Source: Candidatus Poribacteria bacterium
GTDB lineage: Bacteria > Poribacteria > WGA-4E > WGA-3G
Reading direction: 5' to 3'
Length of the DNA stretch: 64,000 bases
NCBI GenBank assembly: GCA_003635315.1
Contig: PYJD01000010.1
Coordinates: forward strand, 248,001-312,000
Positions 1-64,000 of this stretch are shown in pieces. A program made the position numbers and the translations under genes. Within the stretch, counting starts at the first letter, position 1; the number at the start of each line of letters is the position of its first letter. Below the pieces are notes generated by a model that saw nothing but the letters and a program-made list of their open reading frames with translations, ran no database searches and was not told where the DNA came from.

Positions 1-738
1 AATTGTATCATAGGTATCAATAAGCAATGTCGTATTATGAGGAAAAACATTAGCATAATTTCTAAAGGCTTCGATTTCTGTTTTGCGTTCTAATACGAAT
101 TTATGTGACATAGTCCCAACAAAAGGTATATTAAAATATCGTCCTGCCTGGACAAGAGAAGTACCACTTACCCCACCGATGTAAGAAGCACGTGCAGCTA
201 AAATACCCGCATCCCTTCCGTGTGCACGTCTGGCGCCAAAATCGTATACTGGTTTTCCTTGTGCTGCATATACAAGACGAGAGGCTTTAGTTGCAATCAG
301 CGTTTGAAAATTCATTACACATAACAAGTAAGTCTCAAATAACTGTATATCCCTTGAACTGCCCGTGACGTTTATGATAGGTTCATTTGGGAATACAAGT
401 GTCCCTTCTGGGACTGCATAAATTGAACCATCAAATCGGAAATTCTTTAACGATTGGAGGTAATCATAGTTCAAGTTCCCATTTTCTAATAACCAATTGA
501 GAATCTCATCTGAGAATTGAAGATGCAGTACATAATGAATTACTTGTTCAAGCCCTGCAGCAATGAGATATTCACCTTGTGGAATAGTACGGACATAGTA
601 ATTGGCAGTAACGGTTGCATTGTTATTGTTAATAAAATTAGCTTGCCCCATGGTGAGTTGATAGTAATCAAGAAACAGTGCTGTATCTGATTCAGATAAT
701 AACGCTGAAATTGGGGGGAAATGTAGATCAGGGTGCAT
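1..738 (-). CDS. pncB: Nicotinate phosphoribosyltransferase (N-terminal 246 codons, truncated by window edge)
   Basis: The reading frame opens at an ATG at 738 and runs uninterrupted to base 1, so the C-terminal part lies outside the window. The enzyme joins nicotinate and PRPP to give NaMN in the NAD salvage pathway and acts in the cytoplasm. Visible family signatures are the N-terminal segment LDYYQLTMGQANF, the phosphoribosyl-site motif DFGARRAHGRDAG around residues 166-178, and GTMSHKF near residue 208, which carries the conserved histidine. It is the last gene seen of a minus-strand operon, 44 nt after the FG-GAP protein. The assignment rests on these motifs. The related nicotinamide enzyme is unlikely given the GTMSH motif. 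Confidence 0.9.
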   Translation of the reverse strand, partial: MHPDLHFPPISALLSESDTALFLDYYQLTMGQANFINNNNATVTANYYVRTIPQGEYLIAAGLEQVIHYVLHLQFSDEILNWLLENGNLNYDYLQSLKNFRFDGSIYAVPEGTLVFPNEPIINVTGSSRDIQLFETYLLCVMNFQTLIATKASRLVYAAQGKPVYDFGARRAHGRDAGILAARASYIGGVSGTSLVQAGRYFNIPFVGTMSHKFVLERKTEIEAFRNYANVFPHNTTLLIDTYDTI

Positions 739-782
739 AGTTGTAATTGGGACTCAATGGACTTGTGTCATAAGCTTAGAGA

Positions 783-2618
783 TTATGGTTCTTGTATGAT
801 TTCAATTAACTGATTAATGTTAATATCTTTAAGGGATTGTGTTTTTCCATCGGTCCAGGTGACTTGAATTGAGTCCACCTTGGTAGATTTCCCCAAGCCA
901 AAATGGGTAATGAAACCATTGGATGACATATAACTCTCACCTGCATAGATTTCGCGAATCTGATTAGCATTCGATGCTTTTAGTTGTATCTTTGCTCCGA
1001 TTGCATTTCTGTTCTTATTCACACCAATCAGGTTAATCTTTAGCCAATTATTGTTTTTCTTCGTCTCGACTGTGTTATTTTTCAATAGTCTCGCTTTTGC
1101 ATAGTTATTAACTATGAAGATATCTATATCTCCATCATTGTCATAGTCTCCAAATGTTGAACCGCGACTGACCCGTGCGGGTAAAAAGTTAATACCTGAA
1201 CTCTTACTGATATCCGAGAATGTACCGTCACCTTCATTTTGAAAGAGTTGATTGTGTTGTGGTATAAGCACTTCTGGTTGGTCAAGATGTTGAAATGTAC
1301 TTCCATTTGCAACAAAAATATCTAAATCACCATCATTATCATAATCAAAGAGAGACGTACCCCATCCGATTTCCTTTAATGTAACCTCTGCAAGCATAGC
1401 AGAATAAGATTCATCAACAAATCTAATACCTTGACTGGAGGAATTTAATGATGACTTTTCCTCCTTGAGTAAGTTTCTATAAATGACATACTCTTGATCA
1501 ATCCAATGGCTAATAAATATATCAATATCTCCATCGGCGTCGTAATCCCCAGCTGCCAATCCCATTGATCCTCGAAAATCTGCAGCCCAAGATTCTGCAC
1601 TCACATCTGTAAACGTACCATCTCCATCGTTACGATAGACATGGTTATCTGAGGTATCATTTGCCACATAGAGATCAACATCGGAATCCTCGTCAAAATC
1701 GCAAAAAATTGCCTGCATACTCCTACCACCAGGTGCTGCCACTCCAACTATAGAAGTTACATCCGTAAATGTACCGTCCCCATTATTCCTATAAAGCACG
1801 TTTTCTTGCGGTTCAAACACAGTAGGATTCAATGCGTTCGGTACGAACTTACCTGATTGTAAGGATTCTTCCTTTTTATCTTCAAATTTCACCAGATCAA
1901 AATCTACATAGTTACAGACATATAAATCCAAGTCATTGTCATTATCGTAATCAGCAAAACAGGCACCAGTACTCCACAATGGACAATCAACTCCAGCAAC
2001 ATCAGTTACATTCGTGAAAGTACTGTCCCCATTGTTCCGATACAATAGATTATTCCCAAAATTAGTTACATACAGATCTACGAATCCATCCCCATTATAA
2101 TCAGCAAAGACGCAACCCATTCCAAATCCTACATCCCCAACTCCGGCATGACTTGTAATATCCGTAAACCTACCATTGCCATCATTGCGGTATAATACAT
2201 TCTCTGATGTTGATGATAGTGTAGAAGGATCTGTTTTATACATCCCAGGAATGTTCACTATATACAAATCAAGATCACCGTCATTATCAATATCAGCGAA
2301 ACCAGCACCAGACCCCATATCTTCAGGTAGCATACTTGTTCGCACCCCGTTCGAGTGACGAAAGTGTATACCTGCCTCCTCGGTTACATCAATAAAATCG
2401 ACTGATAGAGCCATCGTAGGAGTAAGTAAGATTGTGATTATTGATATTATATGGATGGAGTTACATACAAGACTTCGAATTGTGATTATTAGAGTTTTTG
2501 GTATAAGAATCTGACGTATGGTAGAAAAAGCATACATTAAATATGCTTGCCATAATCTGAGAAATAATGATAGAGATTTCGGACGTACTTCCCCAGATGT
2601 TTGACCAATAGGTGTCAT
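783..2618 (-). CDS. Exported FG-GAP/VCBS repeat protein with ASPIC/UnbV C-terminal domain (CRTAC1-like)
   Basis: The protein has 611 residues. A hydrophobic segment at about residues 46-72 looks like a signal peptide or N-terminal anchor. Seven calcium-loop blades follow, each with a D-x-D-x-D-G-type core such as FADIDNDGDLDLYIVN, FADYNGDGFVDLYVTN and FGDYDNDGDIDIFIVN, as expected of an integrin-like beta-propeller. Residues of about 530-605 (NAIGAKIQL, AGESYMSSNG, HFGLGK, VTWTDGK) match the ASPIC/UnbV domain that ends CRTAC1-type proteins. Such proteins are exported and their role in bacteria is largely unknown. The start shares an ATGA overlap with the accC stop at 2615-2618, suggesting translational coupling. 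An internal ATG at residue 28 would place the hydrophobic segment closer to the N-terminus and is an alternative. Confidence 0.85.
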   Translation of the reverse strand: MTPIGQTSGEVRPKSLSLFLRLWQAYLMYAFSTIRQILIPKTLIITIRSLVCNSIHIISIITILLTPTMALSVDFIDVTEEAGIHFRHSNGVRTSMLPEDMGSGAGFADIDNDGDLDLYIVNIPGMYKTDPSTLSSTSENVLYRNDGNGRFTDITSHAGVGDVGFGMGCVFADYNGDGFVDLYVTNFGNNLLYRNNGDSTFTNVTDVAGVDCPLWSTGACFADYDNDNDLDLYVCNYVDFDLVKFEDKKEESLQSGKFVPNALNPTVFEPQENVLYRNNGDGTFTDVTSIVGVAAPGGRSMQAIFCDFDEDSDVDLYVANDTSDNHVYRNDGDGTFTDVSAESWAADFRGSMGLAAGDYDADGDIDIFISHWIDQEYVIYRNLLKEEKSSLNSSSQGIRFVDESYSAMLAEVTLKEIGWGTSLFDYDNDGDLDIFVANGSTFQHLDQPEVLIPQHNQLFQNEGDGTFSDISKSSGINFLPARVSRGSTFGDYDNDGDIDIFIVNNYAKARLLKNNTVETKKNNNWLKINLIGVNKNRNAIGAKIQLKASNANQIREIYAGESYMSSNGFITHFGLGKSTKVDSIQVTWTDGKTQSLKDININQLIEIIQEP

Positions 2619-3976
2619 GATGTTTCAAGGAAGTTGGTAAAGATTGTTCTATTTAAAAAACGTTCATCATTTAATATATTCTGATGCAGTGGGATGGTAG
2701 TTTTTATGCCATCAATTTTAAATTCAGAGAGAGCACGTTTTAATCGAGCAATGGCTTCTTCGCGATCCCTACCATAGGCAATGAGTTTTGCAACAAGCGA
2801 ATCATAGTGAGGTGGTACTGTATATCCTGTATAAATACAATCATCAACTCTTATACCATTTCCACCAGGTGGATTATAATGTGTAATCAATCCTGGAGAA
2901 GGCATGAATTGATTTGCGGGGTCTTCTGCATTTATTCTACATTCAATCGCATGTCCTTTTAGAACTATATCCGACTGCGTATAACCGAGTTCCTCTCCAG
3001 CAGCTATACGTATCTGCTCTTTAATTAGATCAATACCCGTAATGCTCTCAGTAATGGTATGTTCAACTTGAATACGCGTATTCATTTCTAAAAAAAAGAA
3101 CTTTTCATCTTTATCCACAACAAATTCAATTGTTCCAGCATTTCTATAACCGATTGATTTTGCGGCTTTTACAGCAGCTTTGCATATTTCATTTCGTACT
3201 TTAGTAGAGATTGAAGCAGAAGGTGCTTCCTCTAAAAGTTTCTGCTGTTTTCGCTGAATTGAACACTCACGTTCCCCTAAATGGACGACATTACCGTGTG
3301 AATCGCCTAAGATCTGTACCTCAATATGTCTTGCATCCTCAATCCATTTTTCAACATAGACATCACCATTCCCAAATGCCGCTTCACTTTCTGCTTTTGC
3401 AATATGGAATAAGTTAAACAAACTTGGCCGATTATGTGCAATACGAATCCCACGACCACCGCCACCAGCTGATGCCTTTATACCGATTGGGTACCCAATT
3501 TTCTCAGCAAGGTCAGCAGCTTCTTCGGCTGTTTCAACAGTCGCTTTTTTATCCTTTTTCCGTTTTCTACTTTGACTACCAGGGACATGCTTCAAACCGG
3601 CTTTAACAACCGTCTCTAATGCTCGGACTTTGTCTCCCATTGTCATTAGGTCGTCTTTAGATGGACCGATAAATGTAATTTGGTGTGCTTCACAAATCTC
3701 AGCGAACTGTGCATCTTCAGCAAGAAAACCTGCCCCTGGATGAATGGCATCAACGTTTGCGAAGTCAGCAACTGCTGTGATGTTTGGATATTTTAGATAA
3801 CTCTCTGAGGAGGGTGGTGGACCTATACAATAGGCATCATCTGCATATTCTACATGTAAAGCATCTTTGTCTGCAGTAGAAAAAACCGCAACGGTTTTTA
3901 TTCCCATATCCTTACAAGCACGAATTATTCGTATAGCAATTTCACCGCGGTTTGCAATTAGTATTTTTTTGAACAT
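2615..3976 (-). CDS. accC: Biotin carboxylase subunit of acetyl-CoA carboxylase
   Basis: The 453-residue protein has the full biotin carboxylase layout: N-terminal KILIANRGEIAIRIIRA, the substrate-loop HPGAGFLAED (usually HPGYGFLSEN), the glycine-rich ATP-grasp loop KASAGGGGRG at about 168-176, ECSIQRKQQKLLEEAPS, and the active-site strand EMNTRIQVEHTITE. It carboxylates the biotin on AccB using ATP and bicarbonate, the first half-reaction of malonyl-CoA synthesis. It follows accB by 3 nt and overlaps the FG-GAP gene by 4 nt. One oddity is a lysine/arginine-rich stretch (SRKRKKDKKA, about residues 136-145) just before the glycine-rich loop, longer and more basic than in typical homologues. 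No carboxyltransferase subunits are nearby. Confidence 0.95.
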   Translation of the reverse strand: MFKKILIANRGEIAIRIIRACKDMGIKTVAVFSTADKDALHVEYADDAYCIGPPPSSESYLKYPNITAVADFANVDAIHPGAGFLAEDAQFAEICEAHQITFIGPSKDDLMTMGDKVRALETVVKAGLKHVPGSQSRKRKKDKKATVETAEEAADLAEKIGYPIGIKASAGGGGRGIRIAHNRPSLFNLFHIAKAESEAAFGNGDVYVEKWIEDARHIEVQILGDSHGNVVHLGERECSIQRKQQKLLEEAPSASISTKVRNEICKAAVKAAKSIGYRNAGTIEFVVDKDEKFFFLEMNTRIQVEHTITESITGIDLIKEQIRIAAGEELGYTQSDIVLKGHAIECRINAEDPANQFMPSPGLITHYNPPGGNGIRVDDCIYTGYTVPPHYDSLVAKLIAYGRDREEAIARLKRALSEFKIDGIKTTIPLHQNILNDERFLNRTIFTNFLETS

Positions 3977-3979
3977 ATT

Positions 3980-4459
3980 CTATAGCTGCTTTACTCGAAA
4001 GAGAGGTTGATTATATTCAACTGCATGTCCATCCTCTACCAAAATTTCAAGGATTTCGCAGTTGAAGGGTGCTTCAACATCATTGTATGTTTTCATGACT
4101 TCAAGTGTAGCTAATGACTCACCTGCAGTAACTGTATCTCCAATTTCAACAAATACGGGTTCATCTGGTGATGGGGATCGATAGAAACGTGCAGGCATTG
4201 GCGAACAAATTAGGTCGTCTCCTAATTCATCCTTGCTTGCTGGTGTAGTTGCTGCACCTGTGGGTACGGATGTTTGCGATGTAATTGAGACCGATTGATC
4301 AGAGATCCTTGATATTTCTAATTCTACATCACCATCCCGTATTCGAGCAGAAGCTAATTCAGCATCTTGTACAATAGCTATAAGCTTTTGAAGACGTTGA
4401 AGAATTGGATCTAATTCTTCATCTGGCTTACGCTGTTCATTCTGTTTTTTTTGCTTCAT
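3980..4459 (-). CDS. accB: Biotin carboxyl carrier protein of acetyl-CoA carboxylase
   Basis: The protein has 159 residues, the usual AccB length. It has a charged N-terminal helix, a Ser/Thr/Pro/Ala linker (about 55-78), and a C-terminal biotinyl domain starting at ICSPMPARFYRSPSPDEPVFVEIGD. The biotin-accepting lysine is K123 in the motif EVMKTYNDVEAP. The family consensus is EAMK followed by a hydrophobic residue, so Thr at the +1 position is a mild deviation. The prosthetic group carries carboxyl between AccC and the carboxyltransferase. It lies 2 nt after efp and 3 nt before accC, the common efp-accB-accC order. Confidence 0.93.
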   Translation of the reverse strand: MKQKKQNEQRKPDEELDPILQRLQKLIAIVQDAELASARIRDGDVELEISRISDQSVSITSQTSVPTGAATTPASKDELGDDLICSPMPARFYRSPSPDEPVFVEIGDTVTAGESLATLEVMKTYNDVEAPFNCEILEILVEDGHAVEYNQPLFRVKQL

Positions 4460-4461
4460 AC

Positions 4462-5019
4462 TTATACCCTTTCAACATATTTTCCATTCCGAGTATCAAC
4501 TTTTATGACAGTGTCATTTTTAACAAACAGAGGAACATTAACCACCCCTCCTGTCTCTAATTTCGCGGGTTTTGATCCACCACTCACAGTATCCCCTCGC
4601 AAACCGGGATCTGTTTCAACAATCTTCAATTCAACGAATGTCGGCAATTCCACTGCCAGTGGCGTATCCCCAACCATTTTGACTGTTACAGTTTCACCTT
4701 CTTTTAGGAATTTTAAACCATCACCCAGAAAATCGCTATCAAGCGAATGCTGTTCAAAAGATTCGTTATCCATAAACCAAAGTAAGTCACCTTCACTATA
4801 TAGAAACTGCATTTCTTGATCTGTTAGTCTTACTGTCTCAATAGTCTCATTCGTACGGAAAGTTCGATCTAAAACCGCTCCATCGCTAACACGTTTAATT
4901 TTTGTTCGTGCAAATGCCCCTCCTTTACCAGGTTTTACATGTTGACAATCTACTATCGTGTAGATGATATTATCTAATTGGATAACTAATCCATTTCGTA
5001 AATCATTTAATGCTGCCAT
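4462..5019 (-). CDS. efp: Elongation factor P
   Basis: EF-P relieves ribosome stalling at proline stretches. The 185-residue protein starts MAALNDLRNG, preceded by AAAGGAAG as ribosome-binding site. A longer in-frame extension to 5106 lacks homology and is not used. The KOW-like N-domain carries HVKPGKGGAFARTKIK, where K32 of PGKGGAF corresponds to the tip lysine (modified in EpmA-containing bacteria). The three-barrel architecture continues with DRTFRTNETIE and LPTFVELKIVETDPGLRGDT, and the C-terminus is GVVNVPLFVKNDTVIKVDTRNGKYVERV. It heads the efp-accB-accC group, separated from rdgB by about 140 nt, which could hold its own promoter. Confidence 0.95.
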   Translation of the reverse strand: MAALNDLRNGLVIQLDNIIYTIVDCQHVKPGKGGAFARTKIKRVSDGAVLDRTFRTNETIETVRLTDQEMQFLYSEGDLLWFMDNESFEQHSLDSDFLGDGLKFLKEGETVTVKMVGDTPLAVELPTFVELKIVETDPGLRGDTVSGGSKPAKLETGGVVNVPLFVKNDTVIKVDTRNGKYVERV

Positions 5020-5162
5020 CTTCTTCCTTTCTAATAGACACCAATGTATTTTATAGTATTTCGTTTTACTCACATAAGTATAAATGGAGTCTAAGTCATA
5101 TATCATTTCAATTTCAATGAAAATTTTTACTTTTTCTAATTTTCATACTCCTCTATGTCATA

Positions 5163-5807
5163 CTACAATAATTCAATAGCTTGACGTAAGGCATTACTTC
5201 TATGGCTAATTCTGTTCTTGATAACCTCCCCTAATTCGGCAAATGTCTTCTCAAAACCATTAGGAACAAAAATTGGATCATATCCAAATCCACCATCACC
5301 CAACGGTGTATACGTAATATACCCCTCACACTTTCCAACAACAACTTGTATATTGCCAACTGTAGCCATCTTCTGACCCAAGCTTTTATTTTCTATTGCA
5401 GGTTCAGCGATTGCAATGGCTGCTACAAAACGTGCCTTACGATTCGTAGCACCTTCTAATGCTTCAAGTAGTTTCTGAACTCTGACAGCGTCGGTTATAT
5501 CCTCTCCTGCCCAACGTTTCGAATGTACTCCCGGTGCACCCCCGAGTGCTTCTACCTCCAAACCAGCGTCATCTGCAAGGGCGCGGTATCCAGTATATTC
5601 CGCAATAATAGAAGCCTTCTTGGATGCATTTTCCTGATATGTCTCCTTATCTTCTTCAATTTCAGGGGCATCAGGAAAATCTTGTAGCGAGAGAACCTGC
5701 ATATCGATAAGATTACGGTTTTCCTGAGAAGAGCCTTGGTTTTCGGTCAACATTGCAGTGAGTTCTTTCACTTTCCCAAGGTTACGAGTTGCCAAAACTA
5801 ACTTCAT
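5163..5807 (-). CDS. rdgB: Non-canonical purine NTP pyrophosphatase (RdgB/HAM1 family)
   Basis: This enzyme hydrolyses dITP, XTP and related non-canonical nucleotides to the monophosphate, keeping them out of DNA and RNA. The 214-residue sequence opens with [14 protein letters not shown], the substrate-binding N-terminus of the Ham1 family (T/SxNxxK). It also shows [60 protein letters not shown] and other family motifs in order. Its start overlaps the end of rph by 26 nt. The rph-rdgB pairing is common in bacteria, so translational coupling is likely. Confidence 0.95.
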
Positions 5808-6540
5808 TTAAATTCTCAAGCATAATTTTATTTTGTAACTTGACAAGATTTTGAATCCCACTAACAGCTAAATCAAGCAATTGATCATAGTCTTCACGTG
5901 AAAAAGGATTATGTTCAGCTGTTCCTTGTATTTCAATAAATTTACCACTTCCCGTCATGACAACGTTCATGTCAACATCAGCTGTTGAATCCTCCGTATA
6001 ACATAGGTCTAACATTGGAATCCCATCAACGATACCGACACTTGTTGCAGCAATGTTATCTATAATCGGCAATTCATTAATCTTTTGCTGTTCCTGAAGT
6101 GTTTTACATGCATCCCATAGTGCAAGAAATGCCCCAGTGATCGCGGCGGTACGTGTACCACCATCTGCCTGTATTACATCACAGTCTAACCAGATTGTCC
6201 GTTCTCCTAATGAGGAAAGGTCAATTGCAGCACGGAGAGATCTACCGATAAGTCTTTGGATTTCTTGTGTTCTTCCACCAAGTCTACCTTGTGATGCTTC
6301 ACGTTGCATCCGTTCTGAGGTAGAACGCGGGAGCATGGAGTATTCAGCAGTAACCCAACCTTGCTCTTTTATATTTTGTTCACGCATAAACCGGGGTTGT
6401 CGTTCATCAACAGATGCAGTACATATTACCTTTGTATCCCCAGTTGAGATTAGAACTGCCCCCTCTGCATGTTTTATATAATCCCGAATTATTGTCACAG
6501 GTCGTAATTCATCAGTTTTCCGACCATCATCTCTGCTCAT
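5782..6540 (-). CDS. rph: Ribonuclease PH
   Basis: RNase PH is a phosphorolytic 3'-5' exoribonuclease that trims tRNA 3' ends. The 252-residue protein has the family's N-terminal [15 protein letters not shown], the phosphate-site region [52 protein letters not shown], and [33 protein letters not shown]. Length and motif order are normal. It lies about 47 nt after the small 70-residue gene and overlaps rdgB at its 3' end. Confidence 0.95.
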
Positions 6541-6587
6541 AAAGTCTCTATCTAACCTTTCTCTTTGTAATACAAATACTACAAGAC

Positions 6588-6800
6588 TCAGCTGCCATTA
6601 AGTTCTCTTAGATAATCCAATGCTTTTGTATAGCTCTTACGTTCAAGATAATGTATTAACTGCTTTGGAGCAGTTGACTCCACCCGTTTAGCTAACTGAC
6701 TTATTTGGAGGAGTGGTTCTGAAATGTCATCTCCCGTGGAGATATTATTTAGCATTGTTTCTAACGAGTTCTGCAATTCAGCAAACTGCTCTGATGTCAT
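6588..6800 (-). CDS. Small hypothetical protein, 70 aa, between PhyH gene and rph
   Basis: I do not recognise this protein. It is predicted to be soluble and largely alpha-helical, with amphipathic segments ([48 protein letters not shown]) and no cysteines or signal peptide. The last half resembles a single helical hairpin such as half a TPR. It starts 1 nt after the PhyH stop and precedes rph by 47 nt, so it is very likely co-transcribed and translationally coupled to the dioxygenase. Tight spacing on both sides supports a real gene. Confidence 0.65.
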
Positions 6801-6801
6801 T

Positions 6802-7725
6802 TTACTCTCCCCCTTCTGTCATTGGTGGTAACTCCTCAATAGCTTTACAGAATCGAGATGATATTCTCTTCGGTGGTTCATCATAACCTTTCCATGCATA
6901 GGGATCAACACCAGAGACAGGGATAATACACCTTCGATCAGCATCCGCCGGTCGTTCACCTTCCTGGATTGACCATGGCAGTAAAGACCACGAATTACAG
7001 TAATGATTTACCAGAACACGTCGGAATGTATCTCCCCTATTCTTGCGAGAACGGTGAAGCAAATAACCATTAAAGAAAACGAGTGCTCCCGTTTCGACTT
7101 CCACAGGGATCTCGTCTGATTCATCAAAACCGAAACTCTCCTGAGCAAAATCAAACTCATCCGGTTTTTCATGATTTCGTTGAGGATACAGATAACCTGG
7201 ACGATGGGAACCCGGTAATACCCATAAACAGCCATTATCTATAGTAGCATCATCCATTGCAATCCATGCGCCGATAAGTGAACGGTCTCGAGTTGGTATA
7301 TATATTTCATCCTGATGCCACGCCTGACCTTGAAAATTAGGAGGTTTTACAAAGAGCATTGACTGCATACACTTTACACTACCATCCCAAAATGGTAGAT
7401 GAGCAGCAGTAATTTGACTCAGTATTCCACAGATCTTAGGATGTTTAACATATTTTTCTATGGTCTCACTAACAAAATGAGGTTGATGAATACAAAGAAT
7501 TCTACCAATAGCCTGTTGATCAGTAAGTGATTCGGGAACAGGATCAATTCCGTCACAGTTATACTCTCCACGAGCAAGGGTAACAGTATCTTTTCTTAGT
7601 TCCTCAATCTCACTATCTGAAAGAAGATTTGGAACAACCAAATATCCATTCTCTATGAAGAATTGACATTCTTCATCGGAAACTATATTCGGTACATCAA
7701 TTCGTTCAGATATGTCATAATTCAT
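6802..7725 (-). CDS. Phytanoyl-CoA dioxygenase (PhyH) family Fe(II)/2-oxoglutarate oxygenase
   Basis: The 307-residue protein begins a double-stranded beta-helix fold after FIENGYLVVPNLLSDSEIEELR, the usual PhyH N-terminus. The iron-binding facial triad is visible as H-x-D in AWHQDEIYIPT and the distal histidine in GYLLHRSRKNRGDTFRR, whose arginine would bind 2-oxoglutarate. PGSHRPG precedes it, as usual in the family. The substrate cannot be inferred. PhyH proteins of this type act on diverse small molecules and are strongly expanded in Poribacteria-like genomes. It is the first gene of the minus-strand operon with rph, rdgB, efp and acc genes, about 107 nt downstream of the BatA/VWA stop. 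Confidence 0.85.
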   Translation of the reverse strand: MNYDISERIDVPNIVSDEECQFFIENGYLVVPNLLSDSEIEELRKDTVTLARGEYNCDGIDPVPESLTDQQAIGRILCIHQPHFVSETIEKYVKHPKICGILSQITAAHLPFWDGSVKCMQSMLFVKPPNFQGQAWHQDEIYIPTRDRSLIGAWIAMDDATIDNGCLWVLPGSHRPGYLYPQRNHEKPDEFDFAQESFGFDESDEIPVEVETGALVFFNGYLLHRSRKNRGDTFRRVLVNHYCNSWSLLPWSIQEGERPADADRRCIIPVSGVDPYAWKGYDEPPKRISSRFCKAIEELPPMTEGGE

Positions 7726-7831
7726 TGTTTATTTTCCTTCTCAATGTAGATGTTGTATACATCCATGTTTTCAATGACATTAGCTTGAATGCAGTATGTA
7801 ATTCTATATGATGAGGTTTGATCGTTTATAG

Positions 7832-9928
7832 TCACACCCTATTCGCCAGAAACATTTCAGAAATCGCTAAAGCGAAAACAGCCAATAGTATATATGTTGC
7901 AATCCCTTGATTCTTCTCAACCCCTTCGCGGTATTCTTGTTCAATTTCAGGTGTAATTTCAACTGGTCCACGTTCTGTCTCGTTTGAACCAACCAACATA
8001 CTTGTCAATTCTTCAGCGTTGCGAGTTGTTAGATCCGACTCTACGGAATCCACATTTATAACAAAATAGTGAGGTGAAACTCCGGAACTATGTATAGAAT
8101 ATATACCTGGTATATCTGTATTCTCATAGAATAGATTACCTTGATCATTTAACGTCTTACGTACCTCTGTTTTATTAGGATCAAAGATAGCTACTTCTTC
8201 GCCTGCTGTATCTTTAGATCCTTTATATTCAATTCCATCTCCTACCACATTATCAGGCGTGTCAGTGCCATGTGCGATTGCCAGATATCTGATGGTTTCA
8301 TGTAAGAACGGTAGGTATACACCATGTATAGGAAGATCATTCCATTCACGATCAATTGATGATGTAAAACATAATACTCGACCATTCCCATACATTTTTT
8401 CAATAAGGACGGGATTTCCATCATCAAAGGAAGCGATTACAGCTGCTTCAGGTGTCGGAACAGCCTGAAAATAACGGTAAAACCTTCCCTTACCGAAGTC
8501 ACCATGGTTTGGATTGCTGAAGGTGGCAAAAATTGGGTGACGATAATCTACACTTGCGATGACTTGAAATTCATCTTTCCCAATTGGATCACCCACTGCT
8601 TGCATTAACGTGCAAGGCATTAGAGAAGTATCAGTAGTACCTAACAATTGCTGATAACCACTTGAATCGACCTGGTCACCAACTGTAATCAGTAATGTAC
8701 CGCCTTGATTTACATAATCCTTAATTCTCTCTGCCTCTGTAGATGAGATTCTGACAAGATTTGCGATGATTATTACATCAAACTGTTCTATAGAATCTGC
8801 CGATGGAATTGTAGTGGATTCGGTAAATATTATAGGTGCACCTTCACCTCCAGTATTATTGAGTGCTTTTGTCAAATAAAATGTCTCATCTTCAATCTCT
8901 GTACTTCTCTGTTCTCCATTAACACAATGAACACGAATAGATTTCATGCTTTGCACTGTAAAATACTGTCGATTGTCAATTTCAAGCTCATCTGATTCAA
9001 TTTCTACCCAACCTGTATGAACGGATTTGGATTCGAGATCAATTCTCATGTTGAAAGCAGCATCAAAACTACTTTCGGCTTCAATATCTATCTCTGTTGA
9101 TTCCACTTTATTATCATCAATAAATAAGGTTACGTTCAGATTTTCCACTATCTCAGTACCGTAATTATGGATACGAGCAACTAATTCAGTATCTTTCTGT
9201 TCAATTAGGACGACAGGAGGAACATTCATATCAGTTATTGCAAGATTGTTGGATTGCTCTACACCTACATTTACAAATTCTATATCAATATCTGAGGCAA
9301 GTCGATCCGTATCAAGGAAATTATCCCAACCAGTTTTCTGTAAATCACCAATTAGATATATCTGTTTCAATCCTACTACGACACTATTCAGGATCTCTTG
9401 TGATGTTTGAATTGCATCAAGATAATCGGTCGTGTAATAAGTTGGTTCAGCATTATCTATAGCGGATTTAATGTGGTTGCGTTCCGAATCGATTGGTAAG
9501 ACTTTCTTGACTTTGTCTGCGGATAGTATGAGTGCAACGGCGTCAGCATTATCTAACCCTTCCAGGCGTTTAATAGCTTCTTGTTTAGCAGTATCAAAAA
9601 CATCACCATATAACATACTGTAGGATGTATCAAGTATAATGACAGCATTACGTACACCGCCTAATTCAGGAGCAGATGCTGCATCTTGAGCAAAATATGG
9701 ACGTGCAAATGCAAAACCGAGTAAGATCAACATCAATATACGCATGAGTAATAACAATAGACGTTTCAACTTGTGTCTTTGGACATTTGTCTGATGAGAC
9801 ATCTGGATAAAACGGACAGTACTAAACACAAGACGGCGAGCACGTTCCCTATTGAGAAAATGTATGATTAAAGGTATCGATGCTCCGATCGCACCTGCTA
9901 TAGCAAACGGCCAAACTAAAAAAGCCAT
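7832..9928 (-). CDS. BatA/VWA-domain membrane protein with glutamine-amidotransferase-like region
   Basis: The 698-residue protein starts with the BatA N-terminal domain: a membrane segment at about 5-24, then HFLNRERARRLVFSTVRFIQ, and a second membrane segment at about 58-77 (LLLLLMRILMLILLGFAFARP). A von Willebrand A domain follows with an intact MIDAS core DTSYS in AVIILDTSYSMLYG (about 97-103). The middle is a beta-rich domain, then a GATase-like region (FDVIIIANL, YVNQGGTLLITVGD), and a final membrane helix lies at about 675-693. Proteins with this layout occur next to DUF58 and MoxR genes and are thought to act in envelope stress or aerotolerance. Here DUF58 lies immediately upstream, and no MoxR ATPase is in the window. 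Confidence 0.85.
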   Translation of the reverse strand: MAFLVWPFAIAGAIGASIPLIIHFLNRERARRLVFSTVRFIQMSHQTNVQRHKLKRLLLLLMRILMLILLGFAFARPYFAQDAASAPELGGVRNAVIILDTSYSMLYGDVFDTAKQEAIKRLEGLDNADAVALILSADKVKKVLPIDSERNHIKSAIDNAEPTYYTTDYLDAIQTSQEILNSVVVGLKQIYLIGDLQKTGWDNFLDTDRLASDIDIEFVNVGVEQSNNLAITDMNVPPVVLIEQKDTELVARIHNYGTEIVENLNVTLFIDDNKVESTEIDIEAESSFDAAFNMRIDLESKSVHTGWVEIESDELEIDNRQYFTVQSMKSIRVHCVNGEQRSTEIEDETFYLTKALNNTGGEGAPIIFTESTTIPSADSIEQFDVIIIANLVRISSTEAERIKDYVNQGGTLLITVGDQVDSSGYQQLLGTTDTSLMPCTLMQAVGDPIGKDEFQVIASVDYRHPIFATFSNPNHGDFGKGRFYRYFQAVPTPEAAVIASFDDGNPVLIEKMYGNGRVLCFTSSIDREWNDLPIHGVYLPFLHETIRYLAIAHGTDTPDNVVGDGIEYKGSKDTAGEEVAIFDPNKTEVRKTLNDQGNLFYENTDIPGIYSIHSSGVSPHYFVINVDSVESDLTTRNAEELTSMLVGSNETERGPVEITPEIEQEYREGVEKNQGIATYILLAVFALAISEMFLANRV

Positions 9929-9974
9929 CGTGTATTCTCCTGAATTCTATGTCCCTTAGATTGTGTCAATCCTA

Positions 9975-10946
9975 TTATACAAAGCCTTGTCGTTTCGCAA
10001 GATATGCTGAAAGAGAACGGTCTATTGGGGTTGATGTATTAATTAAATTATAATCAATATCTGATTGATTTAATGTTGTACGGTAATGGTCAATAAATTC
10101 ATTAAAGTTAGTGAGATAACTATCCCGTATAACCTGTGGAGTTGTGATAATTTCCTGATCATTCTCCGCATCAACAAAACGTATGAGTTTTTCAAACTCA
10201 AAGTCTACCTCTTCTTGAGCAAGTAAATGAAAAACAATAACTTCGTGCCCTTCATAACGTAAATGTTCAAGACCTTCAATTACCTCATCTGGATTCTCAT
10301 CGTAAAGGTCGGAAATTAGTATAACTAAACCTCGTTTGGTCAATCTCTCCGCTATTTGGTGTAATGGTTCACCGATACGCGTTTCTTTTTCTGTTTGTAT
10401 GTTTTCCAATGTAACTAAGATAGAATGCATGTGAGATGCACTACTACGGGCAGGTAAGTATTGTTGAACTTTTTCATCGAAATATGCAAACCCGACCGCA
10501 TCACGTTGCTTCGCCATAAAATATGACAGAGAAGCAATAAGAAAACTCGCATATCTTAATTTGGATAACGGTTCTACACCATTTGATGAATCCCTTTGTT
10601 GAGATATATCCAAATCTTCTAAATCCTCAGGTGAAGGGTGTGCCATAGATTGACTTGTATCAAGGAGTAGATAACAGTTTAGATTAGTCTCTTCTTCAAA
10701 TTGTTTAATATAATATCTATCTGTTCGTCCATAAACTTTCCAGTCAATATGTTTTGTGTCATCACCTGGCATATATTGTCTATATTGAGAAAACTCAACA
10801 CTAAATCCGTGGTATGGACTTTTGTGTAACCCAGAAATGAAGCCTTCAACAACAAACTTTGCTATTAGTTCAAGATTACCAATTTGAGCGAGGATTGTAG
10901 GATTTAAGAATCGTCGACCTTCAGTACTTTGTTGCATCTTCACCAC
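9975..10946 (-). CDS. DUF58 domain protein (VWA-like, BatA/MoxR-associated)
   Basis: The 323-residue protein contains the DUF58 signature FSQYRQYMPGDDTKHIDWKVYGRTDRYYIKQFEEE at about 50-85, followed by a VWA-like core LLLDTSQSMAHPS and a second strand VILISDLYDENPDE. DUF58 proteins pair with MoxR AAA ATPases and Bat proteins. Their molecular role is unresolved but linked to stress and envelope functions. The gene begins directly after the RsbU-like stop. The GTG at 10946 and the ATG three codons later both fit the AGGTGG ribosome-binding site. Confidence 0.88.
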   Translation of the reverse strand: MVKMQQSTEGRRFLNPTILAQIGNLELIAKFVVEGFISGLHKSPYHGFSVEFSQYRQYMPGDDTKHIDWKVYGRTDRYYIKQFEEETNLNCYLLLDTSQSMAHPSPEDLEDLDISQQRDSSNGVEPLSKLRYASFLIASLSYFMAKQRDAVGFAYFDEKVQQYLPARSSASHMHSILVTLENIQTEKETRIGEPLHQIAERLTKRGLVILISDLYDENPDEVIEGLEHLRYEGHEVIVFHLLAQEEVDFEFEKLIRFVDAENDQEIITTPQVIRDSYLTNFNEFIDHYRTTLNQSDIDYNLINTSTPIDRSLSAYLAKRQGFV

Positions 10947-12848
10947 CTATTTCTTTCGGAGGACGAGTAATGTCAAATCGTCGAATTGGTCAGCATCACC
11001 TTGAAAATCGGTGACAGCCTTCTGTATAAAGTTACATATTGAAGGTGCGTCATTATCTGCACAGGCTATTGCATCTTGTTCAAGCCGTTCATCATCATAG
11101 AACTCATCATCAATATTAACAGTTTCAGTAACACCATCGGTATAGTAGACAACAACATCACCACTTTCAAGTTTAGTCTGTTCAGCTTGATATTCAGCTA
11201 TCGCTGGTACCATTTCATTAGGAAACATACCTAAAGGAAGACCTCCAATCTCTTGACCCAGCCATTGTATATTCCCATCTTTTCGAACTATTAGGGGTGG
11301 ATTGTGTCCTCCATTCAAAGATGTGAGTAAATCCGTTTCTGGATTGAGATGGCTATAGAAAAACGTAGCATATTTCTCTTCAGTACCACTCACATACAAT
11401 AGAGAGTTCAATGTCATAGCCATCTCTATTAATTCCTCATTCATATCAATTAATTCGGTATCTGTCCGTGCTTTTGAACTTGAAATTTCAGAGAGAAGAC
11501 CTGCTCGAAGGGTAGCCATCAACAATGCTGCCTGCATGCCCTTCCCAGACACATCCGCAATTGACAGTCCCCATCCCCCATTAGGTAGTTCGATACAATC
11601 AAAATAATCACCACCAACCGGACCTCTTGGCACATAATATCCAGCGACCTCGTACCCAGGTATTTCAGGGAGTGTATCAGGAATAAGGTTTTCTTGTATT
11701 TTCCGTGCTTCCTCCATTTCAGACTGTAATTCGCGTGCTTCGAGTGCTTCTTGATGAAGGTGTGCATTTTCAATAGCAACTCCAGCCTGTTTTGCAAAGG
11801 AATCCAACAGCATCTCATCTTCTTCGGTGAATTCTAATGTGCGACCCCCTCGTTCTTCCTTATCTCCGACTATTAGGACACCTAAAATATCACCATCGCG
11901 TCCTTGTATTGGTCCGACCATCAAATTTCTTCCGCCAAAGACATCATCCATTTTTGCAGAACATCGATTTGTACGACCTTCTCCTACTACACTGGCTAAC
12001 ATATTTAATGCAGTCTTATCTTTTGTTTCAGGTGAAGTTATGTTGATATCCTTCAATGAAATAGACTGTAGATGGTCGCCATTCTCAGATATTAGCGATT
12101 TTGGAAATGCATCCAGTAGTTCTAACATCTGTTGTTGTGGGTGTACTAACATGAGACACCCCATATTTGCATCAAGTAAAGCAACAGCTTGATGGAGAAC
12201 TTGTTCAGCAGCATCTTCTGGTTGAAGAAGTTGACAAATTTGAGGGGCACTCTCAGCTAACATAAAGAGTCGGAATTTCTCACTTTGAATACCTTCAACG
12301 ATTCGTGTATATGCAATTGCAATTGAGATTTGATGTGCGAGTATTGTTAGGAGTTCTTGCTCCCATTCTTCTAACTTGTCTCGACCTAAGAATTCCCCCA
12401 ATCCTAAAATACCAAGAAATTCGTCATGTATTTTTAGGGGTACCCACAGACGATGCATCGCAGTACCATTGAATAAATCGGAGTTCCTATTGATGAAATC
12501 TTGGAGTTCTTCCGGAGGTGAACCAATCTCAACATGCGAACAATCAAGAATACTTGAAACTTCGTCTGGTTCAATTTCAATCGGTGTAGAATCAAGTTCG
12601 GGGGCTGAGGCTGCAACAGTCAGGTAGTTATCAGTTGGATGGTAGCATAGGATGGCACCGCGAGTTACCTGGAGAGTTCCAAGTGTAATCCGAAGGTAGG
12701 TTTTGCTTGATACATTAAAATTGCTATGTCCAGATATCAGGGTCTGACCTAACTGCTCCAATTCGGATAAACTGAATATCAACCTTTGTATAGTTTCTTC
12801 TGCAGAACTGGTGGGCATATAATTTCTTCCTTTATCTTCTGCATTCAT
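10947..12848 (-). CDS. GAF-GAF-SpoIIE protein phosphatase (RsbU-like)
   Basis: The 633-residue protein has two GAF-like sensory domains (about 20-185 and 195-370), a helical linker ELQSEMEEARKIQENLIPD, and a C-terminal PP2C/SpoIIE phosphatase domain. The metal-binding motifs VGGDYFDCIE, LSIADVSGKGMQAALLMA, LNGGHNPPLIV, YYTDGVTE and DDLTLLVLRK are present. Enzymes of this type dephosphorylate STAS-domain anti-anti-sigma factors. The STAS and RsbW-like genes lie just upstream, so its likely substrate is the adjacent STAS protein. The GAF domains suggest control by a small ligand or redox cue. No transmembrane segment is seen. A second start at residue 10 is possible. Confidence 0.9.
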   Translation of the reverse strand: MNAEDKGRNYMPTSSAEETIQRLIFSLSELEQLGQTLISGHSNFNVSSKTYLRITLGTLQVTRGAILCYHPTDNYLTVAASAPELDSTPIEIEPDEVSSILDCSHVEIGSPPEELQDFINRNSDLFNGTAMHRLWVPLKIHDEFLGILGLGEFLGRDKLEEWEQELLTILAHQISIAIAYTRIVEGIQSEKFRLFMLAESAPQICQLLQPEDAAEQVLHQAVALLDANMGCLMLVHPQQQMLELLDAFPKSLISENGDHLQSISLKDINITSPETKDKTALNMLASVVGEGRTNRCSAKMDDVFGGRNLMVGPIQGRDGDILGVLIVGDKEERGGRTLEFTEEDEMLLDSFAKQAGVAIENAHLHQEALEARELQSEMEEARKIQENLIPDTLPEIPGYEVAGYYVPRGPVGGDYFDCIELPNGGWGLSIADVSGKGMQAALLMATLRAGLLSEISSSKARTDTELIDMNEELIEMAMTLNSLLYVSGTEEKYATFFYSHLNPETDLLTSLNGGHNPPLIVRKDGNIQWLGQEIGGLPLGMFPNEMVPAIAEYQAEQTKLESGDVVVYYTDGVTETVNIDDEFYDDERLEQDAIACADNDAPSICNFIQKAVTDFQGDADQFDDLTLLVLRKK

Positions 12849-12941
12849 ACTAATATGGTGTAAATACTTAAATATCCGTACTGGTTGTATAACGGTTTCA
12901 GTTAATCGATGAATAATTTCGGGTGTTTTAATTTCTTATTA

Positions 12942-13289
12942 TTACTGGAAATCAGCAACAGCAGTTTTCTCGTCGGGGAATATTCCAGCATATTTGGCAA
13001 TAGCCATCATACGAAAAGTCCGTTCCTGAGTAGCAGATAAACCACAGAAATTTAATGTTCCTTCTCTCTCATCAAGTGCTTCAATAATTTCTATCAGAAT
13101 AGAAATACCGATACTATTAATCAGTGCGGTTTTAGCCAAATTAATTACAAGTTGCGTATACCCTTTTTCTATAAGATCCTGTGCTTTTTGTGATAATTGC
13201 TCACCAAGAGCATCATTCAAATATCCTTCAGTTTCTAAGACTGCGTACTCTTGTTCAGCACGAATATTAATGTCAAATTTGTTAGCCAA
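12942..13289 (-). CDS. STAS-domain anti-sigma factor antagonist
   Basis: The proposed start is a TTG at 13289, because AAGGAGG (13302-13296) lies exactly 6 nt upstream. This gives a 115-residue protein of normal STAS length and removes an overlap with the kinase gene. The sequence shows the STAS pattern INIRAEQEYAVLETEGYL, LVINLAKTALINSIGISILIEI and LNFCGLSATQERTFRMMAI. The usual phospho-acceptor serine of anti-anti-sigma factors sits in D-S-S/T-G; here the equivalent is INSIG, so the acceptor would be the serine in NSIG. It should be phosphorylated by the adjacent RsbW-like kinase and dephosphorylated by the SpoIIE-type phosphatase. An upstream ATG at 13376 is less likely. Confidence 0.88.
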   Translation of the reverse strand: MANKFDINIRAEQEYAVLETEGYLNDALGEQLSQKAQDLIEKGYTQLVINLAKTALINSIGISILIEIIEALDEREGTLNFCGLSATQERTFRMMAIAKYAGIFPDEKTAVADFQ

Positions 13290-13317
13290 ACCATGCCTCC
13301 TTACAATAAAACTGCGC

Positions 13318-13767
13318 TCATGAACCCTCATTAGTTTTCTTTTTAACCATGCTAATGGTAGTTCCGTTCTCCCCACTTCTAATATCTACTTTATCCATGA
13401 GGGCATGAATAATCTCTAACCCCCATCCACGCTTACGCATTTCTGGATATAAGTCTTGCTGGCCATTCTGACGGACTGGGCGATTCTCTGGACTAAAACC
13501 GACCCCTTGGTCTGTAATTTTGAATTCCAATTCATCTGCTCTGATGATGTACTCGATGAATACATTCTGATCTGGACTCCTGCTATGTTCAAAAGCATTA
13601 ATACAGGATTCGATCATTGCATATTGAATCTCTTCTATCTGTTCATCACTAAAACTCATAGATTCTGCGATGAAAGATGCAAGATTAGCCGCAGCAAGTT
13701 CCATATCAGGGAGCATCGGTATTGTCAGGAGCACTTGGTCATTGGAAAATGTATTTGCCACGCTCAC
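13318..13767 (-). CDS. RsbW-like anti-sigma serine kinase (HATPase_c)
   Basis: The 149-residue protein has the short HATPase layout of RsbW/SpoIIAB kinases: N-box ESCINAFEHSR, G1 box DQGVGFSPE, and G2 region KRGWGLEIIHALMDKVDI followed by NGTTISMVKK. It should bind and phosphorylate a STAS protein, presumably the one encoded immediately downstream, and may alternatively bind a sigma factor or another output partner. No sigma factor gene is in the window. The start is a GTG at 13767 with GAGGAGG just upstream. It heads the kinase-STAS-phosphatase cluster. Confidence 0.9.
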   Translation of the reverse strand: MSVANTFSNDQVLLTIPMLPDMELAAANLASFIAESMSFSDEQIEEIQYAMIESCINAFEHSRSPDQNVFIEYIIRADELEFKITDQGVGFSPENRPVRQNGQQDLYPEMRKRGWGLEIIHALMDKVDIRSGENGTTISMVKKKTNEGS

Positions 13768-14161
13768 TTGTCCTCCTCATGATATTAACTGATTTCCTGT
13801 CTATGAAAATGGTTGCCATAAGAGAAAGTATATTTGGCATCTAAAAATACCAAAATTTATACTATATGTCAAGGATTTACAACGATTCTCTTGTGATAGA
13901 TTGCAATTCTCAGCAATGTAATTATTACATAAAAATGATGTATTCGTCAAGATTCTTTTGATGTGCCAACAACCGATTTTAATGTATCATTTTATGTGAG
14001 CAATATCCTATATTTCGTTCTTGATAGAAACCCATATAGAATAAATTATGTCGTCAACTTGGGCAATTATTAATGATTATTTTTTTGACGCATAGATAAC
14101 AAGAATGTTCGTATAAATGTAATCTGTTTGAAATGATCTATAGGGGTCAACTATATCCAAT
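13768..14161 (-). other. Gene-free AT-rich interval upstream of the RsbW-like gene
   Basis: This stretch of about 390 nt holds no convincing reading frame or RNA gene. It most likely contains the promoter for the kinase-STAS-phosphatase-DUF58-VWA cluster and the end of the upstream transcript. I could not identify a specific promoter or terminator hairpin. Confidence 0.4.
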
Positions 14162-14692
14162 TTACGAGATTGTTGTATCAATTATCCAACGTGCATCTAT
14201 CATTCTTTTATCAGCTTCAGATGTGTTTGGCAGATAGGAAGCAAACTTCACGCGGTCACAGTTGGTGAGAAAATCTTGCAATCTGTCAATACATGACTTA
14301 TCAACCTGATTAGAAATCATCTCTCGTAATAGACTTGAAGTAGTCAATTCCAAGGCAGGAATGTGGAAACGTGCTGTTATATACTCCCGGATAACATAGG
14401 AGATCTGCGTGTGAAAGGTCTCCATATCTTTTGTATCTTTTTCAAGGGCATTTAATTGTTCCAACGCAATTTCATGGGCAGGACGACTTTCCACTTCTAC
14501 AATCGGAGTAATTGTTTTATTAAGTCTGTGTTTTCGTAAATAGAATACTCCCAAGCTTAACCCAACCACAATAACTATACCTAATATTATGTACATCATG
14601 TAATTAGGTGGAACATCAAATGGAGGTTTGATATCACGTATACTTTGACGATTAACTGTGGTTTGTAGAATTAAATCAGATAGTAAGAACAT
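14162..14692 (-). CDS. BatD C-terminal/DUF4381-like single-pass membrane protein
   Basis: The 176-residue protein has a short N-terminal part, one membrane helix at about 33-52 (MYIILGIVIVVGLSLGVFYL), and a cytoplasmic helical domain with RPAHEIALEQLNAL, QISYVIREYITARFHIPALELTTSSLLREM and LTNCDRVKFASYLPN. This pattern is typical of the small membrane proteins (DUF4381, or the tail of BatD) encoded with VWA and DUF58 proteins. It is expected to work with those in an inner-membrane complex. It lies 4 nt after the ferredoxin gene. The family call is from motif pattern and context. Confidence 0.7.
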   Translation of the reverse strand: MFLLSDLILQTTVNRQSIRDIKPPFDVPPNYMMYIILGIVIVVGLSLGVFYLRKHRLNKTITPIVEVESRPAHEIALEQLNALEKDTKDMETFHTQISYVIREYITARFHIPALELTTSSLLREMISNQVDKSCIDRLQDFLTNCDRVKFASYLPNTSEADKRMIDARWIIDTTIS

Positions 14693-14696
14693 GCTG

Positions 14697-15287
14697 CTAT
14701 TGAGACTGCGGAATGGGATGAATCGCTATAGATTTTGGGTCTGTAGGACAAGCATATTGACACACCCCACATCCTGTACAACCAGAATCAAAGACATCTA
14801 TAATATTCTCTTGTGATAATATAATGGCGTCTTCTCCAATTGGACAGGTATCAACACAGTATGAACATTCGACAGATTGTTTTCGTAAACATGTTTCACT
14901 ATTGAAAACAGCAAGTCCGATTCGTATATCTTCTGCAAAGACGGTCTGTAAAGCCCCTGATGGACATACATACATGCAAGCCAAAGAATCACAGATTACA
15001 CAGGGTTGTTCTTCAGGATCAATATAGGGTGTATTTACAAGGTTTGAATCTTTACATTGAAGGGGTTGTATAGCGTCTGCAGGACAGTTTTTTACACAAT
15101 TCCCACATCGATGGCATTTTTCTAAGAATTCTGGTTCTGGAAGTGCCCCAGGAGGACGGAAAATGACATCAACAGGATATTTTTGATTCTCACCCATTCC
15201 GACATCATCAAGGAATTCTGCTACAGGTTTAATGATTTGTGTAAAAGCTTCCTTGAAAAAATCCCGTCTGCCTTTTTCTTCTGACAT
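14697..15287 (-). CDS. Ferredoxin-type protein with four [4Fe-4S] motifs (MauM/NapG-like)
   Basis: The 196-residue protein starts with a twin-arginine-like GRRDFFKEAF, without a clear following hydrophobic stretch. It has four cysteine clusters: CHRCGNCVKNCP, CVICDSLACMYVCP, CSYCVDTCP with an upstream Cys, and CTGCGVCQYACP. That is enough for four [4Fe-4S] clusters in the arrangement of MauM/NapG polyferredoxins. No partner oxidoreductase is adjacent. The neighbours are a SufR-like regulator upstream and a BatD-like protein downstream. A role in electron transfer is clear, but the partner is unknown. Confidence 0.88.
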   Translation of the reverse strand: MSEEKGRRDFFKEAFTQIIKPVAEFLDDVGMGENQKYPVDVIFRPPGALPEPEFLEKCHRCGNCVKNCPADAIQPLQCKDSNLVNTPYIDPEEQPCVICDSLACMYVCPSGALQTVFAEDIRIGLAVFNSETCLRKQSVECSYCVDTCPIGEDAIILSQENIIDVFDSGCTGCGVCQYACPTDPKSIAIHPIPQSQ

Positions 15288-15349
15288 TGAAGCAACCTTA
15301 TAGACAGATAATTAGATGATACATTATTAGAAATGGAATTTTATTGGTG

Positions 15350-16018
15350 TTACACTTGTTCATCTGTTGAAGATTCTTTGGTCGAATTTGAATCCTCAGT
15401 TTTTGGAATGCGGTAACAACATTTATGACTACCCTGCATGAGATGTTCAACTCTGTATACCTTCGTATCTAAAGACTGTCTAAATAATCCCAATTCAATT
15501 TCACAGACATGAGGATATTCCTCAGCGATAGCTGCAATAGGACAATTATGTTCTGTCAATACATAGTCATTCTCATCCTCTTCAAACCGAGCCATATAAC
15601 CTTCTTCATCCCGAATATTGGCAAGTTCCTTAATCCGATCTATAAGTTCTTTTCCATCAAGCCGTTCCTTATACATCTGTAGTTGAGATTTCATTCGACT
15701 CCGGAAAATCTTATTTATAAATCCCGGTCCATTGAACTTAGCGACCTCATTCATAAGACCTACAGCAAAGTTAGCATAAGTTGTAGGAAAAAGGTTGCTT
15801 GCATTATCAGTCAAACTATAGAGATGGTGTGGACGACCACGTTCCTGTTTTTCGGTGTAATACTCGACTAATCCTTCTTTTTCAAGAATAAATAGGTGTT
15901 GTCGAATACCCATAGCACTAATATTCAGAGCTTCTTTGAGCTGGTTTACAGTCATACTACAGCGCATTTTTAGAAGCTGAAGGATACGCATACGTGTTTC
16001 ACTCATTTCACAATTCAC
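15350..16018 (-). CDS. SufR/ArsR-type winged-helix transcriptional regulator with C-terminal Cys motif
   Basis: The 222-residue protein has an N-terminal winged helix-turn-helix (RMRILQLLKMRCSMTVNQLKEALNISAMGIRQHLFILEKEGLVEY, wing ERGRPHHLYSLT). The C-terminal half carries HNCPI, then a Cys 13 residues later in PHVCEIELGLF, then HKCCYRI. That Cys spacing is characteristic of the SufR-like group, which binds an Fe-S cluster and represses iron-sulfur or stress genes. It is the most upstream gene of the ferredoxin/BatD-like cluster, about 60 nt ahead, so it may regulate that cluster in response to Fe-S status. Cluster binding is inference from the motif. Confidence 0.85.
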   Translation of the reverse strand: MNCEMSETRMRILQLLKMRCSMTVNQLKEALNISAMGIRQHLFILEKEGLVEYYTEKQERGRPHHLYSLTDNASNLFPTTYANFAVGLMNEVAKFNGPGFINKIFRSRMKSQLQMYKERLDGKELIDRIKELANIRDEEGYMARFEEDENDYVLTEHNCPIAAIAEEYPHVCEIELGLFRQSLDTKVYRVEHLMQGSHKCCYRIPKTEDSNSTKESSTDEQV

Positions 16019-16224
16019 GGAATTTCCCTCTTAACTACATAGGATTATGAAATTATACCATAGTCGTATTATGCATTTCAAGTGTATCATGAAAGGGTAG
16101 GGTGAATTAGTTTTAAGAGTCTTCCATTATTGAGATTTACTGAAAGTTTATACCCAAAAGCGTTATCAACAGATAAAACCATTTTGATGGTCTTCAGTCC
16201 CGACAAATACCACACGGGAATGTC

Positions 16225-16330
16225 TAATGAAGATTAATTCGGTAATATACCGGTGTGGGGTTTTTTATATTTAATTTTCCTTACCCTACGATGATTTTAT
16301 TTCCTGAATTACCGAGATATTTATTTAATC
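16225..16330. repeat. MITE-like element, copy 1
   Basis: It begins AAGATTAATTCGGTAATATAC and ends GAATTACCGAGATATTTATT, so TTCGGTAAT and its complement form terminal inverted repeats. The interior contains CCTACGATGATTTTAT. The same ends and interior words recur at 32390-32480, and a partial copy lies at 33950-34000. Confidence 0.6.
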
Positions 16331-16388
16331 CTCATAAGGCATTCACTGGAAATGAATGGTATTTTGCATTCCCATACCTTATCAAAGA

Positions 16389-16995
16389 GACTATAAAGAA
16401 ATACTCATAATGGGAACTATTTAAATAGAAATTGTATAACAATTATTGAATTCCTATAGCCTTACCATGTTTCACATACGTTATTTTTAGTATTTGTTTG
16501 GTTAAAAATGTTACACTTTTTCCTACAATTTGTAGGATTACGAAAACGGCTGTCCGACCTGTCACAGTCTGCGTTTATCGGTGTTTTATTTGAAATATTA
16601 TAATTTCTAATTTGTGTGATTTTGTGTTCTTCTTCTTTTTATTGAGAATATCTGATAGATACATTTGTAATACGTTTTCTAAATGATAATAACCTCATTA
16701 TAATAACATAACCTTTTAGGGTGTACCCTATTATATGACATCCCCATAAACCATCCATGCAACTTTCTCTTTCAGGAATGGTATAAGGTGTGCTGTTTTT
16801 GTTTTTAAGATAATTATGAATGTATTGGATAATCATTATAGAGTTTCCTGTTCTATGTGAAAAGTTACGAAAACGTAACTTTTTTCTGTCACCCCAATTT
16901 TAGGCTATTTGCTATAAAGTAAGTGTTCATCTATGTTTACAGGCAATTTACGACTTTATTCAAAAAAAATAAAAAAGTTCACATGATTGATTCCT
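16389..16995. repeat. 0.6 kb dispersed repeat, copy A
   Basis: It starts GACTATAAAG and ends near TGATTGATTC. It aligns over its whole length with 29543-30162 in the same orientation, with substitutions and small indels. Conserved blocks include GTTACACTTTTT plus a hairpin (16521-16537), a GGCTGTCCG block, CATCCCCATAAACCAT, and a hairpin AAAAGTTACG-AAAA-CGTAACTTTT (16860-16883) followed by CTGTCACCCCAATTTTAG. A 65-codon minus-strand frame inside it changes mainly at amino-acid-changing positions in the other copy, so it does not look coding. Confidence 0.8.
16860..16886. terminator. Hairpin followed by T-run inside repeat copy A
   Basis: A perfect 10-bp stem AAAAGTTACG/CGTAACTTTT with an AAAA loop is followed by more T residues, and preceded by A residues on the other strand. 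It could terminate transcription on either strand. The stem is intact in copy B at 30028-30053, where one loop base has changed. Confidence 0.5.
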
Positions 16996-17022
16996 TAGTA
17001 GCACATATCTCATAAATCCTAT

Positions 17023-17047
17023 GTCGCGACCAGGAGGTCGCTCCTAC
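17023..17047. repeat. GGTCGC palindromic repeat
   Basis: GCGACC-AGGA-GGTCGC forms a 6-bp hairpin, followed by TCCTAC. It is a half-size relative of the larger palindrome at 49588-49629. Confidence 0.6.
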
Positions 17048-17515
17048 AGAAGAGGTGTGGGACGCGAAGGCGTCGTATTTGTTAGATTTACTGTACATCG
17101 GTAATATGTTCATGGGTTAACCTCATAGTTGTCCATTGGTTCATATTAACATTTTCACAACACAATTTTTTAATTCAGATGTTTTAATATGCTCTAAAGT
17201 CAGTCATAGAGTGGGTTTATAGATATATTTGAAAATTGCTATAGTTTTATTTATTTTTTTATAAATTTACACTCTGTATTTGTTATAGGTCGTGTAAACC
17301 CTTATCTGGTATAGGTTTGTCGACTTCTCAGATTTAATTTTCATTTCACAACTGTTGTGAAAGTTTCACAACACATTTTTATGTGGTGTTTTACTGTAAT
17401 ATATATAGTAACATAATAAAAAGCATAAATCAATGAAAAAACATATTATGTGATACTATTTTTTACTATATTATACCATTTCATTTAATTTTTGTCTCAT
17501 TACCTATTATATGAA

Positions 17516-17643
17516 ATGAATCGGAATGTAGCACATACTAAAAGTTTATGCTACAAAGAGAGACACCATATATCAGAAAATGAATAGGAATGTAGCACAA
17601 ACTAAAAGTTTATGCTACAAAGAGAGACACCATATATCAGAAA
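17516..17643. repeat. Two tandem 64-bp units, with a diverged third copy nearby
   Basis: The units at 17516-17579 and 17580-17643 begin ATGAAT and contain GTAGCACA...TTTATGCTACAAAGAGAGACACCATATATCAGAAA. They differ at a few positions. A third, diverged unit lies at 17849-17911, where the inner arms form a longer hairpin (GGCACAAACT-GGAA-AGTTTGTGCT). The sequence preceding units one and three (TTAATTTTTGTC, CTACCTATTAT) is also shared. Confidence 0.75.
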
Positions 17644-18141
17644 TGGTATTATTTTCTTTTTTTATTGACGCATTAATGTATTATTTCATTATTTTATGTG
17701 TTTAGGTGTGTTATGGTTAGATTTTCTTCAATTATTTTTTAGTTGTTATGTATTCTGTTGTATAATACCATTTCTAAATGAATAGGTCTCATGAATACGC
17801 ATGTTATACTCTTTCTATTAATTTTTGTCCCACTACCTATTATTAGAAATGAAGCGTAATGTGGCACAAACTGGAAAGTTTGTGCTACAAGAGAGACATT
17901 ATATATCAGAAATGGTAATATAGTATATTCGAAGCGGTTCATGAAGGTTAATTTATTAATCTTCATTAAATAGAATCAATAGTTTGCCAAAATATTACTA
18001 ATAAGAAAAACAAAAAGTTGATATAATAGTTATCGACAGGATAATTTCTTGTATCTTCTAAATTCAATTTCAGTTTATAAATAGATGTCAGTTATTCTGA
18101 CATCTAAAACTACATTTATGAAACACACTAAATAATTCAAT

Positions 18142-19266
18142 ATGACCCTACGCGCAGGAATCGTTGGATGCGGTGGAATAAGTCGAAGTCACGCAGCAGC
18201 ATACGACGGTTTAGATAACATAGAACTCATTGCAGTATGCGACATTGACACTCATGCACTGAAGAACCGTGCTGATGAATATAATGTTCAAAACCGATAT
18301 ACAGACTACGAGGAGATGTTATCACAAGAGAATCTTGATATTGTCAGTGTGTGCACACATGCACCCTTACATGCCCCGATTGCAATAGCAGCATCAGAAA
18401 ATGGTGTTCATGTGTTATGCGAAAAACCATTGTCTGTTGATTTGGAAACTGCTGATCAGATGCTTGAAGCATGTAATAAGGCACAAGTCCATCTAACAGT
18501 AAGTCACCAATTCCGATTTACACCATTGTTTCGACACGCGAAAGCTCTCATAGAATCAGGTAAAATTGGAGAGTTACGGTCGATACGTGAAGTTGGTAAA
18601 GGCCGAGAAGCAGGTTTTGAGTTAATGGAGATGGGAGTCCACTACTTTGACGAGATGGATTTCTTCATGAATGGTATCTCTTGGATTCAAGCACATATCA
18701 CCTATAATGGACACGACGTGACAGAATCAGATATTATGCACAGCAGTCAATTATGTACTACGGACCGACGGGATAATGGAGTGGTTGCTGGAGATACCAT
18801 GCTTATACATATTGGTGGAATAAGCGGTGCATACGGTATTATGGAACTTTATCAAAGAGAAGAACGTCACGGTTGGATGATGGGACCACATCTACTCGGA
18901 ACAAATGGACAACTCATGATAAAGCCGCATCCAACATCAGGAATTGATGAAATGTGGTACTGTCCCTTTGATGTCTCCTTTGCGAAACATACACCTGAAT
19001 GGGAGCAGATAGAACTTGATACATCTGAATTTATTATCTCTGGAAAAGCGTGGAAGTCTCGCCACACAATCTGGAGTGCTAAAAACCTACGAGACGCAAT
19101 CTTGAATGGAACACAACCCGAACTCGGTGGACAAAAGGCACTCACCTCTCTTGAGTGTGTTAGTGCTACATACACCTCACATTTTACTAATAAGAAGGTA
19201 CAACTTCCCTTGGAAGAACGATACCATCCACTAATAAAACGTCTTAATACAGGAGAACAAAACTGA
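18142..19266 (+). CDS. Gfo/Idh/MocA family NAD(P)-dependent oxidoreductase
   Basis: The 374-residue protein has the family's N-terminal Rossmann fold (RAGIVGCGGISRSHAAAY, AVCDIDTHAL) and the catalytic-region EKP motif in GVHVLCEKPLSVD near residue 92. It continues with VSHQFRFTPLFRHAKALIESGKIGELRSIREVGKG and a C-terminal substrate domain containing MGVHYFDEMDFF, whose histidine is at the usual catalytic position. It probably oxidises or reduces a sugar or cyclitol hydroxyl, but the substrate cannot be read from the sequence. Its TGA stop directly abuts the next ATG (FAH-family gene), so the two are co-translated and likely act in one degradation pathway. Confidence 0.9.
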   Translation: MTLRAGIVGCGGISRSHAAAYDGLDNIELIAVCDIDTHALKNRADEYNVQNRYTDYEEMLSQENLDIVSVCTHAPLHAPIAIAASENGVHVLCEKPLSVDLETADQMLEACNKAQVHLTVSHQFRFTPLFRHAKALIESGKIGELRSIREVGKGREAGFELMEMGVHYFDEMDFFMNGISWIQAHITYNGHDVTESDIMHSSQLCTTDRRDNGVVAGDTMLIHIGGISGAYGIMELYQREERHGWMMGPHLLGTNGQLMIKPHPTSGIDEMWYCPFDVSFAKHTPEWEQIELDTSEFIISGKAWKSRHTIWSAKNLRDAILNGTQPELGGQKALTSLECVSATYTSHFTNKKVQLPLEERYHPLIKRLNTGEQN

Positions 19267-20121
19267 ATGAAACTTGCTTTTTTTGATGACTATAATCTCG
19301 GGGTGATAACAGGAGATACCATTGTTGACATTACAGAAGCACTTAGTGATCTTTCATACCATACACCACAAGAACTAATTCAGATGGTAATTGAGGATTA
19401 TGATAATTTAAAAGTTTATATTGAAGAAACAGTTGAAAACAGTGCTGGTGTGGAGTTAGATACTGTAGATCTGAAGCCACCCCTTCCAAGACCTGGACAA
19501 CTGGTATGTATGGCAGGGAATTACATTGAACCGGATAGTCCAACAAGATTGGAATTTAATGCTTTTCTTAAATCTCCTAACAGCATAATTCCCACGAAAG
19601 ATACTGTTCAACTCCCAACAGCAGATGTAGGTGTATTCCATTTTGAACCTGAGTTAGCACTTGTGATTGGAAAACGTGCCAAACATCTCACGGAAGAAAA
19701 TGCCTTGGATCATGTATTCGGTTACACCCAATTTATAGATGTATCTGCAAGGGGTTTACATGGAGGCTTTTTCTTAGGGAAGAGTTGGCATACCTTTGCC
19801 CCTATGGGACCAGCACTCGTTACTGCAGATGAAGTAGCTGATCCAAATACACTTGATGTAAAACTCTGGATTAACGATCGTCTTCAACACGATTTCTCAA
19901 CAAATTCAATGGCACGATTCGTCCCTGAATTATTGGTAGAAATAACAAATGTGATTGCATTAGAACCGGGAGATGTTGTCTCAACAGGAACACACCATGA
20001 AGCCCTTACCGATGTTGGGGATGGTGATACTGTGCGATTGGGGATAGAGAATTTCGGTCCTGAGTTGAATGTGGATGTACACGATCCTCTAAAGAGGACA
20101 TCATGGCGTGGTGAGGAATAA
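19267..20121 (+). CDS. Fumarylacetoacetate hydrolase (FAH) family protein
   Basis: The 284-residue protein has a short N-terminal domain and the FAH catalytic fold. VCMAGNYIEP and the metal-binding acidic cluster FEPELALVIGKRAKHL correspond to the E-x-E site. Other family segments are VFGYTQFIDVSARG, GKSWHTFAPMGPALVTADEV, LDVKLWINDRLQHDFST and LEPGDVVSTGTHHE. Members hydrolyse or decarboxylate beta-keto acids such as 2-keto-3-deoxy sugar acid products or catechol meta-cleavage products. Pairing with a Gfo/Idh/MocA dehydrogenase suggests sugar-acid catabolism, but this is inference. Confidence 0.88.
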   Translation: MKLAFFDDYNLGVITGDTIVDITEALSDLSYHTPQELIQMVIEDYDNLKVYIEETVENSAGVELDTVDLKPPLPRPGQLVCMAGNYIEPDSPTRLEFNAFLKSPNSIIPTKDTVQLPTADVGVFHFEPELALVIGKRAKHLTEENALDHVFGYTQFIDVSARGLHGGFFLGKSWHTFAPMGPALVTADEVADPNTLDVKLWINDRLQHDFSTNSMARFVPELLVEITNVIALEPGDVVSTGTHHEALTDVGDGDTVRLGIENFGPELNVDVHDPLKRTSWRGEE

Positions 20122-20291
20122 AATAGTTGACAATACCATCAGTTTGCATGTATAATTTTAGAAAAATAGTGATTTTTGGACGTTATTTACATACCCTTAG
20201 TGTTACTTGATGTGTGATGTCTTAAGGTTGGAAGAATTGATTTATAGTATTATGGAACAGGCTTGGTCCTGATGATAAGGAGAAGCGATTA

Positions 20292-21218
20292 ATGAATAAA
20301 CACAGAAATATAACCGTTTATGCAATACTGGGAATTATCTGTGTATGGATGCTTGGCTGCGGAGGGTGTAATCCAGAACCAGCACCAACTGGTATGACAC
20401 CGACTGAAGGACCTGAATCTGGTGGAACTTCTGTCCAGATTACTGGCGAAAATTTCGATACGAAAAACGGTGTAACTGTTACCTTCGGGAATATTAAAGG
20501 TCTAAGTGCAACTACTTCAAGTGCAACCGTAGTTACTGTCGTAACACCTGAAGGAAAAGCCGGAGAATCAGTAAGTGTTGTAATTACAAATAATGGGAAA
20601 CCAGATGTGCCTGTTACACTTAATGAAAAATTCACATATACAGATGCAACCCCACCAACGGTAACAAGTACGGATCCGGCAGATGGCACGGTATTATCTG
20701 AATATGAAGACTCTCTTAACATTAGAGATAGTCTCACTGTCTCATTTAGTGAAGCAGTCGATGCAAATAGTGTCAATATTCAGGTTGCAATCGCGAAAAC
20801 CGAAGAATCATTAAGTGAACCTGCTGAAGGGATGCTTAGTGGAACTGTCAGTGGGAGTGGAAATTCTGTTACATTTACTGCAGATATGCCAATGCGATGT
20901 GGTCGTATGTATACTGTAACTGTTTCTGATGCTACTGATATGGCAGGTAACGCACTCGTAGATTCACATAGTTTCAGTTTTAGTACTACCACCCCCGAAC
21001 TTGTAAGAAGTTATCATGTTAAAGAAGAAGATATTGAAGATGAAAATGGTGAGGCAGCTCTAAGACTGATTGCATCCCGTCCTGAGATTTATGACGATCC
21101 AGAAAAGTGGACGCGTTTAGTTGCTGGTAACCAAGACGACTATATCTTTGATAGAGATAGGCTGATTGCTGGACAGCATTTATGGATAAGACGTGGTCCC
21201 GCTTGGGGTGATAAATAG
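20292..21218 (+). CDS. Lipoprotein with IPT/TIG, Ig-like (Big_5) and LysM-like domains
   Basis: The 308-residue protein has a lipoprotein signal ending WMLGC (lipidated Cys at 23). An IPT/TIG domain follows (PTGMTPTEGPESGGTSVQITG to about 118), then a Big_5-type Ig domain (PPTVTSTDPADGT, LTVSFSEAVD, MYTVTVSDATDMAGN). The C-terminus EIYDDPEKWTRLVAGNQDDYIFDRDRLIAGQHLWI matches the second half of LysM-like modules of the type IYGDP-W-x-I-x-x-A-N-x-x-x-I-x-D-P-D-x-I-x-P-G-Q. It would therefore be an outer-envelope protein touching peptidoglycan. Its ATG follows a GATAAGGAGAAGC ribosome site. A long perfect hairpin downstream terminates it. Confidence 0.8.
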   Translation: MNKHRNITVYAILGIICVWMLGCGGCNPEPAPTGMTPTEGPESGGTSVQITGENFDTKNGVTVTFGNIKGLSATTSSATVVTVVTPEGKAGESVSVVITNNGKPDVPVTLNEKFTYTDATPPTVTSTDPADGTVLSEYEDSLNIRDSLTVSFSEAVDANSVNIQVAIAKTEESLSEPAEGMLSGTVSGSGNSVTFTADMPMRCGRMYTVTVSDATDMAGNALVDSHSFSFSTTTPELVRSYHVKEEDIEDENGEAALRLIASRPEIYDDPEKWTRLVAGNQDDYIFDRDRLIAGQHLWIRRGPAWGDK

Positions 21219-21281
21219 ACTGATATAAGCCCATATATATCCATATAAATAACTATAACCATATATAACTATATATAACTA

Positions 21282-21332
21282 TATAAAAACAGAAAAGCCG
21301 TGTAATAATTACACGGCTTTTCTGTTTTTATA
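21282..21332. terminator. Perfect 24-bp inverted repeat, bidirectional terminator
   Basis: The arms at 21282-21305 and 21309-21332 are exact reverse complements (AAAAACAGAAAAGCCGTGTAA and its complement, plus TATA at the base) around a three-base TAA loop. The distal arm ends in TTTTTATA on the plus strand and the same on the minus strand, so it can serve both directions. It lies 64 nt after the IPT/LysM-like lipoprotein stop. Confidence 0.85.
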
Positions 21333-21400
21333 GATGATATTGCAGATTTCAGCAAGCCTAATGACACATATCCTAACTCTTTGTACCTATGAGTGTTAGT

Positions 21401-21640
21401 AAAGAAGATCGGGAATCGGAATTCCCTCCTACATTGGAACCGAATGGAACTCAATATCGTGTATACACTCTTGCTATAAAAAAGAAGATCGGGAATCGGA
21501 ATTCCCTCCTACATTGGAACCGAATGGAACTCAATATCGTGTATACACTCTTGCTATAAAAAAGAAGATCGGGAATCGGAATTCCCTCCTACATTGGAAC
21601 CGAATGGAACTCATTATCGTGTATACACCTTTGCTATAAA
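21401..21640. repeat. Three exact-period 80-bp tandem repeats
   Basis: The units at 21401, 21481 and 21561 are nearly identical; the third differs at only a few bases. Each contains GGGAAT-CGGA-ATTCCC, a 6-bp hairpin, followed by TCCTACATTGGAACCGAATGG. The same GGGAATCGGAATTCCCTCCTACA core is found alone at 33778-33800, showing that this is a dispersed palindromic family that has been amplified in tandem here. Confidence 0.85.
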
Positions 21641-21692
21641 CATATCGTCCCTATCAAATCAACGCCAAATGGGCGGAATCAAGGAATCAACG

Positions 21693-21775
21693 GTATGAAT
21701 GCCATTTAGGCATTCCCCGGGTATGAATGCCATTTAGGCATTCCCCGGGTATGAATGCCATTAGGCATTCCCCGG
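21693..21775. repeat. Three 28-bp tandem palindromic units
   Basis: The units GTATGAATGCCATTTAGG plus CATTCCCCGG occupy 21693-21720, 21721-21748 and 21749-21775 (the last lacks one T). Each folds as GAATGCC-ATTTA-GGCATTC. A single inverted copy is at 33712-33735. The region is non-coding. Confidence 0.8.
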
Positions 21776-21921
21776 GCATTTGTCGGGACTCATTATGGTG
21801 GATACACTGTCGTAATAACTACATCAATCTGTATATTCTGTGGTATCTACGATTCAGGCTCATACGGTACATTACTTTATCATACTAACTGTAGATTGTG
21901 GAAAACTTGATTATAAAAGAA

Positions 21922-21962
21922 AAACGGATTGGCATCAACGAAGATTAATTGCCAATCCGTTT
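21922..21962 (-). terminator. Rho-independent terminator of the cytochrome P460-like gene
   Basis: AAACGGATTGGCA (21922-21934) and TGCCAATCCGTTT (21950-21962) form a 13-bp stem with a 15-nt loop. On the minus strand the stem is followed by a T-rich tract (TTTTTCTTTTATAA). It begins about 20 nt after the gene's stop codon. Confidence 0.8.
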
Positions 21963-21981
21963 GTTAGGTTATTCAGAGGTA

Positions 21982-22782
21982 TTAGGCACCATTACCATTG
22001 CCGTTGCCATTACCATTACCAGCACCGTTGTCTGAATCATCCATGTCGGTGTCATCCATGTCGGTGTCATCCATGTCTGAATCATCCATGTCGGTGTCGT
22101 CCATGTCTGAATCATCCATGTCGGTGTCGTCCATGTCCGTATCGTCCATGTCGGTGTCATCCATGTCTGTATCATCCATGTCTGTATCATCCATGTCGGT
22201 GTCATCCATGTCATCATCCTTCGTCAATGATACGAAGACATAATCATTACCGTCACCAGCTTTTGCATGACACTCGTCACATCCCACACTATCTGCTATT
22301 GCAAGATTATTTCCACCAACACCATATATCCATCCGCCACGTTCAGCATACATCGGGTCATCGGTTTTTGTCATTGATGCGACATGTACGACTTGATCAG
22401 CCATTTCATCTTCACCATAGACTTCCTTGATAATCATAGATCCCGCGGGATACATTTTATCACCTTCAGCCATGTTCGCCATTGCCGCAGCTTCGTTGAA
22501 ATAGACAGTCCGAGCACCGGGGGTATGTGCCGCACCGGTTCCAGCGGCGTTCATGGCAGCCACAGCTTCTGCAACAGTCATCATTGGTGCATCAAGGTCC
22601 TCACTTGCCCATGAATGATGGGCAGCCATTTCCATGACCATATCCATCATTCCATCAGGATCCATCATTTCTGGCTCTGGGTCCATCATAACCTGTTCTA
22701 ACACGTCTTGAGAACGGTCACAAGCCATGAAAGCAACTGAAAAAACTAAAACTGTAATCAAGAGCACTTGATATCTTAGCAT
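21982..22782 (-). CDS. Cytochrome P460-like c-type heme lipoprotein with Asp-rich pentapeptide tail
   Basis: The 266-residue protein has a lipoprotein signal (VAFMAC, Cys 21), a Met/Asp-rich linker, and a P460-like domain: ARTVYFNEAA, YPAGSMIIKEVYG, MTKTDDPMYAERGGWIYGVGGNN. A single heme-c motif CDECH (C168, C171, H172) is followed by DYVFVS. The C-terminal tail is 12 consecutive DMDD(T/S) pentapeptides, encoded by a 15-bp minisatellite, then an Asn-Gly-rich end. P460-family proteins oxidise hydroxylamine or bind NO, but many simply carry heme. The highly acidic tail would bind calcium or other cations. The number of repeats is probably variable between strains. Confidence 0.8.
   Translation of the reverse strand: MLRYQVLLITVLVFSVAFMACDRSQDVLEQVMMDPEPEMMDPDGMMDMVMEMAAHHSWASEDLDAPMMTVAEAVAAMNAAGTGAAHTPGARTVYFNEAAAMANMAEGDKMYPAGSMIIKEVYGEDEMADQVVHVASMTKTDDPMYAERGGWIYGVGGNNLAIADSVGCDECHAKAGDGNDYVFVSLTKDDDMDDTDMDDTDMDDTDMDDTDMDDTDMDDTDMDDSDMDDTDMDDSDMDDTDMDDTDMDDSDNGAGNGNGNGNGNGA
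22025..22213. repeat. 15-bp minisatellite encoding DMDD(T/S) repeats
   Basis: About 12 imperfect copies of a 15-bp unit read (TCG or TGA)GTGTC(A/G)TCCATG on the plus strand. The period preserves the reading frame of the heme lipoprotein. Variation is mostly at the Thr/Ser codon and at synonymous positions. Confidence 0.8.
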
Positions 22783-22996
22783 TGTTAATGCTCCTTTTCT
22801 TTCTATAGAAAATAAATTATTGAGTTATAAACCTAAAGTTAATCAAAACTCTAATAGAATAAAGCAGTTCATGAGCTGCTCTATACACGGTTGATGTAAT
22901 ACACAACTTCATTTTAATCCATTATAGCATAATTCAATATATAATTCAAAAAATATAATTCCGTATTTACATATTCTCAATTATAGATAACAATTG

Positions 22997-24601
22997 CTAT
23001 TCGGATTTAAGGATTTCTAAATATATCTTTTTAATATAAGCATTGTTAGAATCTTTTGATTTGGCGTCAGTAATTACCTTTCGCGCATCAGAAAACCTAT
23101 TCAGACGATAATACACATGAGCGAGTGTCGCCAAATGGGTTGGTCGACTATCAGTTTCGACAACATCATTGGCAAGTACAAGCGCTTCTTGCAACAATCT
23201 GTTTTCTTCAGCAAGAAGTGATGCTAAAGCATGCTTTGGAAAAGACACATCCGGAGCAAGTTTAATGGCTTGACGAAAATCATTTTCCGCTTTTCCAGAC
23301 TCTCCCAACTGTTGTTGTATCTGTCCTCGCCAAAAATAGCCGGGTGCCCATGTTGGTTGCTGTCGGATCCCCATTGTATACGCTTCGATTGTCCCCACAA
23401 AATCCCCTAATGACTTACGATGATTCGCTAATTGAGAATAAGAATCCATAAAGTCAGGATGATTCTGAATCAAAGTAAGATAATGTGTTTCGGCAGTATT
23501 ATGCTTTCCCAACTTTGCTTCAATCATCCCTAAATGGAACAATGCTTGTCGTGAATTTGTTTCATGGATAAGTACACGTTCGTAGGATTTTTTAGCAGAT
23601 TCCAGATTATTTAATTGCATCTGAACAAATGCATAATCTTTCAAAGCAGGCATGTATGTCTCATCGGTTTCCAATGCCTTCTTCAGTAGTTCTATTGCTG
23701 GGGGTCCCTGTTGTTTTTCTATATAAACTCGTGCTTGTTTCCAGTATACCTCTGCCAGAGTTCGTTTGTACCGAGTACGGGTAGTATTTACATGCTTAAC
23801 TTCACCGAGTTTATCGAAAAGGTCAGCGAGAGATTTGTAAAATAACGGTTCATCTGGATTTATATTAATTGCCATTTCATAATATTGTTGTGCATCCTCA
23901 AACATATCTCTTTCCCGCGCTGCCTCTCCTCTTCCATAGATAGCACTTGCCAGATTTTGATCTAATGTATAAGCTTCCCTGAATACTGCATCAGCTTCAT
24001 CATAGCGGTTAAGCTTAAGAAGGACATATCCAAGATTATTATAGGCAGCGGTTGATGTAGAATCTAATTGAACTGCCACAATATAGTATCGACGTGCTTG
24101 TTCCAAATTCCCACGTTCTGTCTCAATTTGTCCTAAAGCAATATACCAATTCACAGGAGCCATTTCACCTGCTCCCTTAACTGCTTTCTGAAATAGTTCA
24201 TCAGCTTTATCCAACTGTTTATTACGATGGTATGCAGTTGCAAGTTTTGCTTGAACGGTAGGTTCAATCAAGATACGTTCAGTTTGTGGAAAATGTGAAA
24301 TCAGTTCCAATGCACGTAGAAATGCCATAATTGTATCCACATAATTCCTGAGTTTACCTGATGCATCACCTATTCCTATATGAGCAATTGGTAATTCAGG
24401 ATACTGTTTTACAACGGACTGATATATTTGAAGTGCTTCATTCCATTTTTCTTGTTGAAACAATTTCTGCGCGTTCTCAATTTGATCTTGAACCAGTTCA
24501 GGATAGGTAGATAAATCCGATGGGGTTAATTCGGCATAAGAACATAGGGGTGGTATAAGCAGTAGAAGACATATAAGATGGGAGAAAAGATACATTTTCA
24601 T
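22997..24601 (-). CDS. Exported TPR-repeat protein
   Basis: The 534-residue protein has a signal peptide (SHLICLLLLIPPLCSYA) and about twelve TPR motifs through to the end, e.g. ALQIYQSVVKQYPELPIAHIGIG, STAAYNNLGYVLLKLNRYDEADAVF and QALFHLGMIEAKLGKHNTAETHY. It should act as a scaffold in the periplasm. It begins 4 nt after the SurA-like gene stop, so the two form an operon. A link to outer-membrane protein folding or assembly is plausible by association with the chaperone. Confidence 0.85.
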   Translation of the reverse strand: MKMYLFSHLICLLLLIPPLCSYAELTPSDLSTYPELVQDQIENAQKLFQQEKWNEALQIYQSVVKQYPELPIAHIGIGDASGKLRNYVDTIMAFLRALELISHFPQTERILIEPTVQAKLATAYHRNKQLDKADELFQKAVKGAGEMAPVNWYIALGQIETERGNLEQARRYYIVAVQLDSTSTAAYNNLGYVLLKLNRYDEADAVFREAYTLDQNLASAIYGRGEAARERDMFEDAQQYYEMAININPDEPLFYKSLADLFDKLGEVKHVNTTRTRYKRTLAEVYWKQARVYIEKQQGPPAIELLKKALETDETYMPALKDYAFVQMQLNNLESAKKSYERVLIHETNSRQALFHLGMIEAKLGKHNTAETHYLTLIQNHPDFMDSYSQLANHRKSLGDFVGTIEAYTMGIRQQPTWAPGYFWRGQIQQQLGESGKAENDFRQAIKLAPDVSFPKHALASLLAEENRLLQEALVLANDVVETDSRPTHLATLAHVYYRLNRFSDARKVITDAKSKDSNNAYIKKIYLEILKSE

Positions 24602-24605
24602 AGAT

Positions 24606-25649
24606 TTACTTCATTAGTGGAGCTGTAATATCGGTAACTCGATTCAATGCTTGATCTAAGATGTACCATGAAATCTTCGATTTTTGTTTGGTTAACCAAT
24701 TCTCATATTCTGTTTTGGCTTTCTGTTCACGAATTAATTCTGCAATCTCATCTTTAACTTCTGAATACTGTCTCTGCCGTGAAGGAATCTTCTTAATCTG
24801 TTTTACTATCATATGTCCTTCTGGTATAGATATTGGTCCTTTATATTCTAAAGGTTTTAATTGCGAGACAACCATCCCTAATGAGGTATCTGTTGGAACA
24901 ATTTCAGTACGAACACTAACGATTGTGGTTGTTTCATAGTCCTTCTTAATCCTATTAAATGTATCCCCTTGTCTCAGCCGATCCATAATTTTTTCAGCGA
25001 GATCCTCGGTAGAATGATTATCATTTTCTTCAGATAAGACAATTCGTATGGATTGAAAATTCACCATTTCTGGCACCATAAAATCTGCCTTATTTGCTTC
25101 AAAGTATTGCGGTGCTAAGTCATCAATCTCTCTATTATCAACAGAATTTATAAATTCAAGCTTATAATACTCATCGAAAACTATATTATCATAGATCCAC
25201 TGCTTGATTACTTCGATTTCTATTTCTTGATTCTTTAGAATAGCACTGAAAGCTTCATTAGAGGTGTACGACTCTCGTAACGCATCTAATTTTTTATCTA
25301 CCTGTTCCTTACGATCAATCTCCGTAATACCAATGTGTTCTGCTTCCTGTAACACCAATTTTCGATTGATAATTCGATTCAGATAATTTTGTTTCTCCAT
25401 CTCCGTTGGCTCATTTGGGATGGTTTTATTAATTATTCCTTCAATACGAAATTCATTAACAAGATCACTCTGTGTAATTGGTTGGGTATCAACAACTGCA
25501 ATTATAGAGTCAATTAGTGTTTGTGAATTTACATACCCTATAAATAGAAATAATAGAAGGGCAAATAAGAAAGAGGGAGTATTTGATCTCTGTAGTAATA
25601 ACTTATTCATTTTATGTGATACCATACGATAAATTTCTGATAAATTCAA
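24606..25649 (-). CDS. SurA-like periplasmic chaperone/peptidyl-prolyl isomerase family protein
   Basis: The 347-residue protein has a signal anchor (FLFALLLFLFIGYVNSQ), then the SurA N-terminal helical domain DSIIAVVDTQPITQSDLVNEFR, followed by NRIINRKLVLQEAEHIGI. A parvulin-like PPIase region follows (VNFQSIRIVLSEEN, AEKIMDRLRQGDTFNRIKKDY, GHMIVKQIKKIPSRQRQYSEV). The parvulin core is shorter and lacks some typical active-site residues (no clear GGDLGW), so it may act only as a chaperone. The internal ATG at residue 14 gives a more normal signal peptide. It precedes the TPR gene by 4 nt. Confidence 0.78.
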   Translation of the reverse strand: MNLSEIYRMVSHKMNKLLLQRSNTPSFLFALLLFLFIGYVNSQTLIDSIIAVVDTQPITQSDLVNEFRIEGIINKTIPNEPTEMEKQNYLNRIINRKLVLQEAEHIGITEIDRKEQVDKKLDALRESYTSNEAFSAILKNQEIEIEVIKQWIYDNIVFDEYYKLEFINSVDNREIDDLAPQYFEANKADFMVPEMVNFQSIRIVLSEENDNHSTEDLAEKIMDRLRQGDTFNRIKKDYETTTIVSVRTEIVPTDTSLGMVVSQLKPLEYKGPISIPEGHMIVKQIKKIPSRQRQYSEVKDEIAELIREQKAKTEYENWLTKQKSKISWYILDQALNRVTDITAPLMK

Positions 25650-25937
25650 GGTTTATTATGGATACTGTGTACCGTATATTGACCTTTTATTAGAAATTAC
25701 GTAGTGATTATAGGAGAAAAGTCATACACCTTCTCCCAATAAGTACTATTCTAACGCAAGTTGTTACCTTGTCCCAAAATTTGATAGATTGTACCTCAAA
25801 ATATCGCAAACTAAAAGTGAAATCAGCGTATGAATACCTTAATGGCATTCCCTTTGCTATAAAATGCTTGGATAATCGACATTCTTCAGTGAAACACGTG
25901 GTCTGCTGGGTCTATATCTTGTTAGAAGCAACTTGGG

Positions 25938-27107
25938 CTATTCTAACAATTCAATCACACCACAACCAATACGAGAACCTCCTCCAGGTCTCATCCCCAG
26001 TGCTCTAACCGTAGAAGTTATCCAATCCGAAAACACCTCATCATCTCCTTGAAAATAACCCAATACCCATGCGGTAGAAGGTACATCCAGAAAAGTGGTT
26101 AGTAGCACATTATATCCTATAATGTCATTAATGTTTTCTATATCCACACCAGAGGCAATATACACATGTATCAACCGATTCTTCATGTCCTGTTCAAGAT
26201 CTATTGGAGATCTTATCGGAAATATTTGCTTATATTGATTCGTAAAAAAATCAGGATCTACAGGTAATCCTTGTTTCGTAAAGAAGTCATGGTATGCGTC
26301 CAAAGTTTTAGGTTCGATATTCAAGAATGCTTGATATGTCGGCGTTCCTTCAAATGGAATTGACAATAGGATACTTGGGTCAACTAACTGTTCAGAACTC
26401 AGGAAACAATTCAGTAGCAACTCTAACAAGTTATGACTATGTGGACCTATTTCTTGTCCTGGAAGATGGTGATCAGCATCCAAATCGATGTGTTGGGCAA
26501 GCACTGCAAGAGTGCAAACATGGGTGTCTTGTGGAATTACATCCATCATTTGTCCTTGTATGTGGGTATGCAGACCGTTGTTATCAACATGAGGATTGGT
26601 TTGGAATGTATCTCCTGTTTCATGGATTAATATCAACTTATTAAGAATATCTGTGCTGGGATCATCACCAACTGACCAAAAAGGTGTGGTAAATTCTAAT
26701 ATACCATGACCATTTTCATTAACATGTATATTGCCTATTTCACCGATTCCAATTGGGGGTGTGTCAAGCGTAGCTTCTGCAACAGATATTCCAGTAGTTC
26801 CCGCGGAGATCTCCATAGGATGCCAATGCGGACCAACATCACTACAATCTTTTCCAGTATGGAGATGGGCTGCATGCAATCCCGGTGTAGCATTATGAAT
26901 TTGAATTGCAACATACACTACATTATTCATCTCTGTAAAATTGGCAGTACCCTTTAGATGACTACCATCTAATGCGGTGATATTGGCAACCGCTACTCTA
27001 TTGACGGGGGTAGTGGGAATAACCTCTGTGGAGATCCTCTCACATCCGACTCCAATTAAACTTACTAATATGATGAAGATAAGCAAGCAACTATTTATAT
27101 ATGGCAT
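25938..27107 (-). CDS. Cu/Zn superoxide dismutase-like lipoprotein with a long insertion in the electrostatic loop
   Basis: The 389-residue protein has a lipoprotein signal (LIGVGC, Cys 22). Residues 37-165 follow the Cu/Zn-SOD fold: PGLHAAHLHTGKDCSD, GPHWHP, GEIGNIHVNENGHG and KLILIHETGDTF. The copper ligands equivalent to H46, H48, H63 and H120 are present (H81, H83, H94, H162). The zinc ligands H80 and D83 align with G120 and E123, and H71 has no clear equivalent. The usual C-terminal strand with Arg143 and the disulfide Cys (GGGSRIGCGVIEL, R379, C382) appears only at the end. The roughly 20-residue electrostatic loop is replaced by about 200 residues of helical sequence containing a His-rich stretch. 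It could be a copper-only SOD or a non-enzymatic copper protein. Confidence 0.75.
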   Translation of the reverse strand: MPYINSCLLIFIILVSLIGVGCERISTEVIPTTPVNRVAVANITALDGSHLKGTANFTEMNNVVYVAIQIHNATPGLHAAHLHTGKDCSDVGPHWHPMEISAGTTGISVAEATLDTPPIGIGEIGNIHVNENGHGILEFTTPFWSVGDDPSTDILNKLILIHETGDTFQTNPHVDNNGLHTHIQGQMMDVIPQDTHVCTLAVLAQHIDLDADHHLPGQEIGPHSHNLLELLLNCFLSSEQLVDPSILLSIPFEGTPTYQAFLNIEPKTLDAYHDFFTKQGLPVDPDFFTNQYKQIFPIRSPIDLEQDMKNRLIHVYIASGVDIENINDIIGYNVLLTTFLDVPSTAWVLGYFQGDDEVFSDWITSTVRALGMRPGGGSRIGCGVIELLE

Positions 27108-27317
27108 ATAATATCCCTGAATTGAATTTATTGAATAAGAATAATCCTTTAATTATATATCTACATATTGTAATGAACAAACTGGCTGTGTCAAGTGATC
27201 TTAAAAAGGTTTATGCAGCGAACAATTCACTATAGAAAAAGGTGAATGAATCTCACGTATTGACTTCTGAAACCGTTATGTCTATAATACACATATATCA
27301 TTCTATGGGAACATATA

Positions 27318-28766
27318 ATGTCTAACAACCCTCCGAATATACTCTGGATATGTACCGACCAACAACGATATGATACCTTAGGTTGTTACAATAATACATT
27401 TGTCCGAACTCCCAATATAGATAAACTTGCACAAGATGGTATAGTCTTCAATTATGCCTACTCACAAAGTCCTGTCTGCACACCGAGTAGAGCCAGTTTT
27501 CTAACAGGACGATATCCGCGTACTACCCGTTGTAGACAGAACGGACAAGCAATCCCTCCAGACGAAGTTTTGGTAACGAAACTATTAAAGGATGCGGGAT
27601 ATGTCTGCGGTTTAGCAGGGAAACTCCACCTTGCACCCTGCAATCCGCAAGTTTGTAAGGGAACAGAACAAAGAATTGATGATGGCTACGATCAATTCTT
27701 CTGGTCGCACGATCCAGCTGATGCTTGGTCTACACACGATTATATTCAGTGGCTATCAGATAAGGGATTACAAAGAAATAGTACACCATTTCCAGAATCA
27801 AAATATGTTCGTGTGATTCCATCAGAGGAACACAGTCAAACGACTTGGAGTGTTGAACGTGCAATGTCCTTCATTGGATCTGCCTCAAGATTTAAACAAC
27901 CATGGCTATTTTCAGTGAATATGTTCGATCCTCACCATGCTTTCGATCCTCCTATTGCTGCTCTCGAAAGATATCGTGATGTGCTCCATGATATCCCACT
28001 CCCCAACTATGTTGAAGGGGAACTGGATGACAAACCTATCTGGCAACAAATTGACCATTGTGGAGCTTATGGAGGAAAATCTGGTTCTCCTTTCCCAGAC
28101 ATGAGTGAAGACGATCATCGTTGGGTTACTGCAGCATATTGGGCAATGATTGATGTCATAGATACGCAAATTGGACGTCTCATTAACTACTTGGATGAAA
28201 CAGAACAGAGAGAAAACACCATTATAATATTCACATCTGATCATGGAGAAATGCTTGGAGATCATGGTATATACCTAAAAGGACCGTATTTCTATGAACC
28301 TGCTATTCGTGTACCACTCATCATTTCTGGACCGAATATGTTAACCAGTGGACAACATTCTGATGCCCTTGTGGAATTAGTGGATTTAGCACCAACTCTA
28401 ATGGAAGCAGCCAATTTGGAACCATATCCTGGTATGCAAGGTCAGAGTTTACTACCAATGCTATCAGGTGGTAAGAGTCTGGATTTCCATAAAGACGATG
28501 TTTATTGCGAATACTATAATGCTATGGGTTGGCATCGGGAACCCACTGCAAACGCGACGATGGTAAGAAACAATCGTTATAAGATAGTTGCTGCACATGG
28601 TACTAAGAATGGAGAATTATATGATCTGGAAACCGATCCGATGGAAACATACAATCTCTGGAACAGTTCGAATTACAAGGATGTAAGATTCACTATGCAG
28701 GAAAGATTAATTGATCGAATGGCTTGGACAGTTGATCCATTACCGGAAAGGCAAGCACCGTGGTAG
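27318..28766 (+). CDS. Sulfatase (formylglycine-type, alkaline phosphatase superfamily)
   Basis: The 482-residue enzyme opens with NILWICTDQQRYDTLGCY, the metal-binding N-terminus. The active-site signature CTPSRASFLTGRYP has Cys 54 in a C-x-P-x-R motif, the precursor of formylglycine. Later metal-binding TSDHGEMLGDHG and the family C-terminal half (ALVELVDLAPTLMEAANL, YDLETDPMETYNLWN) are intact. It should hydrolyse a sulfate ester, plausibly of a sulfated glycan. No signal peptide is present, so it appears cytoplasmic. It needs a formylglycine-generating enzyme encoded elsewhere. The stop overlaps the PAP2 gene start. Confidence 0.93.
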   Translation: MSNNPPNILWICTDQQRYDTLGCYNNTFVRTPNIDKLAQDGIVFNYAYSQSPVCTPSRASFLTGRYPRTTRCRQNGQAIPPDEVLVTKLLKDAGYVCGLAGKLHLAPCNPQVCKGTEQRIDDGYDQFFWSHDPADAWSTHDYIQWLSDKGLQRNSTPFPESKYVRVIPSEEHSQTTWSVERAMSFIGSASRFKQPWLFSVNMFDPHHAFDPPIAALERYRDVLHDIPLPNYVEGELDDKPIWQQIDHCGAYGGKSGSPFPDMSEDDHRWVTAAYWAMIDVIDTQIGRLINYLDETEQRENTIIIFTSDHGEMLGDHGIYLKGPYFYEPAIRVPLIISGPNMLTSGQHSDALVELVDLAPTLMEAANLEPYPGMQGQSLLPMLSGGKSLDFHKDDVYCEYYNAMGWHREPTANATMVRNNRYKIVAAHGTKNGELYDLETDPMETYNLWNSSNYKDVRFTMQERLIDRMAWTVDPLPERQAPW

Positions 28767-29389
28767 CTTATCATATAGACAAACCTATTTCAAAATTAGA
28801 ACATCTTCTAAAATATACCCCTGTTATTTCCTTAATATTTTTATGTATATTCATTTCAAGCACTGTTGGATACACAGAGAATATCCTACAACGATGGGAT
28901 CAAGATATCTTTAATCGAATATATGATGCGCCACCTCATAATGAACCGTTATGGACTGGTATGGAGATAACCACAGAATTTGGACACTATCGAGCAGTCA
29001 TGGGGTTCTCTATTTTGCTTATGGCATACGGTAATGAAGACCATCGTAATACAGGACGACTTGTTACATCATCCTACTTAGGGGCAGGTGTGGTAACGTA
29101 CGGCATGAAGCGTCTGATTGGTAGAAAACGTCCACTTGATGACACTTTGGGTAATCCTGCGATGCCATCAGGACATGCAGCGTTAGCATTTAGCACGGCA
29201 ACAATTCTTGGATGTCGATATCCCAAGTGGCGTATACCTTTATATATAGGTGCAGGACTTGTCGGTTTTTCACGTATCTATCTTGGAAGACACTACACAT
29301 CAGATGTATTAGTTGGTGCAGGTATCGGCACAACAATAGGTTTTCTCGTCTGGAACAACCGCTTGACATTGCTAAAATGGGAGTTTTAA
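28760..29389 (+). CDS. PAP2-family membrane phosphatase
   Basis: The 209-residue integral membrane protein begins with GTG and overlaps the sulfatase stop by 7 nt, suggesting coupling. It has the three phosphatase motifs: KRLIGRKRP, PSGHAALAF and SRIYLGRHYTSDVLVG, with the catalytic histidine pair. Membrane helices lie at about 22-38, 76-90 and in the C-terminal part. PAP2 enzymes dephosphorylate lipid phosphates such as undecaprenyl diphosphate or phosphatidic acid. The substrate here is not determinable. Confidence 0.9.
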   Translation: MVAYHIDKPISKLEHLLKYTPVISLIFLCIFISSTVGYTENILQRWDQDIFNRIYDAPPHNEPLWTGMEITTEFGHYRAVMGFSILLMAYGNEDHRNTGRLVTSSYLGAGVVTYGMKRLIGRKRPLDDTLGNPAMPSGHAALAFSTATILGCRYPKWRIPLYIGAGLVGFSRIYLGRHYTSDVLVGAGIGTTIGFLVWNNRLTLLKWEF

Positions 29390-30650
29390 CTCAATTTGCT
29401 GAATGTGTTTCATAATTTGACAATCCCACCCTGTAGAATATCTACAATATATAGGAGATTTTTTGACACAAATAAAATTTTGAATTTAGGATGATTTTGA
29501 ATGTTTTTGGTATTCATGAAATAGTTTCCTGTTTTTCAGAACGACTATAAAGAGTGCTCGTAATGGGAACTAATTATGTAGAACTTAGTATAAAAAAACC
29601 TTCTATTTTATTAGTTTTTAAATATTAACATGTGTGATATTTTATATTTATATCGTTAAAAATGTTACACTTTTTGACACATTGTGTGTCATTAGTAAAA
29701 CGGCTGTCCGCCCTGTCACAGTCTGTGTTCATCGGTGTTTTTTTAGAAGAGTAACAATTCTTGAATTGTGTGATTTTGTGTCGTTCTTCTTTTTTATTTT
29801 TTATATTTTTTTGGGGAATATCCGATACAGACATTTGTAATAGAATTTCTAAATGATAATATCTCATTATTGTAGCGTAAGCTTTTAGGATGTAATCTAT
29901 TAGAAGACATCCCCATAAACCATGAATGCGACTCTTTTTCTCAGATATGGTGTAGGTGATGCTGTTTTTGTATTTAAGATTATTTTGAATGTATTGGATA
30001 GTCATTAGAAAGAATCCTGTTTTGTGTAAAAAGTTACGAAATCGTAACTTTTTTCTGTCACCCCAATTTTAGTATAGTCGCTGTTAGGTCTGTGCCCATC
30101 TATGTTTGCAGCCAATTTACGAGTTTCTGTAAAAAAATAAAAGTTCTCTTGATTGATTCTTTAACACTAAATTCACAATTTAAGATGTGTGGTAGTATCG
30201 ATATAAGTATAACTATTCTTACATTTTCTTTATTCATATTTATATTTATTTCATATTCTATTAGCATGAGTATAATAGTGTAATATTTATTTTATTGTAA
30301 CGTATGTTTATTATTTTGTCAACCATTTTTTAGATATATGATGAATGGTTTTTTAAATTTCTTCAATTTATTTTTCTCTATTTTACCTGATTTGTTAGAA
30401 AATATTGGTTATCTTACCATTTCTCATTAAAAACAACGATTCACTGTCTATAAACTCAAGAGTGAGACCGATCCTATAGATGAAATATCTAACAGATTAT
30501 ATCTATAATCGACAATTGAATACCCTTTATAATGGTTTTAAGACCTTGACGTATAAGGCTATATGTGATATACTATCATAGGTAATTTTACAGTTAATCG
30601 GTTTAACAATTGAGCAAGTAAGTACAATATCTACAAATAGTGAGAGGAAT
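29390..30650. other. 1.26 kb gene-free interval holding repeat copy B
   Basis: Apart from copy B of the 0.6 kb repeat (29543-30162) and a small hairpin GTAGA-ATA-TCTAC near 29435, I see only very AT-rich sequence. The 400 nt before 30651 should carry the promoter of the LamG gene. A 126-codon minus-strand frame (29625-30005) lies inside the repeat and is not considered a gene. Confidence 0.5.
29543..30162. repeat. 0.6 kb dispersed repeat, copy B
   Basis: It aligns end to end with 16389-16995. It keeps GTTACACTTTTT followed by a 7-bp hairpin (29675-29691), the GGCTGTCCG and CATCCCCATAAACCAT blocks and the AAAAAGTTACG hairpin (30028-30053). The stem of the first hairpin differs at several paired positions from copy A while pairing is preserved. 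Confidence 0.8.
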
Positions 30651-31445
30651 ATGATGATAATACGTATCAGTACATTAGTGGTAGGTTTATGTTTTCTTAT
30701 TATTACCTCTACTAACGCTGCCATAGAAGCCGATACCATCATGGGTATGTGGCTATTTAATGAAGGCACTGGAAATACTGCCAAAGATTCTTCAACAAAT
30801 GGAAATGATGGAAAAATTGAGGGTGGTGTCAAATGGGTAGATGGTAAGTTTGGAAAAGCCTTAGAATTTAACGGGTCAGATGGTTGGGTTTCAGTCGCTC
30901 ATTCGGATACAGTTGGATTTACAAAAGGTACATCCTTTACAATAACTGTTTATTTTAAAGGAACGAAAGTTGCTGGGTCACTTGTAGGAAAAAACTACGA
31001 GGACACATCACAAGCATTACCGTGGTTCTTATTATGGAACGGAGGAGGAGATAACAAAGTAACCTTATATCTTCGTAATACCGCAAGCCAGAGTTTTCGA
31101 ACCGATAGTACAAGTCAGATAGGGGACGATAAGTGGCACTTCGTTGCTGGAAGAGCAGATGCAAAAGCAGGAAAAATCAGTATCTGGATAAATGGTAAAA
31201 AAGAATCAGAAGCAGATTTTGATAAGAATGATGGGTACGGAACAAGTGAAGGTGTATTGCATATAGGTCGTCACTATGATAGGTATACAAATGGTATTAT
31301 AGATGAGGTGGGACTCTTCAATACTGCTTTAGATGAAGAGGATATTAAGACAGTTATGGATAACGGACTTGAAGAAGCAGCTGCTGTTGACCCAATACAC
31401 AAATTAGCTACCACATGGGGTAGTATTAAAGATAAGATTCAATAA
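30651..31445 (+). CDS. Exported LamG/concanavalin A-like domain protein 1
   Basis: The 264-residue protein has a signal peptide (ISTLVVGLCFLIITSTNAA) and one LamG-type jelly-roll domain: IMGMWLFNEGTGNTAKDSS, GKFGKALEFNGSDGWVSV, KWHFVAGRADAKAGKISIWINGK, GIIDEVGLFNTALDEEDI. The C-terminal tail is KLATTWGSIKDKIQ. Such domains bind carbohydrates or proteins at the cell surface. It starts at ATG 30651 after a GAGAGG site, and is followed 12 nt later by a closely similar second copy. Confidence 0.88.
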   Translation: MMIIRISTLVVGLCFLIITSTNAAIEADTIMGMWLFNEGTGNTAKDSSTNGNDGKIEGGVKWVDGKFGKALEFNGSDGWVSVAHSDTVGFTKGTSFTITVYFKGTKVAGSLVGKNYEDTSQALPWFLLWNGGGDNKVTLYLRNTASQSFRTDSTSQIGDDKWHFVAGRADAKAGKISIWINGKKESEADFDKNDGYGTSEGVLHIGRHYDRYTNGIIDEVGLFNTALDEEDIKTVMDNGLEEAAAVDPIHKLATTWGSIKDKIQ

Positions 31446-31457
31446 AGGGGTTTTTTA

Positions 31458-32261
31458 ATGAGATTATATAGTGGTGTTGGTTTAATTATCGCACTTATTG
31501 CATTATTTGCTGTTCTACAACATTCAAGTTATGCAGAATTCGGTTATGATAATATCCGAGGAATGTGGTTGTTTGATGAAGGCAGTGGAGATGTTGCAAC
31601 CGATTCATCTAAGAGTGAAAACGACGGTACAATTCACGGTGCCCAATGGGTGGATGGGAAATTTGGAAAAGCACTTGAATTTGATGGTGCCGGGAATTGG
31701 GTCGAAGTTCCTCATTCAGATGCTTTAGGATTTGAAGCCGGTACATCCTTTTCATTGACAGTATACTACAAAGGTACAAGTGTCGGTGGGTCTTTGGCAG
31801 GTAAGAACTATGAAGATAGATCACAAGCCCTTCCTTGGTATATGTTCTGGAACGGTGGTGGGGACAAGAAGATAACATTCTTCCTACGAAATAGTGCTGG
31901 AACAAGTTATAGACCCCAAAGCACCAGCGATATTGCAGATGACACTTGGCATTTTATTGCGGGTGTTGCCAATGCTGATACTGGTAAAGCAAGTCTATGG
32001 GTAGATGGCAATATGGAGGCAGAACTTGATTATGATACCGATAGTGGATATGGTAATAGCGAAGGTGTCGTCCATATAGGTCGACACTTTGATAGATATA
32101 CCACTGGAATTATCGATGAAGTTGTCCTCTATGATGTTGCCCTGAGTGCGGCGGATTTAGACACCATTATGAACGATGGATTAGCTACAATTACCGCAGT
32201 TGAAGCAGCAGGTAAACTTACAACTTCCTGGGGTAGTTTAAAAAGTAAAGCAATATATTAA
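31458..32261 (+). CDS. Exported LamG/concanavalin A-like domain protein 2 (tandem paralog)
   Basis: The 267-residue protein aligns with its upstream neighbour throughout, including NIRGMWLFDEGSGDVATDSS, GKFGKALEFDGAGNWVEV, EGVVHIGRHFDRYTTGIIDEVVLYD and tail KLTTSWGSLKSKAIY. It arose by tandem duplication and keeps its own signal peptide. An AAAGGGG site precedes the ATG. It is likely co-transcribed and would share the surface-binding role. Confidence 0.88.
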   Translation: MRLYSGVGLIIALIALFAVLQHSSYAEFGYDNIRGMWLFDEGSGDVATDSSKSENDGTIHGAQWVDGKFGKALEFDGAGNWVEVPHSDALGFEAGTSFSLTVYYKGTSVGGSLAGKNYEDRSQALPWYMFWNGGGDKKITFFLRNSAGTSYRPQSTSDIADDTWHFIAGVANADTGKASLWVDGNMEAELDYDTDSGYGNSEGVVHIGRHFDRYTTGIIDEVVLYDVALSAADLDTIMNDGLATITAVEAAGKLTTSWGSLKSKAIY

Positions 32262-32389
32262 ATATATCTCAAGTTGCATCCTATTAGGGTTTATACATTG
32301 AAACGATGTCTCTCATGAAATATACTGCCTGTTAGCCTATATTAGTAGTGTGAACTTCCTGTTTACGGCATAAGATGCACAAACTGAAT

Positions 32390-32480
32390 GAAGATTAAGT
32401 TATTCATTCGGTAATATACGGGCGGGGAAACCCCGCCCCTACGATGATTTTATGGATTGAATTACCGAAATATTTATTCA
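32390..32480. repeat. MITE-like element, copy 2, with GC hairpin
   Basis: The terminal inverted repeat TTCGGTAAT is shared with 16225-16330. The interior holds a strong hairpin GGGCGGGG-AAA-CCCCGCCC (32420-32438) and CCTACGATGATTTTAT. It lies between the LamG and selenoprotein genes and could also act as a terminator. Confidence 0.65.
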
Positions 32481-32559
32481 ATATTTATATAGTTTGTGCT
32501 ACAAGGTAGCAACTTGGGTTATATTTAATGAAGAATAATAGATTTAAAGGAACAAAATC

Positions 32560-33660
32560 ATGAAACATTTACACTTATTTCTCACATTGCCATTCTTGAT
32601 ATTGGTTGTATATGGGTGTGGATCTACTGAAGATCCAGTTGACCCAATGCCAGAAGTTGAGATTGAACCAAGTACGCTCATGGGAGAAGTAGATTCCATT
32701 GATGGTGTTACGGTTCAAGTTCGACTCCTAAAGGATGGAATCCTTGTTGCACAAGTGGAAGCAGATGGTAGTTATGCGTTTAAAGACCTTGAAGCAGGTA
32801 ATTATACAATTCAAGTCTCTGCACAAGGATATGAATCGACAGAAATAAATGCAACTCTTACTGCAGGTGAAACAAAGACATTAGATCCAGTTACACTTGA
32901 GAAATCAGCTGTTCCTGTTTCACACATAAAAGGTGTTCTAACAGATGCCGAAACTGGAGACAAATTATCCGGTGTACTTGTTCAATTAACAGATAAGTCT
33001 GGCGAAAAGCATGAAACTTTAACCACCGCTGATGGGACATTTATAATTGAAAACCTCCCTGTGGGTGAAGCATTTACAATAATGGTCTCACTTGAAGGAT
33101 ATGAGGATGGATCCGTTAATATTGATCCCATAGCAGCTAATGAAACCTATGAATTGGATGTTGTACTCACTGAAATTCCTGTAATTGAGGAATTAGATCC
33201 AGGTCAAGGTTTGAGCATTGGAAGTGAAGCACCCGTATTTGAACTTCCTGATGGTGACGGTGATTTGTTGGCACTTGAAGATCTTATTGGAAGTAAGAAG
33301 GTCGTTGTCGTATTTTATCGAGGTGGGTGGTGACCATTCTGCTTAGACCAACTCGTTGAGTTGCAAGAAAACTATGACAAGATAAAAGCTGAAGGGGCAG
33401 AAATGATCGCCATCAGTTCTGACAATCAAGCAGCAACGAAAAAATCTGTTGATAATAGAAAGTTAAAGTTTCCAGTTCTTTCTGACTCAGAAAGAGAAAC
33501 TATTGGGGCATACAATGTAATTGATCCAAACAATAAACGGATCGCACGACCATCAGGCTTTGTCATTAAATTAGATGGAACTGTTGCTTGGAAAACGCTT
33601 GGGACAACGAACCATCGTGTCCCCACTGAACAGATCCTGACAGAATTAGGAAAGCTTTAG
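32560..33660 (+). CDS. Selenocysteine-containing peroxiredoxin-like lipoprotein 1 (in-frame UGA at 33331-33333)
   Basis: A single frame from ATG 32560 runs through one UGA to a stop at 33660 and encodes 366 residues with Sec at 258. The order is lipoprotein signal LVVYGC (Cys 20), two carboxypeptidase-regulatory-like beta domains (about 38-115 and 122-205), and an AhpC/TSA peroxiredoxin domain (from about 217). The UGA lies in VVVVFYRGGW-U-PFCLDQLVELQ. Peroxiredoxin homologues of this class have FYRGGWCPFC, so Sec replaces the peroxidatic Cys and the distal Cys of C-x-x-C is retained. Sequence after the UGA is highly peroxiredoxin-like (AEGAEMIAISSDN, FPVLSD). A SECIS-like hairpin follows. 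It should reduce peroxides outside the cytoplasm. An alternative is a nonsense mutation, which the parallel neighbour makes unlikely. Confidence 0.88.
33349..33363 (+). promoter_or_regulatory. SECIS-like hairpin of selenoprotein 1
   Basis: CAACTC-GTT-GAGTTG forms a 6-bp stem with a 3-nt loop whose first base is G. The loop begins 21 nt after the UGA, within the spacing accepted for bacterial SECIS elements. The same hairpin occurs at the same distance after the UGA of selenoprotein 2. Confidence 0.75.
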
Positions 33661-34004
33661 TTATACTATGGTGAAATATTGACATAAGTACACACCTCAC
33701 TTGTAGGCGGGGAATGCCAATAAGGCATTCATACCGTTGATTCGATCTCCGAATCGCGATCAAACCCTTTGACAATCGGGAATCGGAATTCCCTCCTACA
33801 AGACAGTATGTGGAATTAATTATATAATCTACCATATTTCTAATTGACAGAATGTCATAACATATTGTAGGTTGGGTTAAGGTACGAAACCCGTTATGAC
33901 ACAATAAAAAGTCGGGTTTCGCTATCGCTTCTACCCGACCTACGAAATTTTTTATTCTGTAATATACGGATGGGGAGACCCCGCCCCTACGATAATATAA
34001 TGGG
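33661..34004. other. Intergenic mosaic of palindromic repeats
   Basis: This 344-nt gap contains, in order, GAATGCC-AATAA-GGCATTC (33712-33730), GGGAAT-CGGA-ATTCCC (33778-33793), a nested inverted repeat (33867-33943) and a partial MITE-like hairpin (33950-34000). There is no gene. The three families appear elsewhere in the window. Confidence 0.75.
33867..33943. repeat. Nested inverted repeat (GTAGGTTGGGT...ACCCGACCTAC)
   Basis: The outer arms GTAGGTTGGGT (33867-33877) and ACCCGACCTAC (33933-33943) pair with one G-U. The inner arms CGAAACCCG (33885-33893) and CGGGTTTCG (33913-33921) pair perfectly. Together they form a long two-part hairpin typical of a palindromic dispersed element. Confidence 0.75.
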
Positions 34005-34031
34005 ATGAAAATTTGGAATAGGTGGAATACA

Positions 34032-34904
34032 TTGAAACAATTATACATCTTCTTAGTGATCATAGCAGTCTGGTCGGCAATCTTAGGTTGTAGTACCACA
34101 GACAATTCTTTAGATGTTGTAACTGGAACTGACACTTCATCAGGCACGATTCAAGGAGAAGTGCAGCAGATTGATGGTGTTCCGATTCAAGTTATACTTT
34201 CGATAGATGGGAAAATAATCAGACAGACTGTTGCAGAAGGTAGTTACGAATTCACAGATCTTGAACCAGGTAATTACAAGATACAGTTTGATGCTAACGG
34301 GTATGATCATTTTGAAATAGATGTTAAGGTATCCATAGGTGTAATTGTTTCTTTAGAAAAAATTACACTTACAAAACAGACTCTTCCGGAAGTTGAAGAA
34401 CTTGATCTCCCACCACAATCAACCGAATTACCTCCAGGTGAAGGTCTAAAAATTGGTGCAGTTGCGCCAGATTTTGAATTACCGGATGGGAACGGTGACC
34501 TATATACCTTATCAGATTATATTGGCGAAGACAAAAAGGTAGTGCTCGTATTCTATCGCACGGGTGGCTGAGGGGCTTGCATTAATCAACTCGTTGAGTT
34601 GCAACAAAACTATGGTGAGATAAAAGCTGAAGGGGCAGAGTTAATTGCAATCAGTGTTGAGAGTATCGGATTAACAAAACGTACAACTGACAATAATAGT
34701 CTGACATATATCGTTTTATCCGATGGTAAAAGGGTAGCAACCGCACTATACAACGTTTTTGAGCAACCGCACAACCAGATTTCACGAGCAGCCACGTTTA
34801 TCATTGATTCAGATGGTACAATCGCTTGGAAATCTTTGGACAACCAATTTGGCAGAGTGCCAACCGCGACTACATTGGTAGAATTGAAGAAACTTAATGA
34901 ATAA
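34032..34904 (+). CDS. Selenocysteine-containing peroxiredoxin-like lipoprotein 2 (in-frame UGA at 34569-34571)
   Basis: The frame reads through one UGA to a stop at 34904. I prefer a TTG start at 34032 preceded by AGGTGG at 6 nt, because it aligns with the N-terminus of paralog 1; ATG 34005 is the alternative. The layout is lipobox AILGC, one carboxypeptidase-regulatory-like domain, then an AhpC/TSA domain. The UGA lies in VVLVFYRTGG-U-GACINQLVELQ, giving a U-x-x-C motif at the peroxidatic position. Downstream sequence (AEGAELIAISVES, YIVLSDGKRVATALYNV, FIIDSDGTIAWKSL) is intact and peroxiredoxin-like. The SECIS-like hairpin is identical to that of paralog 1. Its last codons overlap the ATG of the DUF362 gene. 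Confidence 0.87.
34587..34601 (+). promoter_or_regulatory. SECIS-like hairpin of selenoprotein 2
   Basis: CAACTC-GTT-GAGTTG, identical to the copy at 33349-33363, with its loop G again 21 nt after the UGA. The surrounding bases differ more between the two genes than this hairpin does. Confidence 0.75.
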
Positions 34905-36009
34905 GAATGACAAAGTATTAAACAATATTCTTTCTGACAGTGAAGAAACAGAAGAGCAGAGCGATAGGTTCAACCGACGTCAATTCCTTGGTCAGATCGG
35001 TGCGCTTAGTACTGCAGCTCTAACGACGTTTCCAGCCTTCGGACAAATTGGGGGTAGAGTTTTAAGCGATCCTGTACAAAAGGAGACATTACCACCTGTC
35101 GCTGAAGTCATAGGTAAATCCGTTTGGGAGAACGACACACTTAATGAAGATGTTGTCGGATCTATGATTGACAACGCTATGATGAAACTGACTGGTCGTG
35201 AAACCGCTAAAGAAGCATGGCGTGATTTTGTTCTACCGGATGCAATTGTTGGCATTAAAATCAACCCACTTGCCGGACCAAAACTAAGCACACACTCTAT
35301 AATTGTGGATAAAATCATTGAGGGTTTATTTACTGCTGGTGTTCTAAGAAAACAAATTATCATCTGGGATCGGTTTGAAGCACATCTTCTAAATGCGGGT
35401 TATCCAATTAAGACAGAAGAAGGTGACGTACGTACGCTTGCATCCGATTTAGATGATATTGGGTATAATGATGAAGTTTTCTATGAAACTGAGAAAGATA
35501 GTATTGCCAGACGAGAGAATGAAAGTACTCGATCAAGATATTCGCGTATTCTCACCGATATTGTGGATGTCGTAATTAATGTACCTGTCTTAAAACAACA
35601 CGATATGGCTGGTGTCAGTGGATGTTTAAAGAACATGGCTTTTGGAAGTGTTGATAATACCAAAAGGTTCCATGGTAAACCGTTATATTGTAATCCTGCT
35701 ATCGGTGAGATCTTTGAAAATAAGGTCATCAAAGATAAAGTTGTACTAAATATCGTTGACGGTCTGGTGGCATCCTATGACCGTGGACCCGAATACCACG
35801 AGGAAAGTACATGGAATTATGGCGTAATGTTTGTTGGTCCTGACCCCGTTATCCTTGATACATTAATCCTTCAAACAGTAAACCAAAAACGGGAAGAAAT
35901 AGGATTAGATTCTATGTCAAGATTTGCTAACCATATTTCTTCAGCTGCAGGTTTAGAATTGGGTATGAATTCACTTGATCAGGTAAATCTACTTAAAATT
36001 GAGGTATAG
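34897..36009 (+). CDS. Tat-exported DUF362 domain protein
   Basis: The 370-residue protein has a twin-arginine signal (FNRRQFLGQIGALSTAALTTFPAFG) and a DUF362 domain: VGIKINPLAGPKLSTHSIIVDKII, IIIWDRFEAHLLNAGY, TDIVDVVINVPVLKQHDMAGVSGCLKNMAFGSV, VVLNIVDGLVASYDRGPEY, GPDPVILDTLIL. DUF362 proteins are often linked to Fe-S or redox proteins, but their activity is not established. It overlaps the upstream selenoprotein gene by 8 nt (ATGAATAA) and the next lipoprotein gene follows at once. The three form a unit in which a folded, cofactor-bearing protein is exported alongside a lipid-anchored peroxidase. Confidence 0.85.
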   Translation: MNKNDKVLNNILSDSEETEEQSDRFNRRQFLGQIGALSTAALTTFPAFGQIGGRVLSDPVQKETLPPVAEVIGKSVWENDTLNEDVVGSMIDNAMMKLTGRETAKEAWRDFVLPDAIVGIKINPLAGPKLSTHSIIVDKIIEGLFTAGVLRKQIIIWDRFEAHLLNAGYPIKTEEGDVRTLASDLDDIGYNDEVFYETEKDSIARRENESTRSRYSRILTDIVDVVINVPVLKQHDMAGVSGCLKNMAFGSVDNTKRFHGKPLYCNPAIGEIFENKVIKDKVVLNIVDGLVASYDRGPEYHEESTWNYGVMFVGPDPVILDTLILQTVNQKREEIGLDSMSRFANHISSAAGLELGMNSLDQVNLLKIEV

Positions 36010-36013
36010 ACTC

Positions 36014-36256
36014 GTGAAAATAAGAACTATCACAATACTCTTGTTATTAGGTATGTTTTTGTTAGTAGGTTTACTTTCAGGATGTTCAATCACATTCACA
36101 TCAAGCGATGCCCTTCAATTTAACATAACCAAGCCATCTGAAAATGCAGTCTCTCTTATATCTGAATTTGAAGCGGGTGAATCAGAATCTAATGCAGGTG
36201 ATGCGACCCAACAGTCTGGGAGTGTATGTACTGGTGGGGCATGTATAATTTACTAA
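36014..36256 (+). CDS. Small lipoprotein ending in CxxxxC
   Basis: A GTG at 36014 after GAGG gives about 80 residues; an upstream ATG at 35999 overlaps DUF362 and lacks a ribosome site. A signal LLVGLLSGC is followed by a short Ser/Glu-rich segment and ends SVCTGGACIIY. The family is not recognised. Its position as the last gene of the selenoprotein-DUF362 unit and its terminal cysteine pair suggest a thiol partner or a metal site; both are speculation. It converges tail to tail with the WD40 fragment. Confidence 0.65.
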   Translation: MKIRTITILLLLGMFLLVGLLSGCSITFTSSDALQFNITKPSENAVSLISEFEAGESESNAGDATQQSGSVCTGGACIIY

Positions 36257-36545
36257 GCCACAATCTTCGGTCATCCTTAGAATATGCGAGGACTTCTACT
36301 TGACCTATATCTCGAGTAAATAAACCAGAGGATTCACCTTCCATTACATCATACACCCAAAGACCAATATCCGTTCCAACAGCCAGTTTTGAACCATCCG
36401 GTGAAAACCGTATCAGATTTATTCCACCCTTACCAAGTCGTGCAATAGCTCCTTCAGGCAAACCGTTTTGTGCTGCGTCTTCAGCAAATCCACTAAGGTG
36501 ATATACTACAGTCAACAGAACTAAGTGTATCAAGAGACGATTCAT
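36189..36545 (-). pseudogene. Truncated WD40 paralog (5' fragment)
   Basis: The 118-codon frame has a signal peptide and the array signature NGLPEGAIARLGKGGINLIRFSPDGSKLAVGTDIGLWVYDV, as in the six full-length genes. Similarity stops around YSKDDRRL (about residue 85-90) and the rest is unrelated. It is the most 3' member of the array, 17 nt after the next gene, and its end overlaps the small lipoprotein gene on the other strand. It appears to be a remnant left by recombination or deletion. Confidence 0.75.
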
Positions 36546-36562
36546 TTGAATATCCCCTTATT

Positions 36563-38866
36563 TTATTGATTTCCATTTTCTATTTCATGATATTTGAGTT
36601 CACCATCTTCAAATATAAAAGTTCCTGAACCAAGCCTAAATACCTTTATAGTAAAATATCCATCATTCACAATAATCTCAAGATTCCATTTGTTAATTCT
36701 CTCTCCAATTGTTCGTGAGACGGTTTCTCTCTCAAAACCATCTATCAACGTAAGATTGTCGGGTGTGATTTTAAATTGATACCCCCATTCTGCTAACCAG
36801 TCTTTTACTGCTTCAGCTTCTTGTTCCTTGCTGTTGAAGTGTCTACGAGTCTCTTTTTGTATAAGATGACCTGTCAAATTTTCTACACGTTTAATATAGA
36901 GTCGTTTCCTAATTTGTTCCCAATCCCATAGTAGAATAGAACCATCTTTGCTTCCTGTAGCTAATATTCGTCCATTATGAGAAAACCTTATTGCATTTAT
37001 CTTTTCAGTGTGTGCTTTTAGGGTAAGTAAACCACCTCCTGTTTCTACATCCCAAACTTTAATCGAAAATTGCAATTTAGGTTGGTCAGGGGTGAGAAGG
37101 AATTTTCCATCAGGTGAAAAGATGACATCACTTATAAAGTCGGCTTTTATACTTCCTCGTTCTGTAATTTTCTCACCTACTATATCCCATAACACAATTT
37201 TATCAGTATACACCACAGCAAGTTGTGTGTTGTCAGGAGAAAATGCTAATGAGATAGCATCGTTTCTAAGATCTTTTGGGGTAATATCCTGATTTGTAAC
37301 CATGTTCCAAATAATTGTAGAGGAAAGTCTCGCATTAAACCCCATCATTCTCCCATTAGGTGAAAATGTTAATCTCCCCTTCCGTCGAGTTCGGTAATTT
37401 TGAAGTACTTTTTCTTCCCCTGTATCAATATCCCATGAGAGAAACCCTCCACTCTCATCACTCACTATTACGTTCTTGTTGTCTGGAGATAAGGTTAAGG
37501 CATTAAAATTGGAAATGCGTTGCTGCCAAGGTCCAGGTATTTCCATGCTTGTAGATACATTCCATACTGAAAGCGTACCCTTACCCTTATTGTCCTTGGT
37601 GTCAAAATTTAATGGTGAAAAAGCAATTGGAGATGAATTACCAATTGCAGTATATAATTCTGCATCCATAGTTAGGTTTGATGTCCTTACCACCCTATTA
37701 TTTCCAATGTTAAAATGTGGAACTCCTTTTTTTGTAATCATATCCCATTGATGTACTGTACCATTAAAATCCGTGGATATTAACATTTTGTCGTCTTTCG
37801 TAAATGCTAAGGAGGTGATCCATTTTGTATGTCCTTCAGCAAAAATTGATATTTCTTCACCAATAACAGGATCCCAGAAACGTATAGTTCCGTCATAACT
37901 CCCACTTGCTAATATTGTCCCATCGGGAGAAAACACCAGCGAACATATACCGTTTGTATGTCCAATCAGTTCACCCCGTTTTTCTCTGGTTTGCGTATCC
38001 CATAGTATAATTTTGTTTTTTGCATCCCCACACACCAATATCCCTCCATCGTGAGAGATAACTACTGTTGTTATTCCGTTGTCGTGTCCAGAGAAACTTG
38101 CCTGAAGTCTCCGACTCTCAGTATTCCATAATCGGACAGTCTTACTTCTATCTCCACTCACCAAGATAGATCCATCCTGAGAGAATGCCAAAGTCCAGAT
38201 CCCGTTGCCATCAGTTTTAAAAAGACTGGTTAATCCAATTAGATCTCTTTGGCGTGCACCTGTTGAAGCATCAAACAAACTGATTTTTCCATCCTGTTTT
38301 CCAATGGCAAAAACATTGAGCACTTTTGAATAGGTAATAGCTTGATGGTATTCTAAATTATTACTACTGAATACGACCTTCTTACTATTTATATCCCAAT
38401 GTCTCAAGGCACCATATTTCTTATTGAATATAAGTCTACTACCATCCTGAGAAAATACTAATCCGCTGATAGACTCCGTTTGACTACGGAATCTATGCTT
38501 TGATATTTTATTACCTGATTGTAAATCCCATAACTGGATTATTGTATTGGCAAACCCAGCACTTGCAAGTGTTTTACTATCGTGTGAAAAAGCGAGGGCA
38601 TTAATCTGTCCAGGTTTATCAGCAAATAATCCCTTCCCATCTCCTGTCTTCGTATCATATACCCAAACACCAACATCTGTTCCAACCGCCAAATGATTCC
38701 CATTGGGTGAAAACTGCATGAGATTGATTCCACCCTTACCCAGTCGTGTTATCGCACCATCTGGCAAACCAATTTGATTATTATTTTGTGTTGATTCTTG
38801 AGCATATCCGCTAAAAGGATAGATTGCTGTCAACAAGACTAAGAATCTGAGTATATGATGGGTCAT
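36563..38866 (-). CDS. Exported WD40 beta-propeller protein 1 (array member)
   Basis: The 767-residue protein has a signal peptide (LRFLVLLTAIYPFSGYAQ), then the array signature GLPDGAITRLGKGGINLMQFSPNGNHLAVGTDVGVWVYD. About twelve WD repeats follow, e.g. LASGSYDGTIRFWDP and LATGSKDGSILLWDWEQI, probably folding as two propellers. Unlike the other members except its neighbour, it has a C-terminal extension of about 100 residues (AVKDWLAEWGYQFKITPDNLTLIDGFE, YFTIKVFRLGSGTFIFEDGELKYHEIENG). Secreted propellers of this kind are expected to bind proteins. It is 8 nt from the next member. Confidence 0.85.
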   Translation of the reverse strand: MTHHILRFLVLLTAIYPFSGYAQESTQNNNQIGLPDGAITRLGKGGINLMQFSPNGNHLAVGTDVGVWVYDTKTGDGKGLFADKPGQINALAFSHDSKTLASAGFANTIIQLWDLQSGNKISKHRFRSQTESISGLVFSQDGSRLIFNKKYGALRHWDINSKKVVFSSNNLEYHQAITYSKVLNVFAIGKQDGKISLFDASTGARQRDLIGLTSLFKTDGNGIWTLAFSQDGSILVSGDRSKTVRLWNTESRRLQASFSGHDNGITTVVISHDGGILVCGDAKNKIILWDTQTREKRGELIGHTNGICSLVFSPDGTILASGSYDGTIRFWDPVIGEEISIFAEGHTKWITSLAFTKDDKMLISTDFNGTVHQWDMITKKGVPHFNIGNNRVVRTSNLTMDAELYTAIGNSSPIAFSPLNFDTKDNKGKGTLSVWNVSTSMEIPGPWQQRISNFNALTLSPDNKNVIVSDESGGFLSWDIDTGEEKVLQNYRTRRKGRLTFSPNGRMMGFNARLSSTIIWNMVTNQDITPKDLRNDAISLAFSPDNTQLAVVYTDKIVLWDIVGEKITERGSIKADFISDVIFSPDGKFLLTPDQPKLQFSIKVWDVETGGGLLTLKAHTEKINAIRFSHNGRILATGSKDGSILLWDWEQIRKRLYIKRVENLTGHLIQKETRRHFNSKEQEAEAVKDWLAEWGYQFKITPDNLTLIDGFERETVSRTIGERINKWNLEIIVNDGYFTIKVFRLGSGTFIFEDGELKYHEIENGNQ

Positions 38867-38874
38867 TGTGTTTC

Positions 38875-41184
38875 CTATTGTGTGTTTTTACCATCTTCAA
38901 TCTCAAAATATTTGATCTCACCATCTTCATGAATGAATGTCCCTGTACCAATCTGATAAACTTTTATCGTAAAATAGTCATTATTCACTATTACTTCCAC
39001 ATCATCAATCGAAAGTCTGCCTCCAGCAGAATTCAGAGATAGAACTTTTCCCTTAGCATTATTTAGCGAAAACCTGTTTGGGGTGATTTCAAGTGTATAT
39101 CCTTTCTCTTTTAGCCAGAATTTTACCGCGGCAGCTTCAGCTTCTTTACTATCGTATTTTGGCAGTATTACAGGAGGTATGAGATTAATGGAAAGATTTT
39201 CAACACGTTTTATTAAGAGTCTCTTAGTGATTTTCTCCCAATCCCATAGAAGAATAGTTCCATCCAAACTTCCAGAGGCAAGAATCTTCCCATCATGAGA
39301 AAACCGCAATACTGTAATTTTCTCAGTATGACTTTTTAATTTTAATAATTCATTTCCTGTTTCTATATCCCATACTTTTATGTAATATTTCCATCCATGT
39401 AAGTTTGCAGTGATAAGATATTTTCCGTATGGAGAAAAAGTAATTTCTTCAATATTAACTGATTTAATACTACCTCTTTCTTTAAGCTCATTCCCTTTTA
39501 TATCCCATAAGACAATCTTATCACGATGTACTATTCCGAGTATCATATTGTTTGTAGAGAATGATAGTGCAGAAGAACGCTTTTTTAGATATTCAGGCGT
39601 TATATCTTTATGTGTCTCATAATTCCATATATGTGTTGTGCCGTGTGTTCCATGAGATGCAACCATCTTTCCATTTGGAGAAAACGTTAGTCTCTTTTTG
39701 AAAGGAAATCGTTGATTAATTAAAACTGTTTCTTCGCGCGTTTCAATGTTCCATGAAAGTATCCCTTTACTTCTGTCACTGATTACGAGCATCTTGTTAT
39801 CAGGTGAAAAAGTTACCGCATTAACATAATAATTCTGATCTGTCCAAGGTCCATGCAATTCCTCTCCAGTAGATAGATTCCATACTTGAAATTTCGTTCC
39901 TCTTCTGCTACCCCCTCCTCTCCTTCCAAAACCTAATGGATAAAAGGCGGTTGTATAGTTAATACCCATTGCTGCATATAGAATCCCATCATGTGAAATG
40001 GCAGATAAATTATCCGTTATAATTTGTCCAATGTTTAGATAAGAATGCCCCTGTTTTGTCTTCATATTCCATAAATCAACAGTACCATTAAAATCCACAG
40101 ATGTTAGTATTTTATCATTTTTCGAGAATGCCAATGATGTAATCCATTTCGTATGTCCTGTCGCGAAGATTGATATTTCTTTACCTGTGTTTGGATTCCA
40201 GAAGCGGATGGATCCATCGTAACTTGCACTTGCTAATATTGTTCCATCAGGAGAAAAAACGAGTGAAGGAATCCCACTCGTGTGTCCTTCCAGTTCTACT
40301 CTTTTTTCTTTTGATTGGGTATCCCAAAGTATAATCCTCTTATTCGCATCACCACTCGCCAGAATACTACCATCGGATGAGAGAGCTAAGGCTGTAATCC
40401 AGGATTGATGTCCAGAGAATCTCGCAATGTGCTTACGATTCACAACATCCCATAAACGGACTGTCTTATCCATACTTCCACTTGCCAACTTAGACCCATC
40501 AGATGAGAATGCTAACGACCAGATATCTTTATCGTCTCTTTTTAAAAGACTGGAATGCCCAATTAAACCTTTTTGCCGTTTACCTGAAGAAGCATCAAAA
40601 ACGTGTATACTCCCAATTTCTTGTCCAGTGGCAAATATATTGTGCCGTTTAGAATATGCAATAGCTTGAAAGTTATTACTTACACTATGGGTATTAAACA
40701 CAATTCGATTCGTCTGAATTTGCCAATGTCTTAGTTCACCAAATTTGTCAAAGATAATGAGTTTATTGCCGTCCTCAGTAAAAGCCAAACCGACGACTGA
40801 GCCTGTTTCACTTTTAAATCGAAAATTATTGAGCTTCTTACCTGTGTCTAATTCCCATAACTGAATTATCGGGTTCGAAAAACCACCAGTGGCAAGTATT
40901 TTCCCGTCAGGTGAAAATGCCAGAGCATTAATATGTGCAGGTTCATCAGATGATAATTCTTTTGCATTACCTGTGTCTGTGTCATATACCCAAACACCAA
41001 CATCTGTCCCCACGACAAGGAAGCTCCCATCAGGAGAAAACTGCATGAGATTTATCCCACCCTTACCCAGTCGTGTAATTGCATCTTCAGGTAGTTCTCC
41101 TTGAGTATTTTCCTGTGCGTAAACGGTAATAGCTACTGTCAAAAGAAGAAATAAAAGTGAATTTGTAATAGTTCTTTGTAACAT
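38875..41184 (-). CDS. Exported WD40 beta-propeller protein 2 (array member)
   Basis: The 769-residue protein is the closest relative of member 1, sharing its C-terminal extension (FWLKEKGYTLEITPNRFSL, DYFTIKVYQIGTGTFIHEDGEIKYFEIEDG). It has a signal peptide, the array signature (GELPEDAITRLGKGGINLMQF) and about twelve WD repeats such as FSPDGTILASASYDGSIRFWNP and DGKILASGSLDGTILLWDWEKI. It follows member 3 by 13 nt. Members 1 and 2 probably arose from the most recent duplication. Confidence 0.85.
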   Translation of the reverse strand: MLQRTITNSLLFLLLTVAITVYAQENTQGELPEDAITRLGKGGINLMQFSPDGSFLVVGTDVGVWVYDTDTGNAKELSSDEPAHINALAFSPDGKILATGGFSNPIIQLWELDTGKKLNNFRFKSETGSVVGLAFTEDGNKLIIFDKFGELRHWQIQTNRIVFNTHSVSNNFQAIAYSKRHNIFATGQEIGSIHVFDASSGKRQKGLIGHSSLLKRDDKDIWSLAFSSDGSKLASGSMDKTVRLWDVVNRKHIARFSGHQSWITALALSSDGSILASGDANKRIILWDTQSKEKRVELEGHTSGIPSLVFSPDGTILASASYDGSIRFWNPNTGKEISIFATGHTKWITSLAFSKNDKILTSVDFNGTVDLWNMKTKQGHSYLNIGQIITDNLSAISHDGILYAAMGINYTTAFYPLGFGRRGGGSRRGTKFQVWNLSTGEELHGPWTDQNYYVNAVTFSPDNKMLVISDRSKGILSWNIETREETVLINQRFPFKKRLTFSPNGKMVASHGTHGTTHIWNYETHKDITPEYLKKRSSALSFSTNNMILGIVHRDKIVLWDIKGNELKERGSIKSVNIEEITFSPYGKYLITANLHGWKYYIKVWDIETGNELLKLKSHTEKITVLRFSHDGKILASGSLDGTILLWDWEKITKRLLIKRVENLSINLIPPVILPKYDSKEAEAAAVKFWLKEKGYTLEITPNRFSLNNAKGKVLSLNSAGGRLSIDDVEVIVNNDYFTIKVYQIGTGTFIHEDGEIKYFEIEDGKNTQ

Positions 41185-41197
41185 CTATTAATCTCCA

Positions 41198-43174
41198 TTA
41201 GTAATCATTTTTAATAATTTTATCCCAATCCCAGAGTAATATCGTACCGTCCTTACTTGCACTTGCAAGTATCATCCCATCTTGTGAAAACGCAAACGCT
41301 GTAATATCTTCTGTATGTCCTGTTAAGGTTGTGTATATCTTTCCAGTATCCACATCGAGTATTTTTATCTGGTTATACCACATATCTTCCGAACCAACAA
41401 GAGTCGATCCATCAGGAGAGAATGTCAATATTGGGTCGAAACCTCTTAATTTCTCTAAATATACATGGTCTTCTTTTAGTTCTGTAGGGGTTAACTCCCA
41501 TAGGATTAAACCATCATTAGAATGGGAATGCACAAGATACATACTGTCGGGAGAAAAAGCGAATCCTGCTATTTGTCTATCACTCAGTATGTTTAAATCA
41601 ATTTGACGGTCAATATCCCAGACCCTTAATAAACCGTGAAATGTTTCCATGGCAATGTGTTTCCCATTTGGGGCAATTGTCAATATCCTTCCTTGTGCTG
41701 GTTCTGCTCCAAATGGAAAATACTCCTCCCCCGTGAGGATATCCCAACAACGAATTCCCTTTGCTGTATTAGCATATAGAAACTTATTTTCATGTGTAAA
41801 AAGTAATTCATCTACAGATTCATTAATCTTATTCCAAGGACCAAGTAATTCATCACCTGTATTCACATTCAATAAACGAATTCTACCAAGACTATCATCT
41901 GTATAAGTTTTTCCATAACTCGCAAATAATGTGCCATCAGAAGAAAAAGCAGTAGTATTATTAGATTTCGTCTGACAAGCTGTCATGGTAGACAATTCAC
42001 GTGCGGTTTTGATACTCCATATATCAACACTACCGTAAGAGGATGCACTGACTAATGATGTTCCATTCTTGTTGAAGACAATTGAATTTACCGATTCTAC
42101 ATGACCACTGGCGAAAATACCAATTTCTTCCCCAGTATGTGGATTCCAAAACCGAATCGTTCCATCAACACTCCCACTTGCTAATGTTTTTCCATCAGGG
42201 GTAAACACCAAAGAAGTAATTTTATTAGTATGACCAGATAGTGTAGCACGTTCACGTTTCGTATTAACATCCCATAGTTTTATTGATTTCTCACTATCAC
42301 CTGTAGCTACAGCTTTACCATCGGATGAGAAAGCTACTGTTTCAATTGCCGCTCTATGTCTCTTCAATGTAGCAATCTTATCTCCATCTATTATATCCCA
42401 AAGTTGGACTGTCCTATCTAAACTGCCACTTGCCAAAAGTTTTCCATTTGGTGAGAAATCGAAGGATGTTATTTCAGCATACATGGGTGTTTTAAAAATT
42501 TCAGAAATAGCAGCATTGATAAAACTATCACCCTTTAATCTACTTGAATGTCCCTTATATATTGCCTGTTGTTTCCCCGTTATACCATTCCATAAGATAA
42601 TCTTTCCTTCATCTTCACTCGCAATAGTGCTCCCGTCCCGAGAAAAAACTGCCAACACACCATGTGGTCCTGATGAAACATCCAAAGTTTCCTGGGTTCT
42701 GTTAAAAAGGTCGTGATGTGTTATTGTTCCAAACAGATCAATACTTGTCAGTGTTTTTCCATCCTCAGAAAACGATAGACTGGTAATCCTGTCTTTCCTC
42801 TCTGCTAACTCTATTGCCCTGAGTTTATTACCTGTATGAGGATCCCAAATTTGTATAATTGGATTTACAAACCCACCACTTGCTAACAAGTTCCCATCAG
42901 GAGAGAAATCAAGTGTATCTATCCGTCCAGTGTATCCTGTGAACAACGCCTTTTCTTCTCCGCTTAATACGTCATACAGCCATACCCCAACATCAGTTCC
43001 AACTGCAAGTAAAGACCCATCAGGAGAAAACTGCATTGTGTTGATACCACCCTTACCTAATCGTGCGATTGCACCTTCAGGCAGTCCTACTTGTGCATTA
43101 TCTTGAGAATAGAGATTAACTGCTATAATCAGAAATAGAAATAAGAGTGAATTTGATATGATTTTTTGAAACAT
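41198..43174 (-). CDS. Exported WD40 beta-propeller protein 3 (array member)
   Basis: The 658-residue protein has a signal peptide (SLLFLFLIIAVNLYSQ), the array signature QVGLPEGAIARLGKGGINTMQFSPDG, and WD repeats to its very end (MILASASKDGTILLWDWDKI), without the C-terminal extension. Repeats include ASGSLDRTVQLWDI, ATGDSEKSIKLWDV and ASGSVDGTIRFWNP. It is 3 nt from the next member upstream and co-transcribed. Confidence 0.85.
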   Translation of the reverse strand: MFQKIISNSLLFLFLIIAVNLYSQDNAQVGLPEGAIARLGKGGINTMQFSPDGSLLAVGTDVGVWLYDVLSGEEKALFTGYTGRIDTLDFSPDGNLLASGGFVNPIIQIWDPHTGNKLRAIELAERKDRITSLSFSEDGKTLTSIDLFGTITHHDLFNRTQETLDVSSGPHGVLAVFSRDGSTIASEDEGKIILWNGITGKQQAIYKGHSSRLKGDSFINAAISEIFKTPMYAEITSFDFSPNGKLLASGSLDRTVQLWDIIDGDKIATLKRHRAAIETVAFSSDGKAVATGDSEKSIKLWDVNTKRERATLSGHTNKITSLVFTPDGKTLASGSVDGTIRFWNPHTGEEIGIFASGHVESVNSIVFNKNGTSLVSASSYGSVDIWSIKTARELSTMTACQTKSNNTTAFSSDGTLFASYGKTYTDDSLGRIRLLNVNTGDELLGPWNKINESVDELLFTHENKFLYANTAKGIRCWDILTGEEYFPFGAEPAQGRILTIAPNGKHIAMETFHGLLRVWDIDRQIDLNILSDRQIAGFAFSPDSMYLVHSHSNDGLILWELTPTELKEDHVYLEKLRGFDPILTFSPDGSTLVGSEDMWYNQIKILDVDTGKIYTTLTGHTEDITAFAFSQDGMILASASKDGTILLWDWDKIIKNDY

Positions 43175-43177
43175 CTG

Positions 43178-45295
43178 TCAATTTCCTATAGATATCTTCT
43201 TATTAATTTTCTCCCAATCCCAGAGTAGAATTGTGCCATCCGCTGCACCCGTTGCGAGAGTTTTCCCACCATGTGAAAAAACTAATGTTCTAATGCCTCT
43301 TGTATGCCCAGTACGTATGGGAGGCAATTCCATTCTTGATTCTACATCAAACAATCGTATTTCTCTGAGGGTTTTGAAGTTTCGGGTTGTGACTAATAAT
43401 GTCTTACAATCAGGAGAAAACAGTATCCTTTCTATCCAAACCTTATCCTTAGTTGTGAGAAGTGTATACATTTCCTTCTTGGTTTTTAAATTCCATAATT
43501 TTAAGTAGTCCCTAAGATAGCTGACGGCGAGAATAGAATTGTCTGGGGAATAAGCAATATCTCTTGAGTATTCGCGTAACCCAGAACTCAACGTACTGAT
43601 TTTATCACCAGATTCTACATCCCAAATATGTACTTCTCCATTAATCCCACCCGTTGTAAACGTCTTTCCATCAGGAGAGAATCTGACGACCACATCTGTG
43701 GGGAACTGTCTTACGTCAATACGGTATAATTCTTGCCGTTTTTGAACATCCCATAAATGTGTTTCTCTTGACTTACTTGCTGCAAGTAATTGTTTGTCTG
43801 GCGAAAATGCCAATGCCTTATAACTGTTGGGAAATGTAATCATATCTTGCCCATGTGGAAGTGACCATATATGTGTTTCAGAAAGGGGTAACCAACTTGT
43901 ACGGATATTACTTCCGCTTGACCACACCCCAGTATCCGCACCATGGCTTGCAAATAGTGTCGCATCCGCTGAAAATGCAAACGCTACTGTTTTATCAAAA
44001 TGTTCAACATTCGGTGATGGAAGGACGGTCCCATTCATAACCTCCCATATATGAACTGAACCATTATACGCTGCACTGACAAGCCTTTTGTTATCTTCAG
44101 TAAAGGCTAAACCAATTGTAGAACTAATATGTCCTGTAGCAAAAATCTTCAATTCTCTGCCACTATTTGGATCTAAGAATCGAATAGTTCCATCATCCCC
44201 ACTACTCGCAAGTATATCCCCATCAGGAGAGAATGCCAAGTCAAAAATTTGACTCCGATCACTAAGGATTTTCGATATTTCCCGTTTCTTATCTATATCC
44301 CAAAAACGAATTGTGTTATCCGTACTACTACTAACCAATTTTGAACTATCAGGTGAGTATACAATCGTGTTGATCCGTTCTTGATGTCCTTTAAATACAG
44401 CAATCTCTGTTTTTGTTACAGTGTCATATAGTCTTATTGTATTGTCATCATGACCGCAGGCAATATTCTTCCCATTCGGTGAGAATACCAATACATTAAC
44501 TCCTTTTAAAGGTCCAGGTTGTATTTTGGTTATCCTTTTAAATCGAGTCTTCGGTTTAAATATGCCAAGTTGTTGTCCCGTAATGGCATCCCATAAACGG
44601 ATCTGTCCCTCTTTTGGATCACCACTGACAAAGGTCTTACTATCCTTTGAAAATGCCACTATATCGCCAAAATGGTTACCCGGTTTATTGTTTTCTTCTA
44701 TAAGCGTTAGATCAGGTCTGTGCCTATCAATTTTATTTATCAATCGACCAGTGGTTATATCCCAATGTATTATCTCACCAAAATAAGTTGGTGCTATGAG
44801 TTTATTATTCTCATCTGAAAATGCAATTGCTGAAACAGAATCACGTTTCATTGTTAAGGGTAATGTATACAGTTGTTGTCCCGTATCAACATCCCATAAT
44901 TGTATAATTCTATTTGATGATTCGCTTGCAGCAAGTATACGATTGTCAGAAGAAAATGTTAGATGATTGACTGTAGACACATCACTTGGGTTCCATGTAT
45001 CGTTATTATTTTCTGATCTAAATTCCTTGTTGTCAACTTCTCTCGGTTTAGTTGGTTTCAATCTTATTACACTATGTGCATCTACATCATATAACCAGAC
45101 ACCAATCGTTGTGCCAACAGCCAGATGTTTACCATCAGGAGAAAATTTCATGACGATAATACTACCTTTTCCAAGTCTTCCGATTGCCCCTTCTGGTATC
45201 TCAGAGTAAGTATTGTCTTGTGCATGACTAATTGAGGAAAAATTCAATACCAAAACACATAATAATAAGTATAAAATGCACCTTCTATATTTCAT
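43178..45295 (-). CDS. Exported WD40 beta-propeller protein 4 (array member)
   Basis: The 705-residue protein has a signal peptide (YLLLCVLVLNFSSISHAQ) and the diverged signature EIPEGAIGRLGKGSIIVMKFSPDGKHLAVGTTIGVWLYDV. WD repeats include NTIRFWDI, ASSGDDGTIRFLDP and, at the end, ATGAADGTILLWDWEKI. It is 3 nt from the flanking members and has no C-terminal extension. Confidence 0.85.
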   Translation of the reverse strand: MKYRRCILYLLLCVLVLNFSSISHAQDNTYSEIPEGAIGRLGKGSIIVMKFSPDGKHLAVGTTIGVWLYDVDAHSVIRLKPTKPREVDNKEFRSENNNDTWNPSDVSTVNHLTFSSDNRILAASESSNRIIQLWDVDTGQQLYTLPLTMKRDSVSAIAFSDENNKLIAPTYFGEIIHWDITTGRLINKIDRHRPDLTLIEENNKPGNHFGDIVAFSKDSKTFVSGDPKEGQIRLWDAITGQQLGIFKPKTRFKRITKIQPGPLKGVNVLVFSPNGKNIACGHDDNTIRLYDTVTKTEIAVFKGHQERINTIVYSPDSSKLVSSSTDNTIRFWDIDKKREISKILSDRSQIFDLAFSPDGDILASSGDDGTIRFLDPNSGRELKIFATGHISSTIGLAFTEDNKRLVSAAYNGSVHIWEVMNGTVLPSPNVEHFDKTVAFAFSADATLFASHGADTGVWSSGSNIRTSWLPLSETHIWSLPHGQDMITFPNSYKALAFSPDKQLLAASKSRETHLWDVQKRQELYRIDVRQFPTDVVVRFSPDGKTFTTGGINGEVHIWDVESGDKISTLSSGLREYSRDIAYSPDNSILAVSYLRDYLKLWNLKTKKEMYTLLTTKDKVWIERILFSPDCKTLLVTTRNFKTLREIRLFDVESRMELPPIRTGHTRGIRTLVFSHGGKTLATGAADGTILLWDWEKINKKISIGN

Positions 45296-45298
45296 TGT

Positions 45299-47287
45299 TT
45301 ATCCATCCTTTTTCAGTTGCAACATTATTTCTTCCCAATTCCAAAGCAGGATTGTTCCATCCATACTTCCGCTTGCCAAGATTTTTCCATTATGAGAAAA
45401 GACTAATGTCTGAATTGGTGCAGTATGTCCCGATAGTATACCTAATACTTTATCTGTTGGGATATCAATCAATTTAATCCCAAATCTCCATCTATCCTCA
45501 TGTGTATCTATATGAAAACAGACAAGTATATTCCCATCTGGAGAGAATGTCATGACATTATTCATTGCAAAAAAACTGTTGGATAAAACCTTGTTCTCTC
45601 CCTTCTTGTTTGAATCCATTTTCCATAAGTGTATATTCATTCCTTTAGTGGCAAATGTAGAACTATCTGGGGAGAATGCGAAAACACTCGAACGATCATC
45701 TAAAGGAAGAGCGATCTCATGTTGCGTGTCTAATACCAAGATTTTCGCTTTACCAGATTTATCTGTAAACGCAAGTAATTTGCCATCAGGAGATAGCAAG
45801 AACTTTCTATCAAAGAATCTATCCTCCTCAATACGATATAATTCCTTTTTCGTATTGAAATCAACAATTATAATCTCCTTTGAGTTGTCATAAGCAAATA
45901 GATTGCTATCAGGTGAGAATGCAGAACCTACTATTTTGACGAATAAACTGTGCCAAGGACCAGGGATTTTCTGCTCTGTTGTGAGATTCCACAATTGAAA
46001 ACTTGAACGATACGATCCTGTGGATTTATACCCCCAACTATCTTGTTCAAAGGTGAATTGTATTCCTTTCTTTCCAAGCACTGCATAGTGAGTACCATCT
46101 GATGACAACATAACCGATTCTGTGTCATCAAATTGAGCCGTTGTGAATGTAGACTCTCTCAGATTAGTTTGTAAATTCCATTTTTCAATGCCACCGTTAT
46201 ATGCAACACTAACAATTTGTGAATCAGTATTGGTGAAAGCAACAGTCTTTACCCACTCAGTGTGTCCATCGGTGAAGGTTATCAGTTCTTTTCCTGTTTT
46301 TATATCCCATAATCGTATTGTTCCATCGGCACTTCCACTGGCAAGACATGCACCATAAATTTGGGTGTTTTCAGGTGAAAAGGTTAATGCGTTAATGGTG
46401 TTCTTATGTCCTCTTAGTATACTTATTTCGCGTTGTGTATACACATTCCACAATTTAATCACATTAGAAGCATACCCACTGGCAAGTATTTTTCTATCGT
46501 CAGAGAAGGCAAGAGATGTAACCCACACCTTATGCTTTTGAATGGTTGCTAACTGAATCTGATTGGGTATATCCCATAATTGAATGGTCATATCTCTACC
46601 TGCACTTGCCAATATCTTATTATCTTCAGTTGCTGCAAGTGTAATAATTTCTGGTTCTGTCGAATCTTTATGTCCATTTAGGGTTGCTACTCTATCCCCA
46701 TTAATTAGGTTTCGTATCGTGATTTTACCAGAACTATCTCCGTAGAAAATTAACTTTTCTTCAATGGATGACTCTGTTTTTTCAGAATTATCTAATTCTG
46801 AATTCAATACCCCTTTAATTGTATGAATACCCCATTTCATGACATCGTAATGATCATTTACACTGATAAGAAATGAGTCGTGGAAGAACAGATCTGTTAT
46901 ATTAGGATGTTTACTTTTTACCTTAAGGGTGGATAGAATCTTACCTGTATCCAATTTCCAAATAGTAATGTTTGGATTGTCCCCTCCTCCGCCGGCAAGG
47001 ATACTGCCATCAGGTGAAAACACAAGCGTGCTGACTTGACCATAGTTTTCGCTTGATAGAGCAGTTCCAGTACCATCGGCTACATCGTAAACCCATACTC
47101 CCACATCTGTTCCAACTGCCAAACGTGATCCATCAGGAGAAAAACGCAGGATATTTATCCCGCCCTTACCTAATCTGACAATTGCCCCTTCAGGTAATCC
47201 AGTTTTCTGGGTATCTTGTGCAATACTGGGTTGGAGGAAGGTGAAAAATAGTAGGAATATAGATAGGAATGTTCGAGATAAACTCAT
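45299..47287 (-). CDS. Exported WD40 beta-propeller protein 5 (array member)
   Basis: The 662-residue protein has a signal peptide (LSIFLLFFTFLQPSIAQ), the signature TGLPEGAIVRLGKGGINILRFSPDGSRLAVGTDVGVWVYDV and WD repeats such as ASAGRDMTIQLWDI, ASGSADGTIRLWDI and ASGSMDGTILLWNWEEI at the C-terminus. It lies about 135 nt after member 6, the largest gap in the array, so an internal promoter is possible there. Confidence 0.85.
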   Translation of the reverse strand: MSLSRTFLSIFLLFFTFLQPSIAQDTQKTGLPEGAIVRLGKGGINILRFSPDGSRLAVGTDVGVWVYDVADGTGTALSSENYGQVSTLVFSPDGSILAGGGGDNPNITIWKLDTGKILSTLKVKSKHPNITDLFFHDSFLISVNDHYDVMKWGIHTIKGVLNSELDNSEKTESSIEEKLIFYGDSSGKITIRNLINGDRVATLNGHKDSTEPEIITLAATEDNKILASAGRDMTIQLWDIPNQIQLATIQKHKVWVTSLAFSDDRKILASGYASNVIKLWNVYTQREISILRGHKNTINALTFSPENTQIYGACLASGSADGTIRLWDIKTGKELITFTDGHTEWVKTVAFTNTDSQIVSVAYNGGIEKWNLQTNLRESTFTTAQFDDTESVMLSSDGTHYAVLGKKGIQFTFEQDSWGYKSTGSYRSSFQLWNLTTEQKIPGPWHSLFVKIVGSAFSPDSNLFAYDNSKEIIIVDFNTKKELYRIEEDRFFDRKFLLSPDGKLLAFTDKSGKAKILVLDTQHEIALPLDDRSSVFAFSPDSSTFATKGMNIHLWKMDSNKKGENKVLSNSFFAMNNVMTFSPDGNILVCFHIDTHEDRWRFGIKLIDIPTDKVLGILSGHTAPIQTLVFSHNGKILASGSMDGTILLWNWEEIMLQLKKDG

Positions 47288-47422
47288 TATTTACTCCTAT
47301 TGGGAAGGTATTTATTGTTTCTTTATATTCTTTGTATTTTATATGTGTATCTTGTTCGGATGATTCGAGAACCTTAAATTGAATCCTATGGGAGTATTTT
47401 AGTTGCACAATAATATTTACGT

Positions 47423-49489
47423 TTATTTTTTGTTTAGTCCCATAGACTCTTTTATTTTATCCCAATCCCATAATAAAACTACCCCATCAGAGCCACTACT
47501 TGCGAGTATCTTACCATCATGAGAAAACGCCAACGTTTGTATATAGTTGACATGTCCTGTGATAGCACCCATTTCAGTTTTTCTGTCAATATCCCAGAGT
47601 CGTATAGTGTAACCATCACTATTCGAATGTGATTCCAGAAGTATTTTGTCATCTAAGGAAAATAATAATATTCTACCGGATCCACTATTTTCGTAAGAAA
47701 AAAGTGATGTGTTATATGTAATTCCAGTTGGTGCAACATCATAAAGTACAATCCCTTTGAAATTCTTAGTCGCAAGTAGCTTACTGTTATTAGAAAATGC
47801 TACTGACAAAATATAATGATTGTTGGTAACTGGAAATGCTACTGAGAATATATCATTATTGTTGGCAACTGGTACAGATTCCTTTGTGAGAATATTCCAA
47901 GCTTCAATCGGCTGATGAGATCCATATACCACAAGTATATCTCCATTTGTGGAAAAGACAGGTATTCTAAATCTCCCATTTTCTGGAATAAACTGATCGG
48001 ATTTTACACCTGTATTAACATCCCATAGTTGATTTCCGTCATTGAATGACGTTGTAGCAACCATTCTATTGTTCGGTGAATAAGAAAGAGATAGAGTTTG
48101 AGTCGGTATAGTAATTTTCTCTATCCAGGCGGGAATATACCATAACCGAATTCCTTTCTCAGAAAGATTAAGACTATACCCTTCATGGGTTTTTGAGGGA
48201 ACTTTGCTTCCACCTTGATATGCAAGATATTGCATGTCATGAGAGAACGTGACAGCAATAAAACAGTCTTCTTCACTATAGAATGGAGTGCCTATTTCTT
48301 TACCTGTTTTTGCATGCCAATGTTTCACAAGTCCACTGTCGGTGGCTGTATAAAGAGAGTTGTTATCCATCGTAAAAGCAATGGCTTTAATTAAATCAGA
48401 ATACCCAGTTGCAATTACACCTTGTTCAACACCAGTTATAGAATTCCATAAGCGGATAGTTCCATCACTACTTCCACTTGCAATCAGTCCGTATTCATTC
48501 GGTGAAAAGGCAAGTGCATGAATACTCTTTTTATGTCCCTTGAGTATAGTATGTGATCGTCCATTGACTAAATCCCATATCAGTATAGTCTTATCGGTTT
48601 TCGAAATTGCAAGATACTTATTATCAAATGAAAATGTCAATGTATTCATATGACCGGATTGAAGTCTAAACAATGTCCTTTGTTTATTTGAATTAATATC
48701 CCATAAACGAACAATATTATCCTTATGAATACTGGCAATCTGTTTCTCATCAGGTGAAATCGCGATATTGGTTATTCCATTCTTATTTTTATCATTTTTA
48801 TTATCGGAATTGAACAAATTTTTGATTGATTTTTGAATTATACCATCAGTTTTGACTATGAGTTCACTCCCCAATTCATCTTGTGAAAAACTCCAGATCC
48901 TTATCCTCCCTTGGATTGGGTCACCACTGGCATAATAACTTCCATCTTGAGAAATTACCTTTACTGATTTTCTGTTATTATATTGTCTTTTTGAAATCTC
49001 TTGATTACTTTTAATGTTCCACTTTCTAATAACACCATTATTTGAGAGGAATATTAGGGTATTATTATCAACAAAGTTCATGTCAGCTATTCCTGAGAAA
49101 TGATGGGTTATTGTAAGATTATTCAATAATTTTTTATTCTTCCAATCCCAATAATTTATGACATACTCATCTCTCCCAGAACAAGCAAGGATTCTCCCAT
49201 CTGGCGTAAATGCAAGAATCTGATTTTTCATCTTCTCTCCAACTGAGAGAATTGTTTCAGCCCCCGTTTTTATATCATAAATCAACAGACCAATATCTGT
49301 TCCTACAACTAAGTGTGTTCCACTTGGTGTGAAACGCATCACATTGATATTCCCCTTACCTAATCGCGCATAGGCACCATCGGGTAATCCAGTCTGTGCA
49401 TACTCTTCTGCCTGATTATCTGATAAGTATGTTACGAAGAATAAAATTGTGATACCAATGAGGTATATTGTCTTTATAGTTTTCATCAT
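47423..49489 (-). CDS. Exported WD40 beta-propeller protein 6 (first gene of the array)
   Basis: The 688-residue protein has an N-terminal signal (TIYLIGITILFFVTYLSDNQA) and a diverged signature TGLPDGAYARLGKGNINVMRFTPSGTHLVVGTDIGLLIYDI. WD repeats include LIASGSSDGTIRLWNS and ASSGSDGVVLLWDWDKI. It is the most upstream gene of the minus-strand array, so the promoter should lie in 49490-49700. Confidence 0.85.
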   Translation of the reverse strand: MMKTIKTIYLIGITILFFVTYLSDNQAEEYAQTGLPDGAYARLGKGNINVMRFTPSGTHLVVGTDIGLLIYDIKTGAETILSVGEKMKNQILAFTPDGRILACSGRDEYVINYWDWKNKKLLNNLTITHHFSGIADMNFVDNNTLIFLSNNGVIRKWNIKSNQEISKRQYNNRKSVKVISQDGSYYASGDPIQGRIRIWSFSQDELGSELIVKTDGIIQKSIKNLFNSDNKNDKNKNGITNIAISPDEKQIASIHKDNIVRLWDINSNKQRTLFRLQSGHMNTLTFSFDNKYLAISKTDKTILIWDLVNGRSHTILKGHKKSIHALAFSPNEYGLIASGSSDGTIRLWNSITGVEQGVIATGYSDLIKAIAFTMDNNSLYTATDSGLVKHWHAKTGKEIGTPFYSEEDCFIAVTFSHDMQYLAYQGGSKVPSKTHEGYSLNLSEKGIRLWYIPAWIEKITIPTQTLSLSYSPNNRMVATTSFNDGNQLWDVNTGVKSDQFIPENGRFRIPVFSTNGDILVVYGSHQPIEAWNILTKESVPVANNNDIFSVAFPVTNNHYILSVAFSNNSKLLATKNFKGIVLYDVAPTGITYNTSLFSYENSGSGRILLFSLDDKILLESHSNSDGYTIRLWDIDRKTEMGAITGHVNYIQTLAFSHDGKILASSGSDGVVLLWDWDKIKESMGLNKK

Positions 49490-49979
49490 AGATGCGGTTT
49501 CCTAATTGCACTGAATATAACACCATTTCTAAATAATCATAGGACATTATTTCATAAATCGGTTGTCCGAATACAACGCTCTCTTCTGTAGGAGCGACCT
49601 CCTGGTCGCGACCGGGAGGTCGCTCCTACAAAGAAACTTTAGAATCGGAATGATACTTTGTCAATTAGAAATGGTATAATATAAACTCAACATATTAAAA
49701 TATGTGAATTTATGACTACTATTCATAATGAAATGGTATTACATAACTATAGTGAGACACAGTTCTTATTCTGACAAATATCTTGATGTAAAACAGTGTA
49801 TGTGAGATACTAATAGTATATATCATCAATTAATACATTTCCATATATCTTGTTTCATATTGTCCTTGATTCCGTCAAGGAGGTTTAACAGATTGTAAGT
49901 AATTTATCGGAAATTTCATTTACACATCTTCTCGTTCCAATGTGAAAACAAGAAATTATATCAGAATCGGAGCATTGAA
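49490..49979. other. Intergenic region with large palindrome
   Basis: The interval between divergent genes (WD40 array and Dabb gene) has no coding frame. It holds the palindrome at 49588-49629 and a TCAAGGAGGTTT segment near 49876. Promoters for both directions should lie here. Confidence 0.5.
49588..49629. repeat. 15-bp-stem palindrome (GTAGGAGCGACCTCC)
   Basis: GTAGGAGCGACCTCC (49588-49602) and GGAGGTCGCTCCTAC (49615-49629) are exact complements. The 12-nt loop contains the self-complementary GGTCGCGACC. A shorter relative is at 17023-17047. Confidence 0.85.
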
Positions 49980-50279
49980 ATGGTTGAACATATTGTTCTA
50001 CTAAAGTTGAAATCAGATGTTCATGAATCACAATTAAATACTATGTCTGATGCATTAATCTCTATGTCAGATGAAATTCCTGGAATAGAGTCCATTACTT
50101 TCGGTACAAACCACAGTCCTGAGGGTAAAAGCCAGGGGTATGAATTTGGCTTTATCGTTCGTTTTGTTGATGAAGCAGCAAGAGATATATACTTACCACA
50201 TCCGTATCATAAAAAGATCGCTGGTGAACACATACGTCCACTTGTTGAAGATGTACTGGTATTTGATTATACCGCGTAA
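49980..50279 (+). CDS. Dabb (stress-responsive alpha/beta-barrel) domain protein
   Basis: The 99-residue protein has the Dabb pattern: MVEHIVLLKLKSD at the start, IPGIESITFGTNHSPEG, GYEFGFIVRFVDEAARDIYLPHPYHKKIA and the final strand DVLVFDY. Dabb proteins form dimeric ferredoxin-like barrels. Bacterial members are mostly uncharacterised, some linked to stress or aromatic metabolism. Its position about 70 nt before a sulfatase-like gene suggests the two are expressed together. Confidence 0.88.
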   Translation: MVEHIVLLKLKSDVHESQLNTMSDALISMSDEIPGIESITFGTNHSPEGKSQGYEFGFIVRFVDEAARDIYLPHPYHKKIAGEHIRPLVEDVLVFDYTA

Positions 50280-50349
50280 AACACATAGAATCATATCATC
50301 TAAAACCTTATATCACCTATAATAATTGTTTTTTCTTTGGAGGAAGTAC

Positions 50350-51738
50350 ATGAGTTGGAACATTGTAGTTGTAGTTTCAGATACACTTCGTACAGCATAT
50401 TTAAGTCCCTATGGCAACGACTGGGTGCACACCCCAAATTTGGCACGTTTTGCTGAACAAGGTGTCAGGTTTACCAACGCACACCCAGAAGTTCTACCTA
50501 CCATACCTACGCGGCGAACCCTACATACAGGAAGACGTATTTATCCATTTAAAACATATAATCCTGTGCCATGGGATAATGTTTATACACCGGGATGGCA
50601 ACCCATGTCATCAGACGAACCCGCGATAGCAGAATCCTTGGTACAGAACGGTTATCACACAGGATTCTTTGCAGATGTTCCACACTATTTCGTTCCAGGG
50701 ATGAACTTTACACGTGGATTCCGCCAATGGCAATTTGTACGCGGACAAGCCGAAGATAGATACCGAGGTGGCGCAAATGTAGATCCTAAGCAAGTTGCAA
50801 GATATCGGGGTAATGAACCACGGATACGTTCACATATTATGAATGTTCAACCTGAACGTCCTGAAGAGACGTGGCCAACAGCGAGATTGTTCCGGTCAGC
50901 TATAGAATTTGTGGAACACAACAATAAGAATACGCCGTTTTACCTATATGTAGACGGTTTCACACCGCATGAAACATGGGAAGCACCACTCCATTACTAT
51001 GATCTATATGGTAGTAGAGAGGATCGTGAACCGATCTGTCTTAACCTACCCTACGGTTCATTAAAAAATGAAGAACTTGAAAACCGTCTCCCCAGTGTTA
51101 AAGCAAACTATGCCGGGTTAGTTACGCTGGTGGACACATGGTTTGGAAGACTTGTCGATACTATTGACAGACTCGGATTACGGAACAATACGCTAATTAT
51201 GTTCCTAAGTGATCACGGCACCAATTTCGCCGAAAATCCTGATAAGGCAACAGGAAAACCTGCTAATTTCATGTATCCAGGGACAATGGATATACCTTTG
51301 TTAGTCCGACATCCAGATGGGATAAATGCCGGCACTACTTGCGATGAGTTCGTTTATACCGTTGATGTACCTGCCACCGTTATGGCAGCAAGCGAAATCG
51401 AACCTGCTGGTGAACTGCATGGTCAAAGCCTCCTTCCACTTGTAGAAGGGAAAAATGGCTTCAATTCCAGGGAATACCTTACATGCCGTTATGTCAACTC
51501 GGTCTGGTATAAAGATGCTAAGAGTTGGTATTTCTCAAGTGTGGATCTCAATAGTGGGACACGTCTCTTTGATCTTGAAGCTGATCCAACCTGTCAAAAC
51601 GACATTACTGAACAGGGAACAGACCGAATCGCGCTTGCACATGAACGTATCTTGGCTGATGCAGATGGTCATCTGCCACATTATAAACGTCAAGGTAGAA
51701 CGGATGCACTTGGCAGACCTCAATTTGCTGAGGAATAG
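50350..51738 (+). CDS. Sulfatase-like hydrolase with Thr in the active-site motif
   Basis: The 462-residue protein starts at ATG 50350 after GGAGGAAG; an earlier TTG at 50326 is not used. It has sulfatase-superfamily segments NIVVVVSDTLRTAYLSPYGN (metal-binding), FLSDHGTNFAENPD, VYTVDVPATVMAASEI and FDLEADPTCQNDI. In the formylglycine position the motif reads TIPTRRTLHTGRR, so the Cys/Ser of C/S-x-P-x-R is a Thr. It may use Thr as in related phosphodiesterases, or be a non-sulfatase hydrolase. A formylglycine cannot be formed at that position. Confidence 0.85.
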   Translation: MSWNIVVVVSDTLRTAYLSPYGNDWVHTPNLARFAEQGVRFTNAHPEVLPTIPTRRTLHTGRRIYPFKTYNPVPWDNVYTPGWQPMSSDEPAIAESLVQNGYHTGFFADVPHYFVPGMNFTRGFRQWQFVRGQAEDRYRGGANVDPKQVARYRGNEPRIRSHIMNVQPERPEETWPTARLFRSAIEFVEHNNKNTPFYLYVDGFTPHETWEAPLHYYDLYGSREDREPICLNLPYGSLKNEELENRLPSVKANYAGLVTLVDTWFGRLVDTIDRLGLRNNTLIMFLSDHGTNFAENPDKATGKPANFMYPGTMDIPLLVRHPDGINAGTTCDEFVYTVDVPATVMAASEIEPAGELHGQSLLPLVEGKNGFNSREYLTCRYVNSVWYKDAKSWYFSSVDLNSGTRLFDLEADPTCQNDITEQGTDRIALAHERILADADGHLPHYKRQGRTDALGRPQFAEE

Positions 51739-52071
51739 GAAAGTTGATTTAATGCGATTTCTTGAGAGATATAATGTTTATTGCCTTTTCTATGATATAT
51801 AGGGTATCAATTTAGGTATCTTCAGCACCAGAGGTGCGAAAGGTGTGTAGAAAACGGAACAAACCAAAACCCAAGCACCAAAGGAGTCTATTTGCCCTGT
51901 TTAGAGGCAAGATTGTCTATTTGTGAATTTCCTAAAGAATCTTTTATCTAATTCATCTTTGTACTGATATTATCATTGGCTACATCTTGGTAGAGTTTAG
52001 ATCTACTTATATCTATATAGTCTAATTTTTTAACTTTGGATTCAAATTGGACTGCTTAATTGAAAATAGGG
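51739..52071. other. Intergenic region with short palindrome
   Basis: The gap between the sulfatase-like gene and the convergent TPR gene has no gene. It contains GCACC-AGA-GGTGC (51825-51837), a small hairpin of a type also common in dispersed repeats. Confidence 0.5.
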
Positions 52072-52977
52072 TTACCAATTCTTTAGTTTCTCGCTAATAT
52101 CTTGTTCTAAGTATATATTTGATACATTTCTGGATAGAACCAATGCGTGTTCAAGATCCTGTTTCCCTTCCTTGACACGTCCTATCATTTTCTTTGTTAT
52201 TCCGCGGTCATAATATGCTTGAGCATTATCATTTTGAAGACTAATTACTACATCGAAATCAGCAATAGCATCATCATAGCTTCTTATATCCCGATATGCA
52301 GTTGCACGGTTATAGTATGCTTGAGCATAACCAGGTGAAATGCTTATAGCCTTGTTAAAATCGAATATAGCATCGTTAGGGTGGCCTAAGTTACCTTTCG
52401 CACAACCTCTGCTGTAATAAGCCAGAACGTGATCTGGCTTCAGGTGAATTACTTTATTGAAATCCGAAATGGATTCAAAAAACCTACCAAGATCTCGATT
52501 TAGAATTCCTCTTTGATAATATGCTTCAACATAGTCTGTTTTTAATTCTATAGCTCTGTTACAGTCTGTTATTGCATCTTCTAATTTGTTGAGTTTACGT
52601 TTTGAAATACTGCGTGTGTAATAGGCATGAAAAAAGTCTGAATTCAGTTGTATTGCCTTGTTAAAATCTAATATAGCATCTTCAGGATGACCTAAGTTAT
52701 CTTTGGCAATACCTCTGTTATAATATGGTAAGGCATCCATTTTATTTAACTCAATACATTCGTCATAATCCGCTATAGCATCAAAATATCGTCCTAATGC
52801 ATTTTTTGCCAATCCCCGGTTATTGTAGGCATCTAAATAATTCGGGTCTAAGTTTATTGCTTTATCATACTCAAATATTGCCTCTTGATAATTTCCTTGA
52901 CTATATAAAGCCTTACCTGTTTGATAGTGTCCTATTGCAGTTTGTGTTTCTTCTATGGGTAAGTTGGCGTTTTCCAT
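52072..52977 (-). CDS. TPR-repeat protein, 301 aa
   Basis: The protein consists almost wholly of eight TPR motifs of 34 residues with the consensus A-I-x-D-F/Y-N/D-K-A-I-x-L-x-x-x-x-x-x-A-Y-Y/N-N-R-G (e.g. EAIFEYDKAINLDPNYLDAYNNRGLAK, DAIFDFNKAISISPGYAQAYYNRATA). There is no signal peptide, so it is probably cytoplasmic. Its start shares 1 nt with the stop of the upstream coiled-coil protein, so the two form an operon and may form a complex. Confidence 0.88.
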   Translation of the reverse strand: MENANLPIEETQTAIGHYQTGKALYSQGNYQEAIFEYDKAINLDPNYLDAYNNRGLAKNALGRYFDAIADYDECIELNKMDALPYYNRGIAKDNLGHPEDAILDFNKAIQLNSDFFHAYYTRSISKRKLNKLEDAITDCNRAIELKTDYVEAYYQRGILNRDLGRFFESISDFNKVIHLKPDHVLAYYSRGCAKGNLGHPNDAIFDFNKAISISPGYAQAYYNRATAYRDIRSYDDAIADFDVVISLQNDNAQAYYDRGITKKMIGRVKEGKQDLEHALVLSRNVSNIYLEQDISEKLKNW

Positions 52978-53447
52978 TAGGCTGATTCTCCCATATTTTC
53001 ACTCATGTCAGTTTGTGTATCATCTGGATACTTTGCAGTAGATACTTGGTCACTTGTAGAGTCTAAGGTTCCTTGTGCTTGATTGTTAGACTTATTTTGA
53101 ATCAAGCGTTGAATCAAATACCATCCTATATTAATGATTAAAACTCCAATTACCCCTCTCGAGATCCATGTTAAAGTCCCTTGTAATTCTTTTATATCTT
53201 CATTTATGTACTCAATTGCTTTGCTATTCGCAGCAACTTCTTTTCCGAGGTTAGTTATATTTGCATCTTGTTCTTTGAATTTTTTGTCAATGTGATCCCT
53301 GAGTCTATTTTCCATTTCGTGTATTTTCTCAATAATAATTACTCCTTGTGATTCTGGATTCTTTTCTTGTCCATACGTAATAGGATTGAGACAAATTACA
53401 AAGATAACTGTGTAAATATTCCACAGATTACTCCGCTTTTTATGCAT
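52977..53447 (-). CDS. Membrane protein with coiled coil, 156 aa
   Basis: A signal peptide (NIYTVIFVICLNPITYGQ) is followed by a predicted coiled coil at about 35-90 (heptads MENRLRDHIDKKFKEQDANITNLGKEVAANSKAIEYINEDIKELQ). A membrane helix lies at about 94-112 (ISRGVIGVLIINIGWYLIQ), then a short Ser/Asp-rich tail. It overlaps the TPR gene by 1 nt. The topology puts the coiled coil outside the cytoplasm and the tail inside, where the TPR protein could bind. The protein family is not recognised. Confidence 0.75.
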   Translation of the reverse strand: MHKKRSNLWNIYTVIFVICLNPITYGQEKNPESQGVIIIEKIHEMENRLRDHIDKKFKEQDANITNLGKEVAANSKAIEYINEDIKELQGTLTWISRGVIGVLIINIGWYLIQRLIQNKSNNQAQGTLDSTSDQVSTAKYPDDTQTDMSENMGESA

Positions 53448-53647
53448 CGTGATTCTCCTAACAGACTTTGACCTTGATATATTATTGTCTGGCTTAATGA
53501 ATATATTATAGCAATACTTTGGCTTAAACAGGATATATTTTTGGGTAAAATATAGTTGACAATTTGGTCCACTCTATAATTATGACATCTTGCACAGATA
53601 ATCTGACATTTATTAACGGTTTAGTACGAAAATCGTCAAAGTCATAT

Positions 53648-53718
53648 TTCTGTAGACTAAAGAAAATGATTATGTATGTACATAATTCTGTAGACCAAAG
53701 AAAATGATTATGTATGTA
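53648..53718. repeat. Two 33-bp direct repeats (38-bp period)
   Basis: The units at 53648-53680 and 53686-53718 begin TTCTGTAGAC and end GATTATGTATGTA, differing at one base and separated by CATAA. They lie upstream of the minus-strand coiled-coil/TPR operon. Confidence 0.75.
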
Positions 53719-54385
53719 ATAGACATATTTCTATGAAGTGCTATTATTGTTTTTACCACCAAAAAACACATAGTATTATCAGACGAGAAAAGAACAGAGA
53801 TAATACCACTGCCCCATTCTGATTTTGACAACGAAATGTTACCAGTAATGTCTTATGATTATACCATAATCTTGAAGTTTTTGCGATATTGACGCACCTA
53901 AAGATAGACTTCATAATTTCTTCGTAGTTTTTTGTGAAATAGCATATAATTATCATAAGTTCCATATAATGTAAAATTACTTCTAAAACCTACTACAATC
54001 GGTACATCAAAAATAAATTGAAGAATTTTAAATTACAAACATCACATATACGAAAAGTGATTGACACATGAGTAAATATACGTTACAATAACACATAGAG
54101 AATAAATATGATACTCATGTTAATACCTTATATCAGAAAATTATTATGAATTAAAAATACTAAACACAGCAATACAAATGATGAATATCCATAAAAACGA
54201 TCCTAAATACAAGAAAATATTTATGTCAAAAAATCAACTATATTATACAGGTTGGAATTGGCAAATTTCGCAAGGACAACAAAAACAAAAAATCACACTT
54301 TTTGCAAATTCTTATAAAGTCAATTCAAAGTGGGGTAAAGTCAGTCTATGACAGGGGTTATAGGGGTAATTTACACCAATTTCAA

Positions 54386-54413
54386 TGACACAGAATGTGT
54401 CAAAAAGTGTAAC
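54386..54413 (-). repeat. Inverted third copy of the GTTACACTTTTT hairpin block
   Basis: Read on the minus strand it is GTTACACTTTTTGACACATTCTGTGTCA: the same leader and a 7-bp hairpin TGACACA/TGTGTCA, as in repeats A and B. The loop (TTC) differs from both. The rest of the 0.6 kb unit is not obvious here. Confidence 0.7.
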
Positions 54414-54584
54414 TTCTTTCACTTTTTCAGCGAATTGAAAAATTCAACATTTTCACAATTTTACTTCGGGGAATTTAGGATTAAAGGGTCTGTTTTGCAC
54501 CTTATTTTTTGTCTGTATATTAGGATTAAAAACTCTCAGATCAGTTCGTTTAATTATCATCTAAATCTATAAGGAGTAAAGAGA

Positions 54585-55814
54585 ATGAACAGTCTATTTT
54601 ATAATCAATCCTACCTATCAAAGTGCATTGTAATTCATATTCTAACGTTCATTGTCTGTTGGAATACTTATGCTCAGGATAATACATCAAACCTTTCTGG
54701 TTATGTGGTGAATTCGGAAGGTGATCCGGTTGCAGGGATAGACCTTGCCATCAGACCTGTTATTCTTCAGGGTGGATACGAAAGAGGATTGCGGGAACCG
54801 TTTTCTTCTTGGTCTAAAACTACTACAGATAAGGATGGGGCATTTAAACTAACAGAAATTAGTCCGGGTACATCAAGGATTGTCATACTACCAGAACTTG
54901 GATCACCCTATGAAATTATATCTATCAAAATTGGTGATATTACTGTTCACTCCACTGCCTTTCGTGCTAATCACCCTACTTGGTTTGGCAAACCAACATT
55001 TTCTATTGATCCAGGACAGACAGTTGAAAATGTCATTGTAAATGTGCAAGATGCAAGAATGCGAATCAGCGGTCGTGTACTCATTGATGATGGAACACCA
55101 CTAACAAATACAGAGATTAATCTGACTGTATATAACAGAGACCGTGGTACATTCTTGTTCTTCTTTAGTTCGGGTGGAAGTGGTGGACACTCAGGTAGAA
55201 TGGTCACAACTGATGCACAAGGATATTTCGTTTCTTATGCTCCAAATGATGAAGAAGAATATTGTGTGTCAGTTATATATAAAGGTATATTTGCTAAGTC
55301 AACATGGTTTAAACTTAAAAACGGACAACGTAAGGACAATCTCAAAATACAACTCAGAGGAATAAAGGAAAAAATAAAACAACAAGAAGAACGACAGAAA
55401 TCTAAACAGGATATGTGGTCTGTCAATCCTAATAATAAACACGCATATAAGAAAATCGAATGCAATAGTTGGGGAGATGCAAGAATGAAAGCAAAAGCCG
55501 AAAATGCATATCTGCTAATTGTTGATAATCAAGAAGAACAAAAATGGATTGAGGCAAGATTCACTGAAAGAGCATTCTTCTGGATCGGTTTAAAAGCACC
55601 TGAAAATGGGAAGACATGGATGTGGAATGATGGAAGTGTAGTTGAGTATACCAATTGGCACCAAGATGATATACCGACAAACATATTCAGCAGCGATTTA
55701 GATATACCTATTGCACTTCTATACGCTAATAAAAAGTGGTTTCCCATTAAAGAAAAAAGTCCTTTCGAACCATTTGTAAAATATGCCATAATTGAAAAAG
55801 ATGAATATAAGTGA
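54585..55814 (+). CDS. Exported protein with carboxypeptidase-regulatory-like domains and C-type lectin domain 1
   Basis: The 409-residue protein has a signal peptide (IHILTFIVCWNTYAQ), then carboxypeptidase-regulatory-like beta domains (LSGYVVNSEGDPVAGIDLAI and ISGRVLIDDGTPLTNTEINL). A charged helix follows, and the C-terminus is a C-type lectin-like domain (HAYKKIECNSWGDARMKAKAENAYLLIVDNQEEQKWIEARF, FFWIGLKAPENGKTWMWNDGSVVEYTNWH). The domain lacks the usual disulfide cysteines and several canonical calcium-binding residues. Such domains in exported bacterial proteins often bind carbohydrate or protein partners on hosts. It is followed by a paralog. Confidence 0.85.
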   Translation: MNSLFYNQSYLSKCIVIHILTFIVCWNTYAQDNTSNLSGYVVNSEGDPVAGIDLAIRPVILQGGYERGLREPFSSWSKTTTDKDGAFKLTEISPGTSRIVILPELGSPYEIISIKIGDITVHSTAFRANHPTWFGKPTFSIDPGQTVENVIVNVQDARMRISGRVLIDDGTPLTNTEINLTVYNRDRGTFLFFFSSGGSGGHSGRMVTTDAQGYFVSYAPNDEEEYCVSVIYKGIFAKSTWFKLKNGQRKDNLKIQLRGIKEKIKQQEERQKSKQDMWSVNPNNKHAYKKIECNSWGDARMKAKAENAYLLIVDNQEEQKWIEARFTERAFFWIGLKAPENGKTWMWNDGSVVEYTNWHQDDIPTNIFSSDLDIPIALLYANKKWFPIKEKSPFEPFVKYAIIEKDEYK

Positions 55815-55840
55815 ATCGTATTGATAGGAGAATTCTCATC

Positions 55841-57067
55841 ATGAAAATTAATTCTTTTCACGCAAAAAGATTCATAATACTCGTATCTATTCTCTCGATT
55901 TTTATGACGACATGTGTTTATGCTCAGTTCTATACTAAAGAGATGTCAGGTCGAGTCATCACACCAAATGGTGAACCAATTTCTGATCTTGATATAGGAA
56001 TTGGCGTCATTAGATCAACTACCGATTCTAATGGACGGTTCACTATCAAAAATGTAGATTCAAGACACTCACAATTTTACATTTTTGACAACATTAAGAT
56101 ACGCTCTATTAAGTTTGGGAATATCGCATTCTATTATCATGGTAGGAATGAACATGAATCACTCAATTTTACATTTAGACCAGGATCAAATATCGATAAC
56201 ATTGAAGTCATTACAACACCTCAAATTAGAATTAATGGACAGATTGTCTTCAAAGACGGTAAGCCACTTGCCGATGCTTCAATACAGACTCACTTTGATA
56301 CATTATCTATTGAGTCTGATATTGGATACAGATATAAAAAGACCTTACAGACCGATGCACAAGGTAATTTCGAAAATATTGTAATCACCCAAGGAGTATA
56401 CGTAATATCCATTAAATATCGCGGATTAACGGGTGAATCAACACCCTTCCTCGTTAATCAAAATATACAGCATGAACCCATAGTTCTAACCTTAGATGGG
56501 GACCCTGACGATCTGAATGAACCTGAAACTGCAGTAGCAAATATTAATAGTTCCAAAAACTATTATGGAGTTCCAGATATACCTGGGGTATGGATTGTAA
56601 ATCCTCAAAATGGTCACGCATATAAATGGGTAAAATGTAAAGATTGGATTGATGCGAAAGTCATTGCTGAAGAAGAAAACGTTAATCTTGTTTCGATTAC
56701 AAGTGAAGAAGAACAGATATGGCTTGAATCGGTTTTTAAAGGGAGAGCATACTGGATTGGACTGACAGATTCTATTCAAGAGGGTAAATGGGAATGGGTA
56801 ACTGGCGAACCGGTAACATATTCAAATTGGTCTAAAAACAAAGATGTATCGCTTCAATTAACACAAACCTTTCCATCTGTTTTAGGTTTTATGGAAGGAA
56901 ATGGTGACATAAACAATCATGAAGATGAAATTCATGACTATGCAATTTTGTTTATTGGTAATGATACTTGGGGAAATGTTAGTGGAAAATGGGTGAAAGC
57001 TCATAATACTGGCGGACGTGGTGTTGGACAGGTGTCAATGGCAATCTTGGAGAAGGAGTTAGATTAA
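55841..57067 (+). CDS. Exported carboxypeptidase-regulatory-like/C-type lectin protein 2 (paralog)
   Basis: I place the start at ATG 55841 (AGGAG upstream), giving a signal peptide FIILVSILSIFMTTCVYAQ. The GTG at 55811 would overlap the upstream gene by 4 nt. The architecture repeats that of the preceding gene: MSGRVITPNGEPISDLDIGI, INGQIVFKDGKPLADASIQ, then the lectin domain HAYKWVKCKDWIDAKVIAEEENVNLVSITSEEEQIWLESVF, AYWIGLTDSIQEGKWEWVTGEPVTYSNWS, WGNVSGKWVK, VSMAILEKE. Loop sequences differ strongly from copy 1 while the fold core is shared, as expected for diversifying binding proteins. Confidence 0.85.
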   Translation: MKINSFHAKRFIILVSILSIFMTTCVYAQFYTKEMSGRVITPNGEPISDLDIGIGVIRSTTDSNGRFTIKNVDSRHSQFYIFDNIKIRSIKFGNIAFYYHGRNEHESLNFTFRPGSNIDNIEVITTPQIRINGQIVFKDGKPLADASIQTHFDTLSIESDIGYRYKKTLQTDAQGNFENIVITQGVYVISIKYRGLTGESTPFLVNQNIQHEPIVLTLDGDPDDLNEPETAVANINSSKNYYGVPDIPGVWIVNPQNGHAYKWVKCKDWIDAKVIAEEENVNLVSITSEEEQIWLESVFKGRAYWIGLTDSIQEGKWEWVTGEPVTYSNWSKNKDVSLQLTQTFPSVLGFMEGNGDINNHEDEIHDYAILFIGNDTWGNVSGKWVKAHNTGGRGVGQVSMAILEKELD

Positions 57068-57169
57068 GAAATGTACCATACACATTTAAAGTGTTTTTTC
57101 TTCCATTCAAATACGCTCCCATACTATAATGCTACTATTCTGAATCATGCTTGCTAAAAGGAATTACGA

Positions 57170-59005
57170 ATGTCTTATTCCCAATTGAGTCATCATCTAA
57201 TTGTTAATCACGATCATGTAAATACTGGCATTATTCGAGAAGGGACACGTGCACTATTAATTGACCCCAGTGGTAATACTTTACAAAACACTCTTGATGA
57301 ATTGGGGATCACCCAAATTGACCAGATTATATACACCCACCACCATAGGGATAATACATCAGGATACTCTATACCCGATAATGTAGGTATAGGAGTGCCA
57401 GCAGCTGAGGAACAGTGGTTCTCTAATGTAGAGTCATTTTGGAATGATTCTAAATACAGATGGCACTTATACAACTGTCATCCCCATAATCTCATGCTAA
57501 CCCGTTCTATTCCTGTTACGGACACCTATGTTGAGCACACACAGTTTAAATGGGGATCCGCTGTAATTACTGTGATGGAGACCCCTGGACATACTGATGG
57601 AAGTGTTACGTATATGGTTGATATTGATGACCAACTTATGGCATTTACGGGTGACCTGATATATGATGAAGGGAGGATTTGGGATCTCTATAGTCTACAA
57701 AAAGGACAACAGACCACAGATTACCACGGATTTCTGGGAGCAAGAGACGAGTTGAAGAATAGCCTGGAAAAGGTCCAACAAAAATCTCCTATAGTGCTTA
57801 TACCGACACACGGTAATATAATTGAAAATCCTGATAATGCAATAAGCAAGTTATATAATCAAATAGACATCTGCTATGATAAATATGTTTCTATTTCTGC
57901 ACTACGCCATTATTTTCCTGATATGTTTGCAGAATTCAGTGGTCGCGATGATCACATGCAGATTCGAGAAGGGAAACCACCACCAGATTTCCTAAGACAT
58001 ATCGGTACGACATGGATAATTATCTCAGATACCAAAGAAGCTTTTGTGATGGACTGTGGATCACATAATATCGTAACACAGATACAACAGATGCAGGACG
58101 ATGGTGATATTTCAGACGTAACTCAGTTCTGGGTTACACATTACCACGATGACCATGTGAATGGAATACCGGACTTTCAAACAACTTATCCTTGTGAAAC
58201 GATAACTGATTCAGTCGTTGCTGATGTAATTGCCAATCCCAAGGCTTACCGTCTCCCATGTATATCTCCTGCAGAAACACGAGTGGACATTGTCACTCAT
58301 GATGGTGATTCATGGCAATGGAATGAATTCACCATGACAGCCTACCATTTTCCGGGGCAGACATACTACCATGGCGGGTTGCTTGTTGAGGGGAAAGACG
58401 TTAGGATGTTCTTTAGTGGGGATTCATTTACTATGGCGGGTATAGACGATTACTGTGCAGGAAATAGAAATCTACTCGGAAATGGAGTAGGTTATGATAG
58501 ATGTCTAAAATTGATCAAAAAACTAAAACCAACCCATATTTTCAACTGTCATGTGAATCCTGCTTTTGATTTTACAAATACAGAAATCGACTTTATGTTA
58601 AACACGCTTTCTGAACGTGAAGAATGTTTTACCGACCTATTTCCTTGGGAACATGCCAACTACGGCATGGATGACCAGTGGGTAAGATGTTATCCTTATG
58701 AACAAGAAATTGTAGCAGGAAAAACTGTTTCCATACAGCTCCAGGTAACGAATCATTCGACAGAATCCCGCTCATTAATTGCTCAACCTATTTTACCTGA
58801 TGAATGGAAAATCGAGACTTCCAAGGAAGAAACATTCGTAGATCCAAAATCGGATGGCTCTATTGACTTTACCATCCCAATACCCAAATTGGCGTCTCTA
58901 AATAATAGTGAACCTACTCGTATTGTGATACCATTTGATATTACATACAATAATAGACCATTAGGTCAATTCCGAGAAGCAATCTTTGTAATGAATGGAG
59001 GTTAG
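57170..59005 (+). CDS. Protein with two tandem metallo-beta-lactamase-fold domains
   Basis: The 611-residue protein has two complete MBL domains. Domain 1 has THHHRDN (H57, H59, D61; the final His is Asn), PGHT (H141), TGD (D162) and PTHG (H214). Domain 2 has the full THYHDDH (H324, H326, D328, H329), then HFPG (H393), SGDS (D418) and NCH. A beta-sandwich tail of about 130 residues follows (GKTVSIQLQVTNHSTESRSLI, LPDEWKIE). Both sites look able to bind two metals, so it could be a dual hydrolase. The substrate is unknown. It starts a plus-strand operon with VOC, PhyH and Cys-rich genes. Confidence 0.88.
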   Translation: MSYSQLSHHLIVNHDHVNTGIIREGTRALLIDPSGNTLQNTLDELGITQIDQIIYTHHHRDNTSGYSIPDNVGIGVPAAEEQWFSNVESFWNDSKYRWHLYNCHPHNLMLTRSIPVTDTYVEHTQFKWGSAVITVMETPGHTDGSVTYMVDIDDQLMAFTGDLIYDEGRIWDLYSLQKGQQTTDYHGFLGARDELKNSLEKVQQKSPIVLIPTHGNIIENPDNAISKLYNQIDICYDKYVSISALRHYFPDMFAEFSGRDDHMQIREGKPPPDFLRHIGTTWIIISDTKEAFVMDCGSHNIVTQIQQMQDDGDISDVTQFWVTHYHDDHVNGIPDFQTTYPCETITDSVVADVIANPKAYRLPCISPAETRVDIVTHDGDSWQWNEFTMTAYHFPGQTYYHGGLLVEGKDVRMFFSGDSFTMAGIDDYCAGNRNLLGNGVGYDRCLKLIKKLKPTHIFNCHVNPAFDFTNTEIDFMLNTLSEREECFTDLFPWEHANYGMDDQWVRCYPYEQEIVAGKTVSIQLQVTNHSTESRSLIAQPILPDEWKIETSKEETFVDPKSDGSIDFTIPIPKLASLNNSEPTRIVIPFDITYNNRPLGQFREAIFVMNGG

Positions 59006-59008
59006 TTT

Positions 59009-59428
59009 GTGCTGAATCTATCACATCCTATCATTGATATAGCGATTACATGTAGCAATTTTGATGAATCCTTAGATTTCTATCATAATAAGTTGGGATT
59101 AGAAATCGTAATGGATATAGAGATTCCATCCGACCTTGCAACTGATGTAGGACTTGCCCCAACAGGGTTTCGTCAAGTACGACTGAAAGCCGGAAACACA
59201 CTCATCAAACTGATGGACATACAAGACCCTCCACCTACGCCATCGGATGAATTCTCTGCAGGTGTACGTTGGTTGACTTTTATTGTCGAAGATATACAGA
59301 ATGTTATTGACAGTTTACAACAGAAAGGAGTGGAATTCCTATCAGAACCAATTAGTGCGCCTGATGCAGTTGGTGTGGCATGCACAAGAGATCCCGACGG
59401 AATACTAATTGAACTGGTTCAGATTTGA
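59009..59428 (+). CDS. VOC-family (glyoxalase/dioxygenase-like) protein
   Basis: The 139-residue protein has two beta-alpha-beta-beta-beta halves: IIDIAITCSNFDESLDFYHNKLGLEIV, then TFIVEDIQNVIDSLQQKGVEFLSEPI and the C-terminal ACTRDPDGILIELVQI with the usual metal-binding Glu. The start is a GTG directly after the MBL stop. VOC enzymes include isomerases, lyases and dioxygenases; the reaction cannot be named. Confidence 0.88.
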   Translation: MLNLSHPIIDIAITCSNFDESLDFYHNKLGLEIVMDIEIPSDLATDVGLAPTGFRQVRLKAGNTLIKLMDIQDPPPTPSDEFSAGVRWLTFIVEDIQNVIDSLQQKGVEFLSEPISAPDAVGVACTRDPDGILIELVQI

Positions 59429-59435
59429 ATATATT

Positions 59436-60320
59436 ATGAAGACGCTATCCAATTCTCAAATATATGATTTCAATGAAAATGGTTATTTACTCATTGAAGA
59501 TGCACTTACCTCTGATGATCTTAACCCACTGATTGAGGAATTTGAAAAGATTGTTGATTATGGTGCCAAAGAACTCTTCGCTGATGGAGAGATTGATTCT
59601 GAATTCAAAGAGGAAGGGTTCGATACCCGTTTAGCAAAAATAACTGAACAATCACCTACAGTGTTTCAAAAGGTTTTTAGTGGGGCACATACGGGACCTG
59701 CTCTTTTCGATCTACTCATCAATCCCAAACTTCTTGATATTGCAGAATCACTTGTTGGTCCAGAGATAATGTGTCATCCCGCTTATCGTGTTCGACCGAA
59801 ACTTCCAGAACATGCCCGAACATTGGTTCCATGGCACCAAGATGCTGGTTATATGGAGCCAAGATGTGATTCAGTTCTACAACTCACAATTTGGATTCCA
59901 CTAATTGATGCGAATGTTGAAAATGGTTGTCTTGAAGTTATGCCACATGCACACCGTGATGGTGTCTTTCTTCACAGACAGAATCCAGAGAACTTCTATC
60001 TTGAAATACCGGATGAGGAGTTCCCGGATGTGGAATCAGTGGTAATCCCAGTTAAGTTTGGAAGTCTCCTTTTATTGACAAACCTAACACCCCATCGGTC
60101 AATTCCAAATGTCAGTCATCAAGTACGTTGGAGTGTTGATTCACGTTATCAGGATGCAGCAAAACCCACAGGATACCAACCCGAAGCAGGTTTCCTCGCA
60201 CGAAGCACGTTGAAACCGAATGATGTTGTTACCACACCCGATGAATTCAAGAGAATACGGGAAGAACATAAACCGGGTCCAGGACCCAACAGATGGGCAA
60301 AGAGCAATAAAAATGATTAA
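59436..60320 (+). CDS. Phytanoyl-CoA dioxygenase (PhyH) family oxygenase 2
   Basis: I choose ATG 59436; an earlier frame start at 59409 overlaps VOC by 20 nt. The protein of about 294 residues has the PhyH N-terminus YDFNENGYLLIEDALTSDDLNPLIEEFE, the H-x-D iron motif VPWHQDAGYMEP, and the distal region LTNLTPHRSIPNVSHQVRWSVDSRYQD with the His and Arg of the family. The substrate is unknown. The end overlaps the next gene by 8 nt. Confidence 0.88.
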   Translation: MKTLSNSQIYDFNENGYLLIEDALTSDDLNPLIEEFEKIVDYGAKELFADGEIDSEFKEEGFDTRLAKITEQSPTVFQKVFSGAHTGPALFDLLINPKLLDIAESLVGPEIMCHPAYRVRPKLPEHARTLVPWHQDAGYMEPRCDSVLQLTIWIPLIDANVENGCLEVMPHAHRDGVFLHRQNPENFYLEIPDEEFPDVESVVIPVKFGSLLLLTNLTPHRSIPNVSHQVRWSVDSRYQDAAKPTGYQPEAGFLARSTLKPNDVVTTPDEFKRIREEHKPGPGPNRWAKSNKND

Positions 60321-60804
60321 CATTAAATATCTGTCACCGATTTTTATCATACTCCTTATTCTTATCAGTGGAGCAAAACAGGTAGAAAATGAGTTGAAAC
60401 CTGATGACGTTAAACTCAATGGTAAAATGGTCTGTTTATCAGAAGAGATGCATCAACATTACAAGTTGGAACTAACTGATGATCATGAACATCTTTACGG
60501 TATTAAATCTGAAGATGGAAAATACTACACACTATTACGTACATCATTATCGGAAGCGTTGTTTATTGATAAACGACTCCATGAAAAAGTCTTGGTTGTA
60601 AAGGGGAGAGTATTTCCAAAGAGTAATTTGCTTGAAGTGATGAGTTTTATGTCAATTAAGGACGGAGTGCTGTATGAAATTTACTACTATTGCGATACCT
60701 GTTATATACGGACAGTAGCACCGGGGAATTGTGATTGTTGTCAAGCACCCGTCGTATTGATTGAAAAACCTTTGAATTCCGATTCGTTGATTCCATCACC
60801 ATAA
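60313..60804 (+). CDS. Small exported Cys-rich protein
   Basis: The start at ATG 60313 overlaps the PhyH stop by 8 nt and gives 163 residues with a signal peptide (YLSPIFIILLILISG). The remainder is beta-rich (LNGKMVCLSEEM, HEKVLVVKGRVFPKSNLLEVMSF) and ends with a metal-binding-like cluster YYCDTCYIRTVAPGNCDCCQAPVVLIE, with two CxxC/CxCC groups that could form a zinc-ribbon or rubredoxin-like site. Sequences with this ending are familiar from planctomycete-type genomes but have no assigned function. Coupling to the dioxygenase suggests an accessory role. Confidence 0.72.
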   Translation: MINIKYLSPIFIILLILISGAKQVENELKPDDVKLNGKMVCLSEEMHQHYKLELTDDHEHLYGIKSEDGKYYTLLRTSLSEALFIDKRLHEKVLVVKGRVFPKSNLLEVMSFMSIKDGVLYEIYYYCDTCYIRTVAPGNCDCCQAPVVLIEKPLNSDSLIPSP

Positions 60805-60928
60805 TGAGATTCACCGATTCAGATACACCTCTTCCTGTACCACAAAATGTATGAAGATTTACTATTTAAATTTACCCCACTTGAAGATGATTTAGAATCA
60901 AGTCAATAAATATCACATAGGAGGAAGT

Positions 60929-62122
60929 ATGGATAACCGTCCAAAAATTGCAGCAATTACTACAATTTACCACAAATATGCTCATACCCAGCACATTGTT
61001 GATAGATTCTTAGAAGGATATGGTTGGAATAGTAGACATCATTATCCACCAATGGATCTTGTCTCACTCTATGTTGAACAGGTGAAAGATAACGACATCA
61101 GCAAAGATCGGTTAGAACGATTCCCAACAATGAAAGGATATCCTACAATTGCAGAAGCACTCACACTTGGAGGTGAAGAATTGGCAGTTGATGGTGTATT
61201 GCTCATCGGGGAACATGGGGAATATCCTTCTAACGATAAAGGTCAACGTCTATATCCACGCTATGAACACTTCATGGAAATGGTTGAAGTCTTCCAAAAG
61301 AGTGGTCGAAGCGTCCCAGTTTTTCTTGACAAACATCTATCGTGGAATTGGGATTGGGCTCAAGAGATGTATGATATTTCGCAGTCAATGGGATTTGCAT
61401 TTATGGCTGGATCTTCACTTCCTGTCACCTGGCGTACCCCATCAATTGATATGCCACTGGGAACATCGGTGTCGGAAGGAGTCTGTGTAGGATATGGTGG
61501 TGTAGATAGCTATGATTTTCATGCATTAGAGACATTGCAATGTATGGTAGAACGTCGTGAAGGTGGTGAAAGTGGAGTAAAGTGGTTGCAAGCATATCGG
61601 GGTGAGTCCTTTTGGACTGCACATCATGAAAAACTCTGGTCTCGTGAATTGTTTGAATCTGCACTTTCTCGTAGTCATACGCTTACGCCATCCCGTCCAG
61701 GATTTAACAACCCCTTTCCAACATTGGATGAAATGAGAGAAATTGTCAAAGATCCCATTGCATATCAATATGAACATAACGATGGTCTCAAATCTACTAT
61801 GATATTGATGAACGGATTGGTACAAGATTTTAACTTTGCTGCATATATTGGATCTAATCAAGACATTCTTTCAACACAGATGTATCTTCCCATGCCACCT
61901 GCTCGGACAACATTGGCTAACTTTTTCTCACCATTGGTAAACAACATAGAGAAGATGTTCCTTTCTGGTGAAGCCACATACCCCGTTGAACGAACTTTAT
62001 TAACAACAGGACTCGTTGCTGCGGGTGTTGATAGTCTTTTTGATGATGAAGCAAAGATAGACACACCACACCTCGACATAGCATATCAAGCAACCGAAGA
62101 TTCAACATTCTGGAGGACTTAA
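60929..62122 (+). CDS. Conserved protein of unrecognised family, tandem copy 1
   Basis: The 397-residue protein aligns along its whole length with its neighbour. Shared segments are IAAITTIYHKYAHTQHIVDRFLEGY, VSLYVEQ, YPTIAEALTLGGEELAVDGVLLIGEHGEYP, YPRYEHFMEMVEVF, VPVFLDKHLSWNWDWA, MAGSSLPVTWR, DFHALETLQCMVERREGGE, and a C-terminal HLDIAYQA. The N-terminal pattern suggests a Rossmann-like fold. Conserved His/Asp/Trp residues suggest an active site. I cannot name the reaction. It begins after an AGGAGG site at 60918. Confidence 0.75.
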   Translation: MDNRPKIAAITTIYHKYAHTQHIVDRFLEGYGWNSRHHYPPMDLVSLYVEQVKDNDISKDRLERFPTMKGYPTIAEALTLGGEELAVDGVLLIGEHGEYPSNDKGQRLYPRYEHFMEMVEVFQKSGRSVPVFLDKHLSWNWDWAQEMYDISQSMGFAFMAGSSLPVTWRTPSIDMPLGTSVSEGVCVGYGGVDSYDFHALETLQCMVERREGGESGVKWLQAYRGESFWTAHHEKLWSRELFESALSRSHTLTPSRPGFNNPFPTLDEMREIVKDPIAYQYEHNDGLKSTMILMNGLVQDFNFAAYIGSNQDILSTQMYLPMPPARTTLANFFSPLVNNIEKMFLSGEATYPVERTLLTTGLVAAGVDSLFDDEAKIDTPHLDIAYQATEDSTFWRT

Positions 62123-62126
62123 TACG

Positions 62127-63302
62127 ATGAAACGAATTGCAGTTATCACAACTATCTACAGATATTTATCTCATGCACAACATTTTGCAGATCGCTTTCT
62201 TGTAGGGTATCCAAAAGAAGGAAGATGGCATCGTCCTGATATGAAGGTAGTATCCCTTTATGTTGACCAAAAACCTGAAAGTGAACAGAGCGAAGACCGC
62301 GCAAGAGAATTTGGATTCACTGTGTATCCCACAATTGCAGAAGCACTGAGGTGTGGCGGTGATAAAATCGCTGTAGATGCTGTTCTCTCTATTGGAGAAC
62401 ACGGTGTTTATCCTCAGAATGAGTTAAGCCAAGTCTTGTATCCGCGGTATGAATTCTTTAAGGAGTGTGTTAAGGTATTTGAAGAGGATGGACGTGCAGT
62501 ACCAATCTTCAACGACAAACACCTATCCTATAACTTTGAGAAAGCTAAAGAGATGGTAGACGATGGTCATCGTCTTGGTTTTGGTGTATTATCCGGTTCA
62601 TCCCTACCCGTCACATGGCGTTTGCCAGATGTTGATATACCTTATGATCATGAATTAGAAGGTGCAGTTATGGTAGGTGTTGGTGGGTCTGATCCAATGG
62701 ACTACCACGCATTGGAAGCTATGCAATGCATGATTGAACGGAGAAAAGGTGGTGAAACTGGTGTCGCTGCAGTACAACTTATTGATGGTGATGAAGTTTG
62801 GGAAGCAGGTAAAGATGGACGATGGTCAATGGAATTGTTAGAAGCCGCACTCTCTCGTAGTGATACACCGTCTGGTTTGACTAATGAGGATGGACGAACA
62901 CAGAATTTGATTGGTACAGGTGAACTCTATAAATTGGTTGATAATCCAGCAGCATATTTAATAGAATTTAATGATGGTTTCAAGGCAACACTACTCATGC
63001 TAAATGGTGCAGTGGGAGATTACTGTTTTGCTGCCAAACTAAGAGATCATCCTGTCCCTATCTCAACACAGTTCTTCTTAACACCAACGCCGAATGTAAC
63101 CTATTCTGCTTGTCTTATTGCAAAAATCGAAGAACTCTACGAAACAGGTATAGCACCATATCCTGCAGAAAGGACATTACTGGTGAGTGGTACATTGGAG
63201 AGTTGTCTTAAGTCTCGTCATCAAGGTCATGTAAGGTTAGAAACACCACATCTAAATGTTGAATACCGTGCCCCTAAAGATTCTCAACATGCCCGACGTT
63301 GA
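62127..63302 (+). CDS. Conserved protein of unrecognised family, tandem copy 2
   Basis: The 391-residue protein follows copy 1 by 4 nt and retains every motif: IAVITTIYRYLSHAQHFADRFLVGY, YPTIAEALRCGGDKIAVDAVLSIGEHGVYP, VPIFNDKHLSYNFEKA, LSGSSLPVTWR, DYHALEAMQCMIERRKGGE, TPHLNVEYRA. Loop regions have diverged, so the two may handle related but distinct substrates or form a heterodimer. Confidence 0.75.
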   Translation: MKRIAVITTIYRYLSHAQHFADRFLVGYPKEGRWHRPDMKVVSLYVDQKPESEQSEDRAREFGFTVYPTIAEALRCGGDKIAVDAVLSIGEHGVYPQNELSQVLYPRYEFFKECVKVFEEDGRAVPIFNDKHLSYNFEKAKEMVDDGHRLGFGVLSGSSLPVTWRLPDVDIPYDHELEGAVMVGVGGSDPMDYHALEAMQCMIERRKGGETGVAAVQLIDGDEVWEAGKDGRWSMELLEAALSRSDTPSGLTNEDGRTQNLIGTGELYKLVDNPAAYLIEFNDGFKATLLMLNGAVGDYCFAAKLRDHPVPISTQFFLTPTPNVTYSACLIAKIEELYETGIAPYPAERTLLVSGTLESCLKSRHQGHVRLETPHLNVEYRAPKDSQHARR

Positions 63303-63554
63303 TAAGTCTTAATCATACTCATCCGTATTTAGAAATCGTAATCATTTTGGCGATATGAGATAGCCAGAAATATTCGACGATGGTGTCTTCACATCAAGTA
63401 ATAGAAACATAAGGGTAAAATCTATTGAGTAAGAATTGTGTCCTTGTGAATAATTAGTAAACTCAATAAATGGATGACACTGTTACAAATATTTAGTATA
63501 ATTCGCGGACACTCTATAGAGTCAATAGAATAATACTTATTAAAGGACAGATGG

Positions 63555-64000
63555 ATGAAATTCAGTCGTGAAGAATTATTAGAGAAACTACGAACGAATA
63601 TTGATAATGGTAAACCGATCATAGGTGCAGGTGCAGGAACAGGTATATCCGCAAAATGCGAAGAGGCTGGTGGAATAGATCTAATTATTATATATAATTC
63701 AGGTAGATTTCGCATGGCGGGAAGAGGGTCACTGGCAGGTATGATGCCTTATGGGGATGCCAATCAGATAGTCGTTGAGATGGCGAGTGAAGTACTACCT
63801 GTTGTGAAGCAGACACCAGTTCTGGCAGGTGTATGCGGAACTGACCCTTTCCGTTTAATGGATGTGTTTCTACAACAGATTGATGCAGTCGGTTTTTCTG
63901 GTGTACAGAATTTTCCAACTGTAGGTTTAATTGATGGAACATTCCGTCAATTACTCGAAGAAACAGATATGGGATATGGTCCAGAGGTAGAGATGATACG
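63555..64000 (+). CDS. Phosphoenolpyruvate hydrolase-family TIM-barrel protein (5' part; truncated by window edge)
   Basis: The frame begins at ATG 63555 and continues past the window. Recognisable are [81 protein letters not shown] and [29 protein letters not shown], matching the PEP_hydrolase/TIM-barrel signalling family. The function is uncertain. Members often lie beside a UPF0261/Tm-1-like ATP-binding protein, which would be expected next, outside this window. Confidence 0.85.

Follow-up and report, generated by a model that had tools for sequence, protein, structure and literature searches.

Predicted selenocysteine-containing redoxins with export signals and carboxypeptidase-regulatory-like domains in Candidatus Poribacteria

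Does the lone UGA inside a redoxin gene of Candidatus Poribacteria end the protein or encode selenocysteine (Sec), and, if it encodes Sec, which active-site position does that residue occupy? The gene (gene 1) lies in the window, the whole 64,000-nucleotide stretch of DNA that we analysed, and its frame is open apart from a single TGA, in the active-site context FYRGGW-U258-PFC261 (Table 1). An RBS-like AAAGGA (32546-32551) stands shortly 5' of the ATG. The first-pass annotation had the frame coordinates and the single UGA correct. Its reading of the product as two carboxypeptidase-regulatory-like domains followed by an AhpC/TSA domain was borne out by the Pfam search, in which PF00578 scored 105.4 bits (cut-off 26; Redoxin also matched) and PF13620 matched two stretches at 88 bits (cut-off 32.3). 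AlphaFold2 modelling of the redoxin region (33211-33657) gave a mean pLDDT of 92.9. A paralogue that is organised alike (gene 2) adjoins gene 1 downstream: the two redoxin domains are 53% identical, PF00578 is matched at 98 bits against the cut-off of 26, and the carboxypeptidase-regulatory-like match, at 29.5 bits, falls slightly under the PF13620 cut-off of 32.3. Gene 2 and the conserved genes downstream of it were absent from the first-pass annotation. We consider it highly probable (roughly 0.9), from sequence comparison, that genes 1 and 2 genuinely encode selenoproteins, with Sec inserted into a UxxC redoxin. An Rfam gathering search of the 64-kb window returned no match; a strong inverted repeat, gggcggggaaaccccgccc (32418-32440), sits in the gap that separates gene 1 from the LamG gene and may represent a terminator or else a dispersed repeat.

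Table 1. Features of the Sec-redoxin locus, in window coordinates.
Feature	Position	Strand	Details
Two tandem LamG/concanavalin-like exported proteins	30651-31445, 31458-32261	+	upstream end of the conserved gene order
Gene 1, Sec-containing redoxin	32560..33660	+	366 aa with UGA read as Sec
Signal peptide, putative lipidation Cys20 (LVVYGC)	32560..32619	+	sequence and homologue N-termini
First carboxypeptidase-regulatory-like / SdrD_B-type beta-sandwich domain	32692..32862	+	residues 45-101, Pfam search
Second CarboxypepD_reg domain, PF13620	32926..33171	+	residues 123-204, Pfam search
AhpC-TSA redoxin domain, PF00578	33217..33591	+	residues 220-344, Pfam E 2.4e-30
UGA, predicted Sec258, first residue of UxxC	33331..33333	+	readthrough frame and homologue columns
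Cys261, second residue of UxxC	33340..33342	+	aligns with peroxidatic Cys of peroxiredoxins; kept in 146/146 frames
bSECIS hairpin of gene 1, CAACTC-GTT-GAGTTG	33349..33363	+	loop G at 33355; folding and comparative tests
Gene 2, tandem Sec-redoxin paralogue	34005..34904	+	299 aa; N-terminus resembles that of a lipoprotein (ILGC); a single regulatory-like domain
UGA, predicted Sec of gene 2	34569..34571	+	context FYRTGG-U-GAC
bSECIS hairpin of gene 2	34587..34601	+	15 nt identical to gene 1
Exported DUF362 protein, PF04015	34897..36009	+	Tat-type signal RRQFLGQ; start overlaps gene 2 end
85-aa lipoprotein, LSGC lipobox	35999..36256	+	ends GSVCTGGACIIY; in neither Pfam nor NCBIfam families

We searched the host genome (4.33 Mb in 50 contigs; completeness 90%) for the Sec machinery, a check that the first-pass annotation had proposed, and found all four components: selA (518 bits), selB (368 bits), selD (365 bits; C37:19883-20809) and a tRNA-Sec gene (76.5 bits, anticodon tca, i.e. 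UCA) about 40 nt from selB. A tRNA scan of the window alone found none, the tRNA-Sec gene being on another contig. The selD gene is itself a candidate selenoprotein gene, with an in-frame TGA in CAG-U-AS. Across relatives, a search for SelA succeeded in 68 of the 79 genomes with the redoxin gene; the other 11 are for the most part incomplete or fragmented. This complete Sec trait, together with the tRNA-Sec, makes it very improbable that the UGA is decoded without Sec, as a reassigned codon or another amino acid. The same low likelihood applies to a short protein followed by a separately started C-terminal piece: a possible TTG start does occur at 33361 in the downstream frame, but between it and the UGA lie the conserved Cys and the larger part of the hairpin described below. 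Stop reassignment was rejected on the presence of tRNA-Sec and on two relatives of the small lipoprotein (L127, L131) that end in TGA; it is countered also by the other in-frame TGAs of the window with long open flanks, which lie at no recognisable catalytic position.

The domain is present in 79 of the 118 related genomes searched and, among the matches listed, each has exactly one stop, which is always TGA. Reading the Sec column residue by residue, as the first-pass annotation had proposed, we found U in 145 of 146 distinct frames and Cys in one, from Myxococcota, so the stops at this site are not random. Cys stands at +3 in 146/146 frames and UxxC in all Sec members, partly by construction because the pattern that collected the frames demanded this Cys; a further alignment likewise contained no relative without UxxC. 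Members occur in Poribacteria, Chloroflexota (SAR202/Dehalococcoidia) and soil Acidobacteria; some of the bacteria that have them live with sponges and others do not. Among named relatives the nearest all belong to Candidatus Poribacteria, with 89% identity in isolate SB0202. In a FastTree phylogeny the Chloroflexota sequences group together and the Acidobacteria ones fall among deep Poribacteria sequences, a branching order that is provisional because supports range from 0.76 to 1.0. Three Sec-redoxin genes in succession were seen in SAR202/Dehalococcoidia genomes (L161, L162, L163, L177).

Selection was gauged against the nearest relative of each gene: dN/dS was 0.045 before and 0.065 after the UGA in gene 1, and 0.141 before and 0.098 after it in gene 2. 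The low values past the UGA indicate that the downstream part is selected as protein. A nonsense mutation, a sequencing error or a decaying pseudogene would agree with the standard annotation, which stops gene 1 at 33333. Against this stand the identical UGA codon in independent genomes of three phyla (never TAA or TAG among the matches listed), a dN/dS of 0.05-0.15 past the stop and the same UGA in the adjacent gene 2. The recurrence of the UGA in one column, in 79 genomes and 145/146 frames, is explained neither by chance nor by sequencing error, and on this conservation and the dN/dS values we rejected the pseudogene and error readings, whose remaining likelihood is negligible.

A SECIS-like hairpin at suitable spacing had also been claimed from the sequence. 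In gene 1 a 6-bp stem with the 3-nt loop GUU begins 15 nt after the UGA, with its loop at 21 nt, and lies within the bacterial SECIS (bSECIS) geometry, which has a stem of 4-16 bp, a loop of 3-9 nt with G within its first two positions, and a distance of 16-37 nt from the UGA (PMC13188914). The sequence CARCTC-(G/A)NN-GAGYTG, or one close to it, is present in every member, with a stem of 6 bp (7 in most) and a 3-nt loop, almost always G-first, 21 nt from the UGA. The published cut-off for the minimum free energy (MFE), at most -7.5 kcal/mol (PMC13188914), is missed by gene 1 (-5.0 to -5.5 kcal/mol, not better than shuffles) and by gene 2 (-5.6 to -7.4 kcal/mol), whereas the hairpins of those relatives that were folded lie at -7.5 to -13.8 kcal/mol. 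Since single-sequence folding is not significant for either window gene, the comparative test alone is informative.

This comparative test revealed constraint at both codon and pairing level. Within the hairpin, Leu is invariably encoded by CTC and Glu by GAG in 84 sequences, but codons for the same two amino acids vary freely elsewhere in the redoxin domain. Changes are compensatory, CAA occurring with TTG and CAG with CTG; the variable stem pair is A-T in 81, G-C in 21, G-T in 5 and A-C in 0 of 107 sequences. Among 36 distinct sequences, 96.0% of cells are paired and 13 cells are changed on both sides; the covariation score of 0.148 was reached in 0 of 500 shuffles, a control that leaves kinship in place, and structures slid along the alignment scored at most 0.070. 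Random synonymous recoding retained the stem in 0-2.6% of trials, and the combined hairpin pattern occurs three times in the whole 4.3-Mb genome, each time in the Sec-redoxin family. The proposed hairpin thus holds in its spacing, conservation and covariation, but the folding energy of the gene 1 copy by itself (-5.0 kcal/mol) is unremarkable against shuffles. Together with the complete Sec machinery, the conserved UGA and purifying selection after it, the hairpin upholds the original selenoprotein claim. Aided by this element, SelB would deliver Sec-tRNA(UCA) at the in-frame UGA.

The stated position of the Sec needs correction. The UGA was said to fall exactly where homologues have the peroxidatic Cys, and the alignments do not agree. 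Profile alignment to a solved peroxiredoxin (2cx3) pairs fyrggl-C-pl-C with ffpaaf-S-pv-C, and alignment to AhpE of M. tuberculosis (1xxu) pairs the motif with ...ft-gi-C, the aligned Cys of which is the peroxidatic one. The UGA column therefore corresponds to the Thr/Ser of PxxxT/SxxC and Cys261 to the peroxidatic column. In the alignment with ResA, of the ResA/TlpA type, the UGA is matched to the first of the two CxxC cysteines, so the wording "catalytic position" is supported and the peroxidatic placement is not. The canonical peroxiredoxin active site is absent from the family, its Pro, Thr/Ser and Arg columns holding R, U and mostly P: Arg fills the Pro column in 140/146 frames, and Pro is the commonest residue in the Arg column (92 of the 122 frames matched by the pattern), where it resembles the cis-Pro loop of ResA. 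This cis-Pro-like residue is A or G in some members, and Ala in gene 2. Structural matches of the AlphaFold2 model come from both classes, the peroxiredoxins Bcp4 (3hjp) and AhpE, with TM up to 0.91, and ResA (4nmu). The corrected Sec position bears on the choice of assay.

By PF00578 scores over the cut-off and by the UxxC motif, we class genes 1 and 2 as Prx-like UxxC thiol:disulfide oxidoreductase selenoproteins. This catalytic kind (PF00578, UxxC/UxxU) is already known (PMC13188914, PMC9312934) and is listed apart from the Sec-peroxiredoxins with TxxU (PMC13188914; PMC1088965, as the Prx-like UXXC family). The window genes share with it the AhpC/TSA domain, Sec as first residue of UxxC and a bSECIS shortly downstream; they differ in the secretion/lipidation signal, the carboxypeptidase-regulatory-like domains, the 1-3 tandem copies, Sec in nearly all members and a conserved cluster with DUF362 and small-lipoprotein genes. 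PrxU of the Eubacterium acidaminophilum type likewise has an AhpC/TSA fold and an active-site Sec, but Sec-peroxiredoxins read PxxxTxxU and the genes here RxxxUxxC; its model NF040737 gave 26.7 and 37.3 bits for the two redoxins (cut-off 270). ResA/TlpA/StoA proteins are also anchored extracytoplasmic redoxins, with CxxC at the same position, a Pro before the last strands and the 4nmu structural match; unlike them, the window proteins would have Sec for the first Cys, and they carry additional beta-sandwich domains. The ResA subfamily model scored 65.2 bits against a cut-off of 170. SelL-related redox proteins (NF040769), which are relatives among the Prx-like selenoproteins, are weakly similar (44.6 bits, cut-off 120). 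Neither the two redoxins nor the DUF362 protein nor the small lipoprotein scored above the cut-off of any NCBIfam family.

What would such an active site do? Most likely, as judged from these motifs, the proteins act as thiol:disulfide oxidoreductases or in a peroxide-reducing relay with a catalytic selenol. The specific chemistry that is reasonably, if not strongly, favoured is that of a selenol/thiol oxidoreductase acting outside the cytoplasm: Sec258, at the site that the first Cys occupies in ResA/TlpA, would attack the substrate, and Cys261 would resolve the adduct as a selenenylsulfide. Re-reduction might be carried out by a carrier of the DsbD type, a protein of which is present in the host genome. 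In glutathione peroxidase (GPx), Sec occupies the equivalent first position. This parallel, the many peroxiredoxins among the fold matches and an apparently exported double-domain Sec protein of the same genome (L028), whose first domain has the canonical PxxxTxxU, favour a protein that is first of all a peroxidase, peroxiredoxin- or GPx-like, with a peroxidatic Sec and Cys261 resolving, that removes peroxides coming from the sponge host. We hold this possible at well under even odds: the Pro, Thr and Arg of peroxiredoxins are all replaced in the family, reviews class UxxC proteins as thiol:disulfide oxidoreductases (PMC13188914), and the constant company of a DUF362 protein and a dithiol lipoprotein points to a dedicated substrate.

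The oxidoreductase would probably work outside the cytoplasmic membrane, held there by its N-terminal signal/lipidation sequence together with the carboxypeptidase-regulatory-like beta-sandwich domains, of which there are one or two. Nearly all complete members start with a signal-like hydrophobic stretch that ends in Cys. Tested against the pattern [LVI][ASTVI][GAS]C, the lipobox is non-canonical in gene 1 (VYGC) and in many relatives (GLNC), whereas L024 (ITGC), the Chloroflexota sequences and some further members conform to it. For this reason export of the gene 1 protein is predicted as likely and its lipidation, which is less certain, as probable only. The lipid anchor named in the first-pass annotation is accordingly retained as a probable membrane anchor with its Cys kept, qualified by the non-canonical VYGC. 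The signal-peptide coding region of one Sec-redoxin gene contains a perfect 39-bp tandem repeat (L059:683-794), and similar repeated ...LANRKLAIQ... peptides precede the hydrophobic stretch in L042, L048-L050, L055, L056 and L125.

The order LamG, one to three Sec-redoxins, DUF362 and small lipoprotein is found in 42 of 55 Poribacteria loci, and in 43/50 the DUF362 start overlaps the stop of the Sec-redoxin immediately before it. Next to the Chloroflexota and Acidobacteria members we did not find the cluster of LamG, DUF362 and small lipoprotein. Both C-terminal Cys of the small lipoprotein are invariant in 45/45 homologues, mostly as CxGGxC-(I/L)(I/V)Y (CTDGQC in 2/45). Judged by sequence and by the order of the genes, the likeliest substrate or electron partner would be the exported DUF362 protein or the CxGGxC lipoprotein, both of them conserved and translationally coupled, an assignment to either that we make tentatively, at a little less than even confidence. 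DUF362, a domain of unknown function, thereby gains a testable redox partner, and a small dithiol lipoprotein that belongs to no known family is identified.

The architecture of lipoprotein signal, carboxypeptidase-regulatory-like domains and Sec-redoxin appears to be unreported. In the literature searched, outside which most subscription journals lie, we found no match to the membrane-anchored fusion, in line with the earlier remark that it is not a standard form, nor to the tandem genes, near-exclusive Sec and conserved cluster. The same search yielded no paper on a Poribacteria selenoprotein peroxiredoxin, Poribacteria DUF362, sponge-symbiont selenoproteins or carboxypeptidase regulatory-like selenoproteins. 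Conceivably, though we would not put it at even chances, the Sec-redoxins, the Tat-exported DUF362 protein and the CxGGxC lipoprotein form a dedicated, undescribed selenium-dependent surface redox system of Poribacteria. In the portion of a sponge metagenome study considered here (PMC5649159), SelA and SelB are reported from most symbiont bins, of several phyla, and not from most close relatives; no client protein for them is named in that portion. The Sec-redoxin family is a candidate client, and further phyla associated with sponges have Sec-redoxin families related to it. A dedicated selenium redox system, if real, could help explain the enrichment of Sec genes in sponge symbionts. Annotation with UGA as a stop would split this large, exported and probably lipid-anchored selenoprotein family in two.

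Further in-frame UGAs were seen in redoxin frames of the host genome. The apparently exported protein L028 (also L035; C31:66131-66988, minus strand) has two tandem peroxiredoxin domains and two in-frame UGAs, both at the peroxidatic position (FYPKDFTGG-U and FYPRDFGRS-U), and is a candidate double-Sec peroxiredoxin. Two AhpC/TSA-type frames each hold one in-frame UGA: FFRGTW-U-PNS, a UxxS motif, in L025 (C42:51286), and LLLQTY-U-PVC, a UxxC motif, in L029 (C34:116999, minus strand).
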